Source of the DNA: Planctomycetota bacterium
Lineage (GTDB): Bacteria; Planctomycetota; Phycisphaerae; UBA1845; UTPLA1
Length of the DNA stretch: 64,000 nucleotides
Assembly: GCA_003576905.1 (NCBI GenBank)
Contig: QEVG01000001.1
Span: forward strand, 124,001-188,000
Direction: 5' to 3'
A program made the translations under genes and the position numbers. Below are positions 1-64,000 of this stretch, one piece after another. Positions within the stretch are counted from its first letter, which is position 1, and each line of letters begins with the position of its first letter. Under the pieces are notes generated by a model, which did not search any database, had not been told where the DNA came from, and saw only the letters and a program-made list of their open reading frames with translations.

Positions 1-282
1 CTTCGCTTTTTTCTCGGGGCTCGAAAGTTCCTCTTCGGCATCGCGGAGTGCGGCCGTCAGCTTCGCGTAGCGCGACTTTTCCTCCTCGGTGTCGTAGCGC
101 AGGGCCTCGAAGTGGGCCATGGCCGAGCGCACGTTGAAGTAGTTCTTCTGAATGCCGCGCCACGGCCGCTCGTAGTCGTGCCAGAACATCCAGCCCATTG
201 CCACGAATGCGACAATGGAGGAAGCCGCGAACACGATATTCAGCCGACGCGTGTCTCTCAGTGTTTCCGTTGGTACCGGCAT
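1..282 (-). CDS. N-terminal part of a membrane-anchored bc-complex subunit (probable c-type cytochrome), cut by the window edge
   Basis: The 94 visible codons start at ATG 282 (an in-frame GTG at 288 is an alternative) and run off the window. After a short basic N-terminus there is one membrane segment (about residues 15-33), then a WHDYERPWRG-like stretch and a charged, probably helical region. The gene begins about 30 bases after the stop of the subunit-IV-like gene on the same strand, so it is almost certainly the next operon member. In related planctomycete and deltaproteobacterial bc operons this position often holds a membrane-anchored multiheme cytochrome c. No CxxCH motif falls within the visible part, so the cytochrome assignment is inferred from context only. 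Confidence 0.6.
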   Translation of the reverse strand, partial: MPVPTETLRDTRRLNIVFAASSIVAFVAMGWMFWHDYERPWRGIQKNYFNVRSAMAHFEALRYDTEEEKSRYAKLTAALRDAEEELSSPEKKAK

Positions 283-314
283 ATCCACTCACATACCGCC
301 GCTCGCCGGCGGGA

Positions 315-1496
315 CTAAACGTTCAGGAACCACTCCGTGATGGCCACAAAATACTTCATGTTGAAAAGCCACCGCAGAACCATCTTGATCGGGACGATGA
401 ACATCCACGACAGCAGCAGCCAGAAGACCGCGTAGCGGATCAGTCCGATCTGCGTGTAGATCTTTCGGAACACTGTCTTGGCCAGAAACACCGGCAGCGC
501 GAAGAAGTACCCGCCGAGCAGGACAATGCCCGGCGCTTCACGCACCAGAAAGGCCGGGATGCCGAAGCTCGCCTCCGACGGAAGGCCGGGCTTCCACCAC
601 GCCACGTTGAGCTTTTCCGGGAGTACCACCCAGAATACGTCGGACACGTTAATGTTCAGCAATGCGGCCGGTCGATGTGGGTCCCACGTTTCATAGGGAC
701 CGAAGAGGTTCCAGTTCGGCCCCCGAAGGAACGTGCCGAGCACGATCAGCACGCACCACATGATTACGAAACCGAACATGAACACTGAAATGACCAGCGG
801 GCGCTCCTTAAGCGTGTAATAGCCATTGCCGCGCGGGTTCTTGTCAATATATGGAAGCGCGATAAGGCCGACGATGATCAGCCCCGGCAGAAGCACGCCC
901 GCAATCCACGGATCAAAATAGACAAGGAGTTCCTGGAGACCGAGGAAATACCATGGCGCCTTCGAAGGGTTCGGGATGTTGGTCGGGTTGGCCGGCGGCT
1001 CCAGCGGCGCCTTGAGCAGGATGGCCCAGACCACGAGGAACGCCGTGCACAGGACGAGGGCAATGAGCTCAGTATAGACGAGGTCCGGCCAGACGAGCAC
1101 TTTATCGTCGGCGCCGCTTTCAATCAGCGGCTCGCCGCGCTTCATCCGGTCGTCGTTGACCGCCGCCTGGCGGAAGCCAAGCCAGGTGCAGAAGCCGGTG
1201 AAATAGATCATCATCGTGATGGGAACGTTGTCCGGTTTCTTAATGATCTTGAAGAAGTCCTCGTCAAGCATGCTGGCGCCGTAAAAGACGGTAAACGCCA
1301 CGAAGACAAGCAGTGCCGCCTTTGGCCGGGTCCACTGCTTGTACGAGACGAGGGCGATGACCAGGAGAAGCGTGGTCAAGGGCACGAAATAGTACGGCGC
1401 GCACAGCGCGTCGACGAAGGACTTGATCCGGTCGATGGCGCTGCCCTGCTGAGCCGGGTCCACGCTTGCGAGGATATGGGCGAATGTCGTCATCAT
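315..1496 (-). CDS. Cytochrome b/b6f subunit-IV-like protein (C-terminal half of cytochrome b)
   Basis: This 393-residue polytopic membrane protein matches the C-terminal half of cytochrome b, which carries part of the quinol-oxidising site. The NPTNIPNPSKAPWYFLGLQE-type loop (about residues 170-190) is the counterpart of the PEWY-containing ef loop, here with APWYF, a variant seen in menaquinol-oxidising complexes. At least seven hydrophobic segments are visible, more than the three of plant subunit IV, with extra helices at both ends. It lies downstream of the b6-like gene (gap of about 110 bases) and just upstream of the gene at the window edge, so it forms the split cytochrome b together with 1609-2394. 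The family call is firm; the exact quinone specificity is not visible. Confidence 0.85.
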   Translation of the reverse strand: MMTTFAHILASVDPAQQGSAIDRIKSFVDALCAPYYFVPLTTLLLVIALVSYKQWTRPKAALLVFVAFTVFYGASMLDEDFFKIIKKPDNVPITMMIYFTGFCTWLGFRQAAVNDDRMKRGEPLIESGADDKVLVWPDLVYTELIALVLCTAFLVVWAILLKAPLEPPANPTNIPNPSKAPWYFLGLQELLVYFDPWIAGVLLPGLIIVGLIALPYIDKNPRGNGYYTLKERPLVISVFMFGFVIMWCVLIVLGTFLRGPNWNLFGPYETWDPHRPAALLNINVSDVFWVVLPEKLNVAWWKPGLPSEASFGIPAFLVREAPGIVLLGGYFFALPVFLAKTVFRKIYTQIGLIRYAVFWLLLSWMFIVPIKMVLRWLFNMKYFVAITEWFLNV

Positions 1497-1608
1497 TCGT
1501 TTTTCAGGCCTTCCCAGCCTTCTGACAATTCTTTTTTCCGGCGAATCGCTCCGCCGCGCCTGCGCAAACTTTCAAAAATCGGAGGATTCACAACCCGCAT
1601 CATTGTCC

Positions 1609-2394
1609 TTAGAGCGGACCCGAAATCCCGCCGTCTTTCCGCACGCGCCAGAAGTGAACGGCGATCAACACTGACACCACCACCGGAATAAACACGCAGT
1701 GCAGAACGTAAAACCGAAGAAGGGCCCCCGGTCCGACGACCGTTCCGCCCAGAAGCAGGAACCGCGCATCGGACCCGCCGTGAATCAGCGGCACGCCGCC
1801 GATCTGAAGAAGCGCCGCCCCCGGCCCCTCATGGCCGGCAAACGGCGTGGCCCGGGCCATGTTCGAACCGACCGTAATGGCCCAAATGGCGAGTTGATCC
1901 CACGGCAGCAGGTAGCCGGTAAACGACAGCAGCAGGGTGAGAGTGAGCAGGACGACCCCGACGCCCCAGTTAAACTCGCGCGGCGGCTTGTAGCTGCCCG
2001 TGAGGAACACGCGCAGCATGTGGAGCCAGATCGCGATCACCATCGCGTGGGCCCCCCAGCGATGAATCTCGCGCAGCAGACCCAGCGTCACGTGAGCGCG
2101 CAAACCGACAATGTCGGCGTAGGCATACTCCACTACCGGCCGGTAATAGAACATGAGCAGTACGCCCGTGATCGTCTCGGCGAGAAACAGGAAGAACGTC
2201 AGTCCGCCCATGCACCATGTGAAAGAAAGCCGAATGCCGCTCTTGCGCACGGCCACCGGGTGCAAGTGCAGGAAGACGTTGCTCAGAATGGCCATCGCAC
2301 GGGTGCGGCGATCTCGCGGCACTCCGTGCCGAAAGATCGAGCCCCAGACCTGGCTTTCTCTGAAGTAATTGCCGACCGAGTTAAGGAGTCCCAT
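1609..2394 (-). CDS. Cytochrome b6-like subunit (N-terminal half of cytochrome b) with a heme c-i type cysteine
   Basis: This 261-residue membrane protein carries the bis-histidine heme ligands of cytochrome b: H111 and H125 (spacing 14) in the IHRWGAH...WLHMLRVF helix, and H232 and H247 (spacing 15) in LHCVFIP...VHFWR. The spacing of 15 in the second pair is that of b6f rather than mitochondrial bc1. C61 in TWCMGG aligns with b6 Cys35, which attaches the extra heme c-i (c-n) near the cytoplasmic quinone site. GYLLPWDQ (160-167) and the terminal GISGPL are classic b6 motifs. The gene sits between the ferredoxin-Rieske gene and the subunit-IV gene in one operon. The presence of heme c-i is inferred from the aligned cysteine. 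Confidence 0.9.
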
Positions 2395-2484
2395 CCATCC
2401 TACCTGTCAGTTCGCCCTTAGGAGCACCGGGCGGAATTTCCGTTGATCCAGTTTCATCCGCGCCACCGGGCGACGGTGCATCCG

Positions 2485-3561
2485 TTAAACGGGTATCGAC
2501 GCGTCCGGATCGTTCCAGACCGCGGTGTCGTTCGGCCCCATTGCCAGGAACTTTTTGGACCGGTCCACGATGACCTGATCGCCGTCAAGGTAAATCTTGA
2601 ATCGTTCCAGCGGGCGCGGCGCGGGTCCTTCAAAGTTGGTTCCGTTCGGCTTGAATCCGCTACCGTGGCAGGGGCACTTGAACTTGCGGTCGTTCGGAAG
2701 CCACGAGGGAATACAACCGAGGTGCGTACAGATGATCGACAACGCGGAGATGCGCTCTTCCTCGCGGATGATCCAGAAGCCGCTCGGTTTGACCGGCTTG
2801 AAATCCTCGTTGACGTCGCCCGGAGCCAAGGACGTGTACTTGCTCAGAGGCCCGCATCGCACCTTAGGGTCTTCCTGTTCGAGGACGTTCGGCGCCATGA
2901 ACCGATTGAACGCCAGGAGCGGGCCAACGCCGAAGCCCATCGCGAGGGCCGTCCATCCCGCTCCCAAAAGCAGATCGCGGCGCGTGGGCTCCTCGGAAGA
3001 TGGCTTGGCCTTCTCGAGGACACGCTGGAACTTTCCGTCGGGAGGGAGTTGATCAGGTGACAACTTGGCCAAATGCTTGACGGAATCCGGCATTCCGGCA
3101 ACGCCCCTATCGATGACCACATGGCCTCCGCGGACAGTCGTTGCCGCCAGCAGGGCCTGGATCGCCGGGTCCATGACCTTCGGCTTGGGTGGCTCGGCCG
3201 GCTTCGCCGGGGCGGCCTTCGTCGAGGTCGCTGCATGAGCCGCAGCCGCGGGCGCTTCCCCGGCGGTTGCAGGAGCCGGCGCCGCCGTCGCGCCGCCGGC
3301 GATCTTCGCGGCGACCTCGTCGCTGACATCGAACTTGGCGACTTCATACTTGATGACATCGACCGGGCACTCCTGGGCGGCTTCGATGATCGTCTTGGTC
3401 AGCGGCTTGGTGAACTCAACGTCAAGCGCCTCGGGGCGGATGATGCAGGTTTCGTTTTCATGCTGAACGTGGAAGACCTCCGGGCACGTAGTCTCACAAG
3501 CGTCGCAGACGATGCATCCGGGGGCAATCCAGACTTTCGTGACCATTTCAACCGTCGGCAT
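2485..3561 (-). CDS. Ferredoxin-Rieske fusion protein of the bc complex
   Basis: This 358-residue protein has two iron-sulfur modules. Residues 10-70 look like a single-cluster ferredoxin, with C16-x2-C19-x2-C22 plus C65-P as likely [4Fe-4S] ligands. An Ala/Pro-rich linker (91-128) and a region of unknown role follow. A twin-arginine motif (RRDLLLG, near 194) leads into one membrane segment (about 196-220). The C-terminal Rieske domain has CTHLGC (C278, H280, C283) and CPCHGS (C296, C298, H299), giving all four [2Fe-2S] ligands and the disulfide pair. If the single helix crosses the membrane in the usual way, the ferredoxin domain faces the cytoplasm and the Rieske domain faces the periplasm. 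The start overlaps the HEAT-gene stop by one base (TGATG), so the two are translationally coupled. Confidence 0.9.
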   Translation of the reverse strand: MPTVEMVTKVWIAPGCIVCDACETTCPEVFHVQHENETCIIRPEALDVEFTKPLTKTIIEAAQECPVDVIKYEVAKFDVSDEVAAKIAGGATAAPAPATAGEAPAAAAHAATSTKAAPAKPAEPPKPKVMDPAIQALLAATTVRGGHVVIDRGVAGMPDSVKHLAKLSPDQLPPDGKFQRVLEKAKPSSEEPTRRDLLLGAGWTALAMGFGVGPLLAFNRFMAPNVLEQEDPKVRCGPLSKYTSLAPGDVNEDFKPVKPSGFWIIREEERISALSIICTHLGCIPSWLPNDRKFKCPCHGSGFKPNGTNFEGPAPRPLERFKIYLDGDQVIVDRSKKFLAMGPNDTAVWNDPDASIPV

Positions 3562-4676
3562 CAGGAACTCTCCCCGGCGGCCATGAGCCGCGTCGACGAC
3601 ATCGACGAGCCTCCCGTCCTTGCGGCATCTCTCGACGCGCCGGACCCTCCACCCTGCTCCAGCGCCGCGCGCGCGGCCTCGCGCACGACGACGGATGGGT
3701 CCTTCCCGAGCGATGCAATCGCGTCGCGCAATTCGGTATCATGCACGCAGGCGGCGGCTTCAATGGCCGCCTTCAGATTACGCGACACTTCCGCTTCAGT
3801 GTATTTGCGGCGAACCGACGCTCCGTTCTCGAGATACTGCAAATCCATGCCCTCCCAGTAGCCGCGGTTGAGCATGTTCAGGAGCGTCAGCTTGCCGGTG
3901 GCGCTGCCAAGTCGAGCCAGCGCCATTGCGGCATTCCACTGTACTTCCGCTTCCGCTTCAAGTCGGTCGGACAAAGCCCGGGTCGCGACAGAATCACCGG
4001 CCTCCGCAAGGCACGCGACCGTCGCGCAGGCGACGATCTGAACCGCGGGGACCGGATCCTTCAGCAGGGGCAAAACGGCGGGCAACGACTTTCGTGCCTC
4101 GGGAACATCCTTGAGCTCCGCCAGCGCCTGAAGGGCCGTGCTGCGCGTCCACCAGTTTTCATCCTTTAGCTTCGCCGTCAGGGGCTCAACCGCAAGCGGC
4201 GTATGCAGACGTGCCAGCGCGATCATCGTGAAATACTTCTGGCTGGGGCCCGGCTCGTCGACATTGCGGCCCGGCGGGTACTTACCCAGAATCTCGATGA
4301 GCCGCTTCGCGGTGGGGTCAATTTCCTCGGGTGATATAAACTTATCTCTCTTCTCGAGTCGCCGTGCAAGTTCCTGAGCCGCCTGCCAGGATTCCTTTGC
4401 CTTTGGATCCAGCATGTGCCCCAATGTTCGTTCACCCGTATCAGCGTCGAGCTTTTTAAGAAGGTCAGCGATAGTCTCAGGTTTGTCTGCGGTCGTGGTT
4501 CCAAACAAGACGACCACAACGGCGACTGCCAGAAGGACGCAGACGATGAGCGCCGGAACGATAAAAAGCCGCGCCATGAGCGCGGGCGTCATGGGCTCGT
4601 GCGCAGCGGAATCGACTGAGCCTCTGGGCTCCGTGGAATCATCTGCCGCGTGGTCTGGGGTGTCGTTCAGGGACAT
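3561..4676 (-). CDS. HEAT-repeat membrane protein, first gene of the bc operon
   Basis: The start is placed at ATG 4676 (MSLNDTPD), preceded by AGCGGGAG. The longer open frame up to 4748 would translate the Rex palindrome, so it is unlikely to be used. The 371-residue protein has a short acidic N-terminus, one membrane segment (about residues 34-56) and then helical pairs of HEAT/PBS-lyase type, for example around LARLHTPLAVEPLTAKL and LAELKDVPEARKSLP. These repeats usually mediate protein contacts. It is the first gene of the respiratory operon and overlaps the ferredoxin-Rieske gene by one base, so an assembly or scaffolding role in the complex is a reasonable inference. No catalytic motif is seen. 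Confidence 0.75.
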   Translation of the reverse strand: MSLNDTPDHAADDSTEPRGSVDSAAHEPMTPALMARLFIVPALIVCVLLAVAVVVVLFGTTTADKPETIADLLKKLDADTGERTLGHMLDPKAKESWQAAQELARRLEKRDKFISPEEIDPTAKRLIEILGKYPPGRNVDEPGPSQKYFTMIALARLHTPLAVEPLTAKLKDENWWTRSTALQALAELKDVPEARKSLPAVLPLLKDPVPAVQIVACATVACLAEAGDSVATRALSDRLEAEAEVQWNAAMALARLGSATGKLTLLNMLNRGYWEGMDLQYLENGASVRRKYTEAEVSRNLKAAIEAAACVHDTELRDAIASLGKDPSVVVREAARAALEQGGGSGASRDAARTGGSSMSSTRLMAAGESS

Positions 4677-4707
4677 CTCCCGCTGGCCTCGTGGGTGAAC
4701 ACCGGCC

Positions 4708-4737
4708 GATACTTTGTGAAATTCTTCACAAAGTATC
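4708..4737. promoter_or_regulatory. Perfect Rex-type operator
   Basis: A perfect 13-bp inverted repeat with a 4-base spacer. Its 18-bp core at 4714-4731 reads TTGTGAAATTCTTCACAA, which fits the established Rex consensus TTGTGAA-N4-TTCACAA exactly. Rex is a repressor that senses the NADH/NAD+ ratio and often controls respiratory genes. The site ends 31 bases upstream of the HEAT-gene start and lies in the leader of the bc operon. No rex gene is in the window. Confidence 0.85.
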
Positions 4738-4739
4738 CC

Positions 4740-4767
4740 AAAAAACACGGCGGAAAAGCCCCGCCGT
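4740..4767 (-). terminator. Intrinsic-terminator-like hairpin in the bc-operon leader
   Basis: Read on the minus strand, a 7-bp GC-rich stem (ACGGCGG at 4747-4753 pairing with 4761-4767) closes a 7-base loop and is followed at once by six T residues. It lies between the promoter-like sequence at 4832-4860 and the Rex operator at 4708-4737. It could end an upstream transcript or act as a leader attenuator. Confidence 0.5.
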
Positions 4768-4831
4768 CATGAGTCGGCATACGGTCACCGACCAAACTGA
4801 GCATTCCGGCTCTGGTCCGAATCTGGAGGGG

Positions 4832-4860
4832 ATTATTTGTGAGTTTGCATATACTGTCAA
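4832..4860 (-). promoter_or_regulatory. Sigma70-like promoter for the bc operon leader
   Basis: On the minus strand, TTGACA (4860-4855) is followed after exactly 17 bases by AATAAT (4837-4832). Transcription would begin near 4825, about 150 bases before the HEAT-gene ATG, and would pass through the terminator-like hairpin and the Rex palindrome. Confidence 0.6.
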
Positions 4861-5001
4861 GCAAAAATCGTGGTCGGTCCGAACCGAAAAGTTACCCGAA
4901 CGTCGTACCGATTACGCAATTGTGAAAAGCCGCTAACATACGGGATTTGAACGATTCACAGGCTGCGCACGGCGCGGCCACCGAGGGGATTGGAAAGGCG
5001 C

Positions 5002-6141
5002 ATGCATACCACAAAGACTCCCGCGACCGGAACCCAAATCGAACTTTCCGGTCCGGATATCACGGAAGCGGAAATCCATGCCGTAGCCGCGGTCCTTCGC
5101 AGCGGGAGACTGTCGCTTGGTCCGGCCGTTCCCCGCTTTGAGCAGTCGGTCGCACGTTTTGTCGGCGTGAAGCATGCCGTGGCGGTCTCCAGCGGTACGT
5201 GCGGACTTCACCTGCTCATGCGCGCGATCGGCATTTCGCCGAACGATGAGGTGATTGGAACACCGTTTTCATTTGTTGCCTCGTCGAATTGCGTGCTTTA
5301 CGAAGGCGGCAAGCCGGTCTTTGTGGACATCGACCCTGATACTTGGAACATCGACCCGACGCGTGTTGAGGCCGCGGTCAATGCGCGAACTCGAGCCATA
5401 ATCCCCGTGAACGTGTTCGGCCAGCCCGCCGACATGGACGCCATTGCCGCGATTGCGCGCCGGCACAGGCTGCGCGTCATCGAAGATTCCTGCGAGTCGC
5501 TCGGCGCACGGTACAAGGGGCGCATGTCCGGCAGCCTCGGCGACGCAGGCGTGTTTGGCTTCTATCCAAACAAGCAGATCACGACCGGCGAGGGCGGCAT
5601 GATCACGACCAACGACGACGAAATCGCCCGGCTCTGCATCTCGATGCGCAACCAGGGGCGCGACACGGGCATGGGCTGGCTCTCGCACGAAAGACTTGGC
5701 TTCAATTACCGGCTCAGTGACGTGGCCTGCGCGATCGGCGCAGTGCAGATGGAGCGAATTGAGGAGATTCTTTCAAAGCGCCGGCGCGTGGCGGGATGGT
5801 ACATGGATCGGCTCACGGGCGATGCGCGAATCGGCTTCCAGAAGATCGTCCCCGAATGCGAAATGAGCTGGTTCGTCTTCGTCATCAGGCTGGCCGACGA
5901 GTACAGCGACGAGGACCGGGCACGCACGATCGAACAGCTTCGCGCTCGCGGAATCGGGTGCAGCAATTACTTTGCCCCGATCCATCTCCAGAACTTCTAC
6001 CGGCGCGATTTCGGATACAAGCCCGGCGACTTCCCGAACTGCGAGCGCGTGGCCGCGCGAACGATCGCCCTGCCGTTTCACAATCATCTCAGCGAGTCGG
6101 ATGTTGACCGCGTATGTGAGACGCTTCGGTCGCTCCTCTGA
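5002..6141 (+). CDS. DegT/DnrJ/EryC1/StrS-family PLP aminotransferase
   Basis: The start is taken as ATG 5002 (MHTTK), with GGAAAGG a few bases upstream; an in-frame TTG at 4990 is weaker. The 379-residue protein is a fold-type I PLP enzyme of the sugar aminotransferase family. SSGTCGLHL binds cofactor phosphate, EDSCESLGARYKG carries the PLP-contacting Asp region, and FGFYPNKQITTGEGG contains the Schiff-base lysine. Such enzymes transaminate nucleotide-linked keto-sugars for surface polysaccharides or natural products. The gene stands alone and diverges from the bc operon, so its substrate cannot be read from context. Confidence 0.88.
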   Translation: MHTTKTPATGTQIELSGPDITEAEIHAVAAVLRSGRLSLGPAVPRFEQSVARFVGVKHAVAVSSGTCGLHLLMRAIGISPNDEVIGTPFSFVASSNCVLYEGGKPVFVDIDPDTWNIDPTRVEAAVNARTRAIIPVNVFGQPADMDAIAAIARRHRLRVIEDSCESLGARYKGRMSGSLGDAGVFGFYPNKQITTGEGGMITTNDDEIARLCISMRNQGRDTGMGWLSHERLGFNYRLSDVACAIGAVQMERIEEILSKRRRVAGWYMDRLTGDARIGFQKIVPECEMSWFVFVIRLADEYSDEDRARTIEQLRARGIGCSNYFAPIHLQNFYRRDFGYKPGDFPNCERVAARTIALPFHNHLSESDVDRVCETLRSLL

Positions 6142-6161
6142 CGGCGCGTACCGCGCCCGGC

Positions 6162-8309
6162 CTACATCGGCGGGCATTGAGTCTTTGGAGTGGCCAGCAG
6201 TCGGTTTACGAAAAGCACGACGTCCTGGCCGGTGAAGATTCCATCTTCGTTAACATCGGCACAAATGCATGCCTGAGGGATCGGGCTGCCAAAGTAGCTC
6301 ACGTAACAGCTCACGAAGCCCTGGATGTCGAGGGCGTTCAACTGGTTGTCGGCGTTCATATCGCCCGGACAGAGGCACGGCGCAAGGCACTCGCAGCAAT
6401 AGTCGATCGTGCCGTCCATGTTCACTGTGCGATGCGTGAAACACTGATACCCGGGTGGACAGACGCCGGCACACACTGGAGTGCTTCCGGTCGACATGCG
6501 AACCGTCCCCGTCGTGGACCCCGACATTCCGGCCAATGGCCCGCCCGGTGCGCCGACAAAGTCGATCCGGTATGTAATATCAAAAAAGCTGTCTACGGCC
6601 CAATTCCCGCCGGGCACCTGAGTCAGAGTCGTGTGGCCCGGGCTTGGCAGTCCAAAGTCTGTTCCCGCAACAATGCGCAGCAAGTCGAAATCCGGGTCGC
6701 CGATGACTTGGCCAAACATTCGAAACATGTCCGTATCAAAACTCTGGACGGGAGCGCCGACCATGCGCGGCGCGGTGTGTATCTCAAGGCCCACGGGAAT
6801 CGATACAAAGCGATTGTATCCCGCCAGGGCACCTGTGCCCTGCATCGTCATTTGGAAAGAGCTGTCGGAGCAGGATTTTTCCCCACCCAGACTGCCGCCC
6901 GGCAGAAGACAGTTCGGCGCCGGAGGGAATGAACACACGTTGATCATTGGCACACAGGCAAACGCGGTTTGATTGACCGCGGAGTCAATCGTCGTGCCCG
7001 GCGGCAGGCCGTCGATGATCTGCCAAGGGTCATTGGGCGGATTTCGATACGAGCATCCTGTCGGCGGTAGATGCACTGTCCCGTTGCCGCCATCGGGAAC
7101 CAGGCACGGATTGGATCCGACGAGCGCTTCTTGGGCATGACAGCTTTCCGGATCGCGGCAGTCGCAACTGACGACGGTCGTCGATCCCGTTCCAGGATCA
7201 TGGCGAACGCACGTTGCGACGCACTCCATGCCGGGAGTCGGGCACGTCACCGAGGTGCACATGAGATTGCCGGGCGCCGGCTCGCACACCGGAAGCACGC
7301 ATTCGCAGCACATATCGATCGAGCCATCGGGATTCACGGTTCGATTCGAGACGCACTCAAATCCTGCCGGGCAGCGTCCATCGCAGGTCCAGCCGTTGCC
7401 CGTGGTCATTCTCACAGTGCCGGTCGTCGAACCGGACATTCCTCCGAAGGGGCCTCCGGGACTTCCGACAAAGTCGATGCGATAGGTGATGTCAAAAAAG
7501 CTGTCCACCGCCCAGTGGCCACCGGGAAGCTGGGTGAGCGCGGCCTTGCCGGGACTAGGAAGTCCGAAATCGGTGCCCGCTGTCACTCGCAGCAAATCAA
7601 AATCGGGGTCGCCGGTTATCTGCCCGAACATGCGGAACATGTCGGTGTCGAAATCCTGAACGGGGCTGAAGAGCGACCGCGGCGCGGCATGAATCTCGAG
7701 CGAGACGGGTAATTGGATCACTCGGTTATATCCCGCCAAAGCGCCGCTACCGGTCATGGCCATTTGAAAATTCGAGTTTGCACATGTTTTCTCGCCGTTC
7801 AACGTCCCGCCGGGCGTAATACACCCTCCCATCGTCGGAAATGAGCACACGGGGACAGCCGGCGAGCAGGTGAAATTGAATTGTGTCACTTGCGAGTCAA
7901 CCGTCGAGCCCGGGGGCAAACCGTCGATGATTTGCCAGGGGTCGGCCGGCGGGTTTCTGTAGGAACATCCCGTCGGCGGAAGATGGACTGTTCCACCCTG
8001 GTCGGCTACGACGCATGGGTTTCCGAGCACGACGGGCGGCAACGCATGGCACTCGGTCCGCACGCAATTACAGGAAAGCGCTTCCCATTGACCGCTGTGC
8101 GGATAATTGCGAACGCACCAGGGCAGACATGTGTCGGTAGGCTCGGAACAGGCATTCATCGAACAGCCCGTGACCGTATCCGCAGGTTCGCATGCGACGA
8201 TCACCCCTGCGCGTGCCTGCGCGGCGAGCCCACCGCATATCGCGAGGATGACGAGGACAAGTGATATAGCCTCGGCGCGCGCAAACGACTGTCGCATATC
8301 TCTCGACAT
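6162..8309 (-). CDS. Secreted cysteine-rich protein with two long tandem repeats and a C-terminal dockerin-like EF-hand pair
   Basis: This 715-residue protein starts at ATG 8309, with GGAG about 7 bases upstream. An N-terminal signal peptide ends near ARAG (about residue 35). The body is an internal duplication of about 300 residues: each unit has a Cys-rich head, a 'PPTGCSYRNPP.DPWQIIDGLPPGT' segment, a 'FDTDMFRMFGQ' segment and a 'WAVDSFFDITYRIDFVG' segment, each copied nearly unchanged. The C-terminus has two EF-hand-like loops (GDMNADNQLNALDIQ and ADVNEDGIFTGQDVV) of the dockerin type common in Phycisphaerae exoproteins. The function is unknown; the protein is probably extracellular and calcium-stabilised. 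It is monocistronic and converges on the DegT gene. Confidence 0.8.
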   Translation of the reverse strand: MSRDMRQSFARAEAISLVLVILAICGGLAAQARAGVIVACEPADTVTGCSMNACSEPTDTCLPWCVRNYPHSGQWEALSCNCVRTECHALPPVVLGNPCVVADQGGTVHLPPTGCSYRNPPADPWQIIDGLPPGSTVDSQVTQFNFTCSPAVPVCSFPTMGGCITPGGTLNGEKTCANSNFQMAMTGSGALAGYNRVIQLPVSLEIHAAPRSLFSPVQDFDTDMFRMFGQITGDPDFDLLRVTAGTDFGLPSPGKAALTQLPGGHWAVDSFFDITYRIDFVGSPGGPFGGMSGSTTGTVRMTTGNGWTCDGRCPAGFECVSNRTVNPDGSIDMCCECVLPVCEPAPGNLMCTSVTCPTPGMECVATCVRHDPGTGSTTVVSCDCRDPESCHAQEALVGSNPCLVPDGGNGTVHLPPTGCSYRNPPNDPWQIIDGLPPGTTIDSAVNQTAFACVPMINVCSFPPAPNCLLPGGSLGGEKSCSDSSFQMTMQGTGALAGYNRFVSIPVGLEIHTAPRMVGAPVQSFDTDMFRMFGQVIGDPDFDLLRIVAGTDFGLPSPGHTTLTQVPGGNWAVDSFFDITYRIDFVGAPGGPLAGMSGSTTGTVRMSTGSTPVCAGVCPPGYQCFTHRTVNMDGTIDYCCECLAPCLCPGDMNADNQLNALDIQGFVSCYVSYFGSPIPQACICADVNEDGIFTGQDVVLFVNRLLATPKTQCPPM

Positions 8310-8541
8310 GATTCGGCTCCCGTTATCGATTGACTCCGGCGAACTTGCGCGGCTCGCCGCAATTCGAAGCCGCGCGCCATCTATCTGGCCGGGCTGGAGG
8401 GCCGCGTTGCGCGATCGGGGGGAGAAAACAAAGACATGTGCCGCGACCCGCTCGGAGAACTGCGACTGCCCCTAACTCCGTACCCTTCAGAGTATCGGAC
8501 AATGGGAGTCCAAGTCAAGGAGACGCGACGCAAATCACGCG

Positions 8542-9105
8542 TCACGGACGTTCGAATCGCCCCGGTTTTGACGCCGCCGAAAGCTCCGCGCGCACTTTCA
8601 TCAGGATACAGCCCAGATGATTCTCGCCCCTGCCGTCACAGACGCCCCAGAATGTATCGCCCCACACATTACCTTCGATCAACCGCGCCTTTCCCGTTGC
8701 GAGGAGACGGTCACGGAGTGCCGGGTTTCGAGTGAACTTGTCGCGAACGCACTCCTCCATGACCAGCAGTTTGACACGATCCCAATCGGCCCGAAGCGAA
8801 AGCTCGCGGCCGGCGCGCTTGGCCTCGGACGGCGTTGCAAGAGCTGCGATACTCCGGCGCTCGCCGCTGTCGAGCGTTTTGGCGGCCTGGTAGGCATGTT
8901 CACAGGTTGGAAACGTAATACCCTCGAAAACGACCTCCGCGGGATAGAAATTCGACAAGAACCGGTATTCACCCCGAAACGACTCAATCGCCTGGGTCGA
9001 GGTCGCCGCTTCATCCGCCGTTCGAGACGATGGGCGATTCGGCATCACATCGGAACATCCGCACAATGCGGCGACGATGATGACAATCAACCACCGGCAG
9101 CGCAT
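8542..9105 (-). CDS. NADAR-family (YbiA-like) protein with a lipoprotein-type signal
   Basis: The start is set at ATG 9105 (MRCRWLIV), because the sequence from there reads as a signal peptide: two Arg, a hydrophobic core LIVIIVAAL and a lipobox LCGC-S (Cys about 17). A frame extending to 9204 exists but would bury the signal. From about residue 44 the protein has typical NADAR features: EYRFLSNFYPAEV, FPTCEHAYQAAK and the closing WGDTFWGVCDGRGENHLGCILM. Known NADAR proteins are N-glycosidases acting on riboflavin-pathway intermediates (YbiA) or reversing ADP-ribosylation of guanine, and they are cytoplasmic. Export of this fold would therefore be odd. The fold assignment is firm; the location is inferred from the signal. 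Confidence 0.82.
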   Translation of the reverse strand: MRCRWLIVIIVAALCGCSDVMPNRPSSRTADEAATSTQAIESFRGEYRFLSNFYPAEVVFEGITFPTCEHAYQAAKTLDSGERRSIAALATPSEAKRAGRELSLRADWDRVKLLVMEECVRDKFTRNPALRDRLLATGKARLIEGNVWGDTFWGVCDGRGENHLGCILMKVRAELSAASKPGRFERP

Positions 9106-9209
9106 TTCGCCGCGGAGTTGGGGGCGGGACCGTACGCGCGATTCGCACGCGACGTACCCGCACTGCTGATGAATCAATGAGACGAAATCTCTTGAACGGG
9201 CCATGAGAT

Positions 9210-10421
9210 TCAGGGACGATTACACTCGGTCCACTGCCGCAATCGAATGGCTGCGTCGGCAAGCGTCTCGTCTTTCTTGCAGAAACAGAAGCGAATCTGC
9301 CGGTTTCCCAGTAAAGGCGGGCTGTAAAAACTGCTGCCCGGCACGGTTGCGACGCCGGCTTCCTTGACGAGCCGCAGCGCAAACGCCGTGTCATCTTCGC
9401 CGGCCCGCAGAAACGGCGTCACGTCGCACATGATATAATACGCGCCTTCGGGATAGTGCCCTGTGAACGAGGCGGCTTTGAGCCCGGTCCACATCATATC
9501 CCGGCGGCGCGAATAATCGCGTGCCAGGTCGGAATAAAAGGACTTCGGGAGTCGAAGCGCCGCGGCGCCGGCTACCTGCATCGGATGCGGCGCGCCGACC
9601 GTGAGAAAGTCGTGTACCTTGCGAATGGCCGCGGTAATCGGCGGAGCTGCAATGGCCCACGCCACCCGCCAGCCGGTGACGCTGTAGGTCTTGGACAGCC
9701 CTCCGATCGTAATGGTTCGCTCGGCCATGCCGGGCAGCGTGGCAATCGCAATGTGCGTTCGGCCGTCGTAGAGGATGTGCTCGTAGATTTCGTCCGTGAA
9801 CACAAGTACGTCGTGGCGGATGCACAGGTCGGCAATGAACTGATGCTCGTCGCGCGAATACACCTTGCCGGTCGGGTTGTTTGGGGTATTCACGATGATG
9901 CCGCGCGTCCGACTGGTGAAGGCCGCGGCGAGTTCATCGCGATCAAACTCAAATCCGCCCGGCGTGGGGTGCAGGGTAACGTATCGGGGAACGGCCCCGC
10001 AAAGGATCGTGTCGGCGCCGTAGTTCTCATAAAACGGCGATGTCACGATCACTTCATCGCCGGGATCGATCGTTGCAAGGAGCGAGGCAATCATCGCCTC
10101 GGTGGTTCCGCAACAGATCGTCACCTCAGAGCCGGGATCAATTCTCATGCCCTGAAACCAAAGCATTTTCTCGGCAAGGGCTTCGACCATGGAAGGCGCG
10201 CCCCAGGTTCGGGCGTATTGATTGTGCCCATCGCGGATGGCCTTGATGCAGGCCTCCTGAATTTCGGGCGGAGTCGGGAAATCGGGAAAGCCCTGGGCCA
10301 GGTTGACGCCGCCGTGCTGAAGGCAGACCTGTGTCATCTTGCGAATGACGGACTCTTCGAAGAGGGCCGCCTTGGAGGAAACGTATTTGTGCTTTTCCGG
10401 GTCGGGTGTCTGGGCCAACAT
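9210..10421 (-). CDS. Class I/II PLP aminotransferase (kynurenine/methionine aminotransferase type)
   Basis: The start is set at ATG 10421 (MLAQTPDPEKHKYVS), giving 403 residues; the open frame continues upstream but with low-complexity basic sequence. Motifs are those of the aspartate aminotransferase fold Ib: VNLAQGFPDFPTPPEI, the NQYARTWGAP substrate loop, VNTPNNPTGKVY, FTDEIYEH and the PLP lysine in GGLSKTYSVTGWRVAW. The closest named families are kynurenine-oxoglutarate and methionine/aromatic aminotransferases. It diverges from mutS, with 268 bases between the starts. The exact substrate is not determinable from sequence alone. Confidence 0.85.
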   Translation of the reverse strand: MLAQTPDPEKHKYVSSKAALFEESVIRKMTQVCLQHGGVNLAQGFPDFPTPPEIQEACIKAIRDGHNQYARTWGAPSMVEALAEKMLWFQGMRIDPGSEVTICCGTTEAMIASLLATIDPGDEVIVTSPFYENYGADTILCGAVPRYVTLHPTPGGFEFDRDELAAAFTSRTRGIIVNTPNNPTGKVYSRDEHQFIADLCIRHDVLVFTDEIYEHILYDGRTHIAIATLPGMAERTITIGGLSKTYSVTGWRVAWAIAAPPITAAIRKVHDFLTVGAPHPMQVAGAAALRLPKSFYSDLARDYSRRRDMMWTGLKAASFTGHYPEGAYYIMCDVTPFLRAGEDDTAFALRLVKEAGVATVPGSSFYSPPLLGNRQIRFCFCKKDETLADAAIRLRQWTECNRP

Positions 10422-10689
10422 CCCGCCTAGTTTGACGCGATGTGCCGCTGAAATCCATGCCCGGAGCCGTCGGCGGATATTTTCACTCAAACGCCCATTC
10501 GGCGCTCTCCTCGCCGGTCGCCGGCGCTGCCACATCAGAAACCCGCCGCGTTGTACCCTGTCCGGCGCGAATTCCTTGCCCAATGGCATGGCGTACAATA
10601 GATTCGTGCGGAGGAGGGCGGACTTCTAGAACGCGGTTCTTCTGTTCCCCCTCATCGACGGTCTAAAGACCACTCTCTTCCGGAGCACG

Positions 10690-13488
10690 ATGGGCAAGAC
10701 GGCAACAACCCCCAAATCTCCCGGCCCGGCCGGATCGAAATCTGGTGAGGCGAAATCGCCGCCGGCCGCGACCGTTCCGCCCGCCATGCGGCAATATCTG
10801 GAGCAGAAGGCCCGAGTCGGCGACGCCATCTTATTGTTTCGAATGGGGGACTTCTACGAGACTTTTTACGACGATGCCAGGACGATCGCCCGCGTTCTTG
10901 GATTAACTCTGACCGCGCGCGACAAGAACAGCGGCTCGCCCATCCCGCTTGCCGGCGTGCCCTATCACGCCGCCGATCGCTATGTCGCGCGGCTCGTCCG
11001 AGCCGGCTACAAGGTCGCCATCAGCGAACAACTCGAAGACCCGAAAACGGCCAAGGGCGTCGTGAAACGCGACGTCGTTCGCATCATCACACCTGGAACG
11101 CTGACGGATGAGAATCTGCTGGATGAGCGCGCGGACAATCTGCTCGTCGCACTCGTGCCGTCCAGGGACGGATGGGAGTGCGGTTTCGTCGGACTGGCGT
11201 GTGTTTCCCTTTCATCCGGCAGATTCGACTGCATTATGGTGCCGCATGGCACACTGGCGGACGAACTGACCCGAATCGCGCCGGCCGAATTGCTCGTGCC
11301 GGAGGCGGATATTGATGACCCGGCGGTGTTCCCAGACCACCTTCGGGCGGCCGTGGGATGTCCGGTGAGTCCGCGGCCCCGGCACGTCTTTGACCCGCAC
11401 CTGGCGGACCGCGCCCTCAAGGAACACTTTGGCGTGTCGAGCCTGACCGGGTTCGGGTTCGATCAATTCGATGCCTCGCTGTGCGCTGCGGCTGCGGTTC
11501 TCGATTACCTTCGCGAAACGCAGAAGGGCGCGCTTGGTCATATCGTAAAACTGACGCCGCGTTCGCTCGATGGGGTGGTGATGATCGATCAGTTCACCCT
11601 TAGGTCGCTCGAAGTCGAGCGAACACTTCGCGACGGATCACGCGAGGGCACGCTGCTCGGGGCGGTCGACCTCTGCGCAAGTCCGATGGGGTCGCGCCTG
11701 CTGCGCCAGTGGCTGTGCTTTCCGGTGAACGATGTCCGGGAGATTCGACGGCGGCAACAGGCGATTTCCGATCTGCGAAACGATCCGGGCCGGCTCCAGC
11801 GGGTGCGCGACCTCATCCGCGAAATGGGCGATAGCGAACGCATCATCGGCCGGCTTGGCGTCGGCCGCTCTACGCCACGGGACCTTGTCGGCCTGGGGCG
11901 AACGCTTCAATTGTGCGCGAAGCTGCCGGAAGCCATCGGCCCCTCGCTGAATGGGAGCCTTGCGGTTCAAGATGACATCCTTACCCGGATCGCACATGCG
12001 GTCTGCGGACACTCCGAGTTGGCAGATTACCTCGTCGCCGCGCTCAAGGGGGACGCGCCGGCCGTCATCCGCGACGGAGGCTTCATCGCCGACGGCCATC
12101 ACGCGGAACTGGACCGTCTGCGAAACATCGGACAGGAAGGGCACAGGTACCTGGCGGAGTACCAGGCGCGGGAAATTGAGCGGACGGGAATCTCCTCCCT
12201 CAAGGTCGGTTACAACTCCGTGTTCGGGTACTACATCGAAGTCACGCATCAGCACCGTGACCGGGTCCCGCCGGAGTATGTGCGGCGACAGACGGTCCGA
12301 AATGCGGAGCGGTACATCACGGACGAGTTGAAGCGCCACGAGCAGGAGGTGCTGGGAGCGGCGGACCACGCGAAACAGCTTGAACTCGAACTCTTCGAGG
12401 AGATTCGCAATCGTGTCGCAGCGCGGACCAGAGATTTGCAGGCTGCCGCGCAGGCCGTCGCCACGCTTGACGTCCTCGCCGGACTGGCGGAGCTTTCCCG
12501 CCGACGGAACTATTGCCGACCGGAGATCGTGACGGACGACAACGACCGGGAAAAAGGAAGCTCGCCGCCTCGGAGGCTGCTTGAGATCGTCGATGGCCGG
12601 CACCCCGTCCTGGATGTTTCCCTCGAGGAGCGTTTTGTTCCCAACGACTGCCGCCTGGACTCCGAAGGAACCCGTCTCCAGCTCATCACCGGCCCCAACA
12701 TGGCCGGAAAATCTACCTACATCCGTCAGGCGGCCCTGATTACGCTTCTTGCGCACACCGGCAGCTATGTTCCGGCAAAATCCATGCGCTGGGCGCCCGT
12801 CGATCGAATCTTCGCTCGAGTCGGTGCCAATGATGAACTGGCCCGAGGGCAGTCCACCTTCATGGTCGAAATGGTGGAAACCGCGCGAATCCTCAACAAC
12901 GCGACCAGCCGCTCCCTCGTGATCCTCGACGAAATTGGTCGCGGAACGAGCACCTACGACGGCCTCGCCATTGCTTGGGCTGTTACCGAGTTTCTGGTCG
13001 AGCGCGTGAATTGCCTGGCCCTCTTTGCCACGCACTATCACGAGCTTACCGAGCTTGTCGATCGCCTGGAGGGAGCGGGCAACCTTAATGTTGCCGTCCG
13101 GGAGCAGCTTCGCGCGGCGGGCGCGGGGCGCGACGTAGTTTTTCTCCACAAGATCCTTCCAGGCGCGACCGACCGGAGCTACGGGGTTCACGTCGCCGCC
13201 ATGGCGGGACTCCCGAGCCAGGTTGTTCACCGCAGCGAAGAGGTTCTTGAAATCCTCGAAAGGGGCTTCGACAGGAAATCGCACGCCAAGGGCCTGACCC
13301 ATTCGGCGCGGGATGCTGATCAGTTGTTGCTCTTTACCGAAAAGCCGCTCCCGCCTATCCCGAGGGGCTTGTTGGCGGTCCAGGAGGCCCTTCAGCAGAT
13401 TGATGTTCAAAAGACGACCCCGCTGGAGGCTCTTGCTCTGCTGGACCGTCTGAAACGGCAATTGGCCGCTGACGCAGGGGATTCGTGA
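10690..13488 (+). CDS. mutS: DNA mismatch repair protein MutS
   Basis: This 932-residue protein is a full-length MutS1. The mismatch-binding domain has the Phe-x-Glu motif in MGDFYETFYDDA (about residues 54-65), followed by IPLAGVPYHA and RIITPGTLTDE. The core and clamp helices lead to an ABC-type ATPase with Walker A GPNMAGKSTY, the RGQSTFMVEM signature region and Walker B LVILDEIGRGTS. The N-terminal 35 residues are a Lys/Ser/Pro-rich extension. The start ATG at 10690 has GGAG about 7 bases upstream. The protein recognises base mismatches and small loops after replication. No mutL is present in the window. Confidence 0.97.
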   Translation: MGKTATTPKSPGPAGSKSGEAKSPPAATVPPAMRQYLEQKARVGDAILLFRMGDFYETFYDDARTIARVLGLTLTARDKNSGSPIPLAGVPYHAADRYVARLVRAGYKVAISEQLEDPKTAKGVVKRDVVRIITPGTLTDENLLDERADNLLVALVPSRDGWECGFVGLACVSLSSGRFDCIMVPHGTLADELTRIAPAELLVPEADIDDPAVFPDHLRAAVGCPVSPRPRHVFDPHLADRALKEHFGVSSLTGFGFDQFDASLCAAAAVLDYLRETQKGALGHIVKLTPRSLDGVVMIDQFTLRSLEVERTLRDGSREGTLLGAVDLCASPMGSRLLRQWLCFPVNDVREIRRRQQAISDLRNDPGRLQRVRDLIREMGDSERIIGRLGVGRSTPRDLVGLGRTLQLCAKLPEAIGPSLNGSLAVQDDILTRIAHAVCGHSELADYLVAALKGDAPAVIRDGGFIADGHHAELDRLRNIGQEGHRYLAEYQAREIERTGISSLKVGYNSVFGYYIEVTHQHRDRVPPEYVRRQTVRNAERYITDELKRHEQEVLGAADHAKQLELELFEEIRNRVAARTRDLQAAAQAVATLDVLAGLAELSRRRNYCRPEIVTDDNDREKGSSPPRRLLEIVDGRHPVLDVSLEERFVPNDCRLDSEGTRLQLITGPNMAGKSTYIRQAALITLLAHTGSYVPAKSMRWAPVDRIFARVGANDELARGQSTFMVEMVETARILNNATSRSLVILDEIGRGTSTYDGLAIAWAVTEFLVERVNCLALFATHYHELTELVDRLEGAGNLNVAVREQLRAAGAGRDVVFLHKILPGATDRSYGVHVAAMAGLPSQVVHRSEEVLEILERGFDRKSHAKGLTHSARDADQLLLFTEKPLPPIPRGLLAVQEALQQIDVQKTTPLEALALLDRLKRQLAADAGDS

Positions 13489-13644
13489 GAATCCCATCGA
13501 CGGGCAGCCCGCCGTATGGGCCCTTGCCCAACCGGTGGTCCCGCGCCACCTCTATCGATTTTCGCGATCTGCTTGAAAAGAGGTTCGGAAAATCTTAAAA
13601 GTCCTGTCTGGCGGCGGACTTGCCGCCGAAGGACGGCGGATTTG

Positions 13645-14442
13645 ATGCGACGATTCCTGGCGATTCTCTTCGTGTGCGGCCTGGCCGGCGGTTGCGGGGC
13701 GCCGGTCGAAAAGTTCGGGCGCACGTGGTACATCGACGGCGCGGGAAACTGGGGCTTTGGCGTGGTGGACGTGCCCGTCGGGCTCAAGGAGGCCGGCTAC
13801 AAGGGCCACGTCAGCAACTACCACTGGTCGCTGACGATGAATCCCGCGCTCGATCAGACATTGCGCTTCATCGCGCGAGCGTCGGGATCGGTTTTGGCCG
13901 CGGAGATCACCGATTTCCTCAAGCGCCATCCGGAGGGCGATGCCAATATCATTGCACTCTCCGCCGGAACGGGCGTCGCGATCTGGGCCGTCGAGGATCT
14001 CAAGCCCCCCTACAAGGTCAATAACGTGATACTGGTGGGGTCCAGCCTTTCGAGCCGATACGACGTGCGAAAGGCCCTCGCCAACATGAAGGGAAAGATC
14101 ATCTGTTATTACGCCTCCAGCGACCCCGTACTCCAGGGGCCCGTGCGCCTGCTGGGTACAATCGATGGCTCCTACGACGACTCCGCCGGGCTGGTCGGCG
14201 TACGTGGCCCCGGCGCGGCAACCGGACGCATCGTCAACATCGGATGGAACTCCCGGTTCAGCGCTCTGGGCTGGACCGGCGGACACGCCGACTGCACCAA
14301 CAAAAGATTCGTTCGCGCCGAAATCTCGAAGTACATCGTCGCCGGAGCGGGCAAGGGCGGCGTCAGCACACAAGGCCGAGTCGCCGATCAGTCCTCACAC
14401 GCAATCTCAACTGCGGCAGCCGTTGGCAACTCGGCCAAGTAA
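13645..14442 (+). CDS. Putative lipoprotein with an alpha/beta-hydrolase-like core, function unknown
   Basis: The start is ATG 13645 (MRRFLAILF), since the sequence from there is a signal peptide ending in a lipobox-like LAGGC (Cys about 17). The 265-residue protein contains IIALSAGTGVAIWAV (near residue 110), which resembles the nucleophile elbow of alpha/beta hydrolases with a Ser flanked by small residues. Later it has IICYYASSDPVL, an acid-type strand, and HADCTNKRF near the C-terminus, where a catalytic His could lie. Ser/Asp/His order is thus compatible with a hydrolase, but the fold is inferred only. It follows mutS on the same strand after about 155 bases. Confidence 0.6.
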   Translation: MRRFLAILFVCGLAGGCGAPVEKFGRTWYIDGAGNWGFGVVDVPVGLKEAGYKGHVSNYHWSLTMNPALDQTLRFIARASGSVLAAEITDFLKRHPEGDANIIALSAGTGVAIWAVEDLKPPYKVNNVILVGSSLSSRYDVRKALANMKGKIICYYASSDPVLQGPVRLLGTIDGSYDDSAGLVGVRGPGAATGRIVNIGWNSRFSALGWTGGHADCTNKRFVRAEISKYIVAGAGKGGVSTQGRVADQSSHAISTAAAVGNSAK

Positions 14443-14754
14443 CACCGGCGCTCGCCGAGTCCGAGGATTGGAGTGGCCACGCCGACATGCGGCAGCCGAA
14501 ATCAAGGGCCGCAACGTCCGCTCCGGTGAGCCGCTCGCCGCGCAATCCCTCAAGATAACTCATCCGTTGCCCTGACTATAGTCTCCCTGCGGATGTCGGC
14601 GGAAACTGTCGCGTAGATTGGACAGGCGGTTGGCCAGCGGAGAACTTCGGATGCTCATTCGCATCCGTCGTGACGAAACGGGTTTGCAACGCGCTGGGGC
14701 CGCTCATAGGATAGTCGGGCTGTGAACACCCGGAAATACACGCGAGGAGCCTCC
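14443..14754. other. Intergenic region without a recognised gene
   Basis: The 312 bases between the lipoprotein gene and the ABC export operon contain no convincing gene. The only structure noted is a small inverted repeat at 14648-14667 (7-bp arms CGGATGC/GCATCCG around TCATTC), which might form a hairpin. A Shine-Dalgarno-like GAGGAG lies just before ATG 14755. Confidence 0.5.
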
Positions 14755-16158
14755 ATGCGATTGTGGCTGATAGTGTCCGCCGTCGTACTGCTTGGCGGGG
14801 GCACGGCCCTGTTCTCGGCGCTGCGCGACGGTCGGCCCGATTATGACCTGTCCCTCGCGGAGGCCGACCGGGGTTCTGTCGTCATGACTGTCGAAACGCT
14901 CGGCACTGTCGACCCGCTGACGACGGTGACGGTTGGCTGCGAAACCACGGGCAAAATCGTGGAAATCTCCGTCGATCACGACGACCCGGTAAAAAAGGAC
15001 CAGATCATCTGCCGGATTGACCCGGAGCTTGTTGAGGCGGAGAACTCCAAGGCCACTGCGGAATTGGCGCGCACGAAAAGCGCCGTCGTCGATGCCGAGA
15101 TTCAGCTCCGCGAGCAGGAGGCCAACCTGCCGGTCGCGACGCAGCGAGCCCTTGGCCAGTTACAGGAAGCCAAGGCGGCCCTGCTTGCCGAAGAACACAA
15201 CTGGAGTCGGCTCGACAAGCTTTACAAGGAACAAAACGCGACCGAAACGGAGTGGACGCTTTCCAAGGCGAACTACGAGCGAGCTCTGGCCGCGGTGCAG
15301 ATCGCCCAGGCCGCCTACGATCAAGCCAAGCTGAACGAGGAATTTCTCCCGCAGCGCGCTCGGGAGATGGTCGACCAGGCCAAGGCGGCAGCCCGGCTGG
15401 CTGAGGCGCAGCACCGCCAAACCCAGGCACAGCTCGAGCGCTGCATCATTCGCTCTCCCATCGACGGGATCGTGCTGCGACGCTATCTCGACGTCGGAAC
15501 AACGGTCATTGCCCAGCTTCAGTCACCGTCGCTCTTCGACATCGCCCCCGGACTCGACCGCATGAAAGTGCTCGCCAAGGTGAGCGAGTCGGACATCGTC
15601 CACATCGAGGTCGGCCAGCCCGCCAAGTTCACCGTCGAGGGCAAGCAGCGCGTGGAGTTTTCGGGCAAGATCCTCCACAAGCGAAACCAACCCGAAATTC
15701 TCCAGGGCGTCACTACCTATACGGTCATACTCGAGGTCGACAACGACGAACGCCGGACACTTCTGCCCGGCATGTCGGTAAACGTCGAAATCGAATGTGT
15801 GCGGCGCGAGGACGCAGTGAGGATCACCAACAAGGCCCTGCGCTTCAAGCCACCCCTCTCCCTCGACGACCGTCAGGCGCTTCTGGACCAGGCCGTCTGG
15901 CCGGCGGAGCCCACAGGCCCCGACGGCAGGCCTGCCAACTACTGCAAAAAGTCGCATCTCTGGCGGTTTGATCCCGACCGTTTCAAGTGGGAGCTCGTGC
16001 CCGTGTGGATCGGAATAACCGACAACGTGCTGACCGAGATTCTCGCCGGAGCCAAGCCGCAGGACCGGTTCGTGCGCGAGTTCACGATCAAGAGCGGCGG
16101 CACTTTCAATCTCAAGGAAGCGATTCGATTATCGCAGCCGGGCAACCGCACGCTCTGA
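14755..16158 (+). CDS. MacA/HlyD-type periplasmic adaptor (membrane fusion protein)
   Basis: The start ATG 14755 has GAGGAG upstream; a GTG at 14722 is in frame but would place charged residues before the membrane anchor. The 467-residue protein has an N-terminal anchor (residues 2-22), a biotinyl-lipoyl-like half-domain (VGCETTGKIVEISVDHDDPVKKDQ), a long coiled-coil hairpin (about residues 85-215), and the second lipoyl half (CIIRSPIDGIVLRRYLDVGTTV). A beta-barrel region follows. An extra segment with WRFDPDRFKWELVPVWIG lies near the C-terminus. It is the first gene of a three-gene operon with an ABC ATPase and a FtsX-type permease, the layout of MacAB-TolC pumps, though no outer-membrane partner is adjacent. 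Confidence 0.88.
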   Translation: MRLWLIVSAVVLLGGGTALFSALRDGRPDYDLSLAEADRGSVVMTVETLGTVDPLTTVTVGCETTGKIVEISVDHDDPVKKDQIICRIDPELVEAENSKATAELARTKSAVVDAEIQLREQEANLPVATQRALGQLQEAKAALLAEEHNWSRLDKLYKEQNATETEWTLSKANYERALAAVQIAQAAYDQAKLNEEFLPQRAREMVDQAKAAARLAEAQHRQTQAQLERCIIRSPIDGIVLRRYLDVGTTVIAQLQSPSLFDIAPGLDRMKVLAKVSESDIVHIEVGQPAKFTVEGKQRVEFSGKILHKRNQPEILQGVTTYTVILEVDNDERRTLLPGMSVNVEIECVRREDAVRITNKALRFKPPLSLDDRQALLDQAVWPAEPTGPDGRPANYCKKSHLWRFDPDRFKWELVPVWIGITDNVLTEILAGAKPQDRFVREFTIKSGGTFNLKEAIRLSQPGNRTL

Positions 16159-16193
16159 CGCGCCCTTGCGAAGGCCGAAACCAGCCCCGGGAA

Positions 16194-17018
16194 ATGAGTG
16201 ACGCGGATCCGATGAACACGAGCATGGCCGAGGCCGCCCCATCACAAGCAGGATCCGCTCTCGGGCGCAGGGGTGGACCGGTCATCGAACTGACCGAACT
16301 GCACAAGATTTACCAATCCGGCGAAACCGGCGTCCACGCGCTGCGCGGGCTCAATCTCACAATCGGCCAAAGCGAATACATCGCCATCATGGGGGCGAGC
16401 GGTTCCGGCAAGTCGACCCTTCTCAACGTGCTCGGCGCGCTCGATGTCCCTACGCAGGGCACCTATCGGCTGGCCGGCAACGTCACCAGTGAACTGAGCC
16501 GCGACGAACTGGCGGCGCTGCGGAACACCTACATCGGCTTCATTTTTCAGAACTTCAACCTGCTCACCCGCAGCACGGCGCTGGAAAACGTCGAACTGCC
16601 GATGGTCTACGCTGGCGTGCCCAAGTCCATCCGACACAAGGCGGCGCTTGCCTCGCTCGGCAAGGTGGACCTCGCCGACCGCACACACCATCTGCCCTCC
16701 CAGCTCTCCGGCGGGCAGCAGCAGCGCGTGGCCATCGCCCGGGCTCTGGTCAACAACCCGAGTGTGCTACTCGCTGACGAGCCGACCGGAAACCTCGACA
16801 CGCACACGAGCGGCGAAATCATGAAGATCATCACCGAACTGCACGAGAAGGACGGCCGCACCGTCGTCATGGTGACCCACGATCCCGGCGTGGCCTCGTT
16901 TGCGGAACGGATCATCGTCCTGCGCGACGGGCTGATCATCGCCGATCAGCCGACGCCCCGACACGGCGGCCCGCCCGTGCCGGACGTTCGCGCTCTTTCA
17001 GCTATCGCGGCGGCGTAA
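16194..17018 (+). CDS. ABC transporter ATPase, MacB/LolD type
   Basis: The start is set at ATG 16194 (MSDADPMNTS), 35 bases after the adaptor stop; ATG 16212 is a possible alternative. The 274-residue ATPase has all nucleotide-binding motifs: Walker A GASGSGKST, Q-loop FIFQNFNLL, signature LSGGQQQRVAIARAL, Walker B VLLADEPTGNLD and H-loop VMVTHD. The sequence fits the o228 subfamily (MacB, LolD, FtsE), which powers mechanotransmission rather than classical substrate transport. The next gene starts 4 bases after its stop and encodes the matching permease, so the pair equals a split MacB. Confidence 0.93.
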   Translation: MSDADPMNTSMAEAAPSQAGSALGRRGGPVIELTELHKIYQSGETGVHALRGLNLTIGQSEYIAIMGASGSGKSTLLNVLGALDVPTQGTYRLAGNVTSELSRDELAALRNTYIGFIFQNFNLLTRSTALENVELPMVYAGVPKSIRHKAALASLGKVDLADRTHHLPSQLSGGQQQRVAIARALVNNPSVLLADEPTGNLDTHTSGEIMKIITELHEKDGRTVVMVTHDPGVASFAERIIVLRDGLIIADQPTPRHGGPPVPDVRALSAIAAA

Positions 17019-17021
17019 CTC

Positions 17022-18245
17022 ATGCTGGCACTTTGGATTGAATGTCTGAAGATGGGGCTGAAGGAGCTGTGGCGGCACCGGCTGCGCAGCATGCTCACCA
17101 TGATCGGCATGATCATGGGAGTTTCCGCCGTAATTATCTGCGTCACCGTCGTCCAGGGCGTGAAGGAATCGCTCATTGGCGACATCCGCCGCGCCGGCCG
17201 CAACATGATCTTTGTGATCACCGATGAGGGCGAGCGTACACGTGCCTCCGCGGCGGAGGGCGCGGCCAGCAACCTGACCCGAGCCGACGCCGAGGCGATC
17301 GAAATGGAATGCGACGCCGTGGCAATGAGCTGCGCGACCCACGGCGTAAAGACAGGTGTAGTCAGTGAGACAGAAGGAGCGGTCGTTGACATCAACGGCG
17401 TCGAGCACACGTATACAGCCATTCGCAACTGGGGCGTGTCGGAGGGACGCGACCTGGAGCCCTTCGACATCGTGGCCCCCCGGCGCGTGTGCCTAGTTGG
17501 CGTCACCGCCGCCCAGGCCCTCTTCGGCGACCGAAATCCCATCAACGAGGTCGTGCGCGTCGGGAGGACGTCGTTCAAGATCGTCGGCCTGCTCGAATCC
17601 AAGGGGGTCAATCCGCTGGGGCAGGATGAGGACAACGTTCTCATCGTCCCGTTGCCGATTCTGCTCCGCGATATCCTTGCCGTGCGCGAGCCGCCGGTGA
17701 TTCTCTGTTCGGCCACGAGTGACGAGACCGTCGAGCGCGCCGTCACGCAGATTCGCGATCTGCTCCGCCAGCGTCACGGAATCAGCGAGAGCGAAAAGGA
17801 CGACTTCAAAGTCACGACCCTGAAAGAAAAGGAGGAACAGGCCCGCCGCGTCGGCGATGAGATGACCTTGCTCATGTTTTTTCTCGCACTGGTCAGTCTC
17901 GCCGTCGGCGGCGTCGGTATCATGAACATCATGCTTGTCGCCGTGACCGAGCGCACACGGGAGATTGGCATCCGCATGGCGATCGGTGCCTCGACCAAGG
18001 CGATCAACCGCCAGTTCCTCATTGAAGCAAGCGTCATCTCCTCGGCCGGGGGCGCTGTCGGCATCGTCCTGGGTATCGTGTTCGCCGTCATGATTGCCGA
18101 TGCCATCGGCATACAAGCCGAGCTATCGACATGGATCATCGTCCTGGCCTTCGTCTTCAGCGCGGGCGTCGGCGTCGTGTTCGGCCTGTGGCCCGCGCGC
18201 CGTGCTGCGGGGCTTAACCCGATCGAGGCCTTGCGTCACGACTGA
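17022..18245 (+). CDS. FtsX/MacB-type ABC permease
   Basis: This 407-residue membrane protein has the MacB permease layout: an N-terminal helix with an RHRLRSMLTMIGMIMGVSAVI motif region, a large periplasmic MacB_PCD domain (about residues 45-260), and three C-terminal helices with MNIMLVAVTERTREIGIRMAIGA and FGLWPARRAAGLNPIEALR, both hallmarks of the FtsX family. It is translationally close to the ATPase gene (3 bases between them). Together with the adaptor it probably exports a compound or a lipid or protein across the envelope; the substrate is unknown. Confidence 0.92.
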   Translation: MLALWIECLKMGLKELWRHRLRSMLTMIGMIMGVSAVIICVTVVQGVKESLIGDIRRAGRNMIFVITDEGERTRASAAEGAASNLTRADAEAIEMECDAVAMSCATHGVKTGVVSETEGAVVDINGVEHTYTAIRNWGVSEGRDLEPFDIVAPRRVCLVGVTAAQALFGDRNPINEVVRVGRTSFKIVGLLESKGVNPLGQDEDNVLIVPLPILLRDILAVREPPVILCSATSDETVERAVTQIRDLLRQRHGISESEKDDFKVTTLKEKEEQARRVGDEMTLLMFFLALVSLAVGGVGIMNIMLVAVTERTREIGIRMAIGASTKAINRQFLIEASVISSAGGAVGIVLGIVFAVMIADAIGIQAELSTWIIVLAFVFSAGVGVVFGLWPARRAAGLNPIEALRHD

Positions 18246-18253
18246 CCCGGCAT

Positions 18254-18283
18254 TTCGCATGCATGCCGCAGCGTGCATGCGAA
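18254..18283. terminator. Inverted repeat after the ABC export operon
   Basis: Perfect 10-bp arms (TTCGCATGCA/TGCATGCGAA) separated by 10 bases, starting 9 bases after the permease stop. It is a good hairpin in the position of a terminator, but no T-run follows, so factor-independent termination is uncertain. Confidence 0.45.
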
Positions 18284-18356
18284 TCCTGCAGAGACGATCT
18301 CTGCCCGTTGTCGACGAATGCCCCCCTGCATATGATCCGGTCCGTACACGAGGGGC

Positions 18357-19022
18357 ATGAAACACATGCAGCCGCTGGTTCCCAATCGATTTCTCTTCAA
18401 GTTCGAGTTCCCCGTTCACCGGGCCCCAAAGGGCCTGCCGGTAAGCGGGAATGTACGCGCCTGGGACGAAGCGTTCCTGGTGCCGCCGCTGTGCACGATC
18501 GATGGTCAGGAACCCATCGGGGCGGTCTATGCCGCCTGGAACGAGGGCGGACTCTATGTAGGCTGCCGCGTCGAGGGTAAGCGGCGACCGGTTCGGTGCG
18601 ACCCGGCCGACTTCCGCAAATCGGACTGCCTTCGGCTCATGACCGACATGCGCGATACGCGGGACATCCGCCGGGCGAGCCGGTTCTGCCAGCACTTTTT
18701 CTTCCTGCCGGCCGGCGGCGGGTCAAAGGGAAAGGACGCCTGTGCCGGCAGTGCGAAGATCGCCCGGGCGACCCAGGACGCGCCGCTCGCGCCTTCGAAT
18801 GACATGAATGTGGCGTCATCGGTAACGAAGACGGGATACGAGCTGACAGCACATCTACCGGCGCACGTCCTCGCGGGCTTCGACCCGGCAGAGAACCCGC
18901 GCATCGGGTTTTATTACATGCTGGAGGACACGGAACTTGGCCAGCAGGCGCTCACGGTCGGGGATGATCTGAACTGGTGGATTGACCCGAGCACCTGGGC
19001 GACGGCGGTGATGGTGGAATGA
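18357..19022 (+). CDS. CBM9-like carbohydrate-binding-module domain protein
   Basis: This 221-residue protein starts at ATG 18357 behind GAGGGG; ATG 18366 is an alternative. Features such as AVYAAWNEGGLYVGCRVEG, a charged DFRKSDCLRLMTDMRD strand region, and YELTAHLPAHVLAGFDPAENPRIGFYYMLED match the CBM9-like beta-sandwich family (DOMON-like fold). The family binds sugars or acts as an accessory module in secreted proteins, but this protein has no clear signal peptide and consists of the domain alone, so a role in carbohydrate binding is only a possibility. It stands alone between the ABC operon and convergent purH. Confidence 0.6.
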   Translation: MKHMQPLVPNRFLFKFEFPVHRAPKGLPVSGNVRAWDEAFLVPPLCTIDGQEPIGAVYAAWNEGGLYVGCRVEGKRRPVRCDPADFRKSDCLRLMTDMRDTRDIRRASRFCQHFFFLPAGGGSKGKDACAGSAKIARATQDAPLAPSNDMNVASSVTKTGYELTAHLPAHVLAGFDPAENPRIGFYYMLEDTELGQQALTVGDDLNWWIDPSTWATAVMVE

Positions 19023-19126
19023 CAAGTGATGAATGGTGAATGGAAATGGTGCGAAGCGATCGCCGTTCCAATGGCTGACCGACCCTGCCTCTTTGCGAAT
19101 GGCACATCGGAATTCGCGATTCGCCT

Positions 19127-20896
19127 TCAGTGCTTGAAATGCCGTGTGCCAGTGAAGATCATCGCCACGCCGCGTTCGTCGCAGGCGGCAATCGTCTCGT
19201 CATCCCGTTTGCTGCCGCCCGGTTGGATGATGGCGGCAACACCTGCCTCCATGAGGATGTCCGGGCCGTCACGGAATGGGAAAAACGCGTCGGAGGCAGC
19301 GACGCTGCCGGCGAGCCTGTTCGCGTGACCGTTTTCCTTCGCCAGCCACGTCGCAATCCGACAGCTCATGACGCGGGACATCTGGCCGGCGCCGTTGCCG
19401 ATGAGCATGCCATCCTTCACGATGCTGATGGCGTTAGACTTGGTGTGCTTGGCGATGAGCCAGGCCAATCGCAAATCTGACATCTCAGATTCGGTCGGTG
19501 CCCGCTTGGTGACGACTTTCCACTGCTCTTCGTTGAGTCCGACGAGGTTGCGGGTCTGAACGAGCATGCCGCCGGCGATTCGTTTGTAGTCAAGCTCGTT
19601 CGGATCGGGCTCGACATCCATCGGTCCGACCGCGAGCAGGCGGACCTTCTCCCCCCACTTCTTCTTTGTGCGGATGACTTCGACCGCGTCCTTGTCGAAT
19701 GATGGTGCGACCCACACTTCCACAAAAAACGCGCCCGCCCCGGCGTCTTTGCCCCAGCGCTGGAGCGAATCCATCACGACTTCGGCGAAAGCGGCGGTGA
19801 CCGGGAAGTTGACGGCGAGGATGCCGCCCATGGCGGCGTTCGGGTCGCCGAGATAGGCTTTGCGGTAGGCGTCGATGGGGTCATCGGCGATGCCGACTCC
19901 GCAGGCGTTGGTGTGCTTGATAAAAAGGGCGATGGATGGAAGGGGCTGTTTGACACGGGCAACCACCATTCTTGTGGCGCCGGCCATTAGCCGGTGCGGA
20001 GGCTGATCGTTCTTTGTGGCACCGGCTGATAGCCGGTGCCACAAAGGGCTTGCCTCTCGCGTCAGCTCGGCGCAGAGGGCCAATGCGGCATCGAAATCAA
20101 GCGCATTGTTGTAAGAGGTAGATTGCTTTGACTCGGAATCAATCGAGTGGAACGTCGTCGCCGACTCATTTGGCCTATAGTATGCCGCTGCCTGATGCGG
20201 GTTCTCGCCATAGCGAAAAGGAAAATATTTCTGCCAAGAAAGGATCAGGTTTGTCGTCAACGACTCTGGAGTGGATTTACTTATTACTTCATCGAATGAG
20301 CGAGGAATCAAGTAGTTCATTATGCCTGCGTCATACGCCTGTGTTTGCGAAAAGACGCCGGCCCCAAGCCTGATCCGGACTATCTCAGGAGGGTCAGAAG
20401 TCTTACAACGCAGTAATTCGAGTGATCGCTCATACCAGTACGCGCCGGGTACCACCAGCACATGCTTATGATTCTTCGCCGCCGCCCGCAGCATGCACGG
20501 CCCGCCGATGTCGATCATCTCGATGGCCTGCTCAAAAGTACAGTTCTGATTGGCCACTGTCTTCTCAAACGGGTACAGATTCACCACCACCATGTCGATC
20601 GGCTGGATGCCGTGCTGCTCCAACTGGCGCATGTGCTCAGGGTTGTCCCGGTCGGCGAGGATTGCCGCGTGGATCTTGGGGTGAAGCGTCTTCACCCGCC
20701 CGTCGAGCATCTCCGGAAAACCCGTGATCTCCTCGACCAGCGTAACGGGAATGCCATGTTCCTTGAGGTGCTTCGCCGTGCCCCCGGTGGAGATGATCTC
20801 GATGCCGAACTCGTCGACCAGCGCGCGGGCGAATTCAACAATTCCGCTCTTGTCGTAGACAGCGATGAGTGCGCGGCGAATTGGGCGATCGGCCAT
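19127..20896 (-). CDS. purH: Bifunctional purine biosynthesis protein PurH (AICAR formyltransferase/IMP cyclohydrolase) with an in-frame insertion
   Basis: PurH catalyses the last two steps of IMP synthesis. The 589-residue protein has the N-terminal cyclohydrolase (MGS) domain with ISTGGTAKHL, GFPEMLDGRVKTLHPKIHA and DIGGPCMLRAAAKN, and the C-terminal transformylase domain with RYGENPHQ, SYNNALDFDAA and the catalytic KHTNACG (K327, H328). Between the helix ending near residue 282 and the strand carrying KHTN, the chain has about 35 extra residues (roughly 283-318). They are encoded by two REP-like palindromes (19971-20001 and 20013-20045) and are absent from ordinary PurH, where only a few residues join these elements. 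The frame stays open, so the enzyme may tolerate the insertion. Confidence 0.95.
   Translation of the reverse strand: MADRPIRRALIAVYDKSGIVEFARALVDEFGIEIISTGGTAKHLKEHGIPVTLVEEITGFPEMLDGRVKTLHPKIHAAILADRDNPEHMRQLEQHGIQPIDMVVVNLYPFEKTVANQNCTFEQAIEMIDIGGPCMLRAAAKNHKHVLVVPGAYWYERSLELLRCKTSDPPEIVRIRLGAGVFSQTQAYDAGIMNYLIPRSFDEVISKSTPESLTTNLILSWQKYFPFRYGENPHQAAAYYRPNESATTFHSIDSESKQSTSYNNALDFDAALALCAELTREASPLWHRLSAGATKNDQPPHRLMAGATRMVVARVKQPLPSIALFIKHTNACGVGIADDPIDAYRKAYLGDPNAAMGGILAVNFPVTAAFAEVVMDSLQRWGKDAGAGAFFVEVWVAPSFDKDAVEVIRTKKKWGEKVRLLAVGPMDVEPDPNELDYKRIAGGMLVQTRNLVGLNEEQWKVVTKRAPTESEMSDLRLAWLIAKHTKSNAISIVKDGMLIGNGAGQMSRVMSCRIATWLAKENGHANRLAGSVAASDAFFPFRDGPDILMEAGVAAIIQPGGSKRDDETIAACDERGVAMIFTGTRHFKH
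19971..20001. repeat. REP-like palindrome copy 1 (degenerate), inside purH
   Basis: This tract is a degenerate copy of the palindrome at 20013-20045, with a GTGGCGCCGGC..AGCCGGTGCGG-type core. It encodes residues of the extra loop in PurH. Confidence 0.65.
20013..20045. repeat. REP-like palindrome copy 2 (perfect), inside purH
   Basis: Perfect 15-bp arms (TTTGTGGCACCGGCT and its complement) around GAT. A related element lies after groEL (35471-35497), so this is a dispersed family of short palindromes of the REP/MITE kind, here lying in frame within an essential enzyme gene. Confidence 0.8.
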
Positions 20897-21086
20897 GAAA
20901 AGCGTCCTTTCTCTTCCACGAGGGTCGAACGCCTAGCCTACCGACTTATCCGGGCGCGGCAAGATTTTAGACGGGTTCTTGAGCCAATCTGAAACAGCGC
21001 GGGATCACTGGCGCGCTTCAGCGGCGATGCTGCAGGGGCCTGAGCCGCAAGGATCGGGCGGTTGCGGGCAGGCCGGTTGGCAATGG

Positions 21087-23000
21087 CTACTCGTCCTCGC
21101 CCTCGGGGTCCGACTCTTCGTCGTCGGTGCCTGATTCCTCGTCTTCTTCCTCTTCCTCGGAGGTTTCCTCCTCATCGGACTCGTCGCCGGTATCTTCTTC
21201 TTCGTCCGCTGATTCGTCGTCCGCGCCAGCTTTTTCTTCGTCCGACTCTTCCTCGGCCTCGGCTTCATCCTCGGACTCCTCCTCGTCGGATGTCGGCTCT
21301 TCCGAGTCTTCGTCCGAGGGCGCGGAGTCCTCTTCATCCGGCGCCGGCTCATCGTCTTCGTCTCCGGCGGCGGCATCATTCACGACCGGCTTGCCGGCTG
21401 ACGGCTTGGGTGCAGCCTCGCCCGGCAAAGAGACCAAACCTCGTCCGCCCACCGGCGTCGCCGTGCTTCGACTCGATAGCCAGTCGTCCTCGTAAAGCCA
21501 CGCTAGGTCGTCCTCCTCCTTAGGAGGCTCCGGCGCCTGCCTGGCGGCGAGCCTGGCCTTCTGGTCGGCCTCGATCCGCGCCGCGATCTTCATCTTCTCG
21601 TCATCGCGAAGAACTTCGGCGATCGCGGCCGGCTTCAGCCGAGGCGCCGACTGCGATCTCAGGCAAACCAGATCGCCTCGCGGCCCGCAAAGAACGATCG
21701 CCTGCTCCGCATGAACCGGCACGCCGAACAACACGTCGTACGCCCCGACCACGTCCTTGATCTCGCCCGTGGCGGCGTTCACGCGAACAATCTGGGGCAT
21801 GTCACCGCCCACCAGAAGGTAGGAATCCTTTTCAAACTGCGCGAGGAACCGCCCCCCTTCCGGGCGGTGCCAGAGCTGCTCCCCGTTCTCTGCGCTGAGC
21901 ACGAATAGCCCCTGGTCGCCGGCCTGCTGATAGAGCCGACCGTCCGACAGATCGGGCTTGCGCATCAACGGGTCGTCGAAGCGCTGCCGCCAGATGCGCC
22001 TGCCCGTCGCACGTTCCAGGCAGTACAGCGAACGGTCGCTCGATGGGACATACACGTGTTCGGGAGCAACGAGCAGGTCCGCGAAGATCGGACCGTCGGT
22101 CTCGAAGATCCAGTTGGCCCGTCGGTCGGACTTGGTGCACGACACTGCGCGCCCGTCCTGCCCGCCGAAGTAGAGATTGGTCCGATCGACGATCGGAGTC
22201 CCGGACACTGTGTTCGGCGTCATGAGCTGCCAGTGCTGGAACCCCTGAATGATGTCGAGCGAGTAGAACCTCTGATTTGCCGCGCCGACATAGATGCGAT
22301 GTTCGTCCGCCACGGCGGCGCAGCTCGCGGCGAACGGCAGCTTCACACGATCGAGCGGGAGGTGGATCTCGGCCTGAACCCGATCTCCGGATCGCGTCTT
22401 TTCCGTCGAGATGAGGCGCGTCAGGTGTCCGCGCGAGGTGCGGGCCTGCACCGACTCAAGGCGAAGTTCGGCAATTGCTTCGCCGGTTTCCTCGCCAACT
22501 TCGTTCAGGCGGTACACGCGAAAAACATCGTCTCCCTTGACCCCATGATCGGCGCCGATGCTGACGATTGCGGTGTCATGGAGAACTTGAATTACCACGC
22601 CGCGCAGGGTCCGGCGGTGGCTCGCGGCCTCTCCGGTCCGTCGGTCGAGCACGGTGACCGACCCGCCGGTAGTAAAGAAAGCGTACGTGTCGTTGTGCGA
22701 AGGCCCGCGGACGGTCTGCCCCGGATCGGCGATGATGCGCGACCATCGGACGATGCCGGTCATTGCGTGCACTGCCACGACGCGATTTACATTGGTGAAG
22801 ACATACAGGTTGTCATCAACGAGGACCGTCCGCGTGACCGCCTCCGCCGGATCCATCGTCAGCGCAAGTTCCCAGTATCTCTGGGCGCCCAGCCGGGCAA
22901 TTGCGTCATCCGAAAGGAGCACCGCCGCCCTGGTCGTCTCGCCGGCCGCAATGGCCAGTACCATGACCAGCGCGGCAAGGATTCGTCGCGGACATCTCAT
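21087..23000 (-). CDS. Secreted PQQ-type beta-propeller protein with a highly acidic C-terminal tail
   Basis: The start is ATG 23000 (MRCPRRILAAL), with AAGGAG 8 bases upstream; the open frame to 23201 lacks these features. The 637-residue protein has a signal peptide (about residues 1-26) and then PQQ/BamB-like blades, for example VVAVHAMTGIVRWSR, YSLDIIQGFQHWQL, YCLERATGRRIWRQ and FVLSAENGEQLWHR. A charged helical stretch follows (near DDEKMKIAARIEADQKARLAAR). The last 100 or so residues are almost only Glu, Asp and Ser. Related propellers scaffold envelope complexes or bind cofactors; the acidic tail could bind cations or surfaces. No enzyme motif is visible. Confidence 0.78.
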   Translation of the reverse strand: MRCPRRILAALVMVLAIAAGETTRAAVLLSDDAIARLGAQRYWELALTMDPAEAVTRTVLVDDNLYVFTNVNRVVAVHAMTGIVRWSRIIADPGQTVRGPSHNDTYAFFTTGGSVTVLDRRTGEAASHRRTLRGVVIQVLHDTAIVSIGADHGVKGDDVFRVYRLNEVGEETGEAIAELRLESVQARTSRGHLTRLISTEKTRSGDRVQAEIHLPLDRVKLPFAASCAAVADEHRIYVGAANQRFYSLDIIQGFQHWQLMTPNTVSGTPIVDRTNLYFGGQDGRAVSCTKSDRRANWIFETDGPIFADLLVAPEHVYVPSSDRSLYCLERATGRRIWRQRFDDPLMRKPDLSDGRLYQQAGDQGLFVLSAENGEQLWHRPEGGRFLAQFEKDSYLLVGGDMPQIVRVNAATGEIKDVVGAYDVLFGVPVHAEQAIVLCGPRGDLVCLRSQSAPRLKPAAIAEVLRDDEKMKIAARIEADQKARLAARQAPEPPKEEDDLAWLYEDDWLSSRSTATPVGGRGLVSLPGEAAPKPSAGKPVVNDAAAGDEDDEPAPDEEDSAPSDEDSEEPTSDEEESEDEAEAEEESDEEKAGADDESADEEEDTGDESDEEETSEEEEEDEESGTDDEESDPEGEDE

Positions 23001-23862
23001 GTGTTCAACTCCTTCGCGCTCGGCGGGCTCAGTCTGCGCCTGAGGATTGCGAGCGGCGGGTGGGATCGCCCTTGTGCTGCGACGGCGCCAGTTGGCAACC
23101 GTCGTCGAAACCTCCAATCGGCGTCGGAGGCCATACCTGATCGGACGGGTTTGTCCCCCCGTGCCAGGCTCCCGCCGCAAAAGGGGATCTGCCACGAACA
23201 AACACGCAGTCCGGCAGTTTCCGGCACGCGGGGCCGAGCGACCGTGACCGGGCCGACTCTGCCCCCTGCTCTTAATCTAATGGACTTCTTTGGTTTAGGT
23301 CAAGAATCGTCCGCGGGGGAGGAGAGTCTTGGGGTATGCGGACGTTTGGATGGACGCGAAGCCAAACGGTTATGACCCGACCGGGCTCAGGATACGACAT
23401 TCCCCGCGGCACCGACCCAGCTGGCCATTGACTGGATTCCGTGGCTCAGTCCGATGTTTGATGCACCGAGGGCGACGACCTAAATCTCGCGACGGTCCAC
23501 CGTACCGGGCCGCACGTCCGATTCACCCCGCCAGACCGCCTTGGTCCGGGTAAAGGGCTGTTGGATCGCTGCCCGGAGCCTCCATCATGGACCCCGCAAT
23601 CCGTTGCGTCGGCGACTTGCAAAACGACAGTGAGCGGGGGATAATTTGGTAACTTCAAGTGTGTTCGGGGAGTAAGCGACTCCCGGCATCCCTGAGGTCT
23701 CACCGGCACACGCCTCGTCCGACAAGCGGACAGCCTGTGCAACGAAACAGCGCGCTTGATTGCCACGGCATTCCCCTGGGGGCGGGTGGAAAGAAGCAGA
23801 GTCCTACCGAGAGTCCTGCCGGCAACGAGTGCGAGCGAAAAAATCATTAGGGAGGATTCGCC
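23001..23862. other. Long intergenic region with a candidate promoter
   Basis: The 862 bases between the divergent propeller and coiled-coil genes hold no convincing gene; the short frames lack coding character. The clearest signal is the promoter-like sequence at 23617-23645, which leaves a leader of about 210 bases before GTG 23863. I saw no known riboswitch fold in the leader. Confidence 0.5.
23617..23645 (+). promoter_or_regulatory. Sigma70-like promoter upstream of the coiled-coil gene
   Basis: TTGCAA (23617-23622) and GATAAT (23640-23645) are separated by exactly 17 bases, a strong match to the housekeeping consensus. The first gene downstream is the coiled-coil protein at 23863. Confidence 0.6.
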
Positions 23863-24774
23863 GTGAGCGTCCTGACGAAAGTTTTGGTCACGCTTCTCGC
23901 CTTTCTGTCCGTGGCGCTGAGCATGCTCGTCGTCTCGGCCTTTGCCCAGCAGCAGAACTGGAAGGCCTCGGCCGAGGACTGGCAGCAGGCCGCCATGACG
24001 GCGCAGAGCCAGGCGCGAACGGTCTCAATGAACGCCGCCCTTGACAAGGCGCGTAGTCTTGATCGCCAGAAGCAGGACGGCCAGCGCATCGAAGACCTCA
24101 AGGCCGAACTCGCCTCCGCCGAGGCCCTCGTGTCCGAGATGGAGCGGACGGTTGCCGAGAGTGCCACGAAGCTCACGGTCGAACAAGGCCAGGTCACCAG
24201 TACCAGCGAAGCACTCAAGCTTGTACAGACTGACCTGAACCGCGAACGCGAATTCAGCGCGAAGATGGCACGGCGAAACAGCGAACTCGAACGAGCCAAC
24301 ATCGACCTGACCGATCGCGTCAAGGAACTGACCACCAACGTCGAAATGGCCCGGGCACAGGTCCGTGCGCTGCAACAGCAGATCGCGGGAGCCACCGGAG
24401 CGGCTATGCCCGCCGCCGGCGGCTATCGCTCATCGGCCCAGATTCCCAGCCCGGCCCAATCCGTTGAAGAAAACGTACCGTCGGTTTCCACGCCTGCCAT
24501 ATCCGCCGTGGCCATGCCGATTCGCGGAGAAGTCGTCAGCATAAAGGGCGACCTCGCCAGCATTTCGGTCGGGGCCGCCGACGGCGTGGCTCATGGGATG
24601 AGCTTTCTGATCTATCGCCGGTCCGGCGCGGGCGGGCGGCCGCAGTTCCTGGGGACCCTGCGAATTACCCGCGTCGATGCCAACCAGGCCGCGGGTCAGA
24701 TTGAACAGTCCGAAGGTGACATACGGGTTGGTGACCTGGCTCGCGATGAGGCGAGCTTCGCGATGCGGGGCTAA
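23863..24774 (+). CDS. Membrane-anchored coiled-coil protein with a C-terminal beta domain
   Basis: This 303-residue protein starts at GTG 23863, with GGGAGG 7 bases upstream. A hydrophobic segment (about residues 5-28) is an uncleaved anchor or signal. Residues 35-185 form a long heptad-rich helix (LKAELASAEALVSEMERTV, NSELERANIDLTDRVKEL). A linker follows, then a small beta domain (about 220-300: IRGEVVSIKGDLASISVG..DGVAHGMSFLIYRR) ending in DIRVGDLARDE. The same anchor, coiled coil and beta-domain plan appears in the larger protein at 51331-53031. It lies upstream of a tiny membrane protein and an MreB homologue, so a role in envelope or cell-shape organisation is suggested by context, not by any catalytic motif. 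Confidence 0.68.
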   Translation: MSVLTKVLVTLLAFLSVALSMLVVSAFAQQQNWKASAEDWQQAAMTAQSQARTVSMNAALDKARSLDRQKQDGQRIEDLKAELASAEALVSEMERTVAESATKLTVEQGQVTSTSEALKLVQTDLNREREFSAKMARRNSELERANIDLTDRVKELTTNVEMARAQVRALQQQIAGATGAAMPAAGGYRSSAQIPSPAQSVEENVPSVSTPAISAVAMPIRGEVVSIKGDLASISVGAADGVAHGMSFLIYRRSGAGGRPQFLGTLRITRVDANQAAGQIEQSEGDIRVGDLARDEASFAMRG

Positions 24775-24854
24775 TGGACGGCGGAACAAGGAGTTTCGTT
24801 GGTTGCCGGGGATTGGCGAAGGCCAACTCGTAGAACATCCGGGAGTCATGGACC

Positions 24855-25022
24855 ATGGCAAAAGGCACACCCAAGCCCGCTCCCTCCGGCCCGCGAGTCC
24901 GGGCGGAGAACGACATCTACACCGTCATGGTGGCCATCGCACTGGCTTGCGTCGTCGGCACGTTTGCATTCGCGATCTATCGCTGCAATGAGTTGCTCGG
25001 CAAGCCGTTCCCCGGCTTCTGA
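24855..25022 (+). CDS. Small single-span membrane protein (55 residues)
   Basis: ATG 24855 begins a 55-residue frame ending at TGA 25020-25022, with GGGAG about 10 bases upstream. A Lys/Pro-rich cytoplasmic head (AKGTPKPAPSGPRVRAEND) is followed by one hydrophobic helix (YTVMVAIALACVVGTFAFAI) and a short tail (YRCNELLGKPFPGF). It lies between the coiled-coil and mreB-type genes on the same strand and probably belongs with the coiled-coil gene. Codon use looks like that of its neighbours. Its function is unknown. Confidence 0.65.
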   Translation: MAKGTPKPAPSGPRVRAENDIYTVMVAIALACVVGTFAFAIYRCNELLGKPFPGF

Positions 25023-25304
25023 TCCCTTTGGGCGTCGGATCGCATCATCGCCGCCTTTCCTGAGTCGAGCGCATCAATTCACAGGTCGTTGAGGGTGAAG
25101 TCAAATTGCCCATCCGCGCGCTTCTTGCCCTTTCCACTTTCTCCAAAGCGGATAATCTATTGCACGGTCCGATCGCCCTGTGACCTTTCGGCGTACTGGG
25201 TGTAGAATGCCGATCCCGGTGAGTTGGGATTCGTCGCGCGAGCGGTACGGCCCACCGAACGGATTCGAAACAAGCGGGCGAAAGCACGAGAAGGGACACC
25301 TGCT

Positions 25305-26357
25305 TTGCTCTTCGACTCACTACTCGGGATGTTCAGCGTCGACATGGGAATCGACCTGGGCACCTGCAATACGCTCGTCTGTGTGCGCGGCGAAGGCATC
25401 GTCCTGAACGAGCCGTCTGTCGTGGCCGTCCGAAAGGGCACGAACGAAGTGCTCCAGGGCGGCAACGCCGTCGGCCTCGTTGCCAAGGAGATGCTCGGCA
25501 AAACCCCGGGCTCCATTGTCGCCGTTCGCCCCCTTAAGGACGGCGTCATTGCCGACTTCGACATCACCGAGGCCATGCTCAGCTATTTCATCCGAAAGGT
25601 GCACGGCGGGCGCCGGTTCATTCGCCCGCGCGTGGTTATCGCCGTGCCATCCGGCATCACCGCCGTCGAAAAGCGCGCGGTGTACGGTTCGGCCGAGCGC
25701 GCCGGGGCGAGAAAGGTTTACCTGATTCAGGAACCCATGGCGGCCGGCATCGGCTCCAACCTGCCGATCGCCGAAGCCCGGGCCAGCATGATCGTCGACA
25801 TCGGCGGCGGCACGACGGAGGTCGCCATCATGTCGCTGGCCGACATATCGGTTAGCGAGTCGCTTCGCGTCGCGGGTGACGACCTCGACGAAGCGATCAT
25901 GGCCCACATGAAGCGGACGTACAACATGCAGATCGGCCCACAGACCGCCGAGCAGATCAAGATCCAGATCGGCTCCGCCGCCCCCCTCAATGACGAGATG
26001 TCCATGGAAGTCCGGGGCCGCGATATGATCAGCGGGCTTCCGCGCAAGACCATCGTCACCAGCCAGGAAGTGCGCGAGGCCCTCCGCGAACCCGTCAGCC
26101 AGATTCTCGATTCCGTGACACACACGCTGGAGCGCTGCGAGCCGGAACTGGCCGCCGACCTGGTGGACAATGGCATCCACCTGTGCGGCGGAGGCGCGTT
26201 GCTCCGCGGGCTCGACCGCGTCATGGCCGACGCCACCGGTCTCGATGTCAAGGTCGTGGACGATCCCCTCTCCTGCGTCGCGCGGGGGACAGCGGTCTAT
26301 CTCGAAAACCTCCAGGATTGGCGCCGCACCATGGAAACGGACGACCTCGGCGCCTGA
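25305..26357 (+). CDS. mreB: MreB-type actin-like cell-shape protein
   Basis: The start is placed at TTG 25305, giving LLFDSLLGMFS, which matches the usual MreB N-terminus; AAGGGA lies 8 bases upstream. ATG 25329 is an alternative and the GTG at 25224 is too far upstream. The 350-residue protein has the actin-superfamily phosphate-1 motif GIDLGTCNTL, phosphate-2 IVDIGGGTTEVA, and adenosine motif HLCGGGALLRGL, plus VRPLKDGVIADFD and EPMAAGIG. MreB polymerises on the inner membrane and guides cell-wall elongation. No mreC or mreD is adjacent; the gene stands after two genes for small or coiled-coil envelope proteins instead. Confidence 0.93.
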   Translation: MLFDSLLGMFSVDMGIDLGTCNTLVCVRGEGIVLNEPSVVAVRKGTNEVLQGGNAVGLVAKEMLGKTPGSIVAVRPLKDGVIADFDITEAMLSYFIRKVHGGRRFIRPRVVIAVPSGITAVEKRAVYGSAERAGARKVYLIQEPMAAGIGSNLPIAEARASMIVDIGGGTTEVAIMSLADISVSESLRVAGDDLDEAIMAHMKRTYNMQIGPQTAEQIKIQIGSAAPLNDEMSMEVRGRDMISGLPRKTIVTSQEVREALREPVSQILDSVTHTLERCEPELAADLVDNGIHLCGGGALLRGLDRVMADATGLDVKVVDDPLSCVARGTAVYLENLQDWRRTMETDDLGA

Positions 26358-26506
26358 TCTTCCGGGTCTTTTTCCGGCAATCCCGGTCCTCATTTCAGCG
26401 TTTTGTCATCAGGCCGGCTGGTTCCGCGTACGTGGTCGGCGCCCGTTATCCGACCGCCACGTCGGTCCTCTGATACAATATGCCCAGCCTGCTTGGGCGA
26501 GGCCTC

Positions 26507-27802
26507 ATGTTCTGCACAGGATGTGAAAACTATCAACGAATGTCCCGCCGCGAATGGCTGCGGTCCGCGCTGGGCGCGGCCGGAGGCGCTTCTTTTCTGG
26601 GCTTCTTCGATCCTTCCCGGCTTCATGCCGCTCCACGCAAGGACACGCGCACCGCCGATTCCGTCATTCTCCTCTGGATGAGCGGTGGCATGAGCCACAT
26701 TGATACGTTCGACCCCCAGCCGGGCGCCGCCATAGGCGGGCCCACTCGGGCGATTCCAACGTCCATTGACGGCGTGATGATCTCTGAACATCTGCCGCGA
26801 TTGGCCAAGTCCCTGGGCCGCCTTTCGATCATCCGCAGCACCACCAGCAATGAGTTCGACCACGACCGCGCTGCGTACCTGATGCACACCGGCTACGAGG
26901 TGCTGCCGAGCATGAAGCACTCGACCCTGGGTTCGATCGTCGCGAAGTACAAGGGCCCTCCGAAGCAGGATGATAACCTCCCGCCCTACGTATCGATCGG
27001 AATCGACTGGGCGGCCGGCTACTTCGGACCGAAGTTCGCGCCCTATTACATCGGCGCTGCGGATGCGGCGGATCGAAATCTCCAGGTCTCCGAAGGGATC
27101 GGCGAAAGACGATTCACTGATCGGCTCAAGCTGCTCCACGAACTGGATCGATCGTTCCGTGCCCGCTATCCGCGGCACCCGGCCCTCGAGGAGTACGCAC
27201 AGCACTACAACGCCGCGCTGCTCATGATGCGCCCGCGCACCGCAAAGGTCTTCGACCTCGACGACGAGCCCGAATCGATGCGCGAAGCCTACGGCGCGCG
27301 ATCCGGTTTCGGACAGGGATGCCTGCTGGCGCGCCGCCTCGTGCAGGCGGGCGTGCGCTTTGTCGAGGTCGCACTGCCCGGATGGGATACCCACCAGAAC
27401 AACTTCGAAATCGTCACGGAGAAGTGCCTGGAGCTGGACATCGCGGTCGGCGCGCTGCTTGCAGATCTCACAGTTCGCGGCCTGTTTGACCGGACCATCG
27501 TCCTGCTCACCAGCGAGTTCGGCCGAACGCCGGCAATCAATGACAACCAGGGACGCGATCACTTCCCAAGGGTCTGGAGCACGCTCATTGGCGGCGGCGG
27601 CCTCGCTGCGGGAAGGGTCATCGGCGCGAGCGACGCCGGGCAGGCGGTTGCGGATCGTGCCGTGCGTGTCGGCGACCTGCACGCAACGCTCTGCCAGGCA
27701 ATGGGCATCGATTTCGCCCAGACAAACCACTCCCCGGACAATCGGCCCTTCCGCATCGTGAAGGACCCCGCAGCCCTTCCGATCGCGGAGCTTTTTTCCT
27801 GA
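26507..27802 (+). CDS. DUF1501-family exported protein (sulfatase-like fold)
   Basis: The start is ATG 26507 (MFCTGCENYQR), with CGAGG just upstream; ATG 26480 is in frame without a ribosome site. The 431-residue protein has a twin-arginine signal (MSRREWLRSALGAAGGASFLGF) and the DUF1501 pattern, such as LWMSGGMSHIDTFDPQPG, FDHDRAAYLMHTGYEV, LPGWDTHQNNF and TSEFGRTPAINDNQGRDHF. These proteins belong to the alkaline-phosphatase superfamily and are abundant in Planctomycetota, usually beside DUF1553/DUF1549 cytochrome-like genes. None is beside it here. The Tat signal implies folding and cofactor loading before export; the substrate is unknown. Confidence 0.9.
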   Translation: MFCTGCENYQRMSRREWLRSALGAAGGASFLGFFDPSRLHAAPRKDTRTADSVILLWMSGGMSHIDTFDPQPGAAIGGPTRAIPTSIDGVMISEHLPRLAKSLGRLSIIRSTTSNEFDHDRAAYLMHTGYEVLPSMKHSTLGSIVAKYKGPPKQDDNLPPYVSIGIDWAAGYFGPKFAPYYIGAADAADRNLQVSEGIGERRFTDRLKLLHELDRSFRARYPRHPALEEYAQHYNAALLMMRPRTAKVFDLDDEPESMREAYGARSGFGQGCLLARRLVQAGVRFVEVALPGWDTHQNNFEIVTEKCLELDIAVGALLADLTVRGLFDRTIVLLTSEFGRTPAINDNQGRDHFPRVWSTLIGGGGLAAGRVIGASDAGQAVADRAVRVGDLHATLCQAMGIDFAQTNHSPDNRPFRIVKDPAALPIAELFS

Positions 27803-27892
27803 TCCCCGCCGGCCTCCTGTGCTGGCACCCCCTTTCCGCTAACATGCCCGGCTCGGCACGGGAAATGCCGGTACGTCTACCAGAGGAACCGG

Positions 27893-28660
27893 GTGTCCGA
27901 CGAAATCGCAAAACTCAGTCTTGCAGCCGTCTCCATCGGTTTCCTGCACACGCTGTTGGGGCCGGACCATTACGTTCCCTTCGTGGCCATGGCGCGAATC
28001 GGGCAATGGTCCCTGAAACGAACGCTCATGATTACGCTGATCTGCGGCGCGGGGCACGTGGCAAGTTCCATCATTCTTGGCATCGCAGGCATCGCTTTGG
28101 GAGTTGCCGTCTTCAAACTGGAGAATGTGGAGTCCGCCCGAGGTGATATTGCCTGCTGGATGCTGATCGCCTTCGGGCTAGTCTACTTCGTATGGGGGGT
28201 TCGCCGGGCCATCCGAAATCAGCCCCATACGCACCTGCACGTTCACGAGAACGGCTCCGTTCACGCGCATGAACACACGCACGAGTCGGAACACCTGCAC
28301 GCGCACTCAGGAGCCAAGGCCGATACCAGGGTCGCGCCCAGCGGCAATAGCGCGGAAAGCCCGGCCGGCGCATCGAAACGAACGCTCACGCCCTGGGTGC
28401 TGTTTACGATCTTCCTGTTCGGACCCTGTGAGCCGCTGATACCCTTCCTTATGTACCCCGCGGCAAAGGGCAGCACGTGGGGACTGATCTGGGTCACTGC
28501 CCTGTTCGCGGCCGCTACAATGGCGACGATGACGGCCATGGTCGCTTCGATGTATCTTGGGGCGTCATTCCTCAAGATGGGCCGCTTCGAGCGGTTCGGG
28601 CATGCCACGGCCGGCTTCCTCGTCCTGGCATGCGGCGCGGCGATTAAAGCGGGCCTGTAG
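27893..28660 (+). CDS. NicO/UreH-type transition-metal transporter with a His-rich loop
   Basis: This 255-residue protein starts at GTG 27893, with AGAGGAA upstream. It has six hydrophobic segments and the family motif HTLLGPDH near residue 20, like the HX4-5DH site of NicO/UreH nickel-cobalt exporters and importers. A second motif region, FGPCEPLIPFLMYP, is also typical. Between helices 3 and 4 is a loop with at least twelve histidines (HTHLHVHENGSVHAHEHTH and more), presumably metal binding. Members of this family move Ni, Co or similar ions, or belong to the wider TauE/SafE-like group. No urease or hydrogenase genes are nearby. Confidence 0.78.
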   Translation: MSDEIAKLSLAAVSIGFLHTLLGPDHYVPFVAMARIGQWSLKRTLMITLICGAGHVASSIILGIAGIALGVAVFKLENVESARGDIACWMLIAFGLVYFVWGVRRAIRNQPHTHLHVHENGSVHAHEHTHESEHLHAHSGAKADTRVAPSGNSAESPAGASKRTLTPWVLFTIFLFGPCEPLIPFLMYPAAKGSTWGLIWVTALFAAATMATMTAMVASMYLGASFLKMGRFERFGHATAGFLVLACGAAIKAGL

Positions 28661-28741
28661 CCCGAGCGCTCGGCCCGCCGGCGCGGACGGCGCACGACCT
28701 GCCGTTGTCGGGGAATCCGGCGCGCCCAAGAGGACCCGATT

Positions 28742-28909
28742 CTACTTTCCGTTCTTAATGACTTCGTCGAGGTATTTCTGAAAGTCCGCCATCTTATAGG
28801 AGATGAAGCAAAAGGCGTGGTGCAGGGCGATCCACTCCATGTCCGTATCGTCGCCCTGGGCCTCTTTTCGCAGTTCGTTGAGCTTGGCGAGAATCTGTTC
28901 CGCTTTCAT
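28742..28909 (-). CDS. Small conserved-looking cytoplasmic protein (55 residues)
   Basis: ATG 28909 to TAG 28742 encodes 55 residues, MKAEQILAKLNELRKEAQ and onward, ending in FQKYLDEVIKNGK. It is largely helical, with an aromatic stretch WIALHHAFCFISYKM in the middle and no membrane span. The frame is preferred by third-position GC and is framed by clear start and stop codons between two unrelated genes. Short helical proteins of this kind occur in planctomycete genomes, but I know of no function. Confidence 0.6.
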   Translation of the reverse strand: MKAEQILAKLNELRKEAQGDDTDMEWIALHHAFCFISYKMADFQKYLDEVIKNGK

Positions 28910-29093
28910 GTTGTGTGGTGTCCTCTCAATGGTGCGCTTCGCTCACTGTCCATTCGCCGCCTGCACGCGTCGGGCGAAAGCGCCGCCCGTCGCCCCCTGC
29001 CGAATCATCGGCACGCCGCGTGTCCGACATCCAGTTGGACTCGCTCCGGACATTGGCCTCGCCCGGAACGAACGGCCCCGGCCGGACAATGCG

Positions 29094-30254
29094 TCATGGC
29101 CTCCGAAATAGCACAAGGCTGCTCGTAAAGCCGTGCACGAATGTCTTATTGCCCACGGGGCCGATCTCTCCTGCGGCGAAAAACCCCGCGATCTGGCAAT
29201 CCTTCGCGACCGAGTTCACCAGGCCGATATCATGATTGGGTGCGCCGAACATCCGCGCGCCCCGCCCGTTGCATGTAAACAGCAGACCGCCCGTCGGCGG
29301 CGCCGGCATGGAGGAAATCTTTTCGGCGAGTAATTGCCTCATCTCCTGGTCCGCGCTCTTTGAATCGCGCACGTGAAACTGAATTGTCTGGCCCGGCCGG
29401 ATGAAGGCCCCCACCGCCAGACCGCTGTCATCGACGACTTCAAGCAGGTTTCGGATCAGGAAATCGCCGGGACCGAACTTTTCGAGTTGCTCATTGACCA
29501 CACGACCAAGATGAAGCCCGTTTTGCATCAGTGCCTGGTCGGCGGCAGGCGCTGATGCGAACACATGCCGCACCACGTCCAGCGCCGGCCGGCCGCGGAG
29601 CTCGTAGATCACGTTTCGCTCGGCCCGTGTCACGACAAACGGCTCGCCCACCGGGCGACAGCCCTGTGACACCACGGTATCTATCACAATGGGCCCGGAA
29701 AGCGAAATCCCCACCAGGCCCTGGCGCAGAACCTGATCGTTCAGGAACAGTCGGTTTTCACCCGGCGCGCCGGCCGCACTCGCCAGCCCGCCGACCGCCG
29801 TGCTTCCGGGAAAGGCTTCGTCAATTTGTTCGAGGACGTGCTCGATGTCGATCGTGAAAGGGTCCGGCAGGACAATGAAGCACGGCTTGGCGTCCGGGCT
29901 CACCGCCAAGTGCTCCCGCCAGCCCTCCGTGCCCTCCAGATTCTGAACGTCGTTCTGGTCGATGACAAAGGGGAGCAGTCGAACGCCCGGCAGCCGCGCC
30001 GCCCAGATGGCCATCGCCGGCGCATCCTCGACTTCGCGATCGGCCCCAATGATTCCGCGGGCCGTACAGCCCATCAGGTTTCGCGTGTTTATCCGCTCGC
30101 GGACCTCGGTAAGAACCCTGTCAAACCGAGGGCCGTAGTGGGCCGACATGAAAAACAACACAAGATCGGGCTCGATCCCTTCAATTGCCGCCCGCAGTTG
30201 CGAGATAGCGGCACTGGCATCGGTAAGCGTACTTATGGCTGCCTTGAACTGCAT
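29094..30254 (-). CDS. FIST domain sensor protein
   Basis: This 386-residue protein contains a FIST N domain (about residues 25-220: DLVLFFMSAHYG, LMGCTARGIIGADREVED, STAVGGLASAAG) followed by a FIST C domain (about 230-370: RPALDVVRHVF, FLIRNLLEVVDDSG, GGLLFTCNGRGARMFG, ..IAGFFAAGEIGPVG). FIST domains are proposed sensory ligand-binding modules for small molecules such as amino acids, often found with signalling output domains. Here there is no kinase, chemotaxis or cyclic-nucleotide domain in the same chain, nor a signalling gene beside it, so it may be a stand-alone sensor or an enzyme. Confidence 0.88.
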   Translation of the reverse strand: MQFKAAISTLTDASAAISQLRAAIEGIEPDLVLFFMSAHYGPRFDRVLTEVRERINTRNLMGCTARGIIGADREVEDAPAMAIWAARLPGVRLLPFVIDQNDVQNLEGTEGWREHLAVSPDAKPCFIVLPDPFTIDIEHVLEQIDEAFPGSTAVGGLASAAGAPGENRLFLNDQVLRQGLVGISLSGPIVIDTVVSQGCRPVGEPFVVTRAERNVIYELRGRPALDVVRHVFASAPAADQALMQNGLHLGRVVNEQLEKFGPGDFLIRNLLEVVDDSGLAVGAFIRPGQTIQFHVRDSKSADQEMRQLLAEKISSMPAPPTGGLLFTCNGRGARMFGAPNHDIGLVNSVAKDCQIAGFFAAGEIGPVGNKTFVHGFTSSLVLFRRP

Positions 30255-30343
30255 TCCACGGACCCCGATTCCGGCCCTGTGTGAATAATAGCAAAATTGC
30301 GCGGAAAACGCCCGGCCACGCCGAAAGGCTCATGAGTGCCGGT

Positions 30344-31786
30344 CTATTGGCCGATTCGTCCCACTCTGCTCAGTACCAGCAGCCGCCGCTCGGTCATTTC
30401 CTCGATCGCATACCGAACGCCCTCACGCCCCAGACCGCTCTCCTTCACGCCACCATAGGGCATGCTGTCAACCCGGAAGGCCGGGACATCGTTGACGATG
30501 ATTCCGCCGACTTCCAGCTCATTGAATGCGTACATCGCATGGTCGATGTTCCGCGTGAAGACGCCCGCCTGCAATCCGAAGCGGCTGGCATTGACGCGGC
30601 GGCAGGCTTCATCGAATCGGGAGTACGGCTCCAGCAGGGCCACGGGGCCGAATACTTCGCGACAACTCACATCCGCGTCGTCGGGCACGTTCTCAAGGAG
30701 CGTCGCCTCGTAAGAGGCGCCATCCCGATGGCCCCCGCAGAGCACCTTTGCGCCTCCGGCTACTGCCGCATTCACCCATCCTTCGACACGCCGCGCGTCG
30801 CCCTCGGAAATAAGCGGCCCGATGAATGTGTCCTCCTTCCGAGGGTCGCCGGATTGTAATTTCGCGGCCTCCGCGATCAGTGCCGCGCGCACGGCGTCAT
30901 ACAGCGACTCGTGGAGCAATACACGCTGAACGCTGATGCAGGACTGGCCGGACTGATAAAACGCGCCAATGACAATTCGGCCCACGGCGAAATCAACATC
31001 CGCATCGCGATCGACGATGCACGCGGCGTTTCCTCCGAGCTCAAGGACGACCCTCTTCTTCCCGGCCCTGGCCTTGAGGGCCCACCCCACCTCCGGAGAA
31101 CCCGTGAACGACAGAAGTCTCGCACGGTCATCGGTCACAAGAAGATCCGCGTCTTCGCGGCGACAGGGAAGAATACTGAAACCCCCGGGCGGGAGCGGCG
31201 TTTCCGCAAGGATTTCGCCAAGGAGAAGGGCACTGATCGGCGTCAGCGTTGCCGGCTTCAGGATCCACGGACACCCCGCGGCGATCGCCGGAGCGATCTT
31301 GTGAGCCGCAAGATTTAGCGGAAAATTGAACGGTGAGATAAACGAACAAACCCCGACAGGAACGCGCTTCCAGAAGCCCTCGCAACCCTCGGCCCGCGCG
31401 GAGATGTCCAACGGGAGGTACTCCCCCGTCAACCGTGTCGCTTCCTCCGACGCAATCCGAAACGTGTCAATCGCGCGACTGACCTCCGCACGGGCGTCGC
31501 GAATCGGCTTTCCCGCCTCGATGCAAACGGCGGTCGCGAATTCTTCGCTCCGGTCGTGCAATCTCTGCACGACGTGATTCAACACGGCGGCACGTGCATA
31601 TGCCGGCATGCGGCGACACGAATCCGTCGCGACGACCGCCCTATCAAGCGCTTCGTCAATCGTTTCCGGGCCGGCGAGGGCCACCCGCGTCGCCTCCGCC
31701 CCGGAGTACTTGTCGAGCACCGGCAGGTCCGCGTCTCCATTGCGGACCTGACTGCCGACGAACAATGGATAATGGTGCTTCAGCAT
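30344..31786 (-). CDS. NAD(P)-dependent aldehyde dehydrogenase
   Basis: The start is set at ATG 31786 (MLKHHYPLFVGSQ), giving 480 residues; a TTG at 31906 opens the frame further but adds unlike sequence. The family motifs are complete: FISPFNFPLNLAAHKIAPA and WILKPATLTP (cofactor region), FTGSPEVGWALK (NAD-binding), the general base VLELGGNAA, the catalytic cysteine in FYQSGQSCISVQRV and the EVFGPVALLEP motif. Its profile is that of the lactaldehyde/succinate-semialdehyde/GAPN-like group. The substrate is not defined by neighbours. The FIST protein gene follows downstream on the same strand about 90 bases away. Confidence 0.9.
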   Translation of the reverse strand: MLKHHYPLFVGSQVRNGDADLPVLDKYSGAEATRVALAGPETIDEALDRAVVATDSCRRMPAYARAAVLNHVVQRLHDRSEEFATAVCIEAGKPIRDARAEVSRAIDTFRIASEEATRLTGEYLPLDISARAEGCEGFWKRVPVGVCSFISPFNFPLNLAAHKIAPAIAAGCPWILKPATLTPISALLLGEILAETPLPPGGFSILPCRREDADLLVTDDRARLLSFTGSPEVGWALKARAGKKRVVLELGGNAACIVDRDADVDFAVGRIVIGAFYQSGQSCISVQRVLLHESLYDAVRAALIAEAAKLQSGDPRKEDTFIGPLISEGDARRVEGWVNAAVAGGAKVLCGGHRDGASYEATLLENVPDDADVSCREVFGPVALLEPYSRFDEACRRVNASRFGLQAGVFTRNIDHAMYAFNELEVGGIIVNDVPAFRVDSMPYGGVKESGLGREGVRYAIEEMTERRLLVLSRVGRIGQ

Positions 31787-32194
31787 TTGAGCCTGCTCCG
31801 CATTGCTTCCCGGGCGACGCTTAAAAAACCACCCGTGCGACCGCTCATCGATAATCGATAACGGCAAGGCGACGGGGCGGAAAGGCCATCTACCGACCGC
31901 CCTCAATTAACCACGTGACAGCTCCCTCGATGGCCAAGAGATGCGTGCCACTTTGACAGCCAATTTGAGCCGGATGAATCCGAGACTGCCATTCCTGCGG
32001 ACGCCGCCTGTGCGCTTCCTTGGAGACCCGGGTTCCGTGCGAATCCTAAAGTATTGCCAATTAAAGCGTTACGAATTGACGATGTCTTCCTCCTACACCC
32101 CCACCGGGTGGCATGACCCTTGCTTACCTCTTTGGGTATCGGAAAGCCGCACCGCGCCTTTGAGTGGCGGTCCAGGCATCCCAGGAGTCTCCTT
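31787..32194. other. Intergenic region upstream of the receiver-like gene
   Basis: These 408 bases separate the divergent aldehyde dehydrogenase and receiver-like genes. TTGACA at about 31953 and several AT-rich tracts (near 32050-32080) might be promoter parts, but none has a convincing partner box. No CIRCE repeat (TTAGCACTC-N9-GAGTGCTAA) is seen here or just before groES. Confidence 0.45.
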
Positions 32195-32608
32195 GTGTCG
32201 CCCTTACGGCTGAACATCCTGCTCGCCCATGCCGCTCAGGACCCTTGGGCTGTCGGGCTGGCAGGCAGCCTTCGCGAGTTGCCGGTCGATCTCCACTGGT
32301 CGCGAAGTGAGGCGGAAGTTCTTGGGATAGCCCGGGAGCGAAAGCTCCATCTCGGCGTTGTGGATGACGCGATTCCCGACGGCGGCGGGCTGGGCCTGTT
32401 GCGTCGAATCCGGCGTATGGGACTGGACTTTCCATGCGTGCTGGTGTCGCGCGAGCCCAGCGAGCGGCTCCTTCAGGACGCATTGGCGCTGGAGGTGCTG
32501 ACCGTAATCCAGGCGGCGGCCTATCAGGAGACGCTGGTGCCGAGCGTTCTGAAAGTGATTCACCATCGCTACAACGTGATAACACCGTCCAACGGGCACT
32601 CGAACTAG
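32195..32608 (+). CDS. Degenerate receiver-domain (pseudo-receiver) protein upstream of groES
   Basis: The start is GTG 32195, with AGGAG 7 bases upstream; a longer open frame begins at 32120. The 137-residue protein resembles a CheY-like receiver: LGVVDDAIPDGGGLGLLRRIRR matches the phospho-acceptor Asp and following loop, and FPCVLVSREPS matches the strand-4 Thr/Ser region. The N-terminal acidic pair is missing (LLAHAAQD instead of DD) and the conserved Lys-Pro near the end is not present (VIQAAA). Phosphorylation by a kinase is therefore doubtful. It is followed 91 bases later by groES, so it may co-transcribe with the chaperonin genes. Confidence 0.6.
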   Translation: MSPLRLNILLAHAAQDPWAVGLAGSLRELPVDLHWSRSEAEVLGIARERKLHLGVVDDAIPDGGGLGLLRRIRRMGLDFPCVLVSREPSERLLQDALALEVLTVIQAAAYQETLVPSVLKVIHHRYNVITPSNGHSN

Positions 32609-32699
32609 CAATACAGGCTTCCTCCGCGTCGGGCGCGGTACGAACACAAGACGGAAGTGCAAATTTGGTAATTGTGAGTCAATAGGAAGGAGCGAACGA

Positions 32700-33002
32700 A
32701 TGTCGGTAACGAAGATGAAGATTCGCCCGCTGGGCGACAAGGTGCTGGTCAAGCGGATAGAGGCGGAGGCCATGACAGCCGGGGGCATCGTCCTTCCAGA
32801 TACGGCCAAGGAAAAGCCCAAGCGCGGCCGGATCATCGCCGTGGGCGACGGCAAGCTCCTCGACACGGGCGAGCGGGCCAAGCCGCAGCTCAGGAAGGGC
32901 GAGGAAGTGCTCTTCACCAGCTACGCAGGCACTGAGGTCAAGGTCAGCGGCGAAGAGTTTATCATCATGGACGAGTCGGATATTCTCGCCGTCATCGAGT
33001 GA
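32700..33002 (+). CDS. groES: GroES (Hsp10) co-chaperonin
   Basis: This 100-residue protein matches GroES closely: MKIRPLGDKVLVKRI, the mobile loop MTAGGIVLPDTAKEKP, RGRIIAVGDGK and VLFTSYAGTEVKVSGEEFIIMDESDILAVIE. GGAAGGAG lies about 7 bases upstream of the start. GroES caps the GroEL chamber during protein folding. It is followed by two short unknown genes before groEL instead of groEL itself, and no CIRCE element was found, so regulation by HrcA is not supported by sequence. Confidence 0.97.
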   Translation: MSVTKMKIRPLGDKVLVKRIEAEAMTAGGIVLPDTAKEKPKRGRIIAVGDGKLLDTGERAKPQLRKGEEVLFTSYAGTEVKVSGEEFIIMDESDILAVIE

Positions 33003-33110
33003 GATTGTCGGACGGCGGCCACGGCGCGACGACGCCCGGCGCCGCGGTTCCTCGTCACAGGCGTCCATGAGGAATGAGGACCGGTGATCAGCGATCGGCA
33101 GTGCGGAATT

Positions 33111-33135
33111 GCTGAAAGCTGGCTGCTGAAAGCTG
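33111..33135. repeat. Short direct repeat between groES and the next gene
   Basis: GCTGAAAGCTG occurs at 33111-33121 and again at 33125-33135, a 14-base period, with a third partial copy (GAGAGCTGAA) following. It lies in the leader of the GTG-started gene at 33147 and may simply be low-complexity spacer. Confidence 0.5.
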
Positions 33136-33146
33136 AGAGCTGAACC

Positions 33147-33461
33147 GTGCGACCCAAACTGTTTGAAGCGGCGCTCAACGAGGCGATTAAGTTCGGACCG
33201 TCGGCCCGGCTGGTGATCACGTTTCCCGGAAACGAGGACGCGATGCACATTCACCCGCTGGCCTACAACAAGGTCGAAGACGGCGGATTTCGGATCGAAA
33301 TCCGCGTCTCGAAGTACGACGACGCCGAAGTCGTCGACGACGTCATCTTCGTCGATGCCGAGGCGATCGAAACGGTTGAGCTTCAGGTCAAGCAGCAGGG
33401 CAGCGTCTGGCAGGATGAGCCTTTTCAGGGCGGAATTGGGGACGAAGAGGAGGAACAATGA
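33147..33461 (+). CDS. Small acidic protein of unknown function between groES and groEL
   Basis: This GTG-started frame (33147) encodes 104 residues with a mixed alpha/beta character (RPKLFEAALNEAIKFGPSARLVITFPGNED, FRIEIRVSKYDDAEVVDDVIFVDAEAIETVEL) and an acidic end ([10 protein letters not shown]). It shares its last four bases with the next start (ATGA), so the two genes are translationally coupled. The spacing from groES is 144 bases, in which a short repeated segment lies. No family is recognised. The location suggests a folding-linked or protein-quality role, by position only. Confidence 0.6.
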   Translation: MRPKLFEAALNEAIKFGPSARLVITFPGNEDAMHIHPLAYNKVEDGGFRIEIRVSKYDDAEVVDDVIFVDAEAIETVELQVKQQGSVWQDEPFQGGIGDEEEEQ

Positions 33462-33769
33462 CCGTTGCACCCAGTCTCGCGAATGAAGTCGTGAACGGCG
33501 AAGGGCGGGCGGGCGTGCAGAAATCCGCTCGGATGCTTCCGTGCTGCCTGGCCATCAGTCAGGACACGGCGTTCGGCACGGGCGACGCGTCTCACACCCT
33601 GCGGCGGCGATGGAGGGCGCTGGCGATCGATGATCACCATGAGCTGACCTCCGGCGAGCTGGTCACCAACATGGACGACCCGTTGATGGTGGTTCGCGAC
33701 AAGGCCATGCTCGCGGCGCGCAGCCTCGGCTATGAGCCGCAGCAGTTCATCCTCGACAAGGCAAACTGA
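33458..33769 (+). CDS. Small protein of unknown function upstream of groEL
   Basis: ATG 33458 overlaps the stop of the preceding gene (ATGA) and encodes 103 residues. The N-terminus is loosely ordered ([17 protein letters not shown]), then [13 protein letters not shown] carries a Cys-Cys pair and the rest is charged and helical ([39 protein letters not shown]). It ends 80 bases before the groEL start. No known domain is visible; the His/Asp/Glu content is compatible with metal or protein binding, but this is not supported further. Confidence 0.55.
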
Positions 33770-33849
33770 GCGGGCCGCCCATTCGGGGCCCGGGCAATAT
33801 AAACGACAAGAATCGGAAAATCGGAACAACGCATTCGGAGAGACATCCT

Positions 33850-35466
<1,617 letters not shown>

Positions 35467-35727
35467 AGGGTGTGGCACAGGCTATTAGCCTGTGACCGAC
35501 AAGGCGCCCCGTAGCGCCACCCCTCGCGGGTGGCGAGTCATCTCAGGTGTCTGATTCCCTCCCCTTGCTAAGGGGAGGGTCAGGGCGGGGTTGGCCTCGG
35601 TGCTCGCCTCACATCGACAACTCAACCCGGGCGCCGCCCAGCGCGGCCGCCCGTTTCACATACACGCGGCACGGCCCGTCCATCCGGATGGGCCGTGCCG
35701 TTCGTCTTCAATGTCCGTCAAATGCTC
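35467..35727. repeat. Cluster of four different inverted repeats between convergent genes
   Basis: Four hairpin-forming sequences lie in 261 bases: a REP-like copy at 35471-35497 (TGTGGCACAGGCT core, inner arms 35476-35483/35487-35494), an 8-bp-arm repeat at 35515-35535, a perfect 10-bp-arm repeat at 35557-35579 (CCCTCCCCTT/AAGGGGAGGG) and an 11-bp-arm repeat at 35667-35700 (CGGCACGGCCC/GGGCCGTGCCG). No T-run follows any of them, so they resemble repeat elements more than intrinsic terminators. They lie between groEL and the convergent DUF1254 gene. Confidence 0.7.
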
Positions 35728-37143
35728 TTACTTCACCTCGTTTACCGCCGGCATCTTCCATGTGCCGTCGATGATCGACTCCTTCGGCCAATAAAACCGA
35801 AACATCGGAACAAACCGCCCCTTTGGAGCCGGCAGCCAGTTGGATTCCTTGTCCGCGCCGGGCGACTCACTCTGAAGGTAAAGGTCGGTGGAGCCGTCAG
35901 GATTGGTCTTCAGCGAGTTTCGCGCGCTCAGCGTGTAGCGATTCAAGGGATTATCCACGAAGAAGAATTGCTCGTCATACATGGTGAGCGACCAGAAACC
36001 ATTGACCGGCGGCAGATTCCCCTTGTCGAAGTGGATCACGTATTTCTTCGAGCCGTCGTAGGGCTGCCCCGCGGCGGATACCTCGCTGGTAGGATAAATA
36101 GCGTCCTCCGGGCGATTGGCCCCCAGGCCGATGGCCGTGATGAAGGCGCGCTGGAGATACTCCGTCCCGTAGATTCCGGTTTTCGTGGAGAACAGCCAGC
36201 CGTTCACGTCCTTGTTGGCGCCCGCCGCGATGCCCGCCTTGGCCCAGCCCATGATCTTCTCAACGCCATACTGCGGGACGGCCATCAGCGCCTGCCTGAC
36301 GGCGGGCTCAAAACGGCCAAGGTCGAACGGCTTGCCGGGAACGATGCCGATCCGGGCCATCTTCGCGAGCATCGGGGCGTCCGCCGCGGCGGGCGGGTTG
36401 TCCTTCATCAGGGTGGCCAGCAGATTGAAGTAGTCCGGTGCGCTGAGCCGGTTGACCTGATCGCGCACGGGAGTTTTCATGTCGATACCCGGGTCAACTG
36501 TTCCCGCCGACGGGTTGTAGGGCTTGTCATAATTGCTGAGCGGCGCGAGGCAGATGGCATCCTGCATCTTATGAACAGCCGCATAGTCCTCCGGTGTCCC
36601 CGTGCAATAGATTCGTCCCAGCAGCCACACGATGCTTGTCGGCGACTTGTACTCTGTCACGCCCGCAGGGAGCGTGCCCTTCCAGCCGGGACCGGTGATC
36701 GCATATTTCTGCGGGCCGGTGCCGGTGGTTCGCTTGCCGGGCACCTGGAAGACATTGGTCCAGCCATCGAGCATCGGGAAAAGGTAATAGCGGTCGTTCG
36801 CATCGGGCAGACTCAACACCCAGGGTTCCTTGCCGACATCGATCCAGGCCGTGGTGTAGAGCGTGTCCGCGTTCGGCGCGGTGACATCCCTGAAGGCCGC
36901 CGTCGGATATGCGCGCATCCGGATAAGATGCCCCATGGGTGCCCGCGTTCCCTCCGGACGCACGACGTTGGTCATCACGCGCCGGGTGTATTCCATCGTC
37001 ACCAGCGGATAGCCGTAGATGTAGGCGTCAACACCGAGCTGCTGCGCTTCAGCCGGAGCGATCTCTGCACCACCGGCACTGGTTGATGCAATGGCGCCCA
37101 TGAGCGCAGCGCCGATGATGAGTAGTGTGCTTGCGAGTTTCAT
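35728..37143 (-). CDS. Exported DUF1254/DUF1214 protein
   Basis: The start is ATG 37143 (MKLASTLLIIGAALMG), with GGGAG 7 bases upstream; the open frame runs further but without a signal. The 471-residue protein has a signal peptide (about residues 1-25), then the DUF1254 domain (about 30-180: DAYIYGYPLVTMEYTR, APNADTLYTTAWIDV, DRYYLFPMLDGWTNVF) and the DUF1214 domain (about 330-460: GFWSLTMYDEQFFFVDNPLNRYTLSARN). These two domains often occur together in exported proteins of unknown biochemical function. The gene stands alone; its likely promoter region is 37144-37613. Confidence 0.9.
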   Translation of the reverse strand: MKLASTLLIIGAALMGAIASTSAGGAEIAPAEAQQLGVDAYIYGYPLVTMEYTRRVMTNVVRPEGTRAPMGHLIRMRAYPTAAFRDVTAPNADTLYTTAWIDVGKEPWVLSLPDANDRYYLFPMLDGWTNVFQVPGKRTTGTGPQKYAITGPGWKGTLPAGVTEYKSPTSIVWLLGRIYCTGTPEDYAAVHKMQDAICLAPLSNYDKPYNPSAGTVDPGIDMKTPVRDQVNRLSAPDYFNLLATLMKDNPPAAADAPMLAKMARIGIVPGKPFDLGRFEPAVRQALMAVPQYGVEKIMGWAKAGIAAGANKDVNGWLFSTKTGIYGTEYLQRAFITAIGLGANRPEDAIYPTSEVSAAGQPYDGSKKYVIHFDKGNLPPVNGFWSLTMYDEQFFFVDNPLNRYTLSARNSLKTNPDGSTDLYLQSESPGADKESNWLPAPKGRFVPMFRFYWPKESIIDGTWKMPAVNEVK

Positions 37144-37613
37144 GTGAGTGCTCCCTTCAGAAATGCCTGGTTCGCTTGCCGTCGTAAGCCCGTGGCGCCT
37201 GGGATGAGCGGTGCCCTCGTCAGAAACTGATGCGCGATGCACCAAACGGACAGTGCAATCCCGCTCCTGGGCGTCTGACCAACGACCATGGACAATCAGT
37301 GTTCATGGCGGTTCGGATTCTGTCAATGAGGCATTAAAGTCCCTCATTATTTGTGGACATCCGGATAAGGGGTAATAGGACCCCCAAGGACCAGACCGTG
37401 AAGGACGCGAGACAGCAGAGAAATTTGCCCAGGAATTCAATCTGGATGCGATTCGGTTGAGTGATCGTGCGGACACGACGACCTGCAACGCCGCGGCGGG
37501 GCGAAGCAAGGACTAATGGAACTTCGCAGAAAAGTCCGCGAGAGCATTTCTACCCGCCGGCCTCCTTGCCGCATGTTTGCCGCAGGTGTCCCGCCTTTCC
37601 CGGCCGGGTGTTT
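37144..37613. other. Intergenic region with a possible promoter and operator of the DUF1254 gene
   Basis: No gene is convincing in these 470 bases. On the minus strand TTGACA (37326-37321) is followed after 17 bases by AACACT (37303-37298), a weak -10. A 7-bp inverted repeat AATGAGG/CCTCATT (37325-37331 and 37342-37348) touches the -35 element, so it could be a repressor site. Both are tentative. Confidence 0.35.
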
Positions 37614-39485
37614 TCAGCCGCCCAGGACGGCATCGACGTACGGCTGAATGTCCTCGCCGTTAAACAGACCGTCAGGCGTCACGTCCGCGCGGACCGTCGT
37701 GCAGAACCCGCCCGACTTGCCGAGCAGAATCTCCACGAAGAATGCCACGTCAGCGGCATCGACACTGCCGTCGCCGTTGATGTCTCCCGCCAGCGGGTTC
37801 TCCTGGTCGTTCGGGCAGCCCGGCGTCCCCTTGACGAGCGCGCTGGCTTCCCAGTTCGCCGGCATGTCGGGCAGAGAATCCGGCACGATCCGCTCCAGCG
37901 AGTAGCCTATCCCGTCGGCCGGCGGCGGCCAGGGCAGCCGATCGAGGTACGAAAGCGAATCCACGATCACATAGGGCACGAACACCTCGGGCGGAGCCTG
38001 CGGCGTGTCCGGCTTGGCGATCGAAACTGTCTCTCCCCCGTTGCTCAGCTGCCCGGTGTACGGGCCGACAATGGCCACGGATTCGTCGAGGCCGTAGTTC
38101 ATGCGGAAGTCGGCGAGCTTGGCCGGCTCCGCGATCGGGTCGAAACTGACCACGAGCAGAAATCCGCGCGGCGGGACCGTCGTCCCGATCGGGAAGGTGT
38201 AGTTCACGCCGTCGGAAATCCGCCACGCGTGAATCTCGCCCGGGTCCGGGAAGAAGGTGTACAGGTCGACCGGCGCGTCGCTGAAGTTGTGCAGCTCGAT
38301 GAACTCGTGATCGATGTTGTCAACGCCCGGCGTCAGGTCCGGCGGGTGGTACATGATCTCATTGATGACCACGGGACCGATGCGCGGCTCCGAGTTCGCC
38401 GCCCCCTCGGTAACGCTCTCCAGTTGATAGACCGGCCCGGTGCCGTTGGGGTATCGCCCGAAGGAGACGCCGTTCTCAATTGCGCCGAACTTGATGTAGT
38501 CGCGGCCACCTGTCAGGACGCCATTCGAATCCGCCACCGAGAGCACGACGTCATCGCCCGTGGCGGAATTGAGCCCGAAGCCGAACTGGGACTGATAAAG
38601 CACGAGATAGCCATTGCCCGGAACGATCGTTCCGTCGGGGATTTCATACATTTGAAGATCGTTGAGGCTGTCGGAGAGATACCAGCCGCTGATGTCGATC
38701 GGATCCGGCGTCATGTTGTAAAGCTCAATGAAATCCTCCTGCGGAGGATCGGTATGGGTCAGCACTTCGTTGATCACGACGGTCGTTAGCTGGCTGAACG
38801 GAACGACGCTTCGCAGGACAGAAAAACTCTGCGTCGCCGCGCCGCCGCTCCACGTGTTCGGGAGACCGAAGGTGCTCGATGCGCCATCGTTGTACGCGGA
38901 AAGCGGCGTGATCGAGGGGCTGGGATCGGCCTCCAGCTTGCAGACCTCGTTGTTTCCGACTCCGCTCGTCGGACGAATCCCCTCGCCGGCGGGGCCAAAG
39001 CGCACCGTATTGAACTGGTCTTTGATCGTGATCTGCCAGTTGTCGTTATTTACGAAGAAATTGGCGGCCGTGATATATGTCCCATCGGTGGCGGCGTTTG
39101 CCCGAACGTTTAGCCACCATTTGCCGAGAACGGGCTGGTAATCGTCCACATTCGCCGAGAGGTCTTCCGAGACCGTGATGATCGTCCCGCTTCGCAGGTC
39201 GGCCCAGACTTCATGCTGGGTCAGCGCCAGCACCTGCGCGCCGCCGCCTGAGCTGTCCGTCAGCGTGAACGTCCAGCCGCGCATGTCGAGGTGATCGGTG
39301 ATCACCACAAGTTCAAACCAGTCCCCGCCGTTACCAGGCACGATCCCCCAGAATGGGTCCGACGCGCCGTTCTGGAGGACCTGGGTATCGCTCACCGCGT
39401 TGTATTCGTTGAGAATGACGTCTGCCGCCCGCGCGGGAACAGCGCAGGCGATAAGAATCGCCGTGGATCGAAGGATTGATTTCAT
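37614..39485 (-). CDS. Secreted lamin-tail domain protein with C-terminal dockerin-like EF-hands
   Basis: The start ATG 39485 (MKSILRSTAILIACAVPARA) gives 623 residues with a signal peptide ending near ARA. Three Ig-like lamin-tail (LTD) units are recognised by VILNEYNAVS, VVINEVLTHTDPPQEDFIELYN and VVINEIMYHPPDLTPG...HEFIELHN. The end carries two dockerin-like loops, GDINGDGSVDAADVAFF and ADVTPDGLFNGEDIQPY, as seen in the protein at 6162-8309. LTD proteins are common in planctomycete secretomes, sometimes beside CotH-type kinases. Here the gene follows the VTC-DUF4956-HlyD cassette on the same strand, 77 bases downstream, so it may be cargo or partner of that system. Confidence 0.82.
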   Translation of the reverse strand: MKSILRSTAILIACAVPARAADVILNEYNAVSDTQVLQNGASDPFWGIVPGNGGDWFELVVITDHLDMRGWTFTLTDSSGGGAQVLALTQHEVWADLRSGTIITVSEDLSANVDDYQPVLGKWWLNVRANAATDGTYITAANFFVNNDNWQITIKDQFNTVRFGPAGEGIRPTSGVGNNEVCKLEADPSPSITPLSAYNDGASSTFGLPNTWSGGAATQSFSVLRSVVPFSQLTTVVINEVLTHTDPPQEDFIELYNMTPDPIDISGWYLSDSLNDLQMYEIPDGTIVPGNGYLVLYQSQFGFGLNSATGDDVVLSVADSNGVLTGGRDYIKFGAIENGVSFGRYPNGTGPVYQLESVTEGAANSEPRIGPVVINEIMYHPPDLTPGVDNIDHEFIELHNFSDAPVDLYTFFPDPGEIHAWRISDGVNYTFPIGTTVPPRGFLLVVSFDPIAEPAKLADFRMNYGLDESVAIVGPYTGQLSNGGETVSIAKPDTPQAPPEVFVPYVIVDSLSYLDRLPWPPPADGIGYSLERIVPDSLPDMPANWEASALVKGTPGCPNDQENPLAGDINGDGSVDAADVAFFVEILLGKSGGFCTTVRADVTPDGLFNGEDIQPYVDAVLGG

Positions 39486-39562
39486 GGCTTGGACCCTCTC
39501 CTCTCCCTCTGGCACTCTTTCTATTCCGGCTCGGAGGCATTATACCGCGGTGAAGTGTGGAT

Positions 39563-40723
39563 TCATCGCGTGAACACGAGGGAAACCGCCTCGCCGGGCA
39601 GGAGCGATTCATCCTTGACGCTCACGACCACCTCCCGACCCCACGAGGGCCAGTTGGGCAGCCGGCGGTAGCGAATCGGAACCTCTCGGACCGCGTCGGA
39701 AACGCTGGTGACCTCCCCGACAAGCCTTCTCGGCCCCTCCGGGCCGGGCGCCGTCGGGTACAGACTGACCGTTTCGCCCACCGAAACGACCGTAGCCTTG
39801 TTTTCCGGGAGATATGCAACGATTCGCTGGGTACCGACCGGGGAGATTACCACGAGGGGGTCCCCCCCCTGCACGCGATCCCCGCTCTGGACGAACACCG
39901 CAGTCACCTGGCCGTGAATCGGAGACCTAAGCACACGTTGATCGATACGAAACGTCAATTCCTCGATCTCGCGCTCCCGCACGTCAACGGCAAGGCGAAT
40001 GGGTCTGAGAACAGCCTCGTAGTCGACCGGCACTTCCAGCTTGTTGTTGAAGTTGTACCAGCGCTTGTCGGCGTCCACGAACGCCTTCAACATGCGATCG
40101 ATGTTACGCTCGTTGCTCTCGATCCGGGCACGTACCGCCTCCACTTCGGTTTCATAGTTGTTCAGCTCCCGGAAGCCCGCGTTTTCGGTTTTGTAAAGGC
40201 GCTGAAGTATCTCGTGTTCGATCAACATGCCGGTGAGACGCGACTGATCGGATGCCTGCGTGACCAGCGCGGAGAGATACTGAATATGCGCCGACTCTCG
40301 ATCGGTCAGATACCGCCGGGCCAGGTCGGCCGCGTTGATCTCGACGTTGGTCTGATCAAGATTCAGCTTGATGCGCTCGGACTCCACCTCGTTCTGCAGC
40401 CGCTCAAGGTCCTTTGAAAGGGTAATCAGGTGCAGACGGTCCTCGCGGTCGTCCATGCGAACCAGCACGTCTCCCGGCTCGACAAACTCGTGCAGCTTTG
40501 CCCCAAGATTGCGTACCAGTCCGGGCTCCACGTTGGTCATCGTTATCGAGAGATCTTCGGCGTAGCCGATCACCGAGCCCGTGGAGAATCTGCGCGGATA
40601 GAGGCTCAGGGCCGCCGCAACAGCCCCGATCCAAAGGGCAGCCGGTATGAGCGCCTTCAATCCTCGCTTGATGTTCATGCCTGCCCACCAGCCCGTCGAA
40701 CCCACCCGGGACAGATATACCAT
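39563..40723 (-). CDS. HlyD-family membrane fusion protein in the VTC/DUF4956 cassette
   Basis: ATG 40723 begins 3 bases after the DUF4956 stop; ATG 40678 (MNIKRGLKA) is an alternative. The 386-residue protein has one N-terminal membrane span (about residues 22-42), a first lipoyl half (SITMTNVEPGLVRNLGAKLHEFVEPGD), a long coiled-coil region (about 100-255), and a second half with LRSPIHGQVTAVFVQSGDRVQGGDPL. It belongs to the HlyD/EmrA adaptor family. No ABC or RND transporter is adjacent, so the partner in the inner membrane is probably the DUF4956 protein itself. Confidence 0.8.
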   Translation of the reverse strand: MVYLSRVGSTGWWAGMNIKRGLKALIPAALWIGAVAAALSLYPRRFSTGSVIGYAEDLSITMTNVEPGLVRNLGAKLHEFVEPGDVLVRMDDREDRLHLITLSKDLERLQNEVESERIKLNLDQTNVEINAADLARRYLTDRESAHIQYLSALVTQASDQSRLTGMLIEHEILQRLYKTENAGFRELNNYETEVEAVRARIESNERNIDRMLKAFVDADKRWYNFNNKLEVPVDYEAVLRPIRLAVDVREREIEELTFRIDQRVLRSPIHGQVTAVFVQSGDRVQGGDPLVVISPVGTQRIVAYLPENKATVVSVGETVSLYPTAPGPEGPRRLVGEVTSVSDAVREVPIRYRRLPNWPSWGREVVVSVKDESLLPGEAVSLVFTR

Positions 40724-40726
40724 CGG

Positions 40727-41440
40727 TCAGGAAACTTCCTCGCGCTCAGGGTCCACGAGGAGGTTAACGAAGCGAACCGGCCCGGACGTCCGAAGGGCGT
40801 TCACGAGTGCCGGTGCGTTGTCAGGATTTCGCAATCGCACCTTATAGACGCATTGATAGACCCGTCCGCCCTGAGGGTCCATCGCCGGGCCCTCATCCAT
40901 CGACACCAGTGTCTGCTTTCGGCAGAAGCCCCGCATCAGCCGCGACATCGCCGACTGGTCGAAGCCGTCCGCGTCAACCTGCATGCGAAGGACACTGTCC
41001 ATCGAACGCCAGCCGCCAAAACCGGTCTTGTGCAGATACCACGCGATACTGTTCGCCCCAAGCGACCCGATGAGGGCCACGAGGGCATAGCCCATCCCCG
41101 CCGCCATGCCGCAGACCAGACAAAGCAGGACGTACACGTTGTCACGGGCATCGCGCACGACCGTTCGGAATCGGATGATGGCCAGGCCGCCCAGCAGTCC
41201 GAATGCGGCCAGGGGAGCCGTCATGATGAGCATGATGCTCATGGCCGATATCATCGTGATAAGCACGAGCGCCTGCGTAAACGTCCTCGAGTACGAAACG
41301 CCGCGGTGCGTCCACTTGTAAAACCAGGCATTCAACTGGCCGACAATGAAGGCGATCAGCATGCCGTAAACCAACGCGCCTGCCGACAGCGTCTGCCCGC
41401 TTTGAAGCGTCTGCATCAGGTTGTCGAGCATCTCGGTCAT
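40727..41440 (-). CDS. DUF4956-family membrane protein
   Basis: This 237-residue protein overlaps the VTC gene by four bases (ATGA). It has four hydrophobic segments in its first half (VYGMLIAFIVGQLNAWF, ALVLITMISAMSIMLIM, LAAFGLLGGLAIIRFRTVVRDARDNVYVLLCLVCG) and then a ferredoxin-like cytoplasmic domain. The IRFRTVVRDARDNVYVLL motif marks the DUF4956 family, which is typically encoded beside VTC-type polyphosphate polymerases and CotH kinases. Its role is unknown; a membrane channel or regulator of the polymerase is a common guess from gene neighbourhood. Confidence 0.88.
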   Translation of the reverse strand: MTEMLDNLMQTLQSGQTLSAGALVYGMLIAFIVGQLNAWFYKWTHRGVSYSRTFTQALVLITMISAMSIMLIMTAPLAAFGLLGGLAIIRFRTVVRDARDNVYVLLCLVCGMAAGMGYALVALIGSLGANSIAWYLHKTGFGGWRSMDSVLRMQVDADGFDQSAMSRLMRGFCRKQTLVSMDEGPAMDPQGGRVYQCVYKVRLRNPDNAPALVNALRTSGPVRFVNLLVDPEREEVS

Positions 41441-42201
41441 ACGTAGCGCGCCTCCTCAAGAGGCTGAAACAAACCGTTCGCGGCCTGGGAGCACATGAGG
41501 TACTTGCAAATTCCGCGCCGCACGAGGTCGGATTTCTCGAGAAGGTTCTCGACCCAGTCCGGGTAGGTATCCGTGAACTTGATTTCGAGGATCACCCCTT
41601 GCAGGCGAAGCGGCCACCACACCTCGCGGATTGACTGACCCGTGGTGTCCAGGACCCCGTAGCGAAGACTCCGGTCGAGGCTGACCCGAACGCGCTGGCC
41701 AAAATCGCTCTCGTACGCCTCTCTCTCATAGTGTACCGAAATGACCGGTTGGGCCTGAAGCCGCTGGCGGAGAAACATGAACTTGGTGATGTTCTTTCGG
41801 GAGCGGTCGTCGATCTGCGACTCCGATTCCGCGCCGAGAAAGTTATTCCAGAAGGCCTCGGGAACGGCCGGACCGCTTAACCTCACCCGAGTCTTGTAAA
41901 CGACCCCGTTAAGCTTGCGCTTCACCTCAAAGAACGTCGGAAGCCCGTCCATGGGCTGGTTGAACTCCCGATAAGTCCGAACCCGTAGCTTGTAACGATC
42001 GGCGCGGCGCTCCACGACGGATCGGGCGAGCACGAAGTCAGGAGAATCGAGGTACACCGAGTGAATTGGATAACGGTAGCCGGGACGTCCCACGCAATAT
42101 GCATCGAAGCGCAGGTTGGCGCGGCAGTAGCGGGTAATCCGCTCCGCCGTCCCCTCATCGACAATGAATTTGACCTCGTAGCGCTGCCACGCGGTCTGCA
42201 T
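41437..42201 (-). CDS. VTC-domain polyphosphate polymerase-like protein
   Basis: This 254-residue protein is a VTC domain: RYEVKFIVDEGTAERI at the start, YPIHSVYLDSPDF, RADRYKLRVRTYRE (basic residues binding phosphates), FFEVKRKLNGVVYKTRVRL and VILEIKFTD near the end. In yeast Vtc4 this tunnel fold makes polyphosphate from ATP. Key basic and acidic positions (K/R in LRVRTY, E and K in FEVKRK, E in LEIKFTD) are kept, so activity is plausible. It is the first gene of a cassette with DUF4956 and HlyD proteins and has a candidate OmpR/PhoB-family binding site about 185-215 bases upstream. Confidence 0.88.
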   Translation of the reverse strand: MQTAWQRYEVKFIVDEGTAERITRYCRANLRFDAYCVGRPGYRYPIHSVYLDSPDFVLARSVVERRADRYKLRVRTYREFNQPMDGLPTFFEVKRKLNGVVYKTRVRLSGPAVPEAFWNNFLGAESESQIDDRSRKNITKFMFLRQRLQAQPVISVHYEREAYESDFGQRVRVSLDRSLRYGVLDTTGQSIREVWWPLRLQGVILEIKFTDTYPDWVENLLEKSDLVRRGICKYLMCSQAANGLFQPLEEARYV

Positions 42202-42385
42202 CGTTATCCGGCTTCCTTAATTGGGGCCGTTGTGCCCGGAAGCCGCCTCCGCCGGCAAAAAACCAATGCCTTCATCGGGACAGTCTGTCCGCGCTCGCGT
42301 CACGCCTGGCTGGCTTCGAGATTTGTGCCGACGGCCCGAAAGGCGAACTGCGAGCACACAAACTGCGCCCGAGGTGACATGACAT

Positions 42386-42414
42386 CTTAACGATTTCTTA
42401 ACTGCGACTTCAAC
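42386..42414. promoter_or_regulatory. Three-fold 11-bp direct repeat, candidate Pho-type (OmpR/PhoB-family) binding site
   Basis: CTTAAC occurs at 42386 and 42397 and CTTCAAC begins at 42408, an exact 11-bp period. Tandem half-sites one helical turn apart are the usual binding mode of OmpR/PhoB-family regulators; cyanobacterial Pho boxes use CTTAACCT-type repeats with this spacing. The gene downstream encodes a polyphosphate polymerase, which fits phosphate control. Confidence 0.5.
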
Positions 42415-42489
42415 GGAAATCCGTTTCAAAAAGGTCTGAAATCTTGCCTCGGTGGGAGTTGAATGCGCGAATGTGCAAAAAGAGCGCAC

Positions 42490-42526
42490 CCCGAAAAAAC
42501 GCGTGAAAAAATCGCGTTTTCTCGGG
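42490..42526 (-). terminator. Inverted repeat, possible queG terminator
   Basis: 14-base arms (42490-42503 and 42513-42526, one mismatch) flank a 9-base spacer. On the minus strand the hairpin lies 134 bases after the queG stop. No T-run follows the stem, so it could equally be a regulatory palindrome for the VTC cassette. Confidence 0.35.
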
Positions 42527-42659
42527 CTTCAACGCCAATATTTCCCTTGGAAGTATAGCACTCTTATTCCCGGTCTTCGGTCCTATCGATTACGACAGGG
42601 ATGCATGCATGGGCGGTGGATACACGTTCACCAACCCGCCCGAAGCTGCCCAATCAGGG

Positions 42660-43628
42660 TCACTCGTTCGGGTGATCCGGTGTTTCAGGTCGCGCATTCA
42701 GGCGTGCTAGATCGGCGTTACGCTTCCACATTCCAATCCGTGCACGTGCCACGGCGCGGCCCACCGTAAACGCCTCATAGCCCTCCTGATCCCATGCACG
42801 GATCGATTCGAGCTCGGGGCGAGCGGCATCCGCCCCCCGGGGCTTGAACCCGGATTCGTTCGTTTCCGGGACACGCTGATTGAACGGGCACACCTGCTGG
42901 CAGATGTCGCATCCGAAGACCCAGTCCCCCAGCTTCGTCGCGAGCTCGGGTTCCAGTTCTCCCCGATGCTCGATAGTCAGATAGGAAATGCACCGGCGCG
43001 GGTCCATCTCATATGCCGCCGGGAATGCCCCGGTCGGACATGCGTCGAGGCAGCGCGTGCACGCCCCACAATGATCCGTCTCGGGAGGATCGGGAGCTAT
43101 CGCCAGGCTCGTGATTACTTCACCGAGCAAAAAGTACGATCCGAGCTCCCGATTGAGGACAAGGGTGTTTTTGCCGATCCATCCAATCCCGGCCATCGCG
43201 GCCAGTTCGCGCTCCGTGATGGCCGATGTATCGACACAAACCTTAGAGTCAAACGACTGACCCAGGCGCTCCTGAATCCGCGCAACGAGGCGACCCAGCT
43301 TCTCGCGAAGGTTGGCGTGGTAGTCGTCTCCCCACGCGTACATCGCAACTCGGCCGCGGGGTCGATCGTCGGAAACCTTCGGCTCCTTCTGAAAGTAGTT
43401 CACCCCCGTGACAATCACGCTGCTTGCCCACGGCAGCCAGGCCCGGACGTCAATACGGGATCGCAGATGCCGGTAGAGATAGCCCATCCGACCGGCGCGC
43501 TTCTCTGCGAGCCAATTACGCAGGAAGTCGGGATGACGAATCGGCCCCGCTGACGCGATGCCGCAGAGATCGAAACCAAGTTCGGAGGCCGCGGCCTTGA
43601 CCAGCTCTGACAGGCGCTCGGGCGTCAT
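42660..43628 (-). CDS. queG: Epoxyqueuosine reductase QueG
   Basis: The start is ATG 43628 (MTPERLSELVKAAASELG), giving 322 residues. QueG reduces epoxyqueuosine to queuosine in tRNA with a cobalamin and two [4Fe-4S] clusters. GFDLCGIASAGP at the start, VCVDTSAITERELAAMAGIGWIGKNTLVLNRELGSYFLLGEV, and the ferredoxin-like cluster motifs CGACTRCLDACPTGAF and CISYLTIEHRGELE, followed by FGCDICQQVCPFN, are diagnostic. The usual C-terminal HEAT-like tail is shorter than in E. coli. It follows the pgi-like gene with a 46-base gap. No queA or tgt is nearby. Confidence 0.93.
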   Translation of the reverse strand: MTPERLSELVKAAASELGFDLCGIASAGPIRHPDFLRNWLAEKRAGRMGYLYRHLRSRIDVRAWLPWASSVIVTGVNYFQKEPKVSDDRPRGRVAMYAWGDDYHANLREKLGRLVARIQERLGQSFDSKVCVDTSAITERELAAMAGIGWIGKNTLVLNRELGSYFLLGEVITSLAIAPDPPETDHCGACTRCLDACPTGAFPAAYEMDPRRCISYLTIEHRGELEPELATKLGDWVFGCDICQQVCPFNQRVPETNESGFKPRGADAARPELESIRAWDQEGYEAFTVGRAVARARIGMWKRNADLARLNARPETPDHPNE

Positions 43629-43674
43629 GGGACTTGTGCAACAGGCGACTCGGCGGACCAGTCGCTCAATGCCG

Positions 43675-45273
43675 TTACCCCTCCAGCATCGAATATGCCC
43701 CGCACTTGTCGGACAGCCATTGGCCCGCACGCGTGCGCACCGCTTTGACTTCCGGGTTTGAACCCGGGTCAACGCCGATGAGCCGCGAATAGACAAGCGT
43801 CGTGTCGGCCCACAACTGGCCCAGCCACGCGGAGGTCCCAAGGTCCATGCGATCGACGGTGATCAGTATCGTCGGCATCTTCTCGCTGCACCGCTTGACA
43901 TTGGCGAGACAGAGGACGAGGTCAACCTCTTCCGGGCTGAGCCCCATGTGCGCGGCTTCGATGGCATCGGCCGACCGCGACAGGAGCGTGTGCGTCAGCG
44001 GCGCGTCCTCGCGTCGTGTGGCGAGCACGAAGATTGCCAGCTTGCGCTCGGCGGTTCCGAGGATTGCCTCGAGATTCATATGGGAGTCGCGGGGCAGGCC
44101 GAGATAGCGCGACATCGTGATGTCGTTTCCGTCGCGGTTAACGCCTTCGTTCCAATATTGGCAGAACTCATCCGCGGAATACCTCAAGAGCGCGTGGTTC
44201 GTCCCAAGATAGATGTGGTTCACGCCGCGGCTCAATTGCTGAAGCCGGATCGCCCGCGCCATTATCGACGGCAGCGACTCCGGGCTCGACAGGTCCATGG
44301 CGTCGCACGCCGCCTGGATCATCGACCAGTACGCGCGCACGTCAAGCCCGGCGACGTGCATCGGGGCCATCAGGATCGGTGTCTTGTTTCGGCCATATCG
44401 GCCGGAAACTTCGCTGGGCAGCTCGAGCAGCAGGTTCCCATCGCGCTCGGCCAGGGTCTTCAGCGGGCCGCTGTTGGCAAATACCACGCGCTTCATCGCC
44501 CGCGGCGTCAGCTCGTGAAGCTTGATCGTCTCCTCGGTGATGCCACTTCGGGAAAACTCCATGAAGAGCGTGTTTTCGACCGTCGCATCGGAAGGCAGGT
44601 GGGCCGCCTCTTTTGGTGAATTGGCCAGCAGCCAGGTGCACCGTCGCGCTGACCGGGCGTTGGCCAGGGCGGAGACGAAATAATTGAACTGCTCATTCGC
44701 CCCGATGCCGCTGTTGACGAGGTATCGCGGGCCGCCGGCGCCGAATTGCGTCCCGAGATACGCATCAATGCGCGGCGCGTCCGTGCCAAGCCATTTCTCG
44801 GCATATGCGGCCGGCCGGTCGCGATAAAGAACGGCGAGTGGATCGCACTCTGCCCCTGCGGCAAACGCCGAAAAGCTCGTCCGTACCGAGTCATGGGCGG
44901 ACCTCGCGGCCGCGACAGGCTCGGAAAACGCAGGGTTCCATGCCCGGGCCGAAATCCTCCCGTCTGCGAGACGGAGTACCGATTTGCGACCGAGCGCGGG
45001 AAGCGTCTCGTCGAGTCCCTTTGTTTGCGGAGCGCCCTGGGCCAGCCGCACGAGTACCCTTCCGAGCCCATGATCTTCGAGCATCCGCCGGGCATCCGCC
45101 TCCGATACGCGCCACGCCTCGGCAAAGTTGTCAATCAGTCTTTGCGGATTGATCGCCCCGCAAAGGGCGTCTTCAATCCGCGTATCCGTCGCGGGCGTAT
45201 TGCCTGCCAGCCGCGCCGCGGCCTGAGTCGCCTGCGCAAGTCGCTGGGAAACGGTCAGGTGCGCGTCGGCCAT
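43675..45273 (-). CDS. pgi: Divergent glucose-6-phosphate isomerase
   Basis: ATG 45273, with GGAGG 6 bases upstream, overlaps the stop of the preceding glycosyltransferase by one base; a GTG at 45276 also opens the frame. The 532-residue protein has two SIS-type sugar isomerase halves. EFSRSGITEETIKLHELTP matches the phosphate-binding SKSGTT.ET motif, EVSGRYGRNKTPILMAPMHVAG is the 'GGRFS' region in altered form, and ADTTLVYSRLIGVDPGSNPEVKAVR matches the C-terminal PGI signature. Overall similarity is to the long, divergent PGI group. It interconverts glucose 6-phosphate and fructose 6-phosphate; the context with a glycosyltransferase hints at polysaccharide precursor supply. Confidence 0.85.
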   Translation of the reverse strand: MADAHLTVSQRLAQATQAAARLAGNTPATDTRIEDALCGAINPQRLIDNFAEAWRVSEADARRMLEDHGLGRVLVRLAQGAPQTKGLDETLPALGRKSVLRLADGRISARAWNPAFSEPVAAARSAHDSVRTSFSAFAAGAECDPLAVLYRDRPAAYAEKWLGTDAPRIDAYLGTQFGAGGPRYLVNSGIGANEQFNYFVSALANARSARRCTWLLANSPKEAAHLPSDATVENTLFMEFSRSGITEETIKLHELTPRAMKRVVFANSGPLKTLAERDGNLLLELPSEVSGRYGRNKTPILMAPMHVAGLDVRAYWSMIQAACDAMDLSSPESLPSIMARAIRLQQLSRGVNHIYLGTNHALLRYSADEFCQYWNEGVNRDGNDITMSRYLGLPRDSHMNLEAILGTAERKLAIFVLATRREDAPLTHTLLSRSADAIEAAHMGLSPEEVDLVLCLANVKRCSEKMPTILITVDRMDLGTSAWLGQLWADTTLVYSRLIGVDPGSNPEVKAVRTRAGQWLSDKCGAYSMLEG

Positions 45274-46223
45274 CACATGCCTCCGTTCGAGGATCCCCGC
45301 CGTCGTCTCAGGAGCGAATCAAGTTCGAGAAATCGGAAGTTAATCAACTGAACGATGACCCCGATGCTCGCGGCGATCAAGCTCATGGCCATCATCGTTG
45401 CCCCGATGACAATCATGGCAAGCCGGTAGCCCGAATCGGGCCCCCACTGCCCCGCCGAAAGCCATACGCCGCACAGGCAGCCCATGACAAAAAAGAGTAT
45501 CGCCAGCCCACCGAAGAATGTCAGCGGCTTATACGATCGAAACAGGCTCAGGATTTTGAAGATGACGCGCAGCCCGTCGTGAAAGGTGTTGAGCTTCGAT
45601 TCGCTTCCCTCGGGGCGGACGCCGTAAGCAACCGGAACTTCATGAATGACCCACCGGTGGTACAGGCACTGCACGGTCATTTCCGTTTCGATATCGAATC
45701 CATATGCGCAGACCGGCAGATTGTCCGCTATGTCGCGATTAAACGCCCGGTAGCCGCTCATGATGTCCGTCAATCGGGCCCCGAAAATCTTGTTGACCAT
45801 TGTCACGACGAGGCGGTTGCCGAACACGTGAAAGGGCCGGTAGGCCGCGCCGGCGTCGGCGGCGCGGCGAATCCCCACGACCATGTCCGCCCGGCCGGTC
45901 GCAACGGGTTCGAGTAGGTCGCGAACCCGATCCGCCGGATACGTGTCGTCTCCATCCACCATGACGTAATAATCCGCGTCGATCTTCTCAAGCATCGCGG
46001 CGACGACGTGCCCCTTCCCTTGCTTCTTCTCCGGGATCACCACGGCCCCCGCCGCGCGGGCCAGCTCCGCGGTGCCGTCCGTGCTGTTATTGTCAAAAAC
46101 GAAGACCGTCGCTTCGGGGATCTCCCGCTGGAAGTCCTCCACGACCTTCCTGATGGTGGCGGCCTCGTTGTAGCAGGGCACGAGGATGGCGATTCTGGAA
46201 CTTCCCCCGGCGAGTTGTGACAT
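45273..46223 (-). CDS. Family 2 glycosyltransferase with two C-terminal membrane helices (DPM1-like)
   Basis: The start is set at ATG 46223 (MSQLAGGSSRIAILVPC), the first in-frame ATG that gives a GT2 N-terminus; the open frame extends far upstream without family similarity. The 316-residue protein has IAILVPCYNEAATIRKVVEDF, VFDNNSTDGTAELA, the DxD-type VDGDDTYPAD and the MSGYRAFNRDI acceptor motif. Two hydrophobic segments (about residues 230-252 and 268-292) end the protein. It resembles polyprenyl-phosphate mannosyl/glucosyl transferases (DPM1/GtrB). It is the first gene of an operon with pgi and queG and diverges from the radical SAM gene. Confidence 0.9.
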   Translation of the reverse strand: MSQLAGGSSRIAILVPCYNEAATIRKVVEDFQREIPEATVFVFDNNSTDGTAELARAAGAVVIPEKKQGKGHVVAAMLEKIDADYYVMVDGDDTYPADRVRDLLEPVATGRADMVVGIRRAADAGAAYRPFHVFGNRLVVTMVNKIFGARLTDIMSGYRAFNRDIADNLPVCAYGFDIETEMTVQCLYHRWVIHEVPVAYGVRPEGSESKLNTFHDGLRVIFKILSLFRSYKPLTFFGGLAILFFVMGCLCGVWLSAGQWGPDSGYRLAMIVIGATMMAMSLIAASIGVIVQLINFRFLELDSLLRRRRGSSNGGM

Positions 46224-46436
46224 CGACAACGACCTCGTCCAGTTCACAGCCGCGAATTCGTCGGCAACAACGCTAGCTTCGAGGCGGATGCCGGGGATGT
46301 CAACGACCGCCCCGCCCTTTCGTTCGGCGCCGAATTGGGTGGTACGTCCCGCCGCATCCGGCCGCGCGCCAAAAGGGGGACCAGGCAGGGCTTGCATACC
46401 AAACAAAAACCTAATATACTCCGCTCCAGGTGTACA

Positions 46437-47495
46437 ATGGCGCTTCGACTCGTCGCAAACCCGCCGAACCCGTATCTCAGCGAGTGCCGTGAGTGGCTGG
46501 AGCCGCCGCCTCCCGCAACGCTTGAGGTATACGAAGAGAAAGCCCGCACCATCCTTTCGGAAAACGACAGTCCGGACCTGCCGTTCCGCTGGTCCGTCAA
46601 TCCGTACCGGGGCTGCCAGCACGCCTGCGCCTACTGCTACGCGCGCCCCTACCACGAGTACCTCGGGATGGGGGCGGGCACGGATTTCGACACGAAAATC
46701 GTCGTAAAGGTCAATGCGGCGGATCTGCTCCGCAAGGAACTCGCGCGGCCCCTGATGCGCGGCGAGTCCGTGAACTTCTCGGGCGTGACCGATTGCTACC
46801 AGCCCCTCGAGAGCGTCTATCGCATCACGCGCCACTGTCTTGAAGTCTGCCGCGATTTTCGAACACCGGTGTCCATCGTCACCAAGAGTTACATGATCAT
46901 CCGCGACGCGCACATCCTCTCCGGTATGGCGCGTGCGGCCGGGGCGTACGTCTATGAGAGCATCTGTTTCGCCGACGACAGGCTCGCCCGGTTGATCGAG
47001 CCGCAGGCCCCGCCGCCCAGCCGCAGGTTTGAGGCGGTTCGAAGGCTCACCGAGGTGGGTGTGCCGGTCGGCGTAATGGTCGCGCCCGTCATTCCGGGCC
47101 TGAACGATCAGGAGATTCCCGAGATCCTTCGACGCGCAGGCCAGGCTGGGGCGGTGTGCGCTGCGTACACCCCCCTGCGCCTTCCGGGCAGTGTCGCCGA
47201 CGTTTTCATCGAGCGGCTTCGCCAGGTCGCACCCCTTCGGGCCGGACGAGTCGAGGCCCGAATACGGGAGATGCGCGGCGGAACCCTCAATGAATCACGG
47301 TTCGGCAAGCGCATGAAAGGAGAGGGAGAGTACTGGGAAAGCATTCGATCGCTTTTTCGCGTCAGCCTCTCACGCTACGGGATGTCCGGTCTCCGGGCCG
47401 AATCGGCCCCCGGACTGGAGGCGGCGTGCCGCCCACAAGGCGAACCGACCGCATCAACAAGCACGGCCGCCGGTCAGATGCTCTTCGAATACTGA
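46437..47495 (+). CDS. Radical SAM protein, PA0069/SplB-like family
   Basis: The start is ATG 46437 (MALRLVANPPNP), giving 352 residues. The 4Fe-4S motif is CQHACAYCYAR (CX3CX2C), preceded by SVNPYRGCQH, typical of the PA0069 family related to spore photoproduct lyase. GVTDCYQPLESVYRITRHCLEV, VTKSYMIIRDAHIL and VMVAPVIPGLNDQEI are further family features. Radical SAM enzymes use SAM and an iron-sulfur cluster to form a radical; the substrate of this family is unknown, although a role in DNA repair has been proposed from its relation to SplB. It diverges from the glycosyltransferase operon. Confidence 0.9.
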   Translation: MALRLVANPPNPYLSECREWLEPPPPATLEVYEEKARTILSENDSPDLPFRWSVNPYRGCQHACAYCYARPYHEYLGMGAGTDFDTKIVVKVNAADLLRKELARPLMRGESVNFSGVTDCYQPLESVYRITRHCLEVCRDFRTPVSIVTKSYMIIRDAHILSGMARAAGAYVYESICFADDRLARLIEPQAPPPSRRFEAVRRLTEVGVPVGVMVAPVIPGLNDQEIPEILRRAGQAGAVCAAYTPLRLPGSVADVFIERLRQVAPLRAGRVEARIREMRGGTLNESRFGKRMKGEGEYWESIRSLFRVSLSRYGMSGLRAESAPGLEAACRPQGEPTASTSTAAGQMLFEY

Positions 47496-47589
47496 AAAAA
47501 CGGGATTTCGGCTGGCAGGTCGATTGTGGTATTCTCTGTCGCGTTCGGCCTGACCGGTAGATGCCCCCGGGCCGACGGGAGACGCCGCC

Positions 47590-48552
47590 TTGAAATCCGC
47601 GATACCTGAAGCGCACGCCGGCGAGAACGCGGTGAGCACTCGACGCGAAGACGGAATCGCGAACGACCCAGTCCATGTCGACCGAGCCGCTCACCAGACC
47701 GACCGGCAACAGGTCAAGTGCGACGGCGAAGCTGGGGCGGCCGACGCCCCGGCATTCAAGCCGCCGGACCCCTGCGCCGCGCTCCAGGGATTCCTTGCCC
47801 TGGACCTCTTCGCGCGCCTGTTTATCTGGGGCTCTTCGATTGCTCTGGCCATGATTTCCGCAAATGCGCTTGGCTGGTGGCCGGAAGTCAGCCCCTTCGG
47901 GACAGGTGCCAAGGCTGCATGGGACTGGGCGGCTGCCATTGTCAAATGGGTCCTGCTTTTCAACCTGATCTACGTCGCGGAGCTGGTGCTCCTTCGGCTG
48001 CCGATCCCCACGCCGGCCCCGGGCGTGTATTCCACAGTTAAGCCTCCCAGCATCCGGACCTTCGCCGGGCGTCAGCTCCTTTATTCCTGCCTGATCGCCC
48101 TGCTGACCAAGGCCCGATACGAAGCCCCCTTTCCGGCATTTCTCGTATTTCACATCTCGAACACTATTCCCATGCGGTGGCTCATGGGCCGCGTCTTCGG
48201 TCCGAAGTCGCGCTCGTGCTATGTGACCGACCCGCTCATTCTCGATCCCCACCTGGTCGAGATCGGCCGCAACGTCGTCATCGGTTCCGGCTCGAACATC
48301 GCCGGCCACTGCCAGCTCCCCGACATGGTGGTCATTCGGAAGACGATCATCGAAGATGACGTGGTCATAGGGGCTAATACCACTATTTTCGGCGGCGTCC
48401 ACATCCGCCGAGGGGCCATGATCGCCGCAGGCTCCGTGATTCCGCCGTTTACCGTCGTCGGCGAATGCGAGCATTGGTCAGGCGTACCGGCGGTGAAGCT
48501 GCGCGACCTGCCGCCGCCGCAGCATCTTGCCCGAAAGACGCCTGGGGCGTGA
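47590..48552 (+). CDS. Membrane-anchored hexapeptide-repeat acyltransferase
   Basis: The best start is TTG 47590, with GGGAG 8 bases upstream; GTG 47632 is a second option, so the N-terminus is uncertain. The 320-residue protein has a disordered, charged N-terminal part, two hydrophobic segments (about residues 65-90 and 110-130) and a left-handed beta-helix with hexapeptide repeats (LVEIGRNVVIGSGSNIAGHC, IIEDDVVIGANTTIFGGVHIRRGAMIAAGSVIPP). Such LbH domains acylate sugars, amino sugars or peptides. The membrane anchor resembles acyltransferases found in non-ribosomal peptide systems such as Pls, but the enzyme target is unknown. Confidence 0.75.
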   Translation: MKSAIPEAHAGENAVSTRREDGIANDPVHVDRAAHQTDRQQVKCDGEAGAADAPAFKPPDPCAALQGFLALDLFARLFIWGSSIALAMISANALGWWPEVSPFGTGAKAAWDWAAAIVKWVLLFNLIYVAELVLLRLPIPTPAPGVYSTVKPPSIRTFAGRQLLYSCLIALLTKARYEAPFPAFLVFHISNTIPMRWLMGRVFGPKSRSCYVTDPLILDPHLVEIGRNVVIGSGSNIAGHCQLPDMVVIRKTIIEDDVVIGANTTIFGGVHIRRGAMIAAGSVIPPFTVVGECEHWSGVPAVKLRDLPPPQHLARKTPGA

Positions 48553-48559
48553 CGCCCAG

Positions 48560-48691
48560 TCACGCGCCGGGAGTCGCCAGCCCCGTCAGGTATGAGGTCA
48601 GCACGTCGAGCGGGACTTGAAAGAGCGCCGTCACGACGTACGTCAATATCTCTTGAAGAGAAGTAAAGAGCAGGTCCAGCAGAAAGTTCAT
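48560..48691 (-). CDS. Small hydrophobic protein (43 residues)
   Basis: ATG 48691 to TGA 48560 encodes 43 residues (MNFLLDLLFTSLQEILTYVV to LATPGA), nearly all hydrophobic, with AAGGGG 8 bases upstream. It starts 17 bases after the stop of the outer-membrane protein gene on the same strand, so the two probably form an operon. An amphipathic or membrane-associated helix pair is expected. Function unknown. Confidence 0.55.
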   Translation of the reverse strand: MNFLLDLLFTSLQEILTYVVTALFQVPLDVLTSYLTGLATPGA

Positions 48692-48708
48692 CGTCTCGTC
48701 CCCTTGTA

Positions 48709-49635
48709 TCAAAACCGGATCGCAAAGCCCGCGCCGACAAAGCAGTCGTCCGCCTCCTCGTTCAGCCCGACGCCGGATCGGATGTCAAGCTGAAAGTTGT
48801 CGGTGACCAGGAAAGTAAAACCGCCGTTAGCATAATGTGCGCAGTCGCCGCCGCGGTCGTTTGGATAGAACCCGAAATACTCCGTGTAAACTCCGAGCCG
48901 GTCGGTGAGTCCGTAGCTCAGCGATACCGAAGCAGCGCTCTGGAAGAATCGCCCCGAATCGCTCGAGGGAACGGCGAAGTTGAAGTTTCCCGATAGCGCC
49001 AGGTCCTCGCTCAGGTCGTACGACCACAGCAGCTTCGCCCCTGGCTCCACGTCGCCCGCCGACTTGCCCGTCGAGCGCGAACCGGTGGGAAGGCTCATTT
49101 CACCAATTACGCCGAACTCCGGAACCAGACCCTGCTGCTCGAGCAGATGCACTTTGAATCCGACGCTCATGTCCGTCGCGCCGTCGTCATGATCCTTTAC
49201 CCGCACGCGGCGGCCCGCGTCGTTCTCCTCGGTAAAGAGCGACTCCGTCAGCGACCAGCCGGTCCATCCGAGCCGAAACTCGAAATCCTCGACGATGCCG
49301 GTTCGCAGCAGAAACTCGGGAAATACGTGCTCGCCGGTGCGGAGTCCGTCCTCATCGTTCGCGATGTAGGTGTACCCGCCCTCGAGCTGCATGTGTCCCC
49401 AGGGCACCGACAGGGCCGACTCGGTAAAGTCCGGGCGGTCCGTCACGATCGGTTCGGTAAGCGGCGCCGCCGGAAGCCCCAGCAGGTTCACGCCGGTCTT
49501 GGCCGCGTCGCCCTCAGGGGTTACCTGCGCGGACACGTCCGCAGTCGCAGCCGTTCCGATCGAGGCCGCAACTGCCACGAGAAAGAGCCGGCGGACGCGC
49601 CGTATTTCATACAACATAATATTTATTAAACCCAT
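48709..49635 (-). CDS. Outer-membrane beta-barrel-type transporter (phenol_MetA_deg family)
   Basis: The frame can start at ATG 49635 or 49617 (MLYEIRR); no clear ribosome site separates them. The roughly 305-residue protein has a signal peptide (to about residue 38, ADVSAQ) and then TDRPDFTESALSVPWGHMQLEGGYTY, the hallmark of the phenol_MetA_deg family, followed by alternating beta strands (FEFRLGWTGWSL, SVGFKVHLL, ALSGNFNFAVPSS, SVSLSYGL, FTFLVTDNFQLDIRSGVG) and a terminal aromatic residue (FAIRF) as in outer-membrane barrels. It probably forms a channel. Upstream lie palindromes (49610-49664) that may bind a regulator. Confidence 0.82.
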   Translation of the reverse strand: MGLINIMLYEIRRVRRLFLVAVAASIGTAATADVSAQVTPEGDAAKTGVNLLGLPAAPLTEPIVTDRPDFTESALSVPWGHMQLEGGYTYIANDEDGLRTGEHVFPEFLLRTGIVEDFEFRLGWTGWSLTESLFTEENDAGRRVRVKDHDDGATDMSVGFKVHLLEQQGLVPEFGVIGEMSLPTGSRSTGKSAGDVEPGAKLLWSYDLSEDLALSGNFNFAVPSSDSGRFFQSAASVSLSYGLTDRLGVYTEYFGFYPNDRGGDCAHYANGGFTFLVTDNFQLDIRSGVGLNEEADDCFVGAGFAIRF

Positions 49636-49664
49636 TTACGTAGCACATGCTAACTTATGTTGTA
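49610..49664. promoter_or_regulatory. Palindrome pair in the outer-membrane protein promoter region
   Basis: TACAACATAA (49610-49619) and its exact complement TTATGTTGTA (49655-49664) flank an AT-rich stretch. Within the interval TAGCACATGCTA (near 49641-49652) is a further perfect short palindrome (TAGCA/TGCTA), resembling DtxR/MntR-family metal-regulator sites. The left arm overlaps the start codons, so it may be an operator of the downstream gene. Confidence 0.4.
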
Positions 49665-49769
49665 CGGGTTGTCAAGCCCCTGTCGCCCCGGCAAGCGCTC
49701 CCCTCTCCACCCCGTTCGACACGCCGCCGCACTTCGGTATAGTCTCCCCCTTCACGAAAGGACCCGCAT

Positions 49770-51227
49770 ATGAGCCATCGATCCTCCGCCGGCCAGGGGA
49801 CCGACCAGACGCCGGCCGCCGCGCAATGCAATGCCGGGCGGACGCTCAGCTCCACCTACCTGCACACGCTGCTCGGACAATTTGACGCGAAGGTGCTGTC
49901 CCACAGGGCGGCGCCGTATGTCATTGCCGCTATCGCCCTCACGGCCCTGATCGTGCCATCCGTGCAGTTCGTCGTGACCATCCAGAAAATCGACACGAGC
50001 CCGTTTCGCGAAAAGGGCGAGAGACATCGAACAGCGCTAGGACGCTGGCTGCCGACCGCTGGCGAGTTGACCGAGGGCGACGACGGAGACAATCCCTACG
50101 ACTACGGGCACTGGTTTCCCACACCCCCGCTGGTCCTGCTATCGCTGGTGCCGCTCTACATGGCTGGGTACGTCGCGGGCGGGATTATTTGGTCCGTGCT
50201 GAAGATCGGGGGTTTGACGCTGGCGGCATGTCTCGTGCTTCGCGAAATGCGCCGCCAGGGTACGCCCGTTCCCCTGGGCGTTCAGCTCATGACGATGGTA
50301 TTCGGTATCCGACCGATCATCTCCGACATTCAACATGGCAACCTGAACATTTTCATGATGATCTGGCTCGCGCTGACGTGGGTGTTCTACCTGCGCGGGC
50401 GCGACCTCTGGGCCGGGGTGTTTCTCGCCCTCGCGATAGTCACCAAGGTGACCCCCGCCCTGGCGCTCGTCTATTTCGCCTACAAACGCGAATGGCGTGT
50501 CGTGGGGTGGGCGTTCGTGGGCCTGGTCGCGGTGTTCCTCCTCATCCCCGGAGCCCTCCTGGGTTTCGACACGAATCTCCTCTATCTGAGTACTTGGTTT
50601 GACATGCTGGTCAGGCCCTTCGCATTCCAGGGCTACGCGACCATCGAAATCGCCAACCAGTCCCTCTTCGGGACCCTGAGTCGGCTCCTTTCCAATGCGG
50701 GAATACTGAGCATCAAGCACATGTCAACCGACGAGGCAATGCGCGCGGGCATGGAGCACATGGCTCGCCCGGCGACCGCGCTGGGGCGACTGCTCCGCCC
50801 CGCCCTTTCCATCGTCACGGTCGGCCTGCTGGCGTGGTGGTGCCGCCGCCGCGGCACGAGAAGAAGCGACCCAGCTCGACTGCTCGAGTTTGGATTGGTT
50901 CTGATCGCGATGCTGCTGCTCTCCGAACGGACATGGAAGCATCACCTGACGACGTTGCCCCTCATCTACCTCGGAATCTGGTACGTCCTGACCTGCGTCC
51001 CGTGCAGCGACCGCTTCCGGGCATGGTACGTCGCCGGACTGAGCGTCCAGTTCGTCCTGCTGGTCGTCGGGGATTCTGCGTGGGGCGAGTACCTCGGCGA
51101 TAACATGCTCGACGCCGGACTCTACTGCTGGGGGCTGCTCCTGTGCTTTTTCCAGACGGCGATCCTGCTTCGTCACACGCCGTCCCCGGAGCACGTGACG
51201 CGAGACGAGCCACGCGAAAGCCGCTGA
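49770..51227 (+). CDS. GT87-family (DUF2029) polyprenyl-phosphate-dependent glycosyltransferase
   Basis: This 485-residue protein has at least eight membrane segments and a periplasmic loop with the family signature IQHGNLNIFMMIWLALTWVFYLRG (Gln-x-Gly-Asn-like) and a following FLALAIVTKVTPALALVYFAYKREWRV. GT87 proteins such as PimE are mannosyltransferases that use polyprenyl-phosphate mannose on the outer face of the membrane. The N-terminal 45 residues are low-complexity and basic before the first helix. Neighbours encode unrelated functions, but a GT2 polyprenyl-phosphate sugar synthase (45273-46223) lies nearby and could supply its donor. Confidence 0.85.
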   Translation: MSHRSSAGQGTDQTPAAAQCNAGRTLSSTYLHTLLGQFDAKVLSHRAAPYVIAAIALTALIVPSVQFVVTIQKIDTSPFREKGERHRTALGRWLPTAGELTEGDDGDNPYDYGHWFPTPPLVLLSLVPLYMAGYVAGGIIWSVLKIGGLTLAACLVLREMRRQGTPVPLGVQLMTMVFGIRPIISDIQHGNLNIFMMIWLALTWVFYLRGRDLWAGVFLALAIVTKVTPALALVYFAYKREWRVVGWAFVGLVAVFLLIPGALLGFDTNLLYLSTWFDMLVRPFAFQGYATIEIANQSLFGTLSRLLSNAGILSIKHMSTDEAMRAGMEHMARPATALGRLLRPALSIVTVGLLAWWCRRRGTRRSDPARLLEFGLVLIAMLLLSERTWKHHLTTLPLIYLGIWYVLTCVPCSDRFRAWYVAGLSVQFVLLVVGDSAWGEYLGDNMLDAGLYCWGLLLCFFQTAILLRHTPSPEHVTRDEPRESR

Positions 51228-51330
51228 ATCTCACCGCCGCCGTGCAGACAGACAGATCGGCCCGCAGTCCAACCGCCGCCCCCCAATAGAGCCTGTTGTC
51301 ACAAGAGTTGAATCAGGCCGGGATCGAGCG

Positions 51331-53031
51331 TCACTGCTCCAGTGCCCGCATCGCCTCGCGGCCGCTTTCGAGGCCGACAAAATTGAAAAACCGGTCCTGT
51401 GGCAGGCGCGGAATGGAGAGCAGCATTGCCCGATTGACCGCTTCTTCGTAGCGCTGCCGCTCGGATACCACGCGCCGCGTGCGCGGCCCCGTGGTCGGAT
51501 CGATCTCTGGCGGCTTCACGATGCCGGGCCCGGCGGGAACGGGGCTTTGCGGCGTCGTCGCGTTGAGGGTCGCGTCCTCGGGCTCTTCTTCCTCTTCGCC
51601 TTCGTCATCGCCCGATTCTTCCTCGGAAGTGTCCGCCTCCTCGTCGGTCGCCTCCGTATCTTCGTCGGCGGCCGGCTCCTCGCCTTCCGCGCCGGCATCA
51701 TCTTCAGTGGTTTCCTCGTCGGCATCGGCTGCTTCGGCGTCCTCAGACTCGGCATCTCCGGGCGCGGCGGATTCCTCAGCGGGCTCTTCCTTCAGCACCT
51801 CTTCTGTAGCCGGCGGGGGCAAATCCGCTGGCGGCTCCAGGCCCACGACGACGTAATCCGTCATCGCGTCCACATGATCGACCACCTCGCCGCCGTAACG
51901 CCGTACCAGCGCGGCGATCGCCTCGCTCCCGCGAATGTCGGGCGTGCCGTCAAAGTCGATGTCAAACTGGCCGACGATGCAGAATCGCTGCTTCTTCCCC
52001 TTGTCACGCGACATCACGATGTTGCCGATCTGATCGCCTTCAAGGATTGGATTGTCGGGCGAGGGCCGAGTCGTCACGCGGCATTCGGCAGTCAACCTGC
52101 CCACGCTCACGACTTCCAGGTGTGCCTTCCCGCGGCCGTCCGAAGGAATCCTCTCGTCGGCGTTGTACACCGAGAATGTCATGCCGAGCCGCACGCCGTC
52201 CTGGCGGCCGAGATTGATGTGCACAAGCGAGTCGCCCGGCAGGGCTCGAAGCACCTTGCCCACGCCGCTGCGCGCAATGGCGAGTTCCTGGCCAGCCTCA
52301 GCGCCCGGACCACGAAGCATGGCAAGGGCCTCGCGCTGCTGCCCGAGCAGGGCCTCCCGCTTCTCCAACGCTTCGCGAAGTCTTCGCCGCATGGTGATCT
52401 GGTCGCGGCGGAGAGCATCCAGAGCATCCTGCTTGGCGCTGATCTGGCTGGCAAGGGCCTGGGTCTCGCCGGACTTAAGCTGTTCAAAATCGCTTTTGGC
52501 GCTCTGAAGCTCCTCGACCTTCGCGCGGAGCTTCGCCAGGTCATCGCCGAACTTCTTCTGCATTTCGGCGTTGGCGGCGAGGAAGCCCTTGAGATCTTCA
52601 TTGGCCTTGTCGAAATCCGCCGTCAGTTTCTCGCTGGTCTCAAGCTGAGAGGAATAGAGCTGGTACAGCTTCTCGATGACGCTGACGGCGCCGAAAGAAG
52701 AGGTCATCTGATCGGCATCCGCAACCTTGCCTTCCGATCGAATCGTCGCCAGAACCGCCTCGAGCCGGTCGCGCGCGATCTGGGCCGTGTCGTTCTGGTT
52801 CCCCGTCATACCCCCGATCACAAGGGCCGCGCCCTTCTTCAGTTCATCCAGCTCGCGCGACTTCTGGTCCCGCGCGGCGGTCGCGCTGGTGGCATTGGAT
52901 TTGAGCTGTTCCTGTTGCGTGATCAGCCAGATGAGAACGCCAAGGAGCAGCACGGCCACGATGATGGAGACGACCATGCCGATCGTCGTCGCGTTCGATC
53001 CTCCACGCTGTTGTGGGACTGCACCCGCCAT
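51331..53031 (-). CDS. Membrane-anchored coiled-coil protein with a BRCT-like segment and an acidic region
   Basis: This 566-residue protein has one N-terminal membrane span (about residues 20-42), a long coiled coil (about 45-245, including ELQSAKSDFEQLKSGETQALASQISAKQDAL), then a beta domain like that of the protein at 23863 (KVLRALPGDSLVHINLGRQDGVRLGMTFSVYN). A BRCT-like stretch follows (RFCIVGQFDID ... IAALVRRYGGEVVDHV ... TDYVVVGLEP, about 325-385), then a Glu/Asp-rich tract of about 90 residues and a short basic end (RVVSERQRYEEAVNR). The BRCT match is by pattern: Gly-Gly after a helix and the TDYVVVG strand. It diverges from polA. Confidence 0.72.
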   Translation of the reverse strand: MAGAVPQQRGGSNATTIGMVVSIIVAVLLLGVLIWLITQQEQLKSNATSATAARDQKSRELDELKKGAALVIGGMTGNQNDTAQIARDRLEAVLATIRSEGKVADADQMTSSFGAVSVIEKLYQLYSSQLETSEKLTADFDKANEDLKGFLAANAEMQKKFGDDLAKLRAKVEELQSAKSDFEQLKSGETQALASQISAKQDALDALRRDQITMRRRLREALEKREALLGQQREALAMLRGPGAEAGQELAIARSGVGKVLRALPGDSLVHINLGRQDGVRLGMTFSVYNADERIPSDGRGKAHLEVVSVGRLTAECRVTTRPSPDNPILEGDQIGNIVMSRDKGKKQRFCIVGQFDIDFDGTPDIRGSEAIAALVRRYGGEVVDHVDAMTDYVVVGLEPPADLPPPATEEVLKEEPAEESAAPGDAESEDAEAADADEETTEDDAGAEGEEPAADEDTEATDEEADTSEEESGDDEGEEEEEPEDATLNATTPQSPVPAGPGIVKPPEIDPTTGPRTRRVVSERQRYEEAVNRAMLLSIPRLPQDRFFNFVGLESGREAMRALEQ

Positions 53032-53401
53032 GACCTCTCCCTTGTGCTTGCTTACTGGGCAGCCTGGCTATTGCGCCTCAGCCGCCGCCCCTCCCAAATC
53101 GGTGTGGCAATGTTCCTTGCTGCGTCGTTCGGGGTAGGAACCGTCCGGTAGGCCAGTGCGTTTCACGGCGCGAACGAAGCACATATAAGTATCTGCGAAC
53201 CAAGGACAAATGTCAATGTCGGAGCGGTTTTCACGCGCCCATCTTGCCCCTGCCCGAGGGGTCCGCAAATGGCGGCCGCAAACCGAAATGATGCATCGAC
53301 TTATGGGCCCGACAAACCGCCTTTCGCCCGAATAACCCAGGCGCGAGCTCCGGCTTGACACGCGGTGCGCCCTCGGACACAACCGAATCAGGATCGCCCA
53401 G
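53032..53401. other. Divergent promoter region of the coiled-coil gene and polA
   Basis: No gene is convincing in these 370 bases. A good promoter for the coiled-coil gene lies at 53188-53216. On the plus strand TTGACA near 53355 may be part of a polA promoter, but no good -10 box is 16-18 bases away. Confidence 0.45.
53188..53216 (-). promoter_or_regulatory. Sigma70-like promoter of the coiled-coil/BRCT-like gene
   Basis: On the minus strand TTGACA (53216-53211) and GATACT (53193-53188) are 17 bases apart. The gene starts at 53031, about 150 bases downstream. Confidence 0.55.
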
Positions 53402-56179
53402 ATGGCACGAAAGACGCTTTACCTCATTGACGGGCACGCCCAGATCTATCGAGCCTACTACGCGCCCTTTCGAACCCTGACGTCTCCCACGGGAGAACAG
53501 ACCAAGGCGATCCACGTTTTCATGCAGATGCTTCTCGGAATCCTCCGGGACAAGCGGCCTGACTACCTCGCCATGGTTCTCGACGTCGGAGACGAGAGCG
53601 TTTTCCGGGTTGAGATAGACCCCGCCTACAAGGCCAACCGCGATCCGCCCCCCGAAGACCTGCCGCCCCAGATCGACCGAATCGTGTCCATCCTTCAGGC
53701 CATGAGGATTCCCATTCTTCGCCTTCAGGGTTTTGAAGCGGATGACATCATGGCGACTCTTTGCGATCGCTTTGCAGGTGATGATCTCGACATCTTTCTC
53801 GTCAGCCGCGACAAGGACCTCGATCAACTGTTAAGCGATAAGGTCCGCATGTACGACCCCGGAAAAGATCGCGTCATCGATATTGCAGCAATGTTGGAGG
53901 AAAAGGGCTACGGCCCCGAAATGGCCGTCGAGGCCCAGATGCTCATCGGGGACAGCGTCGACAACGTCGTGGGTGTGCCGGGCGTCGGCCCGAAGAAAGC
54001 GGCGGACCTGCTGGCAAAGTACGGCAGCGTGTCGGAGATCATCGCCCACGCCGACGAGCTGTCTCCGAAACTGAAAGAGAACATTCTTGCCTTCCGCGAT
54101 CGGATGGAGACCGTGCGCAGGCTCGTGACACTGCGAAGGGACGTTCCCATCTCGTTCGACCTGTCCATTTCCGAAACCGCCAGATTCAATGCCGCGTCCG
54201 CCGCACCGATTCTCCGCGAATTGGGCATGAACCGGATGATCGAGCGCGTCTCCACGGCCGAGCCCGCCCCGCAAAATGAGAAAGCGACGCCTCCGGCGAA
54301 CGCTGCCCGAACTGGGCCGGCGCCGTCGGAACCGGCTCCCGTGGGCCTGTTCGACGCCGTCGAGTCGCGAGCGACATCGCGCGGCGATTACCGCATGGTC
54401 GATACGGAGGAGCAGCTTGCCGGGTTGGCCAGGAAACTCGCAGGAGTGCCGGCCTTCGCGTTCGACACCGAAACGACGGGACTGGTTCCGGCCGCGGCCG
54501 ACCTCGTGGGCATCAGCGTCTCCTTCGAAGCGGGAACCGCCTATTACATCCCGGTGCGCGGTGTCGGCCGCACACTGCCGGAAGAGACCGTACGCCGACT
54601 GCTCAAGCCCGTGTTTGAGAATCCGGCTATCCGCAAGTGCGGCCAGAATGTCAAGTACGATATGGTCGTGCTCAGGCGATTCGGAATCGACGTCCGCGGC
54701 GTCGACTTCGATTCGATGATCGCTAGCTTCGTAATCGATTCGACGCGAAACTCCCATGGCATCGACAACCTCGCCCGCGACTTGCTCCGCTACGAGAAAA
54801 TCAAGACGACCGACCTGATTGGTCGGGGCAGATCGCAGATCGCATTCGATCAGGTCGCCACCGATCGCACGTGCGAATACGCATGCGAGGATGCAGACAT
54901 TGCCTGGCGTCTGCGCGGCGTGCTCGAAAAGCAGCTCACCGAGCCGGAGCTTGTGACGCTTTTTCGCGATCTGGAGATGCCGCTCATCCAGGTCTTGGCA
55001 CGCATGGAAAACCTGGGCGTGTCGATCGACACCGGCCTGCTCTCCCGCCTCGGACACGAATTGGCGGACCGGCTGACGCAGCTTCGTGACCAGATCCACC
55101 GCGAGGCCGGACGTCCGTTTAACATTGACTCCACCCGGCAGATTGCCGAAGTGCTGTTCGACGAGCGCAAGCTCGCCGTCGTCAAGCGAACAAAGACCGG
55201 TCGCTCCACCGACGCCGAGGTCCTCGAGGTCCTCGCCGAACAGACGCAGGACCCCATCCCCCGCCTCATTCTCGACTACCGCGAGCTTACCAAGCTCAAG
55301 AGCACCTACATCGACGCCCTCCCGCAGATGATCTGCACGAAAACGGGACGCATTCACCCCAGCTTCAATCAGACCGTGGCGGTCACCGGGCGTCTGTCGT
55401 GCAGTGACCCCAACCTCCAGAACATTCCGATTCGAACTCCGATGGGCGCGCAGATTCGCCGCGCGTTTGTGCCCGGCCGGGACGACGAAGTGCTGCTCAA
55501 GGCGGATTACTCGCAGATCGAGCTGCGCGTGCTCGCCCACTTCTCTCAGGACGCCGCGCTGATCGAGGCATTTGAGGCGGATCGCGACATTCACGCATTC
55601 GTTGCGTCGCAGATTGAAGGCGTCCCAATCGAAGAGGTTACGCACGCTCAACGGTCAAGCGCCAAAACAGTTAACTTCGGCATTGTCTACGGCCAATCCG
55701 CCTTCGGCCTCGCACGGCAGACGGGCATGAACGTCGGCCAGGCCAAAATATTCATCGATCGGTACTTCCAGCGGTATCCGCAAATCCGGGAGTTTCTCGA
55801 TTCGTGCGTACAGCACGCTCGGCGCCACGGGTATGTGAAGACGATCCTGGGCCGCAGACGGCCGATCACCGAAATCAACTCGCGCAACCAAGCGGCACGA
55901 AACGCTGCGGAGCGCTTCGCCATTAATACAGTCGTTCAGGGTTCTGCCGCCGACATGATCAAGCGGGCGATGATCAACATCGACCGTCGCATACAGCGCG
56001 AGCACCGGCCTTCAAAGATGATCATCCAGGTCCACGACGAACTCGTCTTTGAAGTCCCCGAGAAACACGTTGAGGCCGAGGCCGCGATGATCTCCGAGGA
56101 GATGTCCCGGGCCATCGAGCTTTCAGTGCCGATAAAGGTGGACGTCGGGTGGGGCAGGAACTGGCTGGATGCCAAGTGA
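53402..56179 (+). CDS. polA: DNA polymerase I
   Basis: This 925-residue protein has all three Pol I domains. The 5'-3' exonuclease (about residues 1-290) shows LYLIDGHAQIYRAYYA, FEADDIMATL, SRDKDLDQLL and GVPGVGPKKAADLL. The 3'-5' proofreading domain keeps the catalytic DxE in FAFDTETTGLV and the final acid motif CEDADIAWRL, so it should be active. The polymerase domain has SCSDPNLQNIPIR, KADYSQIELRVLAHFS (catalytic Asp), RSSAKTVNFGIVYGQSAFGLA (O-helix) and QVHDELVFEV (second Asp). It fills gaps and processes Okazaki fragments. The length is normal for the family. Confidence 0.98.
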   Translation: MARKTLYLIDGHAQIYRAYYAPFRTLTSPTGEQTKAIHVFMQMLLGILRDKRPDYLAMVLDVGDESVFRVEIDPAYKANRDPPPEDLPPQIDRIVSILQAMRIPILRLQGFEADDIMATLCDRFAGDDLDIFLVSRDKDLDQLLSDKVRMYDPGKDRVIDIAAMLEEKGYGPEMAVEAQMLIGDSVDNVVGVPGVGPKKAADLLAKYGSVSEIIAHADELSPKLKENILAFRDRMETVRRLVTLRRDVPISFDLSISETARFNAASAAPILRELGMNRMIERVSTAEPAPQNEKATPPANAARTGPAPSEPAPVGLFDAVESRATSRGDYRMVDTEEQLAGLARKLAGVPAFAFDTETTGLVPAAADLVGISVSFEAGTAYYIPVRGVGRTLPEETVRRLLKPVFENPAIRKCGQNVKYDMVVLRRFGIDVRGVDFDSMIASFVIDSTRNSHGIDNLARDLLRYEKIKTTDLIGRGRSQIAFDQVATDRTCEYACEDADIAWRLRGVLEKQLTEPELVTLFRDLEMPLIQVLARMENLGVSIDTGLLSRLGHELADRLTQLRDQIHREAGRPFNIDSTRQIAEVLFDERKLAVVKRTKTGRSTDAEVLEVLAEQTQDPIPRLILDYRELTKLKSTYIDALPQMICTKTGRIHPSFNQTVAVTGRLSCSDPNLQNIPIRTPMGAQIRRAFVPGRDDEVLLKADYSQIELRVLAHFSQDAALIEAFEADRDIHAFVASQIEGVPIEEVTHAQRSSAKTVNFGIVYGQSAFGLARQTGMNVGQAKIFIDRYFQRYPQIREFLDSCVQHARRHGYVKTILGRRRPITEINSRNQAARNAAERFAINTVVQGSAADMIKRAMINIDRRIQREHRPSKMIIQVHDELVFEVPEKHVEAEAAMISEEMSRAIELSVPIKVDVGWGRNWLDAK

Positions 56180-56197
56180 TCCGCCCATGACTCCGGC

Positions 56198-57349
56198 TCA
56201 TTCCCTCATGGCGGTCTGAAGAGTTTGAAGCGTGAGCCCCGTGACGTAGTTCGGGTCGCCCTCGAGCCAGCGATCCGCCTCGTTGATCCAGCTTCCATCC
56301 TTTCGCTGAAGCGATATGACCTTTCTGCACAGTTCAACGCGCCAGTTGTGCGGCTTCTCCTGGATGTCGATGAGGACCGGCTCGCCCCACGCGTCCAGCG
56401 CCTTGGCGAAGACGTGATAATAGTAGTACAGCCCCTGCTGCGCCTGTTTTCCCGGCATGCCGGGGTTCTTTTCGAGCGTGTAATGCCGGCGAATCCATTC
56501 GTAGGCCGACCTGACGCGCGGGTCATCCCGGCCGACCTTGCAGTAGATCATACTCTTGAACCCCGCATAGGTCATCGAGCCGTACGATTGGAGCATCGCC
56601 TGCCCTTCGGTGAGTTTCTCGCTCGCCTTCGACTCTCCCCCTTCCGCAGCGGTGTAGATAAACCCGCCGTCGCTGTACTGCCTGGAGAACGGCTGATCGT
56701 TTGTCGCCGCGTTCATCTGGCATCGCGAGACGAAAACCAGCGCCCGCTGGTACACGGGATCGTCCTTCGAAAGGCCGCTGTCGTGCAACGCCTGAAGCAT
56801 CATCTGCGTGTTGGAGAGGTCGGGCCTTTTCTTATCGTTATAGCCCGCCCCGCCGTACCAGGCATTTGCTCGGTCGATCGACTCCCCGTCGTCGTACTGA
56901 AGAGTCGTGAGGAACTTCTGTGCCCGCGCGATTCGCGCCTGATGCTCGCTGCCCGGAAGCGACCCCAGGAAACTGAGCACCACGGACGTCTGATAGTTGT
57001 GAAGATTCTGCGGCCGCTCATAAAAACCGCCGTCGTTCTGCTCGTAACGCAGGATGTTCGCAATGGCGCGCTTCACGACAGGGTGATCGGGTCCGTGGTT
57101 GCGGTCGGCGGCGAAGGCGTCGGCGACGATGGCGGTCACCGCCGGCCCGAACTGCTTCGTCCACCCCCCGTCTTCACCCTGCGCGCTGCGCAGATAGGCA
57201 AGCCCGCGGTCGATCGCCTTCTGTACCTGCATGCGCAGCTCCGGTGGGAGCGTCTCTTCCGCCGACGCCGCCCGCGGAAAGGTGCCGTGCGCCAGGCACA
57301 CGAACATGCACATGCACATCGCCGCAAGATCTGACCGGGATACTGTCAT
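56198..57349 (-). CDS. Secreted prenyltransferase/squalene-cyclase-like alpha/alpha toroid protein
   Basis: This 383-residue protein has an N-terminal signal (about residues 1-30, ending in ASAEE) and repeated helical pairs with QW-type features: GLAYLRSAQGEDGGW, ILRYEQNDGGFYE, LTTLQYDDGESI, ISLQRKDGSWINEADRWLEGDPNYVTGLTLQTL. This matches the terpene cyclase / geranylgeranyl transferase toroid fold. The acidic DxDD catalytic motif of squalene-hopene cyclases is not found, so it is probably a non-enzymatic or other type of toroid, common in planctomycete exoproteomes. It converges on polA. Confidence 0.82.
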   Translation of the reverse strand: MTVSRSDLAAMCMCMFVCLAHGTFPRAASAEETLPPELRMQVQKAIDRGLAYLRSAQGEDGGWTKQFGPAVTAIVADAFAADRNHGPDHPVVKRAIANILRYEQNDGGFYERPQNLHNYQTSVVLSFLGSLPGSEHQARIARAQKFLTTLQYDDGESIDRANAWYGGAGYNDKKRPDLSNTQMMLQALHDSGLSKDDPVYQRALVFVSRCQMNAATNDQPFSRQYSDGGFIYTAAEGGESKASEKLTEGQAMLQSYGSMTYAGFKSMIYCKVGRDDPRVRSAYEWIRRHYTLEKNPGMPGKQAQQGLYYYYHVFAKALDAWGEPVLIDIQEKPHNWRVELCRKVISLQRKDGSWINEADRWLEGDPNYVTGLTLQTLQTAMRE

Positions 57350-57550
57350 TTGCCCAACCTCCCGCTGTGATTAGTCTCCGCGGCGATCGCTTAGCCCATC
57401 GCCCTTCGAAGCTTAGCGCCCATTCGGAATATTGCACCACGTCGCGTTGACCCGCCATGCGCTGAATTCTAACATGCCTCCTCGCGGGCGGCATACGGAA
57501 TCGCCGCTGTTCTCTCCTGTTTCATCGACGAAACGTTCAAGGGGTTTCCC

Positions 57551-58915
57551 ATGCCGATACTTGGCGGCACGTTGGCATTCGCTCGATTTCACGTGGCAGG
57601 CGGCTCGCCCAAACGACTCGATGACCGCCTCCTTGACCGGCTCCGCGAGCATCGAATCGGCAATCGGCGCGGGGCCAGGGGCGAAGAGGAAGTCGGCTGG
57701 ATCGGCGGACGCCACCTTCTCGACCGCGAGTTTGATATCGAGAAAAACGTCATTCTCGACTGCCTCCACTTCGGAATGCGAATCGACGCGAGCCGGGTTC
57801 CCCCGGATGTATTGCACGCCTATGTCCAGATGGAACTTGACTCGCTGCTCAAGGATGGGTCTGCCGAAGTGAATCGACCGCGGCGCTCCGCGCCTGACCG
57901 CGATTCCGCCGGCGACTCATCGCTCGACGACGCAGGCGATTCCACGCAACGGCCACGCGGCCGGGCCTTCGCCAGGTTGAAGAAACAGGCCGTGGACGCC
58001 GCCCGGAACCGCGCGACGCAGGAGATCAAGGACGGCCGCTACCGCAGCATGCGCCAGGTGCCCATCCTGTGGGACACTCGAAACGACACGCTTTTCGTCG
58101 GCGCGACGACGCCCGCGATTATCGAGCGGCTGATTCCCCTGTTTCGCGAGACATTCGACAAGCGGCTGGAGCCGGTTACGGCGGGTGGATTTGCCTACCA
58201 CTGGGCAGAAAAGTGCGGGCTTTCGCGCAGGCTGGAGTCGATGCAATGCCCGAAATTTGTCGAACATCCCGCCGGCAACGGGCACATCGACGTCTACTGG
58301 ACGGCGCGGGACCCGAACTCGCGCGACTACCTCGGAAACGAATTTCTACTCTGGCTCTGGTATGTGCTCGCGGAAGAGTCCGACACGATTGAGCTCGCCG
58401 ACAAGAGCGAAGCCTCATTCGTGATCGTCAAGCAACTCGCCGTGGAGTGCCCCTGGGCTGAATCGGGCAAGGCGGTCTTCAGCGCCGACGGCCCCGCGTC
58501 CCTTCCCGAAAGCCGCCGGGCGATCCAGACCGGCAAGCTCCCGCGCCGGGCAGGACTCATGCTCTCGCGCCAGGGAGAACAGTACGAGTTCACACTCCAG
58601 GCCGAAACGCTCAACGTGTCGGGCGGCGTATTGCCGAAGATCGAATCCAACGGCAATCCACGCGCGACGATCGAGGAACGTATCGAACAGGTGCGCCACC
58701 TAACCCAGACGATCGACCTGCTCTATGCGTCGTATCTCACTCGCCGGGTTTCTGATCAGTGGCCCGAACTGTTCGAGCGAATGAAAGCGTGGCTGACGAG
58801 CGCCCCGTCGCCCACGCCGCGCTCCGCCCCGCTTCGGCAGGATTCTCCCGACGTGGCAGCCGCCAGGGATCAAGCGGTCGTCTCCAATGAGCAACCCGAC
58901 CCGGTATCGCTCTGA
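57551..58915 (+). CDS. RdgC-like recombination-associated protein
   Basis: This 454-residue protein starts at ATG 57551 behind AAGGGG. Its features recall the RdgC family, although distantly: an N-terminal domain with EEVGWIGGRHLLDREFDIEKNVILDCLHFGMRIDASRVPP, a central YRSMRQVPILWDTRNDTLFVGATTPAIIERLIPLFRETF unit, and NEFLLWLWYVLAEESDTIEL. RdgC forms a DNA-encircling ring that regulates RecA in proteobacteria. The match is by pattern and order of segments, so the assignment is moderate; the long C-terminal tail and a low-complexity linker (about 115-140) are unlike E. coli RdgC. Confidence 0.6.
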   Translation: MPILGGTLAFARFHVAGGSPKRLDDRLLDRLREHRIGNRRGARGEEEVGWIGGRHLLDREFDIEKNVILDCLHFGMRIDASRVPPDVLHAYVQMELDSLLKDGSAEVNRPRRSAPDRDSAGDSSLDDAGDSTQRPRGRAFARLKKQAVDAARNRATQEIKDGRYRSMRQVPILWDTRNDTLFVGATTPAIIERLIPLFRETFDKRLEPVTAGGFAYHWAEKCGLSRRLESMQCPKFVEHPAGNGHIDVYWTARDPNSRDYLGNEFLLWLWYVLAEESDTIELADKSEASFVIVKQLAVECPWAESGKAVFSADGPASLPESRRAIQTGKLPRRAGLMLSRQGEQYEFTLQAETLNVSGGVLPKIESNGNPRATIEERIEQVRHLTQTIDLLYASYLTRRVSDQWPELFERMKAWLTSAPSPTPRSAPLRQDSPDVAAARDQAVVSNEQPDPVSL

Positions 58916-58971
58916 CAATGGACGCTGGACCGTCAGATCACGCGGCCGAGTTCGCCGCGCTCACGGCAGGC

Positions 58972-59280
58972 TCACGCGTTCACTACTTCGGTGAAGAACA
59001 TCCGCACGTACTTGCCGGCAAACCCCAGGAGGTCTCGGGCGGCCGCCTTGCCTTCCTCGCTCTTCATGGCCGCCTGAAGCGCCCCCATGTCGCTGAAGTA
59101 CATGTGCGCCGCGAGGTATGGCGTTTCCGCCCCGGGCATGGGCGAACCGGTCACCCGCTCGATCTCGCACTTCACCAGCCCCGGCATCTTCTTCGCGATC
59201 GGAAGATGCGTTTCAAAGTAGTGCTTCTCAAAAGCGGAGGGATTCTCGGGCTTGCTGTAAACGGCAACGAGTTTCACCAT
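58972..59280 (-). CDS. EthD-domain protein
   Basis: The start is ATG 59280 (MVKLVAVYSKPENPSAFEKHYFETHLP), giving 102 residues. The EthD family (dimeric alpha/beta barrel) is recognised by YSKPENPSAFEKHYFETHLPIAKKMPGL and the C-terminal FTEVVN strand. Members bind or rearrange small hydrophobic or quinone-like compounds, or act as accessory proteins in ether degradation. It follows the hotdog thioesterase gene on the same strand about 100 bases away, so the two may be co-transcribed. Confidence 0.82.
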   Translation of the reverse strand: MVKLVAVYSKPENPSAFEKHYFETHLPIAKKMPGLVKCEIERVTGSPMPGAETPYLAAHMYFSDMGALQAAMKSEEGKAAARDLLGFAGKYVRMFFTEVVNA

Positions 59281-59381
59281 GGCGTCACGTCCTTCTGATC
59301 GGTGTTCTTGATCTCGATCTCGGCCGGCATCGCGGTCGCGGTCCAGGGGGCACGGGCCCCTGCAACACGCCGCGAACGGTT

Positions 59382-59774
59382 TCACGAACCTTTGCGAAGG
59401 ATACGCTCAAGCACCGTGCGAGGAAACACCCGCTGCACCGTCTTACCCGATGCGATGAGCTTTTCACCGCGAAAAGCGACGCAGTCGCATACGAGCTCGC
59501 GCTCGCTGACGCGCGCCGCCGTCGCGATCACCCGTACACTCGTGTCGACCGGCGCCGGGCCCAGATGATCGCATGAAACATGGCTCCCCACGCCCTCTTC
59601 GTGCGCCTCGAGGTACGGCAGGAGGACCTTGCGGCCGGCAAGCTCCATATAATGCACGATCGACCAGGTCGAGCACACCTGGTGGACGATCTCGCCGTCG
59701 AACGCCGGACACATGTCGGCGGTCACCGTGAAAGTTATTTCGGATTGACTGCCCGGTTCCAGGCCTGATCGCAT
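59382..59774 (-). CDS. FlK-like hotdog-fold thioesterase
   Basis: This 130-residue protein matches the fluoroacetyl-CoA thioesterase type of hotdog fold: VCSTWSIVHYMELAGRKVLLPYLEAHEEGVGSHVSCDHLGPAPVDTSVRV contains the Thr (STW), Glu (YMEL) and His (CDHLGP) equivalents of the FlK catalytic triad. Such enzymes hydrolyse CoA thioesters, often to remove toxic or unwanted acyl-CoA. Together with the EthD gene downstream it may form a small detoxification or degradation unit, which is inferred only from adjacency. Confidence 0.82.
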   Translation of the reverse strand: MRSGLEPGSQSEITFTVTADMCPAFDGEIVHQVCSTWSIVHYMELAGRKVLLPYLEAHEEGVGSHVSCDHLGPAPVDTSVRVIATAARVSERELVCDCVAFRGEKLIASGKTVQRVFPRTVLERILRKGS

Positions 59775-59896
59775 GGCTCAGCGCTCTAGGAGGAGTATTC
59801 AGCCGGCGCGGCTGTTGTGCGCGAAATTATGGCGGGACGGCGCGGAATGGCAACGCCGGAATCACTGACACTCCCCGCGGGCGCGGCCGAACCAGG

Positions 59897-61018
59897 CTAA
59901 TCCGGTATGCACCCGTCGGGATAGTTCCGGCCCGGATCGGTTTCCAATAGGCTGATCTCGGTGATCACATTGGAGGTCAGTGTAACCCCTGCCCTTTCGA
60001 ATATCTCGTAGCACTCCGCGCCATTGGGAGACACCAGGTTGAAGGTGCGTACGCCCGGCGGAACCGCAAAATCCCTGAAGGAGCCGGCGGGAATCCCCTC
60101 GTCTCCCAGCAAATTGCTGCCAGGCGCGCCGGTCACCGGATCCTGAACGAGAACGACGTACCAGATCGGCACGCCATCGGTCCGATTGTTGATGACGCGC
60201 ACGGTCGCGTCGCCGGTAATCGTCGATGAGCTCCCTGTACCTGAACCGCCCGACGATCCATTTGTTCCGAAGATCGACATGGTCAGGTTCACGGCAACGA
60301 CGACCTGAAAAACAAAGTAGAGCGCCGGCCACATTGCCGCGCCGGCCTGAAGCGCGAGAACAAAACCAAGCACACCCAGTACGCCCGCGATCTCGTTCGG
60401 TATTTCCTGCGAAGCCGCGATGGCCTTCGCGCCCGACTGGAACGGCGGAACGGTGCCGCCCCCTGACGACCCGCCGCCTGTCCCTCCACCCCCCAGGCTC
60501 GGCGCGGGAGTCGCGCGAGTCCGGCTGCACAGGGTCGCATTCGCGGCAATGTAGGCGTCTACCCCGGAGGCCCCCGGACCAAATAAGAGCGGAGAGTCGA
60601 GCGAATCGGGCAACCAGGCAATACCCGTCGAGGTCGTCGCAAGCGTAATTCGCTTCAGGGAGTCAAACTCAAATGCCGCCGATACGTCGCCTTGCGTAAA
60701 CTCAATCGAAGAAACAACCGGAGAGCCGTCGATCCATCCGAACGTGCCCCTCACAGACCCGCCGGTGTCGGCCAGCGCCATGCGAAAGTGGCCGGTCGCC
60801 GCGTTCACCTCGAGCGCCGAGACAGCTTCGAGGCGCGTGCCCCGAAGCGCGCTCTTCAAGGCGCTGCCGGCGTCCAGCGGCACGCGCACCCATCCGTCGG
60901 AAAGCGGAATCGGACCGGTCACGCCGCAGCCTGCGTTCCAGACATGTAGGTTTACCACCAGTGCCGCGCACAGGGTCGTCTTCGCCGCATGTCGCCAGTT
61001 CACACTTGATTGCTTCAC
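59897..61018 (-). CDS. Exported protein of unknown function with a central hydrophobic segment
   Basis: This 373-residue protein starts with a signal-like stretch that may end in a lipobox (VWNAGC, Cys about 31), although the residue at -3 is atypical. Residues 40-150 form a beta-rich region (DGWVRVPLDAGS, TGHFRMALADTGGSVRGTFGWIDG). A Gly/Ser-rich linker (GGGGTGGGSSGGG) follows, then a hydrophobic segment of some 40 residues (about 205-250) and a second Gly/Ser linker, and finally a C-terminal beta domain (TVRVINNRTDGVPIWYVVLVQDPVTG). No family is recognised. It lies next to the subtilase on the same strand. Confidence 0.6.
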   Translation of the reverse strand: MKQSSVNWRHAAKTTLCAALVVNLHVWNAGCGVTGPIPLSDGWVRVPLDAGSALKSALRGTRLEAVSALEVNAATGHFRMALADTGGSVRGTFGWIDGSPVVSSIEFTQGDVSAAFEFDSLKRITLATTSTGIAWLPDSLDSPLLFGPGASGVDAYIAANATLCSRTRATPAPSLGGGGTGGGSSGGGTVPPFQSGAKAIAASQEIPNEIAGVLGVLGFVLALQAGAAMWPALYFVFQVVVAVNLTMSIFGTNGSSGGSGTGSSSTITGDATVRVINNRTDGVPIWYVVLVQDPVTGAPGSNLLGDEGIPAGSFRDFAVPPGVRTFNLVSPNGAECYEIFERAGVTLTSNVITEISLLETDPGRNYPDGCIPD

Positions 61019-61075
61019 GTTCGTAACCCCCGCATCATCAGGAATTCGCTTTCTACAAGGGCGCCTGCCGATTAA

Positions 61076-63706
61076 TCACCGATTCGGCAGGCGTCGCCGG
61101 ACCGCCCGAACGCGCCGACAGAACATCAGCGTGCACAGGACGGCAGAGAGCGGCAGAATCCCGCCGAACGGACACATCGCCCCGCCGAGCGTGATCGGCC
61201 CAAGGGGAATCGGTCCGTTATTGAGGTCGGATTGAGACACCTCAACCGTGATATAGCCGATGACGCGACAGCCGAGAGCGTCCGTCACGACAAGGCGTGC
61301 CACATAAACGCCGGGCTGCTTGGGCTGGAAAGCCGGTGTCTCCTCCGTGGAGTTCTCCTCGCCGTTGTTGCCGCGCAGGGTCCACTCAAACGTGTAGGGA
61401 GGCGTGCCGCCCGAGACCAGCGACGCCCCGTTTAGGTGCATCAGCTGCCCAAATGGCATTACCTGCTCCTCGGCAGCGTTGATGTGCAGCGCCGCCGGGT
61501 CACAGGAATCGGGTATCTGGTTTCCGTTGCAGTCCGCGGCGGCGCCGGTTTCCACGTCCGTCGGGTCGAACACGCCGTTGTTATTGCAGTCGGCCTTCGT
61601 GTAGTCCCAGTCAAGACCCGCGGCCACATTCTCAAATATGTCCTTCTGACCGCCGGCAAGTTGCACCCGCACGATCCCGTCGGCCGGAGCCGAAAAACCT
61701 GTGAATGTATAGGGGCCGCTGCCGTTCCCGGTGACACCCGTTGCCGAAACCCCGTTAACCGTAAGTTGCGAAGCCGTCACGCCGCTGACCGGCTCAGAGA
61801 ATGTGACGGCCACGGAAGGCAGCGAACCGATCTTGCCCCCGGCGGCCGGGACCGTGGCAACGACGCTTGGTGGCGTTTGCTCGACCTCCGTCGTGATCTG
61901 AGAAACGCCTGTGAGGATCATCGAAAATACCTGGCTGCCGCCCTGAAGCGATCCCTTGTGCGTGATGCGCAGCCGATAGGCCTGCTCGCCGGTCTTGTTC
62001 ACGAGGACCTGCTCGACGTTGTCCACGACGTTATCCCCTCGCGTCGCGGCGGCGCCCGGCTGCACTGGATTGAGCACCCACGGCATGTGCACCTGCGACG
62101 TCCCATCGAGCCGAACATCGAGATCGTTCACAAGAATCGGCGTGGGGTCGTCAAGTGCAGGAGACGGCACGGTGCCCGGCGGGTCGGTCCAGCAGATCGT
62201 CGCGCGCACCTCGGAATGGGATGCGTCCGAAATCACATACCACAGGAGTTCCTCTCCTTCGCCGAGCGTCTGTTCGCTGATGAGCAGGGGCATGTTCACG
62301 TCGGCACTGATAACGTCTGCCGCGCGCTGCGTATTGAGCAGTCCCCAGCCGAACTGATAATCCGGGCCCGGCGCACCGCCGCACTCGTCGGCCGTGTGAA
62401 TCGCAAGACCCTTCATGGTTGACGAGAGCATCTCCGGCTCGGTCGAATGGGTCATTGCCCAGTGCTGCTGCAGAAGTCCGAGCGAGCCGCTGACGTTGGG
62501 CGACGCCATCGAAGTGCCCGACAGGCTGCCGTAATCGCTATTGTTCAGTTCGAGGCACGAAAAGAGCTGAACGCCGTTGCCGACGACGTCAGGCTTGATG
62601 CGGCCGTCGTCCGTCGGACCCCAGCACGAGAACGTCGACATGGTCACGCTGGCAGGACTGGAGTATCCGGCCGGCACGTCGTTCACCGCCCCGACAACCA
62701 GTCCGTTCTTGCCGGTCGCGGAATGGCTCACCGAATCGTAGCCATTATTGCCGTCCTTGCTTCGTGTCGCCGTGCTGTATTCGAGCTCTCCCGAAACGGG
62801 ATGAAAGTAGTAGTGACCGGTGCCGGGGGCCGGTCCCTGGTTCCGGTCGTTGCCCGCCGCCTTCACCCACAGGTAGCGCGGATTGGCGTGGGAGAACACG
62901 TCCCAGGCGCGAGCCTCGTCGCTGTAATAACCAAAATAATGATCCTCGAAATCATTGACGCTCACGTCGCCGAACCAGACCCACACCGCGACCGGAATCG
63001 GACCGCCCCTCGGTTCTTCCGGTCCGCCGGGTTCAAAAATCAGGAACTGTTCCCACCCGGTAATCAATCCATAAGAATGATTCGATATACGAACCCCGCG
63101 CGATTGATAGGCGGTCAGCATCTCGTTGAGGTCGAAGTCCCAGTCATGGCAGTCGAGCTGAGCCTGAAACGCCATACCCTTCGCGGAGGCATTGATGCCA
63201 GCGGCGATCATCGTGCCTGCAACGTGAGTGGCATGAAAGTTGAGCGTGGTGACGAAGTCTCGCTGCGAGGCCCGGCCGGTGAATTCAGTGTGGCTCGTCC
63301 GGACCGCCCCGCCGTCCCAGATTCCCAGTCGAACACCCAGGCCGGTCAAGGAAAGGCCGCCGCCGCCTTCCGGATGAACCAGGTTCGTCTTGACGCTCTT
63401 CGCGGCGACGGCATTGAACGTCTTGTAGTAAAGCGGAATGCCGTTGACGAATTTTTGCAACGAATAGGTTCGCCCGTCCGCATCAGTGGTCGTAACCAGA
63501 ATCCCGCGATCCTTCGCCAGCTGCGCCACCGCCGACTTCTGTGAAACGACAACCTGCGCGCGCGCCGACGGACATGCCAAAGAGCACACCGCGAACAGGA
63601 CTGCGATGCAGCCGGACTGCGCTCGACCACTAAGGCACCGACCCTTCCGCCCCGGCACGCAACCCTTCGCGCCTGTCCTCCCAAGCGTTGCGATTTGAAC
63701 GATCAT
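61076..63706 (-). CDS. Subtilase (S8) family secreted serine protease with calcium-type repeats and a C-terminal hydrophobic tail
   Basis: This 876-residue protein has a signal peptide with a long basic head, ending near SARAQ. The protease domain keeps the catalytic triad: Asp in GIWDGGAVRTSH, His in NFHATHVAGTM and Ser in LSGTSMASPNVSG; AAGNDRNQ is the oxyanion-hole Asn region. A P-domain-like and an Ig-like region with a BIG-type segment (VTFSEPVSGVTASQLTVNG) follow, then DCNNNGVFDPTDVETGAAADC-type repeats, a PKD-like unit and a C-terminal tail of Cys-Pro-Phe-Gly-Gly, hydrophobic stretch and Arg-rich end, resembling bacterial sorting tails. The products are likely secreted or surface-bound. 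Confidence 0.9.
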   Translation of the reverse strand: MIVQIATLGRTGAKGCVPGRKGRCLSGRAQSGCIAVLFAVCSLACPSARAQVVVSQKSAVAQLAKDRGILVTTTDADGRTYSLQKFVNGIPLYYKTFNAVAAKSVKTNLVHPEGGGGLSLTGLGVRLGIWDGGAVRTSHTEFTGRASQRDFVTTLNFHATHVAGTMIAAGINASAKGMAFQAQLDCHDWDFDLNEMLTAYQSRGVRISNHSYGLITGWEQFLIFEPGGPEEPRGGPIPVAVWVWFGDVSVNDFEDHYFGYYSDEARAWDVFSHANPRYLWVKAAGNDRNQGPAPGTGHYYFHPVSGELEYSTATRSKDGNNGYDSVSHSATGKNGLVVGAVNDVPAGYSSPASVTMSTFSCWGPTDDGRIKPDVVGNGVQLFSCLELNNSDYGSLSGTSMASPNVSGSLGLLQQHWAMTHSTEPEMLSSTMKGLAIHTADECGGAPGPDYQFGWGLLNTQRAADVISADVNMPLLISEQTLGEGEELLWYVISDASHSEVRATICWTDPPGTVPSPALDDPTPILVNDLDVRLDGTSQVHMPWVLNPVQPGAAATRGDNVVDNVEQVLVNKTGEQAYRLRITHKGSLQGGSQVFSMILTGVSQITTEVEQTPPSVVATVPAAGGKIGSLPSVAVTFSEPVSGVTASQLTVNGVSATGVTGNGSGPYTFTGFSAPADGIVRVQLAGGQKDIFENVAAGLDWDYTKADCNNNGVFDPTDVETGAAADCNGNQIPDSCDPAALHINAAEEQVMPFGQLMHLNGASLVSGGTPPYTFEWTLRGNNGEENSTEETPAFQPKQPGVYVARLVVTDALGCRVIGYITVEVSQSDLNNGPIPLGPITLGGAMCPFGGILPLSAVLCTLMFCRRVRAVRRRLPNR

Positions 63707-64000
63707 CTTTGAGCTCCCACGAATCGATTGCGCCCATGGAGCGCGACCGCCTTCCAGCGTAAGTCGAACAAGGATGCCCGCCGCTTGTCTGATCGACGCG
63801 TGCCCGGCCCTGCCAGGTTGCGCTCATTAACCCCCGAACCGGGATGATGAGCAGCGCCGACCCTGCCTGGGACGAGGCAGAGGCCCTTGATCGACGTATG
63901 GATTGGCTCAGCCCGCAATTTTAACCGCTATGCCGACGCGCACACAAGTCCCGTTTTCGAGTTTCGCACCACCCGCCCCCGACTAGAATGTCGGGCAGCA
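63707..64000. other. Region upstream of the subtilase, no gene recognised
   Basis: The last 294 bases hold the leader of the subtilase gene and possibly the edge of a further gene beyond the window. I saw no convincing promoter, RNA gene or repeat. Confidence 0.4.

Follow-up and report, generated by a model that had tools for sequence, protein, structure and literature searches.

The question raised by this locus is whether a VTC-type polyphosphate polymerase, a DUF4956 membrane protein and an HlyD-type adaptor, encoded side by side in the window (the whole analysed stretch of 64,000 nucleotides from a Planctomycetota bacterium), act together to move the product of the polymerase out of the cell. 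The VTC-DUF4956-HlyD set is a real conserved unit. The probability that it constitutes a dedicated, envelope-spanning exporter of the VTC product, most likely inorganic polyphosphate, with DUF4956 as the inner-membrane channel, was estimated to be about 0.6. A polyphosphate machine of this composition is probably undescribed.

The gene cassette and its polymerase

The order of the VTC, DUF4956, HlyD and lamin-tail/dockerin (LTD) genes given in the original prediction was reproduced from the ORF list and the sequence (Table 1). The DUF4956 stop and the HlyD ATG are separated by the three bases ccg. The distance from the HlyD gene to the LTD gene is 47 nt with GTG 39515 as the start or 77 nt with ATG 39485, the latter being the likely start, followed by the signal-peptide-like MKSILRSTAILIACAVPARA. 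The cassette is directly flanked by a DUF1254/DUF1214 gene and a QueG-type gene, both identified with Pfam. In the promoter scan, neither the operon nor the LTD gene showed a sigma-70 promoter.

Table 1. Features of the VTC-DUF4956-HlyD locus.
Feature	Position	Strand	Basis
VTC-domain polyphosphate polymerase (254 aa)	41437..42201	(-)	PF09359; Vtc4-type tunnel residues intact
ATGA overlap, VTC stop/DUF4956 start	41437..41440	(-)	sequence
DUF4956 inner-membrane protein, proposed channel	40727..41440	(-)	PF16316; 5 predicted TM helices + ACT/ferredoxin-like C-terminal domain
HlyD/EmrA-type periplasmic adaptor (386 aa)	39563..40723	(-)	PF13437; AF2 model; Foldseek
Secreted protein, two lamin-tail domains + C-terminal dockerin	37614..39515	(-)	PF00932, PF00404

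The VTC protein of the window matched its Pfam family with an E-value of 1.4e-33 (116.9 bits, cut-off 23), and the VTC profile A1 matched yeast Vtc4 (3g3q) at E = 1.2e-18. The active-site residues, whose loss would have spoken against the original prediction, are intact on the alignment with Vtc4: R73, R75 and E206 correspond to R264, R266 and E426, and 15 charged positions common to yeast Vtc4 and the window protein were invariant across the 21 rows of A1. These tunnel positions are presumably catalytic. No SPX domain was matched in the window protein with Pfam. The CYTH/TTM superfamily of tunnel enzymes has diverse activities, and the VTC domain might accordingly make or cleave a different phosphate compound, with the export part handling that product; the retention of all fifteen charged positions makes this very unlikely.

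The source genome gave one VTC match. The idea that this is the only polyphosphate enzyme of the genome was rejected, as a PPK2 ORF exists, though PPK1 gave no match there; PPK1 was present in 168 of 294 genomes overall.

Conservation of VTC-DUF4956-HlyD

The phylum sample of 294 genomes comprised 100 VTC loci; in 23 of these DUF4956 was directly followed by HlyD, and all 23 ORFs of this sample matching the cassette HlyD profile stood in the cassette position, with none elsewhere in the surveyed stretches. The adaptor gene is thus kept beside VTC-DUF4956 in relatives, where its absence had been named as grounds for discarding the original prediction. In a second, named set HlyD adjoined DUF4956 in 76 of 80 loci, a figure biased to the HlyD-linked type since the search patterns came from ten DUF4956 proteins of HlyD-linked loci and, of 331 confirmed relatives, the best 80 were kept. 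Counted among the 76 are L110 and L115, whose HlyD matches are truncated or short ORFs, and L099, whose VTC lies off the contig. Some loci (e.g. L169 and L190) belong to both the named and the phylum set, and the counts of the two are not additive. The gap between DUF4956 and HlyD was at most 25 bases in 20/23 phylum and 67/75 named HlyD loci, with medians of 2 and 3 bases in the two sets, which indicates that the spacing in the window is not due to chance. No fusion ORF matching two of the VTC, DUF4956, HlyD, CotH and OEP profiles was found in the surveyed loci.

The HlyD loci clustered on a VTC tree built by a quick method without bootstrap (2 changes versus 27.5 in shuffles). According to the record titles, the HlyD-linked VTCs come from Planctomycetota, Myxococcota, Pseudomonadota, Rhodothermota, Sumerlaeota, Hydrogenedentota and Acidobacteriota. 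Locus L140, labelled HlyD-less in this tree, was rejected as a true exception because Pfam revealed an HlyD-like protein upstream. The protein distances of VTC, DUF4956 and HlyD correlated with r = 0.82-0.88, but shared descent alone could yield both the same correlation and the co-occurrence, as would be expected if the genes were merely co-regulated or co-inherited and formed no single machine. This explanation is extremely improbable, considering that the gene order is kept across several phyla and that a second HlyD-like group adjoins DUF4956 elsewhere.

HlyD beside DUF4956 was absent in 77 of the 100 planctomycete VTC loci, although the phylum is diderm, and in 56 of the 79 loci having DUF4956 together with HlyD or more than 1 kb of room. 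Neither a looser cut-off nor the profile of the second group detected HlyD in these HlyD-less loci. In 17 of the 100 loci, some of them close to contig ends, no DUF4956 was detected on the strand of VTC. The view of HlyD as a general answer to the outer membrane was therefore rejected; HlyD marks one VTC type instead. No HlyD match was obtained in three Gram-positive plasmid records carrying VTC-DUF4956, two of which also have CotH.

The second, tentative HlyD-like group stands beside DUF4956 in an Eisenbacterium, in the order CotH-HlyD-VTC-DUF4956, and in Hymenobacter as HlyD-DUF4956-TolC. The Eisenbacterium protein matched HlyD_3 weakly (E = 8.7e-4, below the cut-off), and the Hymenobacter one had no Pfam match at E ≤ 0.01. 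No VTC was found on the whole Hymenobacter plasmid, so DUF4956-HlyD may carry another substrate there. This arrangement would suit a DUF4956-HlyD-OEP exporter of a surface protein or polysaccharide, for which VTC polyphosphate serves as a regulator or an energy source, and so would the Gram-positive Pel clusters, to which CotH, polyphosphate polymerase and DUF4956 genes are adjoined as accessory genes according to an excerpt of PMC7112168. However, no polysaccharide synthase was detected among the recurrent neighbours identified by Pfam, which covered part of the neighbour clusters. Moreover, signal-like N-termini were assigned by a crude script to 72 of 92 complete CotH ORFs from overlapping sets and also to the LTD protein; such proteins would not require an exporter of their own. 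Export of such a substrate is considered quite unlikely. The Pel accessory module, as that excerpt presents it, resembles the unit in its VTC and DUF4956 families and the frequent proximity of CotH, whereas HlyD is added here and OEP as well in some relatives. No pelDEADAFG genes were found with Pfam at the two direct flanks of the window unit, with part of the farther genes also scanned.

The membrane protein, the adaptor and the outer-membrane partner

The DUF4956 protein of the window matched its Pfam family at E = 9.4e-7, with 29.2 bits slightly below the cut-off of 30.6. All 54 aligned DUF4956 proteins, the window's included, matched PF16316 at E ≤ 0.1 (best 1.3e-15), and the window protein aligned along its length with relatives at 29-54% identity. 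The AF2 model (pLDDT 86.8) contained five membrane helices and an ACT-like domain. Positions 90, 92, 96 and 99, located around the TM3-TM4 turn, were basic in 54/54 proteins. A likeness to the MgtC/SapB family was seen in the profile similarity, with 45 of the 54 proteins matching the MgtC profile at E ≤ 0.1 (best 2.1e-5), and in the ACT-like C-terminal domain, whose Foldseek matches include the MgtC C-terminal domain 2lqj. The differences are the gene neighbourhood and the score of the window protein, which is below the MgtC/SapB Pfam cut-off (15.5 versus 31.4 bits). All the Foldseek matches listed cover the ACT-like domain and none is a solved structure for the TM half, which was barely probed. 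DUF4956 is suggested as the channel by its gene coupling, by its always-basic positions and by the absence of any other inner-membrane partner from the unit.

The adaptor matched HlyD_3 with E = 3.8e-11 (44.1 bits, cut-off 22.2). All the adaptor hallmarks were predicted in its AF2 model (pLDDT 91.6): an N-terminal TM helix (16-47), an alpha-helical coiled-coil hairpin (93-262) and a split barrel-sandwich. The best Foldseek match of the model was EmrA (4tko; E = 7.9e-17, TM-score 0.41-0.46). The unit shares with the EmrAB-TolC and MacAB-TolC pumps an HlyD-type adaptor of EmrA-like predicted fold and, in some relatives, an OEP, but it lacks their MFS/ABC/RND motor, and DUF4956 is the proposed inner-membrane part. 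ABC, MFS or RND genes were neither identified by Pfam among the four genes and two flanks of the window nor seen between VTC and HlyD in relatives.

An ABC importer set was observed near the unit in some deltaproteobacterial/proteobacterial loci, upstream and mostly on the opposite strand.

An OEP/TolC gene directly followed HlyD in 19/75 named and 5/23 phylum HlyD loci (overlapping sets), and in the relative L163 the genes CotH-VTC-DUF4956-HlyD-OEP are consecutive. In the window no OEP gene stands beside HlyD, and the OEP matches of the source genome are on other contigs. The complex might thus export polyphosphate across the inner membrane only, with HlyD serving to tether or scaffold proteins of the surface or periplasm and not as part of an outer-membrane conduit. 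This would agree with the 56/75 named and 18/23 phylum HlyD loci, the window included, in which no adjacent OEP was detected, some of them cut by contig ends, and with the HlyD-less VTC-DUF4956-CotH loci of the same diderm phylum. Nevertheless, the predicted hairpin is of full EmrA/MacA-like type and the OEP genes directly after HlyD belong to several unlike groups, and we regard this explanation as unlikely.

Surface proteins and the proposed route of polyphosphate

The LTD/dockerin protein matched PF00932 in two stretches (E = 4.7e-25) and Dockerin_1 at E = 9.6e-6; no match to a cohesin partner was obtained in the source genome. Only the congener L061 had a similar protein at this position (E = 4.6e-276). 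The LTD gene was rejected as a core part, as it directly follows HlyD only in these two loci, with CotH/LTD genes near the unit elsewhere in variable positions. Polyphosphate export, as originally predicted, thus gained from the OEP genes following HlyD but lost the LTD protein as a fixed component. A CotH or LTD protein was detected within the surveyed stretch of 15/23 phylum and 30/75 named HlyD loci, with CotH, LTD and OEP profiles built from Pfam-identified seeds. Counted regardless of kinship, 71 of the 294 genomes had both VTC and CotH, 7 VTC only, 17 CotH only and 199 neither.

The yeast VTC complex synthesises polyphosphate and, in a coupled manner, translocates it through a basic TM channel, as stated in an excerpt of PMC9911596. 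The eukaryotic complex (Vtc1/Vtc3/Vtc4) resembles the unit in a polymerase domain with matching tunnel residues, and its coupled mode of action is the model drawn on here; the differences are the missing SPX match and the replacement of the VTC membrane domain by the five-helix, MgtC-like DUF4956. To our knowledge, the yeast complex has nothing that corresponds to HlyD or OEP. In the synthase-dependent secretion of cellulose and alginate, a polymerase, an inner-membrane channel and periplasmic and outer-membrane parts are likewise encoded in one operon, whereas the VTC unit has an inorganic polymer, another synthase and other membrane parts.

In the proposed exporter, VTC would polymerise phosphate from ATP at the cytosolic face, as its Vtc4-like tunnel residues suggest. 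The growing chain would enter an oligomer of DUF4956, the putative counterpart of the eukaryotic VTC membrane channel. The EmrA-like adaptor of predicted fold would span the periplasm to a TolC/OEP outer-membrane channel, encoded beside HlyD in some relatives and, for the source genome, probably elsewhere. At the cell surface polyphosphate may act with the lamin-tail, dockerin and CotH-kinase proteins, judging by their neighbourhood and co-occurrence. A further step, tentative and of low probability, is that the polyphosphate passing from VTC through the DUF4956 channel, the adaptor and the TolC pore is a phosphate store or a phosphoryl donor for secreted CotH kinases modifying lamin-tail/dockerin proteins.

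In an excerpt of PMC7821199, the source of the ATP used for phosphorylation by CotH in the spore coat is called unanswered. If the donor role is true, polyphosphate would explain how kinases act in the ATP-poor surroundings of the cell. With a polymerase-coupled exporter co-occurring with CotH kinases, the question of the ATP source would become testable with a construct of few genes, and such an exporter would suggest a function for DUF4956.

Gene layout and conservation of the unit

The genes of the cassette and its flanks in the 4.7 Mb genome are listed in the table below. The VTC and DUF4956 genes have an ATGA in common, three bases separate DUF4956 from the start of HlyD, and the lamin-tail (LTD)/dockerin gene is next, which confirmed the close packing of the four genes described in the original prediction.

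Genes of the cassette and its flanks in the window
Gene	Position	Strand	Basis
VTC	41437-42201	minus	ORF + Pfam
DUF4956	40727-41440	minus	ORF + Pfam
HlyD	39563-40723	minus	ORF + Pfam
Secreted protein, two lamin-tail domains + dockerin	37614-39515	minus	ORF + Pfam
QueG-type gene	upstream flank of the four-gene set		Pfam
DUF1254/DUF1214 gene	downstream flank of the four-gene set		Pfam

VTC was present in 78 of 294 Planctomycetota genomes. DNA was fetched around 101 VTC matches (one ORF was matched twice), and the 99 stretches together with the window gave 100 phylum loci. DUF4956 lay on the VTC strand in 83 of these and HlyD followed it immediately in 23; for all but three of the 23 (20 loci), the gap was at most 25 bases. 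The cassette HlyD profile matched 23 ORFs in the phylum stretches, all inside the cassette. In a search of 101 genomes of the window's order, the strong HlyD matches (E<1e-20) also adjoined DUF4956 and VTC with three exceptions, two at contig starts and one disordered copy.

Named genomes were scanned with a DUF4956 alignment seeded by HlyD-linked proteins, which biases the sample towards the cassette. Among the best 80 of 331 relatives, VTC was found in 79 loci and HlyD next to DUF4956 in 76. In three of the others (L129, L136, L170) the contig stops less than 200 bases from DUF4956, while in L140 an HlyD-like gene of another kind lies upstream of VTC. The records are labelled Planctomycetota, Sumerlaeota, Hydrogenedentota, Deltaproteobacteria, Proteobacteria, Acidobacteria, Rhodothermaeota, Eisenbacteria or 'bacterium', and some bear planctomycete order or class names. 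VTC-DUF4956-HlyD is a conserved unit, and the expected presence of HlyD beside VTC-DUF4956 in relatives was borne out. The HlyD proteins of the deltaproteobacterial and proteobacterial cassettes (L107, L110, L127, L144, L149, L155) are shorter, and several of these loci carry solute-binding/permease and MalK-like ATPase genes upstream on the opposite strand.

Descent of the unit and its CotH and LTD neighbours

A quick maximum-likelihood tree covered 91 VTC proteins, including 34 HlyD-linked ones. Only 2 changes were needed to explain the HlyD label on it, compared with 27.5 for shuffled labels. All 34 fell, with two others, on a branch with an SH-aLRT of 94, and by these sequence comparisons HlyD-linked VTC is one lineage. 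The pairwise distances of VTC, DUF4956 and HlyD were correlated (r=0.82 to 0.88, 86 loci), which, together with the clustering, indicates that the unit acts as a single block, inherited or transferred. Another VTC type, ordered DUF4956-CotH-VTC and lacking HlyD (phylum loci such as L225, L227, L239, L240, L248), forms a separate branch.

CotH was found in 88 of the 294 phylum genomes, in 71 together with VTC. It lay inside the fetched stretch in 11 of 23 HlyD-linked loci versus 54 of the 77 VTC loci without linked HlyD, and just three CotH matches were obtained in the window genome. A crude test for a signal-like N-terminus was positive for 72 of 92 complete CotH ORFs (VTC control 2 of 179).

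Since the window genome has just seven ORFs with LTD domains, including one that scores under the cut-off, the LTD neighbour of the cassette is unlikely to be due to chance. Its place after HlyD is fixed only in the window and a congener locus, L061; in G322, the other congener searched, HlyD had no match. CotH/LTD proteins at L169:11580-16160 and L138:1660-6768 start with stretches that by eye resemble dockerin (GDLN), with no Pfam dockerin match reported. The window genome encodes a dockerin and gave no cohesin match.

Properties of the VTC, DUF4956 and HlyD proteins

A profile built from the VTC proteins of 21 cassettes had yeast Vtc4 structures as its top matches (3g3q, E=1.2e-18). Window residues R73, R75 and E206 correspond to Vtc4 R264, R266 and E426 (numbering by the profile-Vtc4 alignment), which PMC9911596 reports as changed in Vtc4 of its cryo-EM complex. 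Twelve more charged positions agree between window VTC and Vtc4, and the matched positions were invariant in 21 of 21 rows of the cassette VTC alignment. We take them to be catalytic. The active-site residues are thus kept, as anticipated, and the window polymerase seems to be active. The window genome also has an ORF with two PPK2 matches (G000:C59:35142-36575) and gave no PPK1 match.

The folds used in the proposed mechanism are predicted. The DUF4956 model (pLDDT 86.8) has five predicted helices (20-44, 52-72, 76-94, 98-115, 119-139) and a predicted C-terminal alpha-beta domain of ACT/ferredoxin type, with structure matches to NikR, S6 and the MgtC C-terminal domain; 45 of 54 DUF4956 proteins also matched MgtC weakly by sequence. 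Positions 90, 92, 96 and 99 are basic in all 54, and D97 and D100 are invariant. If the ACT domain is cytosolic, these positions are on the cytosolic side of the membrane, where the polymerase would hand over the polyanion. The HlyD model (pLDDT 91.6) contains one TM helix, a coiled-coil hairpin and a split barrel-sandwich. Its best structure matches were EmrA and MacA, at TM-scores of 0.36 to 0.62, which means that the domains are arranged differently.

Outer-membrane partners and the proposed export route

Neighbour clustering of the best 80 of 331 named relatives placed an outer membrane efflux protein (OEP, PF02321) gene on the same strand directly 3' of HlyD in 16 loci. With all groups included, OEP directly followed HlyD in 19 of the 75 named HlyD loci from these 80 (in 67 the sequence continues past HlyD for 700 bases or more) and in 5 of 23 phylum HlyD loci (21 with this much sequence); the two counts overlap. 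The proteins form unlike groups, one in the 16 named loci, one in L163 and L156, and one in L167. The gene order of L163 is CotH, VTC, a small LTD-type ORF, DUF4956, HlyD, OEP. OEP matches exist in the window genome and none was found on the window contig, so the cassette there would have to use a shared TolC. A secretin gene (PF00263) stands directly after HlyD in place of OEP in L113:2743-4656 and L148:7397-9541; it could be adjacent by chance, or it could encode another kind of outer-membrane pore.

Further HlyD-like proteins, both missed by the cassette HlyD profile, are encoded in Eisenbacterium (CotH-HlyD-VTC-DUF4956) and on a Hymenobacter volaticus plasmid (HlyD-DUF4956-TolC; L185, NZ_CP095062.1), whose TolC family protein is a further OEP group. 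They share 25% identity (E=1e-28). The HlyD name of the former relies on a weak HlyD_3 match below the cut-off (E=8.7e-4), and the latter matched no Pfam family at E<=0.01. Provided that the naming is right, DUF4956 joined such adaptors more than once, which would point to DUF4956 as the inner-membrane export part. VTC had no match on the whole Hymenobacter plasmid, suggesting that DUF4956 exporters may carry another substrate too.

The Gram-positive loci agree with a role of HlyD and OEP at the second membrane: three plasmid records have VTC-DUF4956 with no HlyD match, two of them with CotH. The Pel-linked Gram-positive sets of PMC7112168 contain CotH, polyphosphate polymerase and DUF4956, the word HlyD being absent from that paper, and a C. 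perfringens locus has VTC and CotH genes (PMC2879425). Against such a role, many planctomycete VTC loci lack HlyD. Among the papers searched, the word DUF4956 occurs only in PMC7112168, PMC10434189 and PMC6848847; in PMC10434189, DUF4956, HlyD and TolC appear only as separate transcriptome-table entries. A literature search that covered few subscription papers and preprints found no paper pairing VTC with HlyD, which does not prove that none exists.

Gene order, conservation and tunnel residues form the observed basis of the proposed mechanism, and the yeast VTC complex is the precedent for translocation coupled to synthesis (PMC9911596). VTC would synthesise polyphosphate, which would pass through DUF4956 and then through HlyD and a TolC, and may act together with surface proteins.
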